From a virus: DNA of 28,269 bases. The notes beneath the pieces are model-generated. The model saw only the letters and a program-made list of their open reading frames with translations. It did not search any database and was not told the origin of the DNA. The position numbers and the translations under genes were made by a program. This document shows, piece by piece, positions 1-28,269 of this stretch; the first letter of the stretch is position 1; the number at the start of each line of letters is the position of its first letter. The stretch covers positions 1-28,269 of IMG/VR virus record IMGVR_UViG_3300035157_000152, one strand, 5' to 3'.

Positions 1-1023
1 AGCCAAGGTGATTATGGTAGTAAAGATATAGATGTATATACATGTGTGAAGAGAGATGAAAAAGGATGGTACTGGTATCAAGAAGCTAATGGCATAACGT
101 TACCAGACAGTCAAGGTAAGGCTCCACTAGATAAGAGTCCTTGGCTACCACTACGTTTTGTCACTGTGGACGGAGAAGATTACGGTCGTTCTAGAGTTGA
201 AGAGTTCCTTGGGGACTTGAAATCTTTAGAGGCATTGATGCAAGCTCTAGTTGAAGGTAGTGCAGCAGCTGCTAAAGTTGTATTCACTGTGTCACCCTCA
301 GCTACAACCAAGCCAGCATCATTAGCCAACGCAGGTAACGGTGCAATCATACAAGGTAGACCAGATGACATTGGTGTCGTTCAAGTAGGTAAAACTGCTG
401 ACTTCCAAACAGCATTTCAACTGGTTAATGTCTTAGAGAAGAGATTAGCTGAAGCCTTCTTAGTGCTGTCTGTAAGGCAGTCAGAGAGGACTACAGCGGA
501 AGAGGTTAGAATGACACAGATGGAACTAGAGAGGCAGCTTGGAGGACTCTTCAGCTTGCTCACAACAGAGTTCCTAATACCTTATCTCAACCGTAAGATG
601 CACACTCTTACTCAGTCTAAAAAGATTCCTAGTGTACCTAAGAATATAGTTAAACCTACCATTGTTGCAGGTATAAATGCACTAGGTAGAGGACAAGATA
701 GAGAATCATTAGTACAATTTATAACAACCATAGCACAGACTATGGGGCCAGAGGCATTACAACAATACCTCAATGCTGACGAGGCTATTAAACGTCTTGC
801 AGCTGCTCAAGGTATCGACATCCTAAACCTTGTTAAGAGTATGGATGAGCGTAATCAAGAGCAACAACAAGCTATGCAAGCACAGCAAATGCAGTCCCTG
901 ACTGACCAAGCTGGACAACTTGCTGGCTCTCCTATGATGGATCCACAAAAAAATCCAGATCTAGTCCCCGCAATGCAAGAAGCAATGCAAGGTGGAGCTG
1001 GTGATGTACCACAACAAATGTAA
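1..1023 (+). CDS. Portal (head-tail connector) protein, T7 gp8-like, 5' end outside window
   Basis: This is the C-terminal 340 codons of a portal protein. The frame is open from base 1, so the GTG at 46 is internal and the true start lies upstream. The portal forms the dodecameric ring at the capsid vertex through which DNA is packaged and ejected. Visible features are a helical segment typical of podoviral connectors (LEKRLAEAFL, then ERTTAEEVRMTQMELERQL) and a Gln/Met-rich tail (NQEQQQAMQAQQMQ) ending in acidic and Gly-rich sequence. The ERTTAEEV motif is characteristic of T7-type connectors. The scaffold gene follows two bases after the stop, as in T7 (gp8 then gp9). The family call is strong. 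The N-terminus cannot be assessed. Confidence 0.9.
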   Translation, partial: SQGDYGSKDIDVYTCVKRDEKGWYWYQEANGITLPDSQGKAPLDKSPWLPLRFVTVDGEDYGRSRVEEFLGDLKSLEALMQALVEGSAAAAKVVFTVSPSATTKPASLANAGNGAIIQGRPDDIGVVQVGKTADFQTAFQLVNVLEKRLAEAFLVLSVRQSERTTAEEVRMTQMELERQLGGLFSLLTTEFLIPYLNRKMHTLTQSKKIPSVPKNIVKPTIVAGINALGRGQDRESLVQFITTIAQTMGPEALQQYLNADEAIKRLAAAQGIDILNLVKSMDERNQEQQQAMQAQQMQSLTDQAGQLAGSPMMDPQKNPDLVPAMQEAMQGGAGDVPQQM

Positions 1024-1025
1024 TT

Positions 1026-1877
1026 ATGGCAGAAACAATACGCTACGACACATCTGAAGATCCCGTAGCAGCACAACAAATAGCTGAAGCTGAAGCTGAG
1101 TCTCTAAAGGTTGGCGAAGAACTGATGGCAAAGCAAAATAAAATGCTTGCTGGTAAGTACAAGTCAGCTGAGGATTTAGAATCCGCATACTTAGAACTCC
1201 AAAAGAAACTAGGTGAGGATACTACACCCACAGCTACAGAAGAACCTGTAGAAGAGACTGTAAGAGATGATTTATATAGTGATGATGGTAATGTCAACTA
1301 CGACACAGCTAACGAGTTGTATGGTGAACAGCTAGGAAACATCTTTAAGGATAATAGCATTGATCCGTTTGCTATGAGTAAACACTTTGCAGAAAATGGT
1401 GGTACTCTTAGCGATGATATGTATGAAGAGTTAGGTAAAGCTGGTCTTAATAGAGATCTAGTTGACTCCTACCTTGACGGAGTACGTAATAAAACAGGTG
1501 TTGAACAAGCACCTCCTACTTTAACTGACGCAGAAATTGCTGAGGTTAAAGGCATAGCCAATGGAGAAGAAGGTTACCAATCACTCATGGACTGGGCTGG
1601 TAAAGCTTTATCAAAGGAAGATCAAAATAACTATGATGAGGTACTAGCTACAGGAAATAAAACAGCTATTAAATTTGCAGTGAAAGCACTTATGGGACAA
1701 TACGAAGACGCTAACGGACGTGATTCTAAGATCGTTACAGGTAAAGAGTCACCTCAAGAAACATATAGAAGTATGGCAGAGGTTGTTAGAGATATGAACA
1801 AACCAGAATATACACAAGACGAAGCGTTCAGAGATGACGTTATTAGAAAACTTGCAGCATCAAACTTAAAAGTATAG
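1026..1877 (+). CDS. Capsid assembly scaffolding protein, T7 gp9-like
   Basis: This 283-residue, strongly acidic and mostly helical protein is rich in Glu, Asp, Ala and Lys, which is typical of podoviral scaffolds. Scaffold proteins fill the prohead, guide capsid protein assembly and leave before or during packaging. The N-terminal 60 residues contain helix-forming runs (IAEAEAESLKVGEELMAKQ) and the sequence YKSAEDLESAYLELQKKLGE, a common feature of phage scaffolds. The C-terminus is charged (EAFRDDVIRKLAAS), where T7-type scaffolds contact the coat. It lies directly downstream of the portal gene and starts with ATG-GCA. The capsid gene is not next: about 3.3 kb of accessory genes intervene. 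The call rests on composition, length and gene order. Confidence 0.88.
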   Translation: MAETIRYDTSEDPVAAQQIAEAEAESLKVGEELMAKQNKMLAGKYKSAEDLESAYLELQKKLGEDTTPTATEEPVEETVRDDLYSDDGNVNYDTANELYGEQLGNIFKDNSIDPFAMSKHFAENGGTLSDDMYEELGKAGLNRDLVDSYLDGVRNKTGVEQAPPTLTDAEIAEVKGIANGEEGYQSLMDWAGKALSKEDQNNYDEVLATGNKTAIKFAVKALMGQYEDANGRDSKIVTGKESPQETYRSMAEVVRDMNKPEYTQDEAFRDDVIRKLAASNLKV

Positions 1878-1880
1878 GAG
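1876..1880 (+). promoter_or_regulatory. Shine-Dalgarno AGGAG for the 38-aa ORF
   Basis: AGGAG overlaps the scaffold stop codon and stands six bases before ATG 1887. It is one of very few good Shine-Dalgarno sequences in the window and supports translation of the very short ORF that follows. Confidence 0.6.
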
Positions 1881-1886
1881 ACTATT

Positions 1887-2003
1887 ATGCCAATGGGTAA
1901 AGGTACTTACGGAAGTAAGAAAGGGAGACCTTCTAAGAAAGGTATGAGCAAAGGTATGTCAAAATTACCTGCGTCTGTACGTAAAAAAATCATGAAAAAA
2001 TAA
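1887..2003 (+). CDS. Very small basic protein (38 aa)
   Basis: ATG at 1887 opens a 38-codon frame encoding a Lys/Gly/Ser/Met-rich peptide beginning MPMGKGTYGSKKGRPSKK and ending in a basic run (VRKKIMKK). Support for expression is a well-placed AGGAG and end-to-start overlap with the next ORF (TAATG at 2001-2005). Such short, positively charged peptides recur next to capsid and packaging genes in marine phages, where nucleic-acid binding or a minor virion role is usually suspected but not shown. It has no Cys, no membrane segment and no domain I recognise. The gene is likely real. Its function is unknown. Confidence 0.65.
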   Translation: MPMGKGTYGSKKGRPSKKGMSKGMSKLPASVRKKIMKK

Positions 2004-2065
2004 TGGCAAAGAAATGTCCTTGTAAACATGGCAAGAAAAAAAAGCGTAAGTCTAAGTATAGGTAG
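2003..2065 (+). CDS. Putative 20-aa Cys-Lys micropeptide
   Basis: ATG-GCA at 2003 overlaps the stop of the 38-aa ORF (TAATG) and encodes 20 residues starting MAKKCPCKHGKKKK. The CPC..H cluster could bind a metal and the rest is almost entirely Lys/Arg. It starts in the same ATG-GC context as many genes here. Its second half overlaps the next gene in another frame across an eight-A run (2036-2043). It may be translated by itself, act as a leader that couples translation to the 81-aa gene, or be joined to that gene by slippage on the A run. Too short for a homology argument. Confidence 0.4.
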   Translation: MAKKCPCKHGKKKKRKSKYR

Positions 2066-2273
2066 AGGCGAAAAGTCCCGCAAGGGTGGTCTCACCGCTA
2101 AAGGCAGAGCAAAATATAATCGTGCAACTGGCTCTAACCTCAAGGCTCCACAGCCTGGGGGTGGTGCACGTAAGCGTTCTTTCTGTGCTCGCATGAAAGG
2201 AAACAAAGGGCCAATGAGAAAGAACGGAAAACCAACCCGTAAAGCGTTGGCACTACGTAGGTGGAAATGCTGA
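2028..2273 (+). CDS. Small basic conserved phage protein (81 aa), DUF6321-like
   Basis: This 81-residue, very basic protein has the order MARKKSVSLSIGRGEKS, then KGGLTAKGRAKYN, then LKAPQPGGGARKRSFCARM, ending in KPTRKALALRRWKC. I recognise this pattern from a small family widespread in marine phages, which I believe is DUF6321. No biochemical function is known to me. The two Cys residues and the conserved Gly/Arg/Lys pattern suggest nucleic-acid contact. It begins in ATG-GCA and overlaps the upstream 20-aa ORF by 38 bases in another frame. Its TGA forms TGATG with the preferred start of the next gene. Local GC looks clearly higher than in the oxygenase genes downstream. Confidence 0.8.
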   Translation: MARKKSVSLSIGRGEKSRKGGLTAKGRAKYNRATGSNLKAPQPGGGARKRSFCARMKGNKGPMRKNGKPTRKALALRRWKC

Positions 2274-2950
2274 TGAAGGATATAAAAATCCATAGATTCA
2301 AAAGCGATCCTAAGTTAACACCGTTCGCACCCGAATGGGATTATAGAGTCATCGAGGGAGTTATAGAAGATGTAGACTTTGAGTATATCTCAGAGTACTT
2401 ACTAAACAAACAAGATGAGATTCTAAAATTAGAACCAACTCATGATGGTTGTACAGGTCTAGGTATGGACTCAACCACTGCTAGACATGGTAATTTTAAT
2501 ATCTTTAAATTTGAAGATCCAGAAATTGACAAATTAAAAATTAATATTAGTGCTTTACATAACGTGCTCCTAGAGAACATGAATATGCAAAACGCTTTAC
2601 CTTACATGCAACTATACATTCAATGTTGGTATAATGTAATGAATAAAGGTCAAAAGATTTCTACTCACTTACATGACATAACACCAAATTGTTATCTAGG
2701 TGGACATATTACAGTTCAATGTGATGATACTTATACTGGATATTGTCACCCAGCTCTCATTCCAATACTAGATGATGGCTCTGATAACACAGCTTTTGTA
2801 CATAAAAGTGAAAATAAAGTAGGAAAAATAACACTATTTCCAAATTATATACCACACTTTACAAGTGTACATAATGGTGATGAGGAAAGAATAACTATTG
2901 CTTTTGATCTTCTGACCAACCAACCAACCGCTAACCATGTAAAACTATGA
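2273..2950 (+). CDS. Putative 2-oxoglutarate/Fe(II)-dependent oxygenase (first of a pair)
   Basis: This encodes a 225-residue protein from ATG 2273, chosen because it forms a TGATG overlap with the upstream stop. GTG 2261 or ATG 2267 in the same frame would add four or two residues. The second half looks like the double-stranded beta-helix of 2OG-Fe(II) oxygenases of the putative-2OG (PF13759-like) group. It has CWYNVMNKGQKISTHLHD, LGGHITVQ, VGKITLFPNYIPHFTSVH, then ERITIAFDL. Candidate iron ligands are His132, His134 (or Asp135) and His195, and Arg206 is a candidate for binding 2-oxoglutarate. Substrate is unknown. It overlaps a second oxygenase by four bases (ATGA). The block looks more AT-rich than the genes before it, compatible with later acquisition. 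Confidence 0.68.
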   Translation: MKDIKIHRFKSDPKLTPFAPEWDYRVIEGVIEDVDFEYISEYLLNKQDEILKLEPTHDGCTGLGMDSTTARHGNFNIFKFEDPEIDKLKINISALHNVLLENMNMQNALPYMQLYIQCWYNVMNKGQKISTHLHDITPNCYLGGHITVQCDDTYTGYCHPALIPILDDGSDNTAFVHKSENKVGKITLFPNYIPHFTSVHNGDEERITIAFDLLTNQPTANHVKL

Positions 2951-3498
2951 TCGAAGTTACCGACAACTTTTTAACTGAAGAAGAGTTTAAAAACATAAAC
3001 TTAATATATGACCCTAAATTTATACCTTGGTCTTTCCAATCGGTAGTGCACGACACAGAGTTTATAGGTGATATAATAGATAACTGGCAGCTGTCATATA
3101 TGATAATACCAGACTGTATATTCTATAATTGTTTAATGCCACTATTTGATAAGATGGATATGGATGTTCACTTTAGGGTTAAGTTAAATTTAAATCCTAA
3201 AGCAGCTGCAGTTAGGGAGCATGGTTATCATATAGATATTCCTGTTCCTAGTAAAACTGCAATATTCTATATTAATACAAATAATGGTTACACTAAATTT
3301 GAAACTGGAGAAAAAGTTGAAAGTGTTGCTAATAGGTTAGTTACATTCCCCTCTAATATCAAACATACTGGTACTACATGTACTGATGTTAAAGGTAGAA
3401 TGGTATTAAATGTAAACTACGCACCTAAAGATCAATCAGAGTTAGCTGAAAATAATATGGCACCTTTGCAAATTGTAGAGAATATTCCAAATGGCTAA
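2947..3498 (+). CDS. 2-oxoglutarate/Fe(II)-dependent oxygenase (second of a pair)
   Basis: The 183-residue product has the canonical 2OG-Fe(II) dioxygenase arrangement: His95-x-Asp97 (EHGYHIDIP), the strand TAIFYINTNNGYTKFETGE, then His140 in RLVTFPSNIKHTGT and Arg151 in GRMVLNVNY. These give the HxD...H iron triad and the Arg that binds the 2-oxoglutarate carboxylate. The overall form resembles prolyl-4-hydroxylase-like oxygenases, common in cyanophages. The substrate cannot be told from sequence; a protein, nucleic acid or cell-surface sugar are all possible. It is coupled to the previous oxygenase by an ATGA overlap, and its end overlaps the next small ORF by eight bases. The catalytic set appears complete. 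Confidence 0.83.
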   Translation: MIEVTDNFLTEEEFKNINLIYDPKFIPWSFQSVVHDTEFIGDIIDNWQLSYMIIPDCIFYNCLMPLFDKMDMDVHFRVKLNLNPKAAAVREHGYHIDIPVPSKTAIFYINTNNGYTKFETGEKVESVANRLVTFPSNIKHTGTTCTDVKGRMVLNVNYAPKDQSELAENNMAPLQIVENIPNG

Positions 3499-3649
3499 AC
3501 GAGGATTATATGCAAACATCCACGCCAAGCGTAAGCGTATCAAAGCTGGCTCTGGCGAGAAGATGAGAAAGGTGGGTTCTAAGGGAGCTCCCACCGCAGC
3601 TAACTTTAAACGTTCAGCGAAAACAGCAAAACCTTACAAGAAAAAATGA
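3491..3649 (+). CDS. Small basic conserved phage protein (52 aa)
   Basis: ATG-GCT at 3491 overlaps the end of the second oxygenase and gives a 52-residue basic peptide. It begins MAKRGLYANIHAKRKRIKAG, followed by SGEKMRKVGSKGAPTAANFK and a Lys-rich end. The (K)RGLYANI..KRKRI..GSGE.M motif recurs in many cyanophage and other marine phage small proteins, so I regard it as a real gene. Function is not known; the charge suggests nucleic-acid binding or a minor virion role. It has no Cys and no membrane segment. Its stop overlaps the start of hli (ATGA at 3646-3649), placing it in the same translationally coupled block. Confidence 0.75.
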   Translation: MAKRGLYANIHAKRKRIKAGSGEKMRKVGSKGAPTAANFKRSAKTAKPYKKK

Positions 3650-3819
3650 ACAACATTTTTCCCAACGAAACACAACCAATTATTATGTCACATCATAATC
3701 ACGACAACGATCAATGGCACGTTGCAGAAGAGACTAACGGTAGACTAGCTATGATAGGCTTCATTGCTGCTGTTGGTTCTTATGTATTTACTGGTCAAAT
3801 TATACCTGGAATTTGGTAA
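3646..3819 (+). CDS. hli: High-light-inducible protein (Hli/Scp), phage type
   Basis: This 57-residue one-helix protein has the chlorophyll a/b-binding signature AEETNGRLAMIGF at residues 27-39 (ExxNGRxAMxGF), a hydrophobic helix through about residue 49, and the C-terminal TGQIIPGIW. In this family the Glu and Asn bind chlorophyll; Hli proteins protect photosystem II and newly made D1 in the thylakoid under excess light. The N-terminus is short and His/Asn-rich. ATG 3685 is an alternative start that keeps the whole domain. The stop codon abuts the ATG of psbA with no gap, so the two are surely co-transcribed and probably co-translated. The hli-psbA pair is known from cyanopodoviruses. Confidence 0.93.
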   Translation: MNNIFPNETQPIIMSHHNHDNDQWHVAEETNGRLAMIGFIAAVGSYVFTGQIIPGIW

Positions 3820-4896
3820 ATGGCTACAATTACATTATCTAAACCAAATACTGATTGGCAGAATTTTTGTAAGTGGGTAACAAACACAGATAACCGCCTC
3901 TACGTGGGGTGGTTTGGTGTGTTAATGATACCTTGCTTACTAACTGCTACAACATGTTTTATACTCGCCTTTATTGCTGCACCTCCTGTGGACATAGATG
4001 GCATACGTGAACCAGTAGCTGGCTCATTACTCTATGGAAACAACATCATATCTGGAGCGGTCGTACCCTCCTCAAACGCAATCGGACTACATTTCTATCC
4101 CATCTGGGAAGCAGCAACACTTGACGAATGGCTCTATAACGGAGGGCCATACCAGCTCGTTATCTTCCACTTCCTTATCGGTGCATTGTCTTACATGGGA
4201 CGACAATGGGAACTTAGTTATAGATTAGGAATGAGACCTTGGATATTTGTTGCTTACTCAGCTCCAGTATCAGCTGCACTAGCAGTGTTTCTCGTCTACC
4301 CTTTCGGGCAGGGGAGTTTCAGTGATGGCATGCCTCTTGGTATTTCTGGTACTTTTAACTTCATGTTTGTATTCCAAGCAGAACACAATATCCTTATGCA
4401 CCCGTTCCATATGCTCGGTGTTGCTGGGGTATTCGGTGGATCTCTTTTCGCTGCTATGCACGGAAGTCTCGTTACTTCCTCGCTTATTGCAGAGACAACA
4501 GAAGAGGTATCACAGAACTATGGCTATAAGTTTGGTCAAGAAGATGAGACTTATAACATCGTAGCTGCACACGGTTACTTTGGTAGACTTATATTTCAAT
4601 ATGCAAGTTTTAACAACAGTCGTGCTTTACATTTCTTTCTTGGTGCTTGGCCTGTTGTTGGCATATGGCTTACCTCAATGGGCATATGCACAATGGCTTT
4701 CAACCTTAATGGGTTTAACTTTAACCAGTCAATAGTTGACAGCAATGGTAAGGTTATTCCTACATGGGCTGACATTGTTAACAGACAAAACTTAGGTATG
4801 GAAGTAATGCACGAGCGTAACGCTCACAACTTCCCACTAGACTTGGCTTCAACTGAGTCAACAGAAGTTGCATTAACAGCACCTACACTAGCATAA
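3820..4896 (+). CDS. psbA: Photosystem II reaction-centre protein D1
   Basis: The 358-residue D1 is intact, full length and without intron. Numbering runs one lower than the usual scheme. The redox tyrosine is Tyr160 (usual 161) and the P680 and iron ligands are His197, His214 and His271. The manganese-cluster ligands are Asp169, Glu188, His331, Glu332, His336, Asp341 and the C-terminal Ala343 after processing. The CtpA cleavage site is kept (NFPLDLA then STESTEV), leaving a 15-residue extension. Ser263 and Phe264 of the QB pocket are present. Gln129 (usual position 130) resembles the low-light D1 form. Phage D1 replaces photodamaged host D1 during infection. The start abuts the hli stop and uses ATG-GCT. 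Confidence 0.99.
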
Positions 4897-4902
4897 TTGC
4901 CA

Positions 4903-4966
4903 CGTCCGTTCATCCCTTATGGGACGCATGACTCCAAAGCATGGAACGGGGCTTTGGTAAATGGAG
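4903..4966 (+). ncRNA. Glutamine riboswitch, Downstream-peptide motif (glnA-RNA related)
   Basis: The sequence reads as a three-way junction with pseudoknot. P1 pairs 4905-4911 with 4944-4950 (TCCGTTC with GAACGGG, one wobble). P2 pairs 4913-4916 with 4921-4924 around a TTAT loop. P3 pairs CATG 4927-4930 with CATG 4940-4943. The P3 loop (4934-4939, CCAAAG) pairs with CTTTGG at 4952-4957. The CGTTCATCC...GGACG...GGAACG core matches the Downstream-peptide/glnA RNA family, known to bind L-glutamine and found in marine Synechococcus, Prochlorococcus and their phages upstream of very short ORFs. That is exactly the arrangement here: GGAG at 4963-4966, then ATG 4973. CTCC at 4932-4935 could also pair with the GGAG, competing with the pseudoknot, which suggests control of translation initiation. 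Identification is by recall and hand folding. Confidence 0.85.
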
Positions 4967-4972
4967 ATAGCT

Positions 4973-5026
4973 ATGCAAGTTACCTACGTTTATCGTGGCG
5001 TTGCTTACACAAAAATTGTGAAGTAA
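4973..5026 (+). CDS. 17-aa riboswitch-controlled downstream peptide
   Basis: ATG 4973 follows GGAG at 4963-4966 with a six-base spacer, one of the best ribosome binding sites in the window. It opens an ORF encoding MQVTYVYRGVAYTKIVK. The TYxYRGVxY core resembles the start of small cyanobacterial DUF4278-like proteins (LTYRGVxY), often seen behind Downstream-peptide RNAs, here reduced to its first beta-hairpin. Position, length (such ORFs are described from about 17 residues upward) and start signal argue for a real peptide switched by glutamine. The function of these peptides is unknown; small inhibitors acting on nitrogen metabolism are a reasonable idea by analogy with glutamine-synthetase inactivating factors, but no sequence similarity shows that. 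Confidence 0.72.
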   Translation: MQVTYVYRGVAYTKIVK

Positions 5027-5035
5027 CAAAATCAG

Positions 5036-5071
5036 GAGGGGAGCACCTCAGAGTCGGACTCCTCTCCCCTT
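5036..5071 (+). other. Stable GC-rich hairpin in capsid leader
   Basis: AGGGGAG at 5037-5043 pairs with CTCCCCT at 5064-5070, with one further G-T pair, enclosing a second small hairpin (GAGT 5051-5054 with ACTC 5058-5061). No T-run follows directly, so it is not a classic terminator by itself. It stands ten bases after the stop of the 17-aa ORF and could protect or process the upstream psbA/peptide mRNA. Confidence 0.5.
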
Positions 5072-5099
5072 GGTAAGAGCCTCTACGGAGATACCTTTT
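5072..5099 (+). terminator. Weak intrinsic terminator candidate with UACG tetraloop
   Basis: GGTA 5072-5075 pairs with TACC 5092-5095, and inside it CTC 5081-5083 pairs with GAG 5088-5090 around a TACG loop, a very stable tetraloop closed by C-G. TTTT follows at 5096-5099. The stem is interrupted by an unpaired AGAGC on the 5' side, so termination would be partial. It would separate the hli-psbA-riboswitch transcript from the capsid unit. Confidence 0.35.
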
Positions 5100-5100
5100 G

Positions 5101-5112
5101 CCGTCATGACGG
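5101..5112. repeat. Perfect 12-bp palindrome CCGTCATGACGG
   Basis: A loopless perfect inverted repeat stands about 95 bases before the capsid ATG, between the terminator-like hairpin and the promoter candidate. A binding site for a dimeric regulator is possible, but no known operator was recognised. Confidence 0.4.
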
Positions 5113-5125
5113 TGGGATAGACCAC

Positions 5126-5180
5126 ACTCAGTTTGAGTCTTAGCTGAAACAATTAAGATTCCTATAATTCTAGATCTAGA
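5126..5180 (+). promoter_or_regulatory. Candidate promoter region of the major capsid gene
   Basis: TATAAT at 5163-5168 is a perfect sigma70-type -10 box. The sequence 17 bases upstream (TTAGCT, 5140-5145) is a poor -35, so recognition by an unmodified host polymerase is uncertain. Immediately after the -10 is a perfect 12-bp palindrome, TCTAGATCTAGA (5169-5180), which would overlap the start point. Upstream, ACTCA 5126-5130 and TGAGT 5134-5138 form a small hairpin. T7-like phages put a strong promoter before the capsid gene; the phage polymerase promoter of this virus is not known to me, and part of this region may serve as one. Confidence 0.35.
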
Positions 5181-5206
5181 GACGATACATATAACCTTAT
5201 AAAATA

Positions 5207-6376
5207 ATGGCACAACAGTCAACAGCCCATCAAGCGTCACAGACCTTTCTGGGTAGAATAAACACAGCGACAAACGCTACAAACAACAGAGACCTTTATT
5301 TAAAGTTGTTCTCAGGTGAGATGTTTACTGGATTCCAGAGGGAGACAATCGCACGTGACCTAGTCATGAAGCGTACGTTAACCAACGGTAAGAGTTTACA
5401 GTTCATCTATACTGGACGCACAAGTGCGGAATACCACACACCTGGCAACAGTATATTAGGAAACTCTGACAAAACTCCTCCAGTAGCAGAAAAAACAATT
5501 ACAGTAGATGACCTATTAATCAGCTCTGCATTTGTTTATGAGCTAGACGAGACACTCGCACACTATGAATTGAGAGGAGAGATCTCTAAGAAAATCGGCT
5601 ACGCACTTGCACAAAAGTATGATAGACTAATCTTCAGAGCGATCGCTAAGGGTGCTAGACAGGCATCTCCAGTATCACTAACCAACTTCGTTGAGCCTGG
5701 TGGTACACAAATCAGAGTTGGAGCAGGTTCTAATGCAGACGATGCTCTTGACGATCAGTTACTCGTTAATGCGTTCTATGACGCAGCAGCAGCACTTGAC
5801 GAAAAAGGAGTCAGTGATGATGGTCGGGTTGCCGTACTTAACCCTCGTCAGTACTATGCACTTATCCAAGGAGCAAGTTCTAACGGGCTAATCAACAGAG
5901 ACGTACAAGGTACATCTTTACAAAGCGGAAATGGTGTAATTGAAATTGCAGGTATTAGAATCTACAAGTCAATGAACGCTCCATTCTTCTCTAAGTATGG
6001 TACAAAGTATGCACCTGCTAGTGGTGCTTCAGCTGCTACTGACCTTGATACAGTAGATCCTGGAAATACAGGTTCATTCGTATCTGAGTCAATCGAAACA
6101 GCTACAACAGTTACAGGCAACAACTACGGAGCTCGTCAGAACTACGGTGCTGCTTCTAACTTTGCAAACACATGCGGGCTAATCTTCCAGAGAGAAGCTG
6201 CAGGTGTAGTAGAAACAATAGGGCCACAGGTTCAAGTAACTTCTGGTGATGTTTCTGTAGTTTACCAAGGCGATGTCATCCTAGGAAGACTAGCTATGGG
6301 AGCAGACTACGTGAACCCAGCAGCTTGTGTAGAATTGTTCGCTGGAACAACTACAAAGCCAGCTGCTTTCAACTAA
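5207..6376 (+). CDS. Major capsid protein, T7 gp10-like
   Basis: The 389-residue product is of T7-type HK97-fold coat length and forms the icosahedral shell. Recognisable segments are the N-terminal LYLKLFSGEMFTGFQRETIA, the E-loop-like stretch around residues 55-95 (SLQFIYTGRTSAEYHTPG), the long helix EISKKIGYALAQKYDRLIFR, the P-domain strand RVAVLNPRQYYALIQ, and the end RLAMGADYVNPAACVEL. ATG-GCA at 5207 has no Shine-Dalgarno; AT-rich sequence precedes it, as for other genes here. No frameshift-extended form (T7 gp10B) is evident: the stop is followed by an intrinsic terminator within 40 bases. Its own promoter region upstream and terminator downstream fit the highest-expressed late gene. 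Confidence 0.96.
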   Translation: MAQQSTAHQASQTFLGRINTATNATNNRDLYLKLFSGEMFTGFQRETIARDLVMKRTLTNGKSLQFIYTGRTSAEYHTPGNSILGNSDKTPPVAEKTITVDDLLISSAFVYELDETLAHYELRGEISKKIGYALAQKYDRLIFRAIAKGARQASPVSLTNFVEPGGTQIRVGAGSNADDALDDQLLVNAFYDAAAALDEKGVSDDGRVAVLNPRQYYALIQGASSNGLINRDVQGTSLQSGNGVIEIAGIRIYKSMNAPFFSKYGTKYAPASGASAATDLDTVDPGNTGSFVSESIETATTVTGNNYGARQNYGAASNFANTCGLIFQREAAGVVETIGPQVQVTSGDVSVVYQGDVILGRLAMGADYVNPAACVELFAGTTTKPAAFN

Positions 6377-6390
6377 TTTATACATCTTAT

Positions 6391-6414
6391 GGGGGATTCT
6401 TTCCCCCTTTTTTT
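6391..6414 (+). terminator. Intrinsic terminator after the major capsid gene
   Basis: GGGGGA at 6391-6396 pairs with TCCCCC at 6402-6407 around a five-base loop and is followed by seven T (6408-6414). The position matches the T7 terminator just after gene 10, which lowers expression of the tail genes relative to capsid. The next start codon is only three bases further. Confidence 0.9.
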
Positions 6415-6417
6415 ATT

Positions 6418-7056
6418 ATGGCAGTAATATCTTATGGAGTGTCTACCGAACTAGATGCTGTAAACTCAATACTCATGAGCGTTGGAGAATCCCCAGTTAA
6501 TACTTTAACAGTGCAAAGCCCCGAAGTAGCTATTGCACAGAAGACTCTAAGGCAAGTGTGCCGTGAGATAGAAGCTGAGGGATGGTCATACAACACAGAG
6601 AAAGAGTATCCTATAAACACCGATACTAACGATGAGGTTCAAGTACCTAATAACGTCTTACAAATTGACTTAAATATCTACCAGCATGGTAAAGATTTTG
6701 ATGTCATTAGACGTAAAGATAACGGTGTCCTAAAAATTTATGACAAAAAAAATCACACGTTTAAATTTGAAAATTGTACAAAATTATATTTTGATATAGT
6801 ATGGATGGTAGATTTTGAAGAACTACCTCAAACATTTAAAGACTATATTACGGTCAGAGCTAGTAGAATCTCAGCTAACCGTATGGTCAATAACCCAGAG
6901 ACTGCTAAATTATTAGAAACAGATGAGGCATATGCTAGAGCACTTGCTATAGAATATGATACCCGCCAAGGTGACCACAATGTATTTAATGATTACCAAT
7001 ATCAACAAGATGCAAACACCGTGTATCGACCATATAAAGTATTAAGAAGAAGGTAA
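6418..7056 (+). CDS. Tail tubular protein A, T7 gp11-like
   Basis: This gives a 212-residue protein from ATG-GCA 6418. An upstream in-frame start at 6325 lies inside the capsid gene and before its terminator and is rejected. The sequence begins with the family's [21 protein letters not shown] and continues with [14 protein letters not shown]-type helices (here [19 protein letters not shown]). It ends with [15 protein letters not shown] and a basic tail. Tail tube A forms the upper ring between portal and nozzle. There is no Shine-Dalgarno: the terminator's T-run ends three bases before ATG, so the ribosome site of read-through mRNA is next to a hairpin. The last base of its stop is the first base of the next ATG. 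Confidence 0.93.
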
Positions 7057-10000
7057 TGGCAGCAGTAAATCAAAGTATCCCAAACTTTCTTGGGGGTGTA
7101 TCTCAACAGCCAGATAAAATAAAATTTCCAGGACAGTTAAGGGTCTGTGATAATGCTGTCCCAGATGTTACATTTGGATTAAAGAAACGTCCAGCTGGAG
7201 AGTTTGTAAAAAAACTTACAAATGCTAATTCCACAGGACATTGGTATGAGATTATAAGAGATGGAGATGAAAAATATTTAGTACAAATCACACCAGCTAA
7301 TCATGCTAGTATGCCTATTAGAGTATGGGACTTAGCTGATGGTACTGAAAAATCTCTGACAAATAATTCTGGAGATTCTCTGTTCGCCTACCTTTCGGGG
7401 GCTACGGAAGAATATGCTATCCAGACTATACAAGACTATACAATAATAGTTAACAAACAAAAAACTATAGGCACTACAGGTAATACTTTTTCACCTATTC
7501 ATAGCGGAGACTACTCATATGCTAGGTTGGATACTGTTGCTTATAATACTGAATATATATTATATAGTGGTACAGCTCCCACACCCAACACTTACTACAG
7601 GGCTACTTCTGTAAAGGTTGATGTTAGAGAAGTTGTTAGTGAGTTCACTGTTACTAGCCAAGGTTCTGGTTATAGTACATCCAGCCCACCAACTGTAACC
7701 TTATCAGGTGGAGGTGGTACTGGAGCTACAGCTAAAGCAATAGTTGAAGATGGTAAAGTTACAAGAGTTGAAGTAACTGAGGCTGGAAGTGGCTATACAT
7801 CTGCTCCTACTGTTGCTTTCTCTGGAAGCGGTGGTGCTGCAGCTACAGCAGTTATAGGTTCTGGCCCAACATGGATTAGTGGTAATGAGAATCAAGCTAA
7901 GTCTGGTACTCTAACTTGGTCATTTTCTGGAGGTTCCTCTGTGAATACTACAGGTGCTCAAGTAGGTGGTACAAATATTACAGAACATATCGAAGGAAGT
8001 TTACAAGTAAACGGTCAAAGTTTTATTGCAAATAATATAGAAAATTTTGATGGGTCTGATTTTTTAGGTTATACTCAGAACTATGACGTTCGTTACACAG
8101 CTACAGTCACACTGAAAGATAGCGGATTAATTAAAACAACAAACAAAACTACAGCAGAAGGCATGTTTGTTGATGTCACTCTAGAAGGAGTTAAGTATCG
8201 TATCTCAGTTGAAGCTGTTGAACCAGTAGAAACATATACAGGTATTTCTGGTATAGGTTATTATAAGAGTCCTAGAAATCCAGACAATGGTACGCTATCT
8301 ATGGCTACCATTCTTAATGGTTTAAAGAGTTCTGTTAATAGCAGTTTAACAAATGTTACAGCGGAGGTTATAGGTAGTGGTATATTTATGCACGGTTCTG
8401 CAGCCTCTGGTGTTAACTTTCTTGGTGGTGCTGTTAATGAAAACATGAGTGTTATAGGTCAGAAAGCACAGGATATTGCTAGGCTACCTGCTATGTGTAA
8501 GCAAGGGTATGTAGCACAAATATCTAACACAGCTGACCTAGAAACTGATGACTACTATGTAAAGTTTGAAGCTGACAATGGTGTATCTGGAGCTGGTAGT
8601 TGGGAGGAATGTGTAAGACCTCATAACTTTGCTGGTACAAGTGCTGCTGATGCTATGGTGTTAGGTTTAAATCCCGCAACAATGCCTCACGCTCTTGTCA
8701 ATAATCGTAATGGTACATTCTCATTTATTAAATTAGATGAAGCTACTGCTACTGCACGTGGTAATGAAAACTATTGGGATGATAGAACTGTAGGAGATAA
8801 CAGCTCTAACCCTTTTCCTACATTTAATGGTAACCAAATACAAGAGATATTCTTTCATAGAAATAGATTAGGACTTATTTCTGGAGAGAATATTATATTA
8901 AGCCAACCTGGAAATTACTTTAATTTCTTTATTGTATCAGCTATATCTGCTAGTGATGACAACCCTATAGACATAACAGTATCTGATATAAAACCTGCTT
9001 TTATAAACCATACACTACCTATACAAAAAGGTATGTTAATGTTTTCAGATAATGGTCAGTTCTTACTGTTTACAGAGTCTGATGTGTTTAGTCCTAAAAC
9101 TGCAAGACTTAAGAAAGTATCTAGTTACGAGTGTGACAGTAGTATACAACCAGTAGACCTTGGTACATCCGTACTATTTACTTCTAATGTATCCTCACAT
9201 GCTAGAGCGTTTGAAGCTACAATTCTAGATGATGATACACCCCCCGCAGTGCTAGAACAGACACGAGTTGTCCCAGAATTTTTACCAAAAAGTATAACTA
9301 AATCTACTAATTCAGTACCTATAGGTATTGTAACATATGGTGAGAAAGGTCAAACTGAAGTGTATCATTATAAGTACTACAATACTGGACAGAAACGAGA
9401 ACAATCTGCTTGGTATACGTGGACGCTTACGGGCACTATGCAACATATGCTGTATACAGGTGGTAATTTCTTTACTGTTACTTTACAAGGTAGTGACTAT
9501 ATACTCAGTAGATACGAATATGTTACTGATGGTAACAGCAATAGAGCGTATGTGGTAGGAGGTGTATCAGCTAATGTGGGTTCACCTCTTAAAACAACCA
9601 GACATTTTGAACCATGTCTTGATAATCTTGTAGAACCTACAACAATAACAGGTACTGCACAGACTACAACTACACCTGAAAGGACTGTGGTAGCAATACC
9701 TTACACTCCTACTGGAGCAAGTGAGTTTTATTTAGTAGGTATTTCAGGAAACGACAGTGCTGGTAATTCTATCTCTGGTGTAGTACGGAAAGCTGATGCT
9801 GTAGGTACAGGTTCTGCTACTTTTAATGGTATTAATATAGCTAGTAATGCTAAAATAGTGCTCGGTTACCGATATACAACTATTGTAGAGCTACCTACAT
9901 ACTACTATAACAAGGGACAAACTAACTATGACCTTGATGGAGAGCTACGTATTGCTGGAATTAACTTTGAATTAGGTGTATCTGGCCCTATGCAGTTTCA

Positions 10001-10238
10001 TCAAGACCCTGTATATGCTAATATGAGTTCATATATACAGTATGAATCTGGTATGTTGGCTAACGCTAGTAATTTTAACCAGCCTCCCGCTGAGTTAACT
10101 AAGTCAGTTAGAGTACCTGTTCAGAAGAAGAATGATAAATATACAATGCAAATACAAGTACCCGACCCCTTTTCCATCGCCTTACTCTCAGCTAGCTGGG
10201 ATGGCAACTATTCAACAAAACGACATGTACGAAGGTAA
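7056..10238 (+). CDS. Tail tubular protein B (nozzle), T7 gp12-like
   Basis: The 1060-residue protein is longer than T7 gp12 (about 794) but of the same build: an N-terminal [20 protein letters not shown], the conserved core [20 protein letters not shown] and [20 protein letters not shown], and an end that reads [20 protein letters not shown]. It forms the hexameric nozzle that binds fibres and gates DNA exit. Extra length comes partly from an insert at about residues 194-270 with two tandem units of the form GSGYxxxPTVxxSGxGG, probably a small beta-structure exposed on the nozzle. The start overlaps the tail tube A stop (TAATG). Its end overlaps gp13 by 38 bases. Confidence 0.93.
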
Positions 10239-10671
10239 GTATATTAAGCCTTGCACTCCAGAGTTAGCTTTGAGTGTAGGGCTTAACTTACGCTATGAAG
10301 ATAGGCGTGAGTCTGAAGAAACTTCTAATTTATGTGCTGAGGCTGCTATTATAGAGTCTTATTACAATTCAACAATTTGCGTATATTTTACGGTTCCCAA
10401 CGGCAAGGCTGCTGGAGTGGCGGGAGTGACCCCGCACAATATAATATGGATGTTATGTACTGATGCCAGCACAGAATATCCTCATACATTTGTAAGAGAA
10501 GCGAAACGCTGGGTAAATAGTTTACTTAATCCTTATTTATGTAACCAAGCAGATATGCGTAATGAGGTACATATAAAATTATTAAAACTTCTTGGATTTA
10601 CTTTTACTAATTATCATGTCTACAATGGAGTACCCTTAATACAATTTATTAAACCATGTGCGATCCCCTAG
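10201..10671 (+). CDS. Internal virion protein A, T7 gp13-like (GNAT-like fold)
   Basis: This gives a 156-residue protein from ATG-GCA 10201, chosen over an earlier in-frame start at 10132 and a later ATG at 10225 because it follows GCTGGG and has the ATG-GC context shared by many genes here. The body matches the T7 gp13 family: a [20 protein letters not shown] segment, then [16 protein letters not shown], then [15 protein letters not shown] and PLIQFIK. The fold resembles acetyltransferases, but in T7 the protein is needed for head maturation and internal core formation rather than known catalysis. It is nested in the end of the nozzle gene and itself overlaps the next gene by 16 bases. Confidence 0.83.
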
Positions 10672-11390
10672 TAATTGGAGGCGTATTAGGTGTTGCCAAA
10701 GCAGCCACAGGTATTGCAGAACAGAATAGACAACATCAAAATCAAGTTGATGCTGTTAATCGTTCTAATGCTATGGCAAGGCAGAACTACTTAAATCAAA
10801 TCCAAATCTCTGCTTTTAACGATCAACGAAAAGGAGATGTATTCGAGGCTCAACTAAAAGCTGATGCAGCCTCAAGAGCAGCATATTACAGACAAAAAGA
10901 AATAAATCAGGCTGAAGCTACAAGAGCACTTACAGCATCAGACCAGAAGATGAGAGAAAGGATAACCGAACAAATGTTCCAAAGTCAAACTAATCTTGCT
11001 AAAGCTATACAAGCTCAAGGTACAGTAATGGCTAGTGGACAACAGTCTGGTCAATCCATGTTATTATCATTAAACGAAGCCGAGCGTGACTTTGGTTTCA
11101 AACAAGCACAAATAGATGCTACAATCTATGACGCTACTAAGAACTACGGTATTGAGAAATATGGTATTAACCTAGATCAATATGCTGCAGATTCTAGAGC
11201 AATTAACCAGATATCAACTACCGCAGCTGTGGCTCCTGGAGCATCCTTTAAAACAATTAGACCTATCAAAAAAGCTCCTCCTAGAAAACCATCAATACTT
11301 GGGCCAATCCTCAGTGGGTTCTCTACTGCTATTAGTACAGCAGGTACTCTTGGTGGTGAAAACTACTTTGCAGAAAAATTCGATTGGTAA
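10656..11390 (+). CDS. Internal virion protein B, T7 gp14-like
   Basis: The 244-residue, Ala/Gln-rich protein starts [19 protein letters not shown], a short hydrophobic N-terminus typical of gp14, followed by a long amphipathic helical region (roughly residues 20-150, with NRSNAMARQNYLNQIQ). The C-terminus is basic and Pro-rich (RPIKKAPPRKPS) and ends with a second hydrophobic stretch (GPILSGFSTAISTAGTLGG). In T7, gp14 is ejected first and forms the outer-membrane part of the channel through which DNA enters. Two weakly hydrophobic ends with a helical middle fit such insertion. The start overlaps the end of gp13. The stop is six bases before the next gene. Confidence 0.87.
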   Translation: MCDPLVIGGVLGVAKAATGIAEQNRQHQNQVDAVNRSNAMARQNYLNQIQISAFNDQRKGDVFEAQLKADAASRAAYYRQKEINQAEATRALTASDQKMRERITEQMFQSQTNLAKAIQAQGTVMASGQQSGQSMLLSLNEAERDFGFKQAQIDATIYDATKNYGIEKYGINLDQYAADSRAINQISTTAAVAPGASFKTIRPIKKAPPRKPSILGPILSGFSTAISTAGTLGGENYFAEKFDW

Positions 11391-11396
11391 TTAATT

Positions 11397-14300
11397 ATGG
11401 CATATCAAAGATCAACACAAGCACAAGGATTTAAGAGCAGAGTAGTTCCTACTAATGAAGTTAAGAACTATACAGATCTGGCTAAATCCTTAGAACAAGA
11501 ACGTAAAGAATCAGTAAAAGGTTTTCAAGGTGCTGCTAAAGAACAGATAACAGAGATGACACGTCTCTCTACTTTAGAGCAAGCTGAAGATGTTTACGAG
11601 TTAGCAAACTTACGTGAATTTAGTAAATCCCTAAACACTGCGTTAGACACTGTTGCAAAAACAGTTATCAAACCTATTACACAAGGTCAAATACAAGATG
11701 GTATCAACACTGCTGTCCGTTGCCAGCAAGGTGATACAGAGGCGTGTGAACTTGTAAAATTAAATGACGAACAAGAACTAGCAATACAAGCACAAGTTGC
11801 AAAACAAAGAACTGAAATTAATGAAACAGCTAATAATATAGAAAAAGAATGGGATGAAGCTGGTTATGAAGCTGAGTTACGTCAGAAATACAGACTCTTA
11901 AATCTAAAAAAACAAAACTCAAACTTTGCTTTAGGTTATAGACGTGGTATTTTAATGGAAGCTGCTACAGGTTATGATGCTTGGAGAGATGGCATACTAA
12001 CTGGAAGTAGTGATGACTTTCTAGTAAACAGTACAGTTGAACATGAAGGAGAAAAGTATAAAGTTAGTGACTATTACAATATTCAAAATACTGATGTTAA
12101 AGAGAAAATTGTAGCATCTTTACAAAATGCTTACATAACTAGACATGGTTCTGGTTTAAGTCAGTTTATGGTCAACAAATATCTTACCGAAAAAGTTGTT
12201 GAAAGAACTAATATATTTAACCAAAATGAGTTTACTAAAGGGCAAAGAGAATGGGCTAATACACAATTAGAGTATTATGAGGATCAATTTCAAAACTTTA
12301 ACTTTAATGATTTAGATTCTGAATCAGGTGAGCTAACAGCTCAATTAGGTGTACAAGAGTTTATTAATAATAGTCCAGCTATTATGGAAGCTTTAAGTAC
12401 AGATGGTAGTCGTAATGCTCAATCTAAAGCTAAACTTATTGAAATGCTTGTTGATGTACTTAAGAGTGATGACTTTAAAAACATGGATGACTCTGAACAG
12501 TTGTTAACATTTTTAGAAAAACCTTTATTTTATATTGCAGGTATATCTAAAAAGAAAGCTGATGGCACATATGAGTTGTCCTCTTTATCTGATTTATTTG
12601 GAAATGATTTAGATACAGATGCTTTAAGAAAAGAAGTTTTACTGTCTATAGCTGAAGAATCAAGAGCCGAAATATTAGGTAAGAAGACACAATTAAAAGA
12701 AAGAATAGATAAACTATATGTTGACAGTGGGACAGATGAAGCAAGTCTTAAATTATCTTTAATTGAACTTTATCAAAATGAAGAATACTATGGCAAATAT
12801 TGGGCTAATGATGTCTTTAATGATTATGATTCTAAGTTTGAGTTTATACCAACTTTAGGTGTAGAAGAAAGTAAAAAGATTATGAGGAAATTGGAGAGAG
12901 AATTTGATACTAAAAATGGAGGTATAATAAATATATTTAATACAAATTTACAACGTATAGATTATGATGTTTTACAAGATTATAAAGAAAGAGGTTTGTT
13001 AGGTGACCCTTACGGGGGTAATGAAGATGCTAGAAAGGCACATCAAACTGGTAAAAATACTTTAGAAAGCCTTGCAAAAGTTGTATTTGATAAAAAAGAT
13101 TTACCTGAAGAGCTTGCAACGTATCAAACAGAAGCTTTTATTAATTTTATTTCTCCTAAAATTTTATCATTAGCAAACAGGCATGCTGATTTAACAGGTA
13201 GTAGTTTAGAAGATTCAATATCTTACGCTACAACTTATTATGCACAAAAGTTCAGAGCATCTAACACAGATGTTTTTGGTGAAGTAGATATGCCACAGGA
13301 TATAGTAGGTGATACAGATACTACTAGCCTAACTGTAAATCAAGATGGTTTCCATAACGACATTTATACAAATAATGCTTTAGGTTACACTTCCGCAGAT
13401 ACACTAACAGCAAATTATGTAGATACTGTTAATTTAGCTAATACTACAGTATCAAACACTAACGGTTATATATTTAAAAATGAATATATAGTTAAAAATG
13501 ATGCGTTTTATGCTTTAGTTGATGGAAGACCTGGAAAAATATTTAATGCTTTAAGTATGGTAGATTCTTTGTCTACTCACCCTGCTATTATTTACAACGA
13601 TCAAATTGTTTTACACGGTGGTGAAGCAGTAGAATGGTCTCCAGAAATACAAGCAGAAATTAAAGCTTGGGAAGAACTTACTAAAGATACTAGAAAAGCT
13701 TTAGTTAGTAATGATGATGTTAGAGTTAATAACGCACTAAAGAACGAAGGTTTTATTTCTTTAACTGATATGGCTCATACCCTTATCACTCCAGATGGTA
13801 GTATCCCTGTTAGTGAATCTGAGTATGCTTCACTATTAATACGTGCAGGTGTTGAAGAAACCTATACTTATGAAGAGTTTTTAGGAAGAAATGATCTTGT
13901 AGAAAAAGTAATTAAGCAAAAACTACGTGATGGAATAGCGATTATTCAAGGAGTTACTAATAATCAAAATGAATTTATACGTAGGTTAACTGCATATATG
14001 ATAACTGGAGATCATGAAAATTGGAATAAAGGTGATTTTAAAAATTATACTTTAGAAGCTTTAAATGCTTATAGTAGTGGTAACAATGAACGTCTTAATA
14101 GTCTATTTAATAATAATGGTCTTTCACTAACTGACTTCTCAGAAACAGTACCAGTTGCTAGAGATTATATTGACACAGATCCAAACAGTGTTTTAAATAC
14201 AGACTTAACTTCAATAACTTCTCTTGAAGAATTAGAGGGAGTACTAGCTAAACTTAACGAGTTAGAAGTACCAGAGCAGAAAATAAACATAAGAGAATAC

Positions 14301-15230
14301 GAAATGTTTGAGCAAGATGCTGGTGTTATAAGTCATCAATTACGTAGAATTTTAGGATTAGGTTGGGAGCGTGAACCTAACGTAGAATATGAAAGATATA
14401 TTACATTCAAAGAAAAGTTAGAGGATAAGATTGGAGTTATAAAATTATTACAAAATCATAGTAACCGAAATGTCCTTAGCCCTGTAGGTGACTTTATTTT
14501 TGATACTTTCTTACGTGTAAATTTTGTTGATCCAAGTAAAGTACTTGAGTATCAATTCTATCCCGCAGTAGAAGGTATAATTGGTAAAGAAAGGTTAGAT
14601 GATATTAAAGAAAAAGCTGACGGAAATGAAGATGCTATACTAGAGCTTCTTAAACTAGAGCCAGAGTTTGCTGGTGTAACTCCTACTAGCGATCTTGAAG
14701 CTAGTTTCTTTACAGAAGATACTCAAGAACAGATAAATAACGAGAAAAGGTTAGAGCTAGAGATTGAAATGCTAGACATTATCCATAGCGGTGAGTCAAC
14801 AGTTGGCGATTATGAAGCATTTAATCAAGGTGGTGCAAAGGACGGAACTGAAGTTTTAGGTTTTAGTGGAGCTTATAGCGATCATCCCGCAAACACAGGT
14901 AAGAAACTAACTGAAATGTCAATCGGTGAAATTTTAGCTATACAAGATAGTGGTTACAATACTAAGTTATATCCTTTTACTGAAGAAGGCTGGGAGAAAT
15001 GGTTTGCATCAGGCGGTATACATGCAGCAGGTAGATATCAATTTACAAGAGAAGGTTTAAGAGAAGCTTTAAAACGTTCGGGACTAAAAGAAACAGACCT
15101 ATTTAATGAGGAAAATCAAGATAAATTGGCAATGATTTTATTATTAGAATTAGGGCCAAGTCAATGGACAAGTATGATAGGTAATGAAAAATTAGAAGAA
15201 CTTATTAAAAAGTACAAAGCAATTAAATAG
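11397..15230 (+). CDS. Internal virion protein C, T7 gp15 position, with C-terminal muramidase-like domain
   Basis: The 1277-residue product occupies the gp15 position and is much longer than T7 gp15 (about 750). Residues 1 to about 1110 are helical, charged and without a recognisable enzyme, as expected for the ejectosome tube. From about residue 1120 to the end a lysozyme/muramidase-like domain is visible: IHSGESTVGDYEAFNQGG with Glu1133 as probable catalytic acid, a GFSGAYSDHP loop, then GIHAAGRYQFTREGL (1208-1222) and DLFNEENQDKLAMILL. The AAGRYQF and FN.ENQD motifs are those of phage lysozyme-like glycosidases. It would open peptidoglycan as the channel crosses the wall. In T7 the equivalent transglycosylase is at the N-terminus of gp16, so the domain sits elsewhere here. 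Confidence 0.87.
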   Translation: MAYQRSTQAQGFKSRVVPTNEVKNYTDLAKSLEQERKESVKGFQGAAKEQITEMTRLSTLEQAEDVYELANLREFSKSLNTALDTVAKTVIKPITQGQIQDGINTAVRCQQGDTEACELVKLNDEQELAIQAQVAKQRTEINETANNIEKEWDEAGYEAELRQKYRLLNLKKQNSNFALGYRRGILMEAATGYDAWRDGILTGSSDDFLVNSTVEHEGEKYKVSDYYNIQNTDVKEKIVASLQNAYITRHGSGLSQFMVNKYLTEKVVERTNIFNQNEFTKGQREWANTQLEYYEDQFQNFNFNDLDSESGELTAQLGVQEFINNSPAIMEALSTDGSRNAQSKAKLIEMLVDVLKSDDFKNMDDSEQLLTFLEKPLFYIAGISKKKADGTYELSSLSDLFGNDLDTDALRKEVLLSIAEESRAEILGKKTQLKERIDKLYVDSGTDEASLKLSLIELYQNEEYYGKYWANDVFNDYDSKFEFIPTLGVEESKKIMRKLEREFDTKNGGIINIFNTNLQRIDYDVLQDYKERGLLGDPYGGNEDARKAHQTGKNTLESLAKVVFDKKDLPEELATYQTEAFINFISPKILSLANRHADLTGSSLEDSISYATTYYAQKFRASNTDVFGEVDMPQDIVGDTDTTSLTVNQDGFHNDIYTNNALGYTSADTLTANYVDTVNLANTTVSNTNGYIFKNEYIVKNDAFYALVDGRPGKIFNALSMVDSLSTHPAIIYNDQIVLHGGEAVEWSPEIQAEIKAWEELTKDTRKALVSNDDVRVNNALKNEGFISLTDMAHTLITPDGSIPVSESEYASLLIRAGVEETYTYEEFLGRNDLVEKVIKQKLRDGIAIIQGVTNNQNEFIRRLTAYMITGDHENWNKGDFKNYTLEALNAYSSGNNERLNSLFNNNGLSLTDFSETVPVARDYIDTDPNSVLNTDLTSITSLEELEGVLAKLNELEVPEQKINIREYEMFEQDAGVISHQLRRILGLGWEREPNVEYERYITFKEKLEDKIGVIKLLQNHSNRNVLSPVGDFIFDTFLRVNFVDPSKVLEYQFYPAVEGIIGKERLDDIKEKADGNEDAILELLKLEPEFAGVTPTSDLEASFFTEDTQEQINNEKRLELEIEMLDIIHSGESTVGDYEAFNQGGAKDGTEVLGFSGAYSDHPANTGKKLTEMSIGEILAIQDSGYNTKLYPFTEEGWEKWFASGGIHAAGRYQFTREGLREALKRSGLKETDLFNEENQDKLAMILLLELGPSQWTSMIGNEKLEELIKKYKAIK

Positions 15231-15247
15231 CCCTACGGGACTAAGCT

Positions 15248-18200
15248 ATGAATGAAAATGAATTAGACACGTCAATCCAAGGATTTGACCAAAACGATAT
15301 AAGTAGTGAAACGCCAACTAATAACCCAAATCGTTTCATGAATCAAACCGACCTTGACCTCGCTTTGACGATGGAAAAGGCTACAGAATTAAATAATGAA
15401 CGTCTTGAAAGAATTTCGGAAGATGAAGAAGCTAATGCTGAATTACTAAAACAACAAGAATTAGCAGCAAAAGATCAAGGATTTCTTGCTAACAACCCTA
15501 TACAAGCTGTACAGGAAGTTGGTAAATCTATTTACGGTGGAGCTACTGATGCTATAGAAAGTATTGGTAGCTTTGTTGACTTAACAGGTGATACTATTAT
15601 GTCAGTTGCTAACCGTATACAAGGCAACCCACAGGAATACGGTCAAAACCCTTTTGCATTTAGAGAATATTTACAAGAAGGTGGAGCATCCCCTGGAATC
15701 TTAAATATACCAGATAAATATGAAGTACAAAATCACTCTGGTATGGGTAAACTAGTGAGAGGTTTAGTAGAATTTGGGCTACTAACCTACGCTACATCTC
15801 TAACAGGTGGAGCTATGGCTCCTACTATGTTTGGTAAAGCAGCTGGATTTGCTAATAAAGTAAGAGGAGCTCATTTACTAAGAGGTGCATTAAAAAATAA
15901 TACACCATTAATTGGTGGTATGGTTAGAGGAGTTGCACGTACAGGTAAAGGATCTAAGTTTATTAGATTTATACCTAAAGGTGCAAGCATAGCTGCAGAG
16001 GGTTCTGTGGCAGATCTTATCTCATCTTCTTCTGACTATGGGAATATGGCTAACTTATTAAATGAGTACGCTCCTTGGTTACCATTTTCAGAATTTTTGT
16101 CTGTTGACCCAGATGAAGACAACCCTTGGACAGCTAGAATAAAAGCTATCTTTTCTGGTGCAGGTTTAAATATAGCAGGTTACACTGTTGTAGCTTTTGG
16201 TAGAGGTAGATATGCAGCATTAAAGGCTAGAAAAGCTGGTAAAACTATTGACGAAGCTAATACAATAGGTAACAGAGTAATGGATGATAGTATCCGAAAC
16301 GATGTTGCTGAAGAGTATAAACAACGTGATGACCTTAAGACGGACGCTGTAAAAGATGGTAAAGGTATACCAGATGATCCTTACGGGGAATATATACAGC
16401 AACACATTGATAATGATAACTTAGGAAAACTTTACACTGGTCTTACTAAAGGTAATTTAAAAGATGTAGTTGGTAATGATGCTTTCTTTCACGGAAGTCA
16501 TGCTGGCATCCTAGGAGACTATCCATACTTAAATCTTAATGAAAGAAGGTGGACAGATGAAAACTTATTTGGTAATGGTTTTTATGCTACAGATGACTTA
16601 ACTGTTGCTGCTATTAATCGTGACCCTACAAAAGGTTTAGTTATTGGACGTGATAAAGATGGGTTAAAAAAGGTAGTATATAGAATTAAACAAAAAGGTA
16701 AAGTAAAATTTTTAGACGCTGATAAACTGTATAACTGGAATAGTAAATCTAGAGAAGTGCAAGCATTTAAACGTGCTGGTATATTAGATGATACTGGAGA
16801 GTTTGCATCAGCATGGCCTTCTAGTGGTCAAGTAAGTTATTCACAGTTTATTGATCTTATAAAAGATAGACAGCTATATCCTCGTGAAGAAGTCACAGCT
16901 GTTTTAGATGAGATTAATAGAAGCTTAACTGAATTAGGTTATGGTGGTATAACATACACAGCTAAACAAGGAAACAAACCACATAAAGTAAAAATTTACT
17001 GGGATCCTGATAATCAAATTGATTTAGATAGATACAACCTTGCTAACCGTTCTGACTTTGAAACTGAACTACCTATCTTTGAAGAAGGTAATTTTAGGCA
17101 TAGACCCCCTAGAAAACCCTGGAAAACTAATCTTGAAGCTGGTAGAGGTTTACAAGGTAGTAGAGGTGCTCAGTATATAATGGACAGAATCGGTAAACGT
17201 TTTCTGGCTAAAGGTGTAGATGAAGCTGAAGTCAAAGAAATTGGAGAATTTATTGAGCTTATAGGTGATAGGTTCTTTGGTGATGTTTCTTTATCATTTA
17301 CAAATAAATTAAATGCTAAAGGTCGCTTTAAATTTGGCGAAAAATTAGTTGAGATACAGCAAAAAGCTATGGAAGAAGAGGGTCTAACTGAGGTTATGAT
17401 CCATGAACTATGGCACACGTTATCTAGATATTTACCTCAAGGTGATATAAAAAGATTAAATACAGAGTTTGTTAACAGAAAAGCTAAGTTTTTAAAAAGT
17501 GGTTCAAAAGATGCTCAATTATTTAAACAGAATAAATACACTTCTACTAACTACAGATATAAAGATTTAGATGAGTGGTTTGCTGAAACCATGTCAGATG
17601 AGTTTTATAGATACCAAACAGAGACAGAAACATTTGCCCCCACAGGTACTTGGAAGCGTCTAGCACAAGAGGTAGCTATGTTAATGAAGGATATGTATTC
17701 TACAGTTGCATCGAGGCTTGGAGGCTCACAGGCAAGGCGTATATTTGGTAATTATAAACGCCAAAGATATGGTACAATGCGTAAGAACTTCTTGTTCCCA
17801 GAAGCACCCGCAGGGGCAGCATCACCATTTACATTGCAGATGGAAAACGATGTAATGAATGGGTGGAATCCTTTTATTGATGACCTTGGTGATATTACAT
17901 CTAAAGAAACTTTCCGTGAGATGGATGACGGTGAAACGTTCAAACGTCTTAAAAAAGATGAGATAGAAAATCTAGCTAAACAAAAAGGTGCTCGTAAGAA
18001 TGATGCTTGGGATGAAAATACAGGTAGGTCTAACGCAGGTAAAACAGGAACACCTGATCCAGATCGTAACCCTAATAACTTTTCAGATGATGAAAAGACT
18101 GTTTTCCCAGATGGTAGTGGTGACTTAAAAGATAAAACTAAAAAGTTGCTTAAGGAGATGATAGATCAAAATGGTAGTACATCTAACCAGATCTTGATAG

Positions 18201-20899
18201 AAAGACAGATTAGACGACTTGCAGATGGTAGTGAATCACTATACAAGTTTGTCAAAGAATTTTCTGAAAAATTAACTGACGAAGTTTTTGAAAACCTTAA
18301 TAACTCATTTGACCATAATAAAGTACAGTCTGCTATATTAAGGCAAGCTGAAGAGATTTATGCACGTATTGATGCTGATATAAAAGGCGGTGGTACAAGT
18401 AAAAATCTAAATGATTATTTTAATAAAAACCCAAAAGACCGTATAGAATATACACACAATGGTAATAAAGTAGTTACTGGTACAGCAGAGCAAAAGATAG
18501 CGTTAGAGTTAGTTGTACAAACACTTGCTAAACGTGCGTCTATGTTTGCTACAGGTGCTATGGAACTAACCCCAGGTGCTAGTAAAACACGTCAGTTAAA
18601 ACATGCCAACGATTCTTTAATAATTGCTTTACGTGAATATAAGAAAATTGGTTTTATGACTGGTAGCGAGCTAGCAAGACAAAATCCAAAAGGTAGATTA
18701 TTGCCAGAAGATGCTAGACGCTTAATTGAAAGTGAGTTAACAAAAATTGATGAAGACTTTGCTGCTTTCCAGAAAGAATTAGAACGCCTTACAAAAGAAG
18801 GTCAAGACTCTCTACGAGCTGACTTGTTAGAAATGCACGCTCTCAGCGGTGGTAAAGTGTATACCTATGATGATATGACACAATTTATGAGAGTGTTATC
18901 TAAAGGTGGTAGATTTAAAGGACAAGATTATAAGTCTGGAATACGTGAGCAAATGCGAGGTATGTTCTACAACTCTGTACTAAGTAGTGTACGTACACCA
19001 ATTAAAGCTGTTGTAGGTACTAACCTTATAGCATTACTAAAACCGTTCCAAGCATGGACAGGTGCTGCAATGGGTGGTAATAAAACTGAAATGGTTATTG
19101 CTGCAGCCCAGATACAAGGTATTAACGACATGTTTAAAGAAAGTTTACAGATGTTTAAACACAACTGGGACTTAGGTGTAAACAGAAAAGCACAGACCTA
19201 TGTAGGTAAGTTTAATGTAGAAACTAATACTCAAGAGTTTAAGAATATGGCTAAGTTTGTTTATAAATACGGTACTCCGTCTGAACAACAAGCTTATAAA
19301 ATAGCTGAAACTTTATTAGATTTTAACAACTCACCTTGGGTACGCTATTCACAAAATGCTATGGGAGCTGGAGATGCTTTAGCTAGAAACCTATTAGGTA
19401 GATATGAGATGCGTATGAAAGCTGCTAGGGCTGCTATAGACGAAGGTGTAGATTTAGACGATGTAGTAAAAGTAGCAACAAATACTGAAGAAAATTTTAG
19501 GAGACAAATTTTTAAGAAAGATAAATATGACATGTGGGTTGTGTCAGATAAAGCTGCTGAATATTCAGGAAACGAAATAGCTTTAACTAAGCCACTTACA
19601 GGTATGATGAAGGGGCTAGAATCCGTTGGACAGCTTACTGGATTCCGTTTATTCTTCCCATTTGTACGTACTGGAGTTAATGCTATTGACCTTACATTCC
19701 AACATACTCCTGTATTAGCTAGATTTCATAGCAAATATAAGGACTTTATGGAGTTTGAAAGGACAGGAGCTAATGCTGACTTCTTAATGAAAGAATATGG
19801 TGTAGCTAAGGCAGATATACCTAACCAGATAGCTATTATTAAAGGTAGAATTGCTACAGGTTACATGTTAGGATCTTTAGCTGCAGCTGCTGCTTTAACA
19901 GGTAACATGACAGGTATGATGCCTTACGATAAGGAGACTAGAGACCTTTGGAGAGCTAATAAAATACAACCTAACTCGTTTAAAATAGGAGATACTTACA
20001 TATCTTACGCTGATATAGAGCCATTTAACAGTATATTAACTTCTATTGCTAACGTTCTTAACTATCAATACGCTTTAGGCGAAGATGTTAGAGATAATAT
20101 GTTAGAAAAAGCAATGTTTATGCTTACAGCTGTAGTTGTTGATAAATCTATGTTAGCAGGTGTAGAAGATCTTGCTCAAGTTCTTAGTGGACAAACAAGT
20201 GAAATACAATTACAACGTATTGCAGCTAAATTAATTAGATCATCAGTGCCATATTCTGGTTTAAGTGCTCAATTAGGTAATTTATTAGACGAAAATGAGC
20301 GTATATCTAGAGGATTCTGGGAAACTATTATTAAAAGAGACGTTGCATTTAAAACATCCTTACCTGCTAAGTACGATATACTAGAACCTGGAAATGAAGC
20401 AGTTAAGTTTACTGCATATACCACGAATCCTTTACTAAAATTGTGGAACGCTTTATCACCTGTTGCTATTACGTACGCAGGTAACAACACTGTTAAGCAA
20501 GCTTTACGTGATATTAGTTATAATTTACCAGAAACTTTACGTACATGGAAAGGAGAGGAACTCAACTCGTTTGAACAGTCTGAATTACAAAGGTATTTAG
20601 CTGAAAGTAATTTATATGAAAGATTAGAAAAGCTAGTAACTTCAAAAAGTTGGCAAAATCAATTAGCAGAATATAAACGATTAGGTTTGATGAAGCGTGA
20701 GGGCTTTGGGGCATCAGATCAAAAATTCTACATTGATGTACAACGTATATTTTTAGATGAAAAGAGAAAAGCAATAGCACGATTAAGACAAGAACACCCT
20801 GCTTTATATGCTAGAATTAGACAAAGAACCAGTTATGAGTTCTATAGCAAAGAAGGGGGATATAATACAATAGAAAATTTAATAAACTTACCCAAATAA
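15248..20899 (+). CDS. Giant internal virion protein D, T7 gp16 position, with ADP-ribosyltransferase-like and zincin-like domains
   Basis: At 1883 residues it is longer than T7 gp16 (about 1318). Visible layout: charged helical N-terminus; Gly/Ala-rich, partly hydrophobic region (about 85-325); an ADP-ribosyltransferase-like region at about 405-600 with FFHGS (His415), LFGNGFYATDD (Tyr446), VYRIKQKGKVKFLD, ELGYGGITY (562-570) and VKIYWDPDNQIDLDRY, as in ARTs of phage polyvalent proteins; a zincin-like region at about 690-800 with the metal site HELWH (719-723) and DEWFAE (775-780) as third-ligand region. A long helical C-terminal half follows, with a hydrophobic stretch near 1538-1560 (GYMLGSLAAAAALTG). 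gp16 proteins are ejected into the cytoplasm and pull in DNA. The N-terminal transglycosylase of T7 gp16 is not visible. The third ART catalytic residue is not assigned. Confidence 0.85.
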   Translation: MNENELDTSIQGFDQNDISSETPTNNPNRFMNQTDLDLALTMEKATELNNERLERISEDEEANAELLKQQELAAKDQGFLANNPIQAVQEVGKSIYGGATDAIESIGSFVDLTGDTIMSVANRIQGNPQEYGQNPFAFREYLQEGGASPGILNIPDKYEVQNHSGMGKLVRGLVEFGLLTYATSLTGGAMAPTMFGKAAGFANKVRGAHLLRGALKNNTPLIGGMVRGVARTGKGSKFIRFIPKGASIAAEGSVADLISSSSDYGNMANLLNEYAPWLPFSEFLSVDPDEDNPWTARIKAIFSGAGLNIAGYTVVAFGRGRYAALKARKAGKTIDEANTIGNRVMDDSIRNDVAEEYKQRDDLKTDAVKDGKGIPDDPYGEYIQQHIDNDNLGKLYTGLTKGNLKDVVGNDAFFHGSHAGILGDYPYLNLNERRWTDENLFGNGFYATDDLTVAAINRDPTKGLVIGRDKDGLKKVVYRIKQKGKVKFLDADKLYNWNSKSREVQAFKRAGILDDTGEFASAWPSSGQVSYSQFIDLIKDRQLYPREEVTAVLDEINRSLTELGYGGITYTAKQGNKPHKVKIYWDPDNQIDLDRYNLANRSDFETELPIFEEGNFRHRPPRKPWKTNLEAGRGLQGSRGAQYIMDRIGKRFLAKGVDEAEVKEIGEFIELIGDRFFGDVSLSFTNKLNAKGRFKFGEKLVEIQQKAMEEEGLTEVMIHELWHTLSRYLPQGDIKRLNTEFVNRKAKFLKSGSKDAQLFKQNKYTSTNYRYKDLDEWFAETMSDEFYRYQTETETFAPTGTWKRLAQEVAMLMKDMYSTVASRLGGSQARRIFGNYKRQRYGTMRKNFLFPEAPAGAASPFTLQMENDVMNGWNPFIDDLGDITSKETFREMDDGETFKRLKKDEIENLAKQKGARKNDAWDENTGRSNAGKTGTPDPDRNPNNFSDDEKTVFPDGSGDLKDKTKKLLKEMIDQNGSTSNQILIERQIRRLADGSESLYKFVKEFSEKLTDEVFENLNNSFDHNKVQSAILRQAEEIYARIDADIKGGGTSKNLNDYFNKNPKDRIEYTHNGNKVVTGTAEQKIALELVVQTLAKRASMFATGAMELTPGASKTRQLKHANDSLIIALREYKKIGFMTGSELARQNPKGRLLPEDARRLIESELTKIDEDFAAFQKELERLTKEGQDSLRADLLEMHALSGGKVYTYDDMTQFMRVLSKGGRFKGQDYKSGIREQMRGMFYNSVLSSVRTPIKAVVGTNLIALLKPFQAWTGAAMGGNKTEMVIAAAQIQGINDMFKESLQMFKHNWDLGVNRKAQTYVGKFNVETNTQEFKNMAKFVYKYGTPSEQQAYKIAETLLDFNNSPWVRYSQNAMGAGDALARNLLGRYEMRMKAARAAIDEGVDLDDVVKVATNTEENFRRQIFKKDKYDMWVVSDKAAEYSGNEIALTKPLTGMMKGLESVGQLTGFRLFFPFVRTGVNAIDLTFQHTPVLARFHSKYKDFMEFERTGANADFLMKEYGVAKADIPNQIAIIKGRIATGYMLGSLAAAAALTGNMTGMMPYDKETRDLWRANKIQPNSFKIGDTYISYADIEPFNSILTSIANVLNYQYALGEDVRDNMLEKAMFMLTAVVVDKSMLAGVEDLAQVLSGQTSEIQLQRIAAKLIRSSVPYSGLSAQLGNLLDENERISRGFWETIIKRDVAFKTSLPAKYDILEPGNEAVKFTAYTTNPLLKLWNALSPVAITYAGNNTVKQALRDISYNLPETLRTWKGEELNSFEQSELQRYLAESNLYERLEKLVTSKSWQNQLAEYKRLGLMKREGFGASDQKFYIDVQRIFLDEKRKAIARLRQEHPALYARIRQRTSYEFYSKEGGYNTIENLINLPK

Positions 20900-20911
20900 C
20901 ATTGATTATCA

Positions 20912-23900
20912 ATGGCAGTTACAACTAAAAAACTTTTCCCTGCCACGTCTAATGCAACAACAACTGTATTTAGCCCTGTCGGGATACAACTGAATAACCA
21001 AGATGATCTAGATGTTTATGTTACACTGTCTGGTGGTACTAGAGTACTGCAGTTACGCCAATCTACTGGTAGTACTGCAACCTCTAGTCACCCACAGGTG
21101 AACAATACAGACGGATTATACTTCCCTGCAGTTTCTGTAGGTACAACTTTATATAACTACACGCTTTCCACTGATAACAATACAATTACTTTTAACTCTG
21201 CATTACCTCAAGGTGCAGTAGTATTCTGTGAACGTAGGACTAGAGATGCGTCTGGTACATACACCACATTTGCCAGCGGTAGCACAATAAGAGCTACAGA
21301 TCTTAATAACTCATCTACTGAGTCTAATTTTACAGCACAAGATGGTAGAAACAAAGCACTAGAAACAGAAGGTGTCTTGTTTAGAGGCGATCAACCAAGC
21401 ACAAACTTTGTTACTACAGATCATATTGTTGCTGGTACAATCGTAAGAGGAGATATAGCTAATGATGCTATAGATGGCACTAAAATAGCAGATGATAGTA
21501 TAGATTCAGAACATTATGTTGACCAGTCTGTAGACACACAACATATTGCAAATGCTAATATTACTACAGCTAAAATAGATAATAGTGCAGTAACAACTCC
21601 TAAAATAGCTGACCTTAATGTAACAACAGCTAAGTTAGCAAACGGTGCAGTAACAAATGTAAAACTAGGTGACAACTCTGTTATTACAGCTAAGATTGCT
21701 GATGGACAAGTTACACATAATAAACTTGCAAACGATTCAGTAGATGGAGATAACATACAAGATGATGTTGTTAACTCTGAACATATTGCTGCTGGAGCTT
21801 TAGATAACGAGCACTACGCTGCTGGATCTATAACTTCAGATAAGTTAAATGGTGCAACTGTTATAACAGCAGCTGAACAAGGTGCTGCTACAACTAATGA
21901 TACATCCTTCTTAACCTCAGCAGCAGCTGACGCTAGATTTTTTAATATAAGTTCTGGTGATACAATTAAGGATGGTCAAACATTTCCTGACAACGATACT
22001 ACGATTGCTACAACCGCAGCTATCAACGACAGAATTATTGACATTGTAAATGATGTCGGTGGTTTTGATATTATAGAAAGTGAACAGCACTTTCCTAACT
22101 CTAACCCACAGGGTCAGGCAGGGTCAGCAGCTGTACTAAGTATTAAGGCAGCATCAGGAGCTTTAACTCCTAGTGGAACAACCTTAACCATAACTAATGG
22201 TAACTTAGCAAACAATGCTAACATTACTATAACTGGTGTAACATCTACTATACCAGCTGGCTTTGGATTTATTGTAGAATCTACAGCTACACTGCATACA
22301 TACACTTTTCATAGATTAGTACCTAATGCAACAGAAGTTACAACTGTAGCAGGTATATCTGGAAATGTAACAACCGTGGCTGGCATAGCTGCTAACACAA
22401 CTACTGTAGCTGGTATATCTGCTAATGTTACTACAGTTGCTGGTATATCATCTAACGTAACGTCAGTTGCTGGAAATGCGTCAAACATTAATGCTGTAGC
22501 TGGTAATGCAACTAATATAAACGCAGTACAAAGTAACGCAAGTAACATAAATACTGTTGCTGGTTCTATATCAAACGTAAACACAGCAGCTTCAAACATA
22601 GCAAGTATTAATAATGCGTCTGCTAACATATCCTCTGTTAACAATTTTGGTGACACATATCAAATAGCATCATCTAACCCATCAACAGATGGAGGTGGTA
22701 ATGCACTAGCGGAAGGTGATTTATACTTTAACACTACTGCTAATGAACTAAAAGTTTATAATGGTAGTCAATGGCAAGGTGGTGTAACAGCTAGTGGTAA
22801 CTTTGCTGCTATTACTGGTAATACATTTACTGGAGATAACGTATATCAAGACAATGCTAAACTAAAACTTGGTACAGGTTCAGACTTAGAGATATTTCAT
22901 AATTCTACCGACTCTATTATTAATGATGCTGGACAAGGCAATTTAAAAATACAGTCTGGTGGTAATACAAAAGTAGAAGTTACTTCATCAGGAGCTTCCG
23001 TTACAGGTAACATAACTGTATCTGGAACTGTAGATGGTAGAGACATAGCTGCTGATGGTACTAGCTTAGACAGTATTGAGCAAGGTAATATAGGAACTAA
23101 CGTAACTAACGGAAACGTAAAACTAACTCCTAATGGAACTGGTGTTGCTGAAGTTAGAGGTGTTGGCGGAGCTGACGGTACACTACAGCTTAACTGTTCA
23201 CAAAACAGTCATGGTATAAAATTAAAATCACCAGCTCACAGTGCTGGACAGAGTTATACACTTACATTTCCTACTAGCCTTACAGCTAACGGTGTTTTAA
23301 CAACAAACGGTAGTGGTACATTAAGTGCTGCTTTACTTGCTACAGCTAATATTGCAGATAGTGCAGTTACTACAGCTAAACTTAACACAGATGCAGTAAC
23401 TACAGCTAAGATTGCAGACGATGCTGTAACCGCAGCTAAGATAGCTGATAATGCAGTTGTAGATTCAGCAATTCAAAATGGTGCAGTTACATCAGCTAAA
23501 ATAGCTAATAATAACGTAGGTTCACAGCATATTGCTAATGGAGAAGTAGGTACTACTGAATTAGCAGATCAAGCAGTAACACTAGCCAAACTAGAACATG
23601 GCACATCATCTAACGATGGTAAGTTTCTACGTGCAAACAATGGAGCAGATCCTACATTTGAAACTGTTAACACAGACTTAGTTGCTGACACATCACCACA
23701 GCTAGGCGGTGACTTGGATACTAACAGTCATGAGATAAAGTTAGATGACGACCATCATGTTATTTTTGGAGACGATGATGACTTAAAAATTAAACATTCT
23801 GGTAGCAACGGAAATATAAATAACTACACTGGTGATCTAGTTATAAGAACACTAGGTTCTGGTGACGATATTTTTATTGATTCTAACGATGATGTTTCTA

Positions 23901-25729
23901 TACGAACTCATGCAACTGATAATGCTATTAAATGTATAGGTGATGGAGGAGTAGAGCTATACCATGACAGTGTTAAGAAGCTTGAAACACAAAGTGACGG
24001 AGTTAGATTTTTAGATTCTGATAGTAATTTAAAATTACAGTTAGATACAACCTCTGGAACCCAAGGTATAATTTATGCCGATTCAAACCAGTTACAACTA
24101 CAAACTGGTGGTGGTGAAACATCCGTTAAATGTATAAAAGATGGTGCTACTGAGTTATATCACAACAACGATAAAAAGCTCGAGACACAAGCTGATGGGG
24201 TTCTTGTAACTGGTAAAATTCAGCCTACAAGTCATATATATCAAGACGATGATAGAAAACATTATTTTGGATCTAACCAAGACTTAACAATCTATCACAA
24301 GTCTAGCGACAACAACTCTTATATAGAAGAGTCTGGAAGTGGAAGTCTAGTTGTAAAAGCTGATGACTTCTATGTACAAAATGCGGGAGCTAACCATACA
24401 CAACTTATATCAGACTCTGATGCTGACGTTAAGTTGTCATTCAATGGTACAGAAAAATTCCAGACTACTACTGACGGAGCTAAAGTCATGGGTACTGGTA
24501 ACTTTGTTTTACCTTCTGGAACTACAGCTCAAAGAGGTTCTGCTGCAACTGGTGCTATACGTTATAATACTACAACTAGCCAACTAGAAGTATATAACGG
24601 GACTGCATGGGCTGGAGTTGGAGCAAGCTCACCACAGATCTATAAAGTAACAAACACTACAACTACTGGTGCTGCTGGTACAAGTATGGTTATTACTGGA
24701 GAAGATTTTGTAAGTGGTGCAACTGTACACTACATGGGTGGCGATGGTACTTCTGTTGCTGCTGGTTCTGTTTCATTTAACAGTTCTACACAGCTAACAG
24801 CTGTCAGCCCTGCATTACTTGTAGCTGGTGCTCCTTATTCTATTAAGGTAACTAACCCTGATGGCGGTGAAGCTGTAGCTGCACCCGAAGTAGAAGTTAG
24901 TGCTGGTAATGCTCCGACATGGACTACAGCGTCTGGACAAATTGGTAGTAACCAAGTTAAGAACGTAGCTGTAAGTGGATTAAGTGTAGCTGCTTCAGAT
25001 GCTGATGGTCAAGCTATCACATATTCTGAAACAACAAGTGTGTTAACATCTAACGCTAACACCCCTGCAGCAACTATGAACTTGTCACTAAACAGTTCTA
25101 CAGGTGCTATTACAGGTACAGCTCCAAACGTTACATCTGATACGACTTACAACTTTACACTTAGAGCAACTGATACTGCTGGTAACACAACAGATAGAAA
25201 CTTTAATATTGTAGTTCTTGCTGCACCCGCAGCTATTTACTGGTTTGCAGGTTCTGGATACGGTTCTACTGGTACTAGATCAGGTACAACTTGGAGTCAT
25301 ACAGGATATAACCCTAACGCATCTGGTGGTGGTAATGCTAACAGCAATAGATTGCGTGTATATGGTAATGGTACTGGCGGTACATATGCTGGATTCCATC
25401 ACTTCTTATACAGTAATGCTATAACTATACCAACAGGTCACGATAGATGTCAAATCTATATTTCAAGTATATATACTAACGTTAACGGTTATCGTTACAA
25501 CCAAGGTAATGGTTGGACAACATCACAACCAAGTGGTAACTCACATGGTTCTGGAGCATTTGGTGCACGAAACATGGGATCTCATGGAAGTGGATTACAA
25601 ACTTATGATGTTCCATCAACTCATCAAGGTGTAACTAGATATTTCCAGATGTTTGTATTTGGTGGACAGAATGGTGTACAGTATCAAGAAATTACATTGA
25701 TTAAGACGTATAACCAGAATAATCCATAA
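20912..25729 (+). CDS. Tail fibre protein, T7 gp17-like N-terminus, repeat-rich
   Basis: The 1605-residue fibre binds the host surface. Residues 1-155 match the T7 gp17 attachment domain (FSPVGIQLNNQDDLDVYVTL, FNSALPQGAVVFCERRT, FTAQDGRNKALETEG). Residues about 170-320 are a KIAD-x-x-VTTAKL repeat array. Residues about 470-575 are TTVAGI/INAVAGN repeats. Then come a GDLYFNTTANELKVYNGSQW module, a second KIAD array, and near-identical ELYH-KKLETQ-DGV modules. Near residue 1220 is a second IRYNTTTSQLEVYNGTAW module. Residues 1241-1328 resemble an IPT/TIG immunoglobulin domain (YSIKVTNPDGG). About 1330-1440 resembles a cadherin/He_PIG repeat (ITGTAPNVTSDTTYNFTL). The Gly/Asn/Tyr-rich last 160 residues are probably the receptor tip. 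Confidence 0.92.
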   Translation: MAVTTKKLFPATSNATTTVFSPVGIQLNNQDDLDVYVTLSGGTRVLQLRQSTGSTATSSHPQVNNTDGLYFPAVSVGTTLYNYTLSTDNNTITFNSALPQGAVVFCERRTRDASGTYTTFASGSTIRATDLNNSSTESNFTAQDGRNKALETEGVLFRGDQPSTNFVTTDHIVAGTIVRGDIANDAIDGTKIADDSIDSEHYVDQSVDTQHIANANITTAKIDNSAVTTPKIADLNVTTAKLANGAVTNVKLGDNSVITAKIADGQVTHNKLANDSVDGDNIQDDVVNSEHIAAGALDNEHYAAGSITSDKLNGATVITAAEQGAATTNDTSFLTSAAADARFFNISSGDTIKDGQTFPDNDTTIATTAAINDRIIDIVNDVGGFDIIESEQHFPNSNPQGQAGSAAVLSIKAASGALTPSGTTLTITNGNLANNANITITGVTSTIPAGFGFIVESTATLHTYTFHRLVPNATEVTTVAGISGNVTTVAGIAANTTTVAGISANVTTVAGISSNVTSVAGNASNINAVAGNATNINAVQSNASNINTVAGSISNVNTAASNIASINNASANISSVNNFGDTYQIASSNPSTDGGGNALAEGDLYFNTTANELKVYNGSQWQGGVTASGNFAAITGNTFTGDNVYQDNAKLKLGTGSDLEIFHNSTDSIINDAGQGNLKIQSGGNTKVEVTSSGASVTGNITVSGTVDGRDIAADGTSLDSIEQGNIGTNVTNGNVKLTPNGTGVAEVRGVGGADGTLQLNCSQNSHGIKLKSPAHSAGQSYTLTFPTSLTANGVLTTNGSGTLSAALLATANIADSAVTTAKLNTDAVTTAKIADDAVTAAKIADNAVVDSAIQNGAVTSAKIANNNVGSQHIANGEVGTTELADQAVTLAKLEHGTSSNDGKFLRANNGADPTFETVNTDLVADTSPQLGGDLDTNSHEIKLDDDHHVIFGDDDDLKIKHSGSNGNINNYTGDLVIRTLGSGDDIFIDSNDDVSIRTHATDNAIKCIGDGGVELYHDSVKKLETQSDGVRFLDSDSNLKLQLDTTSGTQGIIYADSNQLQLQTGGGETSVKCIKDGATELYHNNDKKLETQADGVLVTGKIQPTSHIYQDDDRKHYFGSNQDLTIYHKSSDNNSYIEESGSGSLVVKADDFYVQNAGANHTQLISDSDADVKLSFNGTEKFQTTTDGAKVMGTGNFVLPSGTTAQRGSAATGAIRYNTTTSQLEVYNGTAWAGVGASSPQIYKVTNTTTTGAAGTSMVITGEDFVSGATVHYMGGDGTSVAAGSVSFNSSTQLTAVSPALLVAGAPYSIKVTNPDGGEAVAAPEVEVSAGNAPTWTTASGQIGSNQVKNVAVSGLSVAASDADGQAITYSETTSVLTSNANTPAATMNLSLNSSTGAITGTAPNVTSDTTYNFTLRATDTAGNTTDRNFNIVVLAAPAAIYWFAGSGYGSTGTRSGTTWSHTGYNPNASGGGNANSNRLRVYGNGTGGTYAGFHHFLYSNAITIPTGHDRCQIYISSIYTNVNGYRYNQGNGWTTSQPSGNSHGSGAFGARNMGSHGSGLQTYDVPSTHQGVTRYFQMFVFGGQNGVQYQEITLIKTYNQNNP
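21419..21871 (+). repeat. KIAD/VTTAKL coding repeat array in tail fibre
   Basis: About a dozen imperfect units of 10-11 codons (pattern A-K-I-A-D-x-x-V-T-T, with variants EHI and EHY) are arranged in tandem. A second array of the same kind lies at about 23340-23608. Such units build a regular beta shaft and are easily expanded or contracted by recombination. Confidence 0.75.
22329..22640 (+). repeat. TTVAGI / INAVAGN coding repeats in tail fibre
   Basis: About ten imperfect tandem units of seven or ten codons (TTVAGISxNV, then NINAVAGNAS) encode a regular shaft segment. A reverse-strand open frame appears here only as a by-product of the repetitive composition. Confidence 0.7.
23948..24203 (+). 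repeat. Duplicated ELYH...KKLETQ.DGV module in tail fibre
   Basis: Two closely similar units, at about 23948-24004 and 24142-24203, encode GGVELYHDSVKKLETQSDGV and GATELYHNNDKKLETQADGV. Each is preceded by related sequence ending in AIKCI or SVKCI. Related LEIFH, LKIKH and LTIYH units flank them, so this part of the fibre grew by duplication of one beta module. Confidence 0.65.
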
Positions 25730-26100
25730 TGGAAATACCGACCATAGATATACCTCCAGTACCTAGATACGAAACAATATCTATACCGCTACCTACAGCT
25801 GAGGTTCCAAGTTATGTCCCTCTAGTAGTACCTCCTAGCGATCTTAAAGAGCCAGAGGGTACACAACCAGAGACTACAGAAACTGTGGAATCAACGCCCC
25901 CACCGAGCTTAAATATACCTTTTATTAATGCAGAGGTTCCTTTACCTACTGCAGATACGGTAGTAGTTGCAGGTTATGCAGCAGTATCAGCTGTTGCTGT
26001 AACTACTTTTGCTCAACCATTTTTTGATACTATAAAGAAAAAACTACAAAAGTTATTACAAGGTAAGATAGACAAATGGAAGAAAAGAAAAAAGGATTAG
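25729..26100 (+). CDS. Proline-rich single-pass membrane protein, unknown function
   Basis: The 123-residue product has a Pro/Ile/Val/Thr-rich N-terminal 80 residues with repeated short motifs (TIDIPPVP, TISIPLPTAEVP, NAEVPLPTADT). One hydrophobic segment follows at about 83-102 (TVVVAGYAAVSAVAVTTFA), then a strongly basic tail (KIDKWKKRKKD). This suggests an extended, possibly periplasmic arm anchored by one helix with a cytoplasmic basic end. Proteins beginning MEIPTI and rich in proline occur near tail genes in other cyanophages, without known function. The start shares the last bases of the fibre stop (TAATGG), so it is translationally coupled. It sits where T7 has its holin gene 17.5. 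A lysis role is only positional. Confidence 0.7.
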   Translation: MEIPTIDIPPVPRYETISIPLPTAEVPSYVPLVVPPSDLKEPEGTQPETTETVESTPPPSLNIPFINAEVPLPTADTVVVAGYAAVSAVAVTTFAQPFFDTIKKKLQKLLQGKIDKWKKRKKD

Positions 26101-26384
26101 TCAGTAAGTTAAAAGATATTGCTGAAGATAAAGAACATCAAATAGAAATCCTAGGTACTTTTGTTCGACTAGGCGTAGTCGTTTGGTCTGGTTTTATTAT
26201 TACCATGAACTACGTAGATATTCCTATGGTTAAGAAAGCGGGGAACAGCGATATCACTTTTGTGGCCAGCGTTTTTACGGGAGCACTAGCTACATTCGGT
26301 CTCACTACTGGTAAGAACGGAAGTAGTAAAACACCTACAAATTGCCCTATGATGGCAAAGAAACAAGACCCTCCAAAAACATGA
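26076..26384 (+). CDS. Small two-helix membrane protein, holin candidate
   Basis: The 102-residue protein begins with a charged segment (MEEKKKGLVSKLKDIAEDKE) that leads into HQIEILGTFVRLG. The first hydrophobic helix covers about residues 28-50 (FVRLGVVVWSGFIITMNYV) and the second about 58-78 (ITFVASVFTGALATFGLTTG); the end is basic. Similar EDKEHQ.EILGT..R.GVV.WSGFI proteins recur in cyanophages. Size, two helices and location just behind the tail fibre, where T7 has holin gp17.5, make it the best holin candidate in the window, although I know of no experimental proof for this family. It overlaps the previous gene by 25 bases and the next by four (ATGA). Confidence 0.72.
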   Translation: MEEKKKGLVSKLKDIAEDKEHQIEILGTFVRLGVVVWSGFIITMNYVDIPMVKKAGNSDITFVASVFTGALATFGLTTGKNGSSKTPTNCPMMAKKQDPPKT

Positions 26385-26737
26385 AAAAATTAATTCTTGT
26401 TTTAGCTTTGCTAATACCTGCAGTAGCTAGAGCAAATACCGTCACGCCACAATTTACCACAGGGTCGATGAACTCTACGACCACCACAACTCAGACTATT
26501 ACTGAGGTTACGCAGAAACAAGTATTTGGAGCGGAAGTGTCCACTTGGTCTGGTACTAATATTACACCATCTGCTGATATAACAGGAACTGGTACAACAT
26601 TTAGTGTTACAGATACTTCGTTACCTTGGACACTAGAAACAACTACAAGAGACGCTGGATTAGTAGAACAATGGGATATTCAAACAACCTATACAATAAA
26701 CTCCACTACAAACTCCTTGTCTGTCTTCTCACAGTAA
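26381..26737 (+). CDS. Secreted protein with signal peptide, unknown function
   Basis: ATG 26381 (ATGA overlap with the previous stop) gives a 118-residue protein with a textbook signal peptide: MKK, then the hydrophobic LILVLALLIPAV, and a cleavage site ARA-NT. An earlier TTG at 26342 would bury the signal behind 13 residues and is rejected. The mature part is almost entirely Thr/Ser/Asn-rich beta-like sequence (SMNSTTTTTQTITEV, ITGTGTTFSVTDTSLPW), with no Cys. It should be exported to the host periplasm. No family was recognised. Its 3' end overlaps the next secreted protein gene by 67 bases in another frame, implying coordinated expression. Confidence 0.7.
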   Translation: MKKLILVLALLIPAVARANTVTPQFTTGSMNSTTTTTQTITEVTQKQVFGAEVSTWSGTNITPSADITGTGTTFSVTDTSLPWTLETTTRDAGLVEQWDIQTTYTINSTTNSLSVFSQ

Positions 26738-27186
26738 GTTCACCAGTTTTAGCTGATAACGATAATGTAAGTAACCCAGTGGCTGCAGCTACGGGAAATG
26801 TCACAAATCAGGCAATACAATTCCAGAACAATGGTAATGGTTCCAGACAACAGTTTGGTTCTAATATAAGTTGTAATGGCTCTACTATGACATTTAGCCC
26901 TTTTTATATGGGTAACGATACACAGCCACAAACAGAAGATGGATATGTAATCTCAGAAAATTGGGGGTTTCAGATTAATTTCTCAGTACCCTTAAATAGA
27001 GATTTGACTAGACAATGTCAAGAAATAGCAGCTCGACAAGAAGAGAAAATGCAACTTGACTATGAACTTGTCAGAGCACTTAAATGTGCAGAATTAATGC
27101 AAAAGGGCTTTACGATACGCCCTAATACTCGTGTTTATCACTTGTGTTCAGATATCGTACCAATTCAATCATTATTACCGAAGTAA
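26671..27186 (+). CDS. Secreted protein with signal peptide and C-terminal helical region, unknown function
   Basis: ATG 26671 yields 171 residues with a signal peptide (basic start, YKLLVCLLTVSSPVLA, predicted cut before DND). A TTG at 26626 would place the signal too deep. The mature protein is Asn/Gln-rich at first (NPVAAATGNVTNQAIQFQNN), then has aromatic strands (TMTFSPFYMGND, ENWGFQINFSVPL). It ends with a helical, charged segment that includes Cys residues (RQCQEIAARQEEKMQLDYEL, ALKCAELM, HLCSD). Proteins of this look occur in other cyanophages near tail and terminase genes. No lipobox is present, so it is not an o-spanin lipoprotein. The paired, overlapping arrangement with the previous secreted protein is the most telling feature. 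Confidence 0.7.
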   Translation: MGYSNNLYNKLHYKLLVCLLTVSSPVLADNDNVSNPVAAATGNVTNQAIQFQNNGNGSRQQFGSNISCNGSTMTFSPFYMGNDTQPQTEDGYVISENWGFQINFSVPLNRDLTRQCQEIAARQEEKMQLDYELVRALKCAELMQKGFTIRPNTRVYHLCSDIVPIQSLLPK

Positions 27187-27187
27187 C

Positions 27188-27346
27188 ATGTTAGCACTAA
27201 TCAAACCACTCGTCCTTACTGGATTAAAGAGCCCAAAATTTAAACAGTTTGTCGTAGACTTACTAGAAAAATTAGTAGAGTCAACTGACAACGAGCTTGA
27301 TGATAAGGCACTACAAATAGTTAAAAAGGGATTAGACATTAAATGA
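27188..27346 (+). CDS. Small helical protein (52 aa), unknown function
   Basis: ATG 27188 is one base after the stop of the secreted protein. An upstream in-frame start at 27131 lies within that gene and is rejected. The product starts with a mildly hydrophobic stretch (MLALIKPLVLTGLKS), followed by amphipathic helices (FKQFVVDLLEKLVEST and LDDKALQIVKKGLDIK). Similar small MLALIKPLLL proteins are seen next to packaging genes in cyanophages. Function is unknown; membrane association or a helper role for the adjacent small terminase is possible. The stop overlaps the next start (ATGA). Confidence 0.7.
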   Translation: MLALIKPLVLTGLKSPKFKQFVVDLLEKLVESTDNELDDKALQIVKKGLDIK

Positions 27347-27576
27347 ACAGAGCTGGAGAATCGCAGTTTAACGAGTTACATGCACTTGTCACCGAAGAAT
27401 TTTTAAAAAGAATAAAAGCTGGTGAAGCAACAACTGCTGATTTGAAAGCTGCATCTGATTGGCTATATAAAAATGACATTACTGGGGTTGCGTTTGATAC
27501 GTCACCCCTCAGCAAACTAGCTGATGTAATGCCAAAAATTGATTTTGATGCAGTACAAAAAGCAGTGAAACGCTAA
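27343..27576 (+). CDS. Terminase small subunit (DNA maturase A), T7 gp18-like
   Basis: The 77-residue helical protein has the pattern of T7-like cyanophage small terminases. The first helix pair is QFNELHALVTEEFLKRIKAG, followed by EATTADLKAASDWLYKNDITG and an end reading LADVMPKIDFDAVQKAVK. The subunit binds packaging-site DNA and regulates the large terminase during concatemer cutting and filling. T7 gp18 is about 89 residues, so the length fits. Neighbours are linked by overlaps on both sides (ATGA with the 52-aa gene, TAATGG with the basic protein). Position between tail and packaging genes agrees with T7 order. Confidence 0.8.
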   Translation: MNRAGESQFNELHALVTEEFLKRIKAGEATTADLKAASDWLYKNDITGVAFDTSPLSKLADVMPKIDFDAVQKAVKR

Positions 27577-27845
27577 TGGCTCCTAGACGCAAACCACTCT
27601 CCCAACTACGGAGAAGTGCAAGAAATTACAGACTTAATCCTAAGTCTAGACTAAAGAAAAATGCAGCCCAGAGACGAAGAAACAAAACCACGGAAAATAA
27701 AAAATACAGAGCCGAACTTAACCGTGCCAGGCGGAAGGCTGGGGAATACGGCAAAGGCGGTAAGGATTTTTCACACACTAAATCAGGAAGATTAGTACGT
27801 GAGAACCCTTCAACAAACAGAGCTCGAAATCGTGGTAAAAAATGA
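27576..27845 (+). CDS. Arginine/lysine-rich conserved phage protein (89 aa)
   Basis: ATG-GCT at 27576 encodes a very basic 89-residue protein. It starts MAPRRKPLSQLRRSARNYR, continues with KSRLKKNAAQRRRNKTTENK, then KYRAELNRARRKAGEYGKGG, and ends GKDFSHTKSGRLV with a basic tail. The KYRAELNRARRKAG and SHTKSGRLV motifs recur in a small protein seen in many marine phages close to terminase genes. It probably binds nucleic acid. No catalytic residues or metal site are visible. The start shares a base with the small terminase stop, and its end overlaps the HNH gene by four bases (ATGA). Confidence 0.78.
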   Translation: MAPRRKPLSQLRRSARNYRLNPKSRLKKNAAQRRRNKTTENKKYRAELNRARRKAGEYGKGGKDFSHTKSGRLVRENPSTNRARNRGKK

Positions 27846-28171
27846 CACCAGTACTTCCTACTTATAAACATTACACACAAAACTTAATAGTCATGACATC
27901 AACAGACGCTAAAAAACTCTGGAGAAAAGCTATTAAGGAGGCAAACAATTATGAATGTATCTATTGCGGAGAAAGACATCATGAATATGATCTTACCATT
28001 GACCATGTACATCCCAGATGTTTGGGAGGTTGTTCCCATACTAGAAATTGTGTTCCAGCCTGTAGGCGGTGTAATCAAGAAAAAGGAAGCCTTGACTGGT
28101 TAACGTGGTTTCGTACTACGTTCCCACCTAACCCATTTAGAGAACAACACATACTGAATTGGATAAAATGA
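27842..28171 (+). CDS. HNH endonuclease
   Basis: This is a 109-residue protein with a complete HNH fold signature: zinc pair Cys39-x-x-Cys42 (YECIYCGERH), catalytic Asp54-His55 (LTIDHVHPR), an LGGCSHTRN turn with Asn69, and the second zinc pair Cys74-x-x-Cys77 followed by Asn78 (PACRRCNQEKGS). ATG 27842 overlaps the preceding stop (ATGA); ATG 27893 is an alternative start that keeps the domain intact. HNH proteins next to terminase genes often take part in DNA cleavage for packaging, while others are homing enzymes. The compact single-domain form without a DNA-binding repeat tail, and tight coupling to neighbours, favour a packaging role. Confidence 0.92.
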   Translation: MTPVLPTYKHYTQNLIVMTSTDAKKLWRKAIKEANNYECIYCGERHHEYDLTIDHVHPRCLGGCSHTRNCVPACRRCNQEKGSLDWLTWFRTTFPPNPFREQHILNWIK

Positions 28172-28269
28172 ATACCTTTTTACATGTATCTAAATTAAAG
28201 TTAGATGAATTAAGAGAAATAGCAAGAGCCGTACCCTCCCCGCTAAGGTGGGCTGCGGTATGGTTTTTA
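28168..28269 (+). CDS. Start of an unidentified gene, truncated by window end
   Basis: ATG 28168 overlaps the HNH stop (ATGA) and the frame stays open to the last base, giving 34 residues that begin MNTFLHVSKLKLDELREIAR and run on with AVPSPLRWAAVWFL. There is too little to identify it. By T7 order the large terminase should be close, but these residues do not show a recognisable terminase N-terminus, so a small protein in between is equally possible. Confidence 0.5.
   Translation, partial: MNTFLHVSKLKLDELREIARAVPSPLRWAAVWFL

Follow-up and report, generated by a model that had tools for sequence, protein, structure and literature searches.

A Glutamine-II riboswitch on a T7-like cyanophage late transcript that may gate translation of a short YRG peptide

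The DNA analysed here (the window, a virus record 28,269 bases long) is part of a T7-like cyanophage genome, and it carries an aptamer of the Glutamine-II class ahead of a 17-codon open reading frame (ORF). Binding of glutamine by this aptamer is predicted from the class match and from the ligand-contact bases. We propose, with a probability of roughly 0.6, that the riboswitch gates translation of the YRG peptide encoded by this ORF on the late transcript, and that glutamine turns the peptide on. The arrangement, in which the aptamer and ORF are accompanied by a predicted ribosome-site hairpin closed by P0, a helix with the aptamer's 5' flank, is shown by comparison among related loci (Table 1).

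Glutamine-II (RF01704, formerly Downstream-peptide) is the only Rfam match at the gathering threshold in the whole window. It covers the full model (1-60 of 60) and scores 53.3 bits (E 1.9e-10) against a gathering cut-off of 33 bits, which bears out the Downstream-peptide identity advanced in a preliminary description of this DNA. Pairing in the aptamer helices reaches 98.7% across 45 phage loci, with nine pairs changed on both sides and 79 double-changed cells, as against at most 58.7% when the partners are slid; the Rfam score and this covariation together exclude chance. In the crystal structure of the class, C1, G2, G18, C19, C39, G40 and G41 contact glutamine or form the triple, joined by A33:G42 (PMC6698751). 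Read against that structure, every contact and pocket base is found in the window: C4907 (C1), G4908 (G2), G4926 (G18), C4927 (C19), C4947 (C39), G4948 (G40), G4949 (G41) and A4941:G4950 (A33:G42). The base pairs of the preliminary description are likewise all present in the sequence, but its names for the helices are interchanged with respect to the crystal structure. The pairing that it calls "P1" (4905-4911/4944-4950) corresponds to the pseudoknot helix PK, its "P2" to the hairpin P1 and its "loop pseudoknot" (4934-4939/4952-4957) to the helix P2.

Table 1. Features of the window, in order along the sequence (positions are those of the whole window).
Feature	Position	Strand	Basis
Head-tail adaptor	46-1023	+	PHROG match
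Scaffold	1026-1877	+	PHROG match
Oxygenase, endonuclease V, small unknown protein, high-light-inducible protein, in that order	between scaffold and psbA	+	PHROG matches
psbA (photosystem II D1)	3820-4896	+	PHROG 182, E 1.5e-192
P0 5' strand GCCACG, aptamer 5' flank	4899-4904	+	real-versus-swapped pairing; pair counts
Glutamine-II aptamer	4904-4958	+	Rfam score; covariation of P1 and P2, invariant PK
Aptamer helix PK	4907-4911/4944-4948 plus C4927:G4949	+	invariant in 45 loci
Aptamer hairpin P1	4913-4916/4921-4924	+	covariation
Aptamer helix P2 (full length)	4934-4940/4951-4957	+	covariation
Ribosome-site hairpin 5' strand GGUAAAUG	4956-4963	+	covariation with 4987-4994
Shine-Dalgarno GGAG of the peptide ORF	4963-4966	+	sequence; ATG at 4973
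Peptide ORF MQVTYVYRGVAYTKIVK, 17 codons plus stop; YRG peptide resembling DUF4278	4973-5026	+	conserved ORF, codon-position pattern
Ribosome-site hairpin 3' strand CGUUUAUC	4987-4994	+	compensatory changes; wobble bases nearly frozen
P0 3' strand CGUGGC (Arg-Gly codons)	4994-4999	+	real-versus-swapped pairing; pair counts
Major capsid protein gene, 3' of the peptide ORF	5207-6376	+	PHROG 267, E 9.6e-80

The placement in a phage late region, also suggested earlier, stands: the aptamer follows psbA and precedes the capsid gene of a T7-like cyanophage, and tail genes come after the capsid gene on the same (+) strand (PHROG matches). Ten bases separate the psbA stop (TAA, 4894-4896) from C4907, base 1 of the aptamer. 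Such close spacing recurs among the relatives: in about 80 of 120 distinct loci an upstream ORF stops 7-17 bases 5' of the aptamer, with maxima at 9 and 10 bases.

How widespread the arrangement is was judged from a pattern scan of IMG/VR (at least 120 stretches) and from relatives of the capsid gene (80 loci); a looser viral scan yielded chiefly chance matches and was dropped in favour of another. Pooling both sources gave 138 distinct viral aptamers among the matches listed, and 132 of these have a YRG-motif ORF within 45 bases 3' of the aptamer, which upholds the earlier claim of a YRG ORF, 17 codons long in the window, behind it and shows the ORF to be conserved. Of the other six, four are truncated at the end of a contig and two resemble chance matches. 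Of 45 capsid loci for which at least 1 kb of upstream sequence was available, 37 carry the aptamer. Across the capsid loci the aptamer lies anywhere from 252 to 1085 bases ahead of the capsid gene, and the capsid gene comes next in nearly all aptamer loci.

Rfam also finds the aptamer in 12 of 14 named phage records, including P-SSP7, P-GSP1, P-SSP3, NATL2A-133, S-RIP2, S-CBP1, S-CBP4, S-TIP37, NATL1A-7 and SS120-1, and not in the remaining two, 7B11-B and S-SRP01. SS120-1 has no psbA annotated between its scaffold and capsid genes and keeps the aptamer, so the aptamer travels with the capsid region and not with psbA. In the records of P-SSP7, P-GSP1 and P-SSP3 (L321, L322, L461) both the riboswitch and the peptide ORF are unannotated. 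On the host side, Prochlorococcus/Synechococcaceae loci (L201, L202, L207 and similar) contain a second class of Glutamine-II aptamers, which precedes an ORF starting MNNLL... or MNELS... and without the YRG motif.

The peptide itself bears the marks of a coding sequence. A comparison of synonymous and non-synonymous changes among 33 distinct VYRG-type relatives, of the kind that the preliminary description had proposed, finds the YRG amino acids conserved and the substitutions mostly at third codon positions, with a few chemically similar changes; from this pattern, the ORF is translated now or was until recently. A 33-residue phage relative at the same position matches DUF4278 (PF14105) at 31.3 bits, above the Pfam cut-off of 25.3. 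Other phage peptides score 16-23, below that cut-off, and a 21-residue reading of the window peptide from an upstream in-frame ATG gives no DUF4278 match. The host protein behind a Prochlorococcus Glutamine-II aptamer is a full DUF4278 match (44.2 bits). Host proteins of this family (PF14105, PMM1846-like) have 55-57 residues and three YR repeats, whereas the phage peptides persist in many lengths (13-39 residues) with one repeat, some of them carrying an added N-terminal stretch. The phage sequence ...YVYRGVAYTK resembles one YRG repeat of the host sequence ...LNYRGVNYTK, and the peptide probably imitates one repeat of the host DUF4278 protein controlled by the same riboswitch class.

Type 2 glutamine riboswitches accompany DUF4278 genes in marine picocyanobacteria, and DUF4278 makes up the N-terminus of IF17, a glutamine synthetase inactivating factor; this N-terminal part is reported to be dispensable for IF17 function (PMC6316151). 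What the phage peptide shares with IF17 is the DUF4278 part only, and we do not claim membership of IF17. Because the peptide resembles this part of IF17, it is plausible that the phage tunes host nitrogen assimilation through it.

The better supported expression platform, as judged by comparing leaders, would combine pairing of the 5' flank with the YRG codons (P0) and pairing of the Shine-Dalgarno region with the YVYR codons. The window leader folds with the Shine-Dalgarno sequence in a hairpin whose opposite strand is coding sequence, and which is closed by the helix to the aptamer's 5' flank. The first two bases of GGUAAAUG (4956-4957) double as the 3' end of P2, and CGUUUAUC comprises the end of a Tyr codon, Val, Tyr and the first base of Arg. 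Compensatory combinations of UTR and codons occur among relatives (UAUAUG/GUAUAU, UAAAUG/GUUUAU, UAGAUG/GUUUAU), and within UTRs of the ATG type TATATG is always found with GTATAT, and TAAATG and TAGATG always with GTTTAT. A relative with AUAGGAG has its paired Phe codon changed from TTC to TTT, and in KYRG phages the alignment sets UTR GGUACU opposite codon bases AGUAUC. The pair formed at alignment columns 70-112, which involves a codon wobble position, occurs as five pair types and is intact in 40 of 45 rows. Wobble bases hardly vary across precisely the pairing codons, and they do vary on both sides of them.

For P0, pairing of each flank with its own YRG codons averaged -8.82 across 126 loci, compared with -7.39 for the codons of other loci (s.d. 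0.16); with the comparison widened to run from P2 through the YRG codons, the values were -10.66 real and -8.49 swapped. Real pairing was better than swapped within every peptide family, and also among 22 sequences under 75% alike (-9.8 versus -7.5, s.d. 0.42), and at every thinning level none of 300 swaps matched it. Holding P0 to a fixed register gives a small gain over swapping (0.673 versus 0.649), and roughly one P0 cell in five is unpaired. Taken together, the hairpin and P0 have 81.9% of cells paired, as against 27-49% when slid, and a covariation score of 0.230, as against 0.05-0.12 when slid, with none of 500 shuffles as high; two of five covariation measures do not exceed the shuffles (double-sided changes, 144/500; further pair types, 380/500). 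Native flanks lower the accessibility of the ribosome site slightly (0.411 versus 0.422 with swapped flanks).

In other phages the partner of the flank is the Shine-Dalgarno sequence itself, as in the long-peptide phages L113, L020, L081, L015 and L087, or bases beside the start codon. A lineage with a GTAC-type flank (L009, L016, L046, L078, L079) is without a GGAG Shine-Dalgarno and has GUACGAAC before the start codon, complementary to flank UUCGUAC including the glutamine-binding base C1. Host YRG codons often use AGA instead of CGT.

In the model that we favour, the pseudoknot would be open without glutamine, its strand CGUUCA would serve as a slack linker, and P0 and the hairpin would cover the Shine-Dalgarno sequence (OFF). 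Glutamine would close PK on a complete P2, claiming the G bases 4956-4957 that P2 and the hairpin have in common. The closed PK would hold the 5' flank about a P2 length from the start of the hairpin, and under the resulting strain P0 and the hairpin would release the Shine-Dalgarno sequence (ON). In the crystal fold, the 5' flank exits at the PK-P2 junction and the hairpin begins at the far end of P2. We infer the ON direction because P2 and the hairpin share 4956-4957, because the alternative helix of the GTAC type takes C1, because two linker bases must bridge about a P2 length, and because the published direction for the class is ON, a Prochlorococcus type 2 riboswitch activating expression upon glutamine binding (PMC6316151). 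The sign of the switch is the weakest step of the model. When P1 and P2 were forced in ViennaRNA, accessibility of the Shine-Dalgarno sequence was unchanged (0.297 free, 0.294 bound), so folding neither supports nor refutes the switch, and its proposed sign and size rest on geometry and on the published host case, which is without the platform.

Upstream translation may also contribute. A ribosome ending psbA would lift the 5' strand of P0, since with a stop 7-17 bases before the aptamer the terminating ribosome would overlap that strand. Peptide synthesis may thus need psbA translation too, and coupling of the peptide to translation of the upstream gene is plausible from the spacing. More tentatively, the phages may have evolved a platform of their own, in several designs that include direct pairing of flank and Shine-Dalgarno sequence. 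In it, codons would act as the anti-ribosome-site strand (YVYR against the Shine-Dalgarno region, RG against the aptamer's 5' flank), and in combination with psbA translation it would respond as an AND gate whose inputs are glutamine and translation of the upstream gene. If this is true, peptide sequence and RNA switch would be constrained together.

It is unlikely that glutamine instead turns the peptide off, as it would if P0 closed the aptamer and the ligand stabilised P0, hiding the ribosome site. In some long-peptide phages (L113, L020) P0 does adjoin the aptamer with the Shine-Dalgarno sequence as its 3' strand, like a closing stem, and the folding calculation does not tell the two states apart. 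Published type 2 and type 1 glutamine riboswitches, however, activate expression (PMC6316151), and the cooperation that an OFF switch would need is opposed both by the two bases that the hairpin shares with P2 and by the GTAC-phage helix that takes C1. A gate of translational coupling, opened at P0 by ribosomes finishing psbA and with little part for glutamine in the phage, seems less probable still. It would account for the short distance from upstream stop to aptamer in most distinct loci, and no promoter-like site was seen between psbA and the aptamer; yet the aptamer and its glutamine contacts are under selection, and phages without an adjacent psbA, or without any (SS120-1), retain the aptamer.

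Given that the capsid gene comes next so regularly, and that a phage without psbA retains both riboswitch and capsid, one might suppose that the riboswitch serves the capsid gene by altering transcription into, or stability of, its transcript, the peptide being a by-product. We consider this very improbable: no terminator-like site was seen 3' of the aptamer, the distance to the capsid gene is variable, conservation extends to the YRG amino acids, and the ORF is maintained at many different lengths. The switch of the preliminary description, in which CTCC 4932-4935 alternates between aptamer and GGAG pairing, is hardly credible. Such complementarity does exist in the window, but the motif occurs in only 4 of 45 relatives, without covariation, and two of its four bases sit in P2, which according to published probing is formed with and without ligand (reported in PMC6698751). 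Pairing of the PK 5' strand with the Shine-Dalgarno region (UCCGUU 4905-4910/AAUGGA 4960-4965) was also considered and set aside: its energy is weak (real -4.29, swapped -3.99, s.d. 0.09), and P0 and the hairpin explain more.

A second conserved structured RNA lies between peptide and capsid gene at 5035-5125, in the capsid gene's 5' UTR of T7-like cyanophages. No Rfam match to it is better than E 1.9. The element is present in 155 distinct stretches of the loci collected and occurs with and without the riboswitch (without it in L455 and L457). It consists of a variable 5' module, a GGYNNNRG/CYNNNGCC stem around a UACG-capped hairpin, a CCGUCUAGACGG hairpin and a GUGG-GAUAGA-CCAC hairpin. The UACG-capped and GAUAGA-capped stems have compensatory changes, those of the latter comprising GUGUG/CACAC, GUAGG/CCUAC, GUCUG/CAGAC and GUCG/CGAC. 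At one and the same position the 5' module is either of two unrelated structures, a hairpin whose loop CACCUCAGAGUCGGA is nearly invariant (L188:942-1014, L192:1598-1669, L458:4241-4311) or a T-arm-like structure (L321, L322, L460, L124), and some phages have a real tRNA-Gly(TCC) gene directly before an element of this type. Because the module is interchangeable with a tRNA-like form or a tRNA-Gly gene, the element might be a site of RNA processing (by RNase P/Z or III) before the capsid message, which is only a guess.

T7-like cyanophages abound in the sea and infect nitrogen-limited hosts. Retention of a glutamine sensor close to the capsid gene, seen in 37 of 45 related loci, suggests that these phages sense the nitrogen state of the host late in infection, and the conserved micropeptide gives this sensing a named target. 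One set of bases seems to do double duty, coding for the peptide and forming part of the switch.

The aptamer class and its link to short YRG ORFs are already known (PMC2864571; PMC6316151). T4-like cyanophages have been mentioned as carrying glutamine riboswitches (PMC9964418, PMC9602691), and a methylophage as carrying one of the glnA type (PMC9004378). Our literature search found no account of Glutamine-II as a frequent element of T7-like cyanophages, nor of the codon-based platform, although earlier descriptions are possible.

With the Glutamine-II, or type 2 glutamine, riboswitch (RF01704; yfr6 in Prochlorococcus) the phage element shares aptamer sequence, pseudoknot fold and ligand-contact bases, as well as its position before a short YRG/DUF4278 ORF. 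It differs in sitting in the capsid operon after psbA and in its putative P0 and ribosome-site hairpin, which fall outside the Rfam model and have no consistent counterpart in the host DUF4278 leaders examined. A general class of RNA switches masks the Shine-Dalgarno sequence by pairing it with early codons, and here too coding bases would supply the anti-Shine-Dalgarno strand; in the phage version this pairing would be combined with an aptamer for a metabolite and with a further helix to the 5' flank, and the peptide has 17 codons. The gifB type 1 (glnA RNA) riboswitch controlling IF17 is likewise a glutamine-responsive leader before a small DUF4278-containing protein, but its aptamer is a three-way junction and its product is a full glutamine synthetase inhibitor (PMC6316151), whereas the phage product is a peptide of 17 residues.
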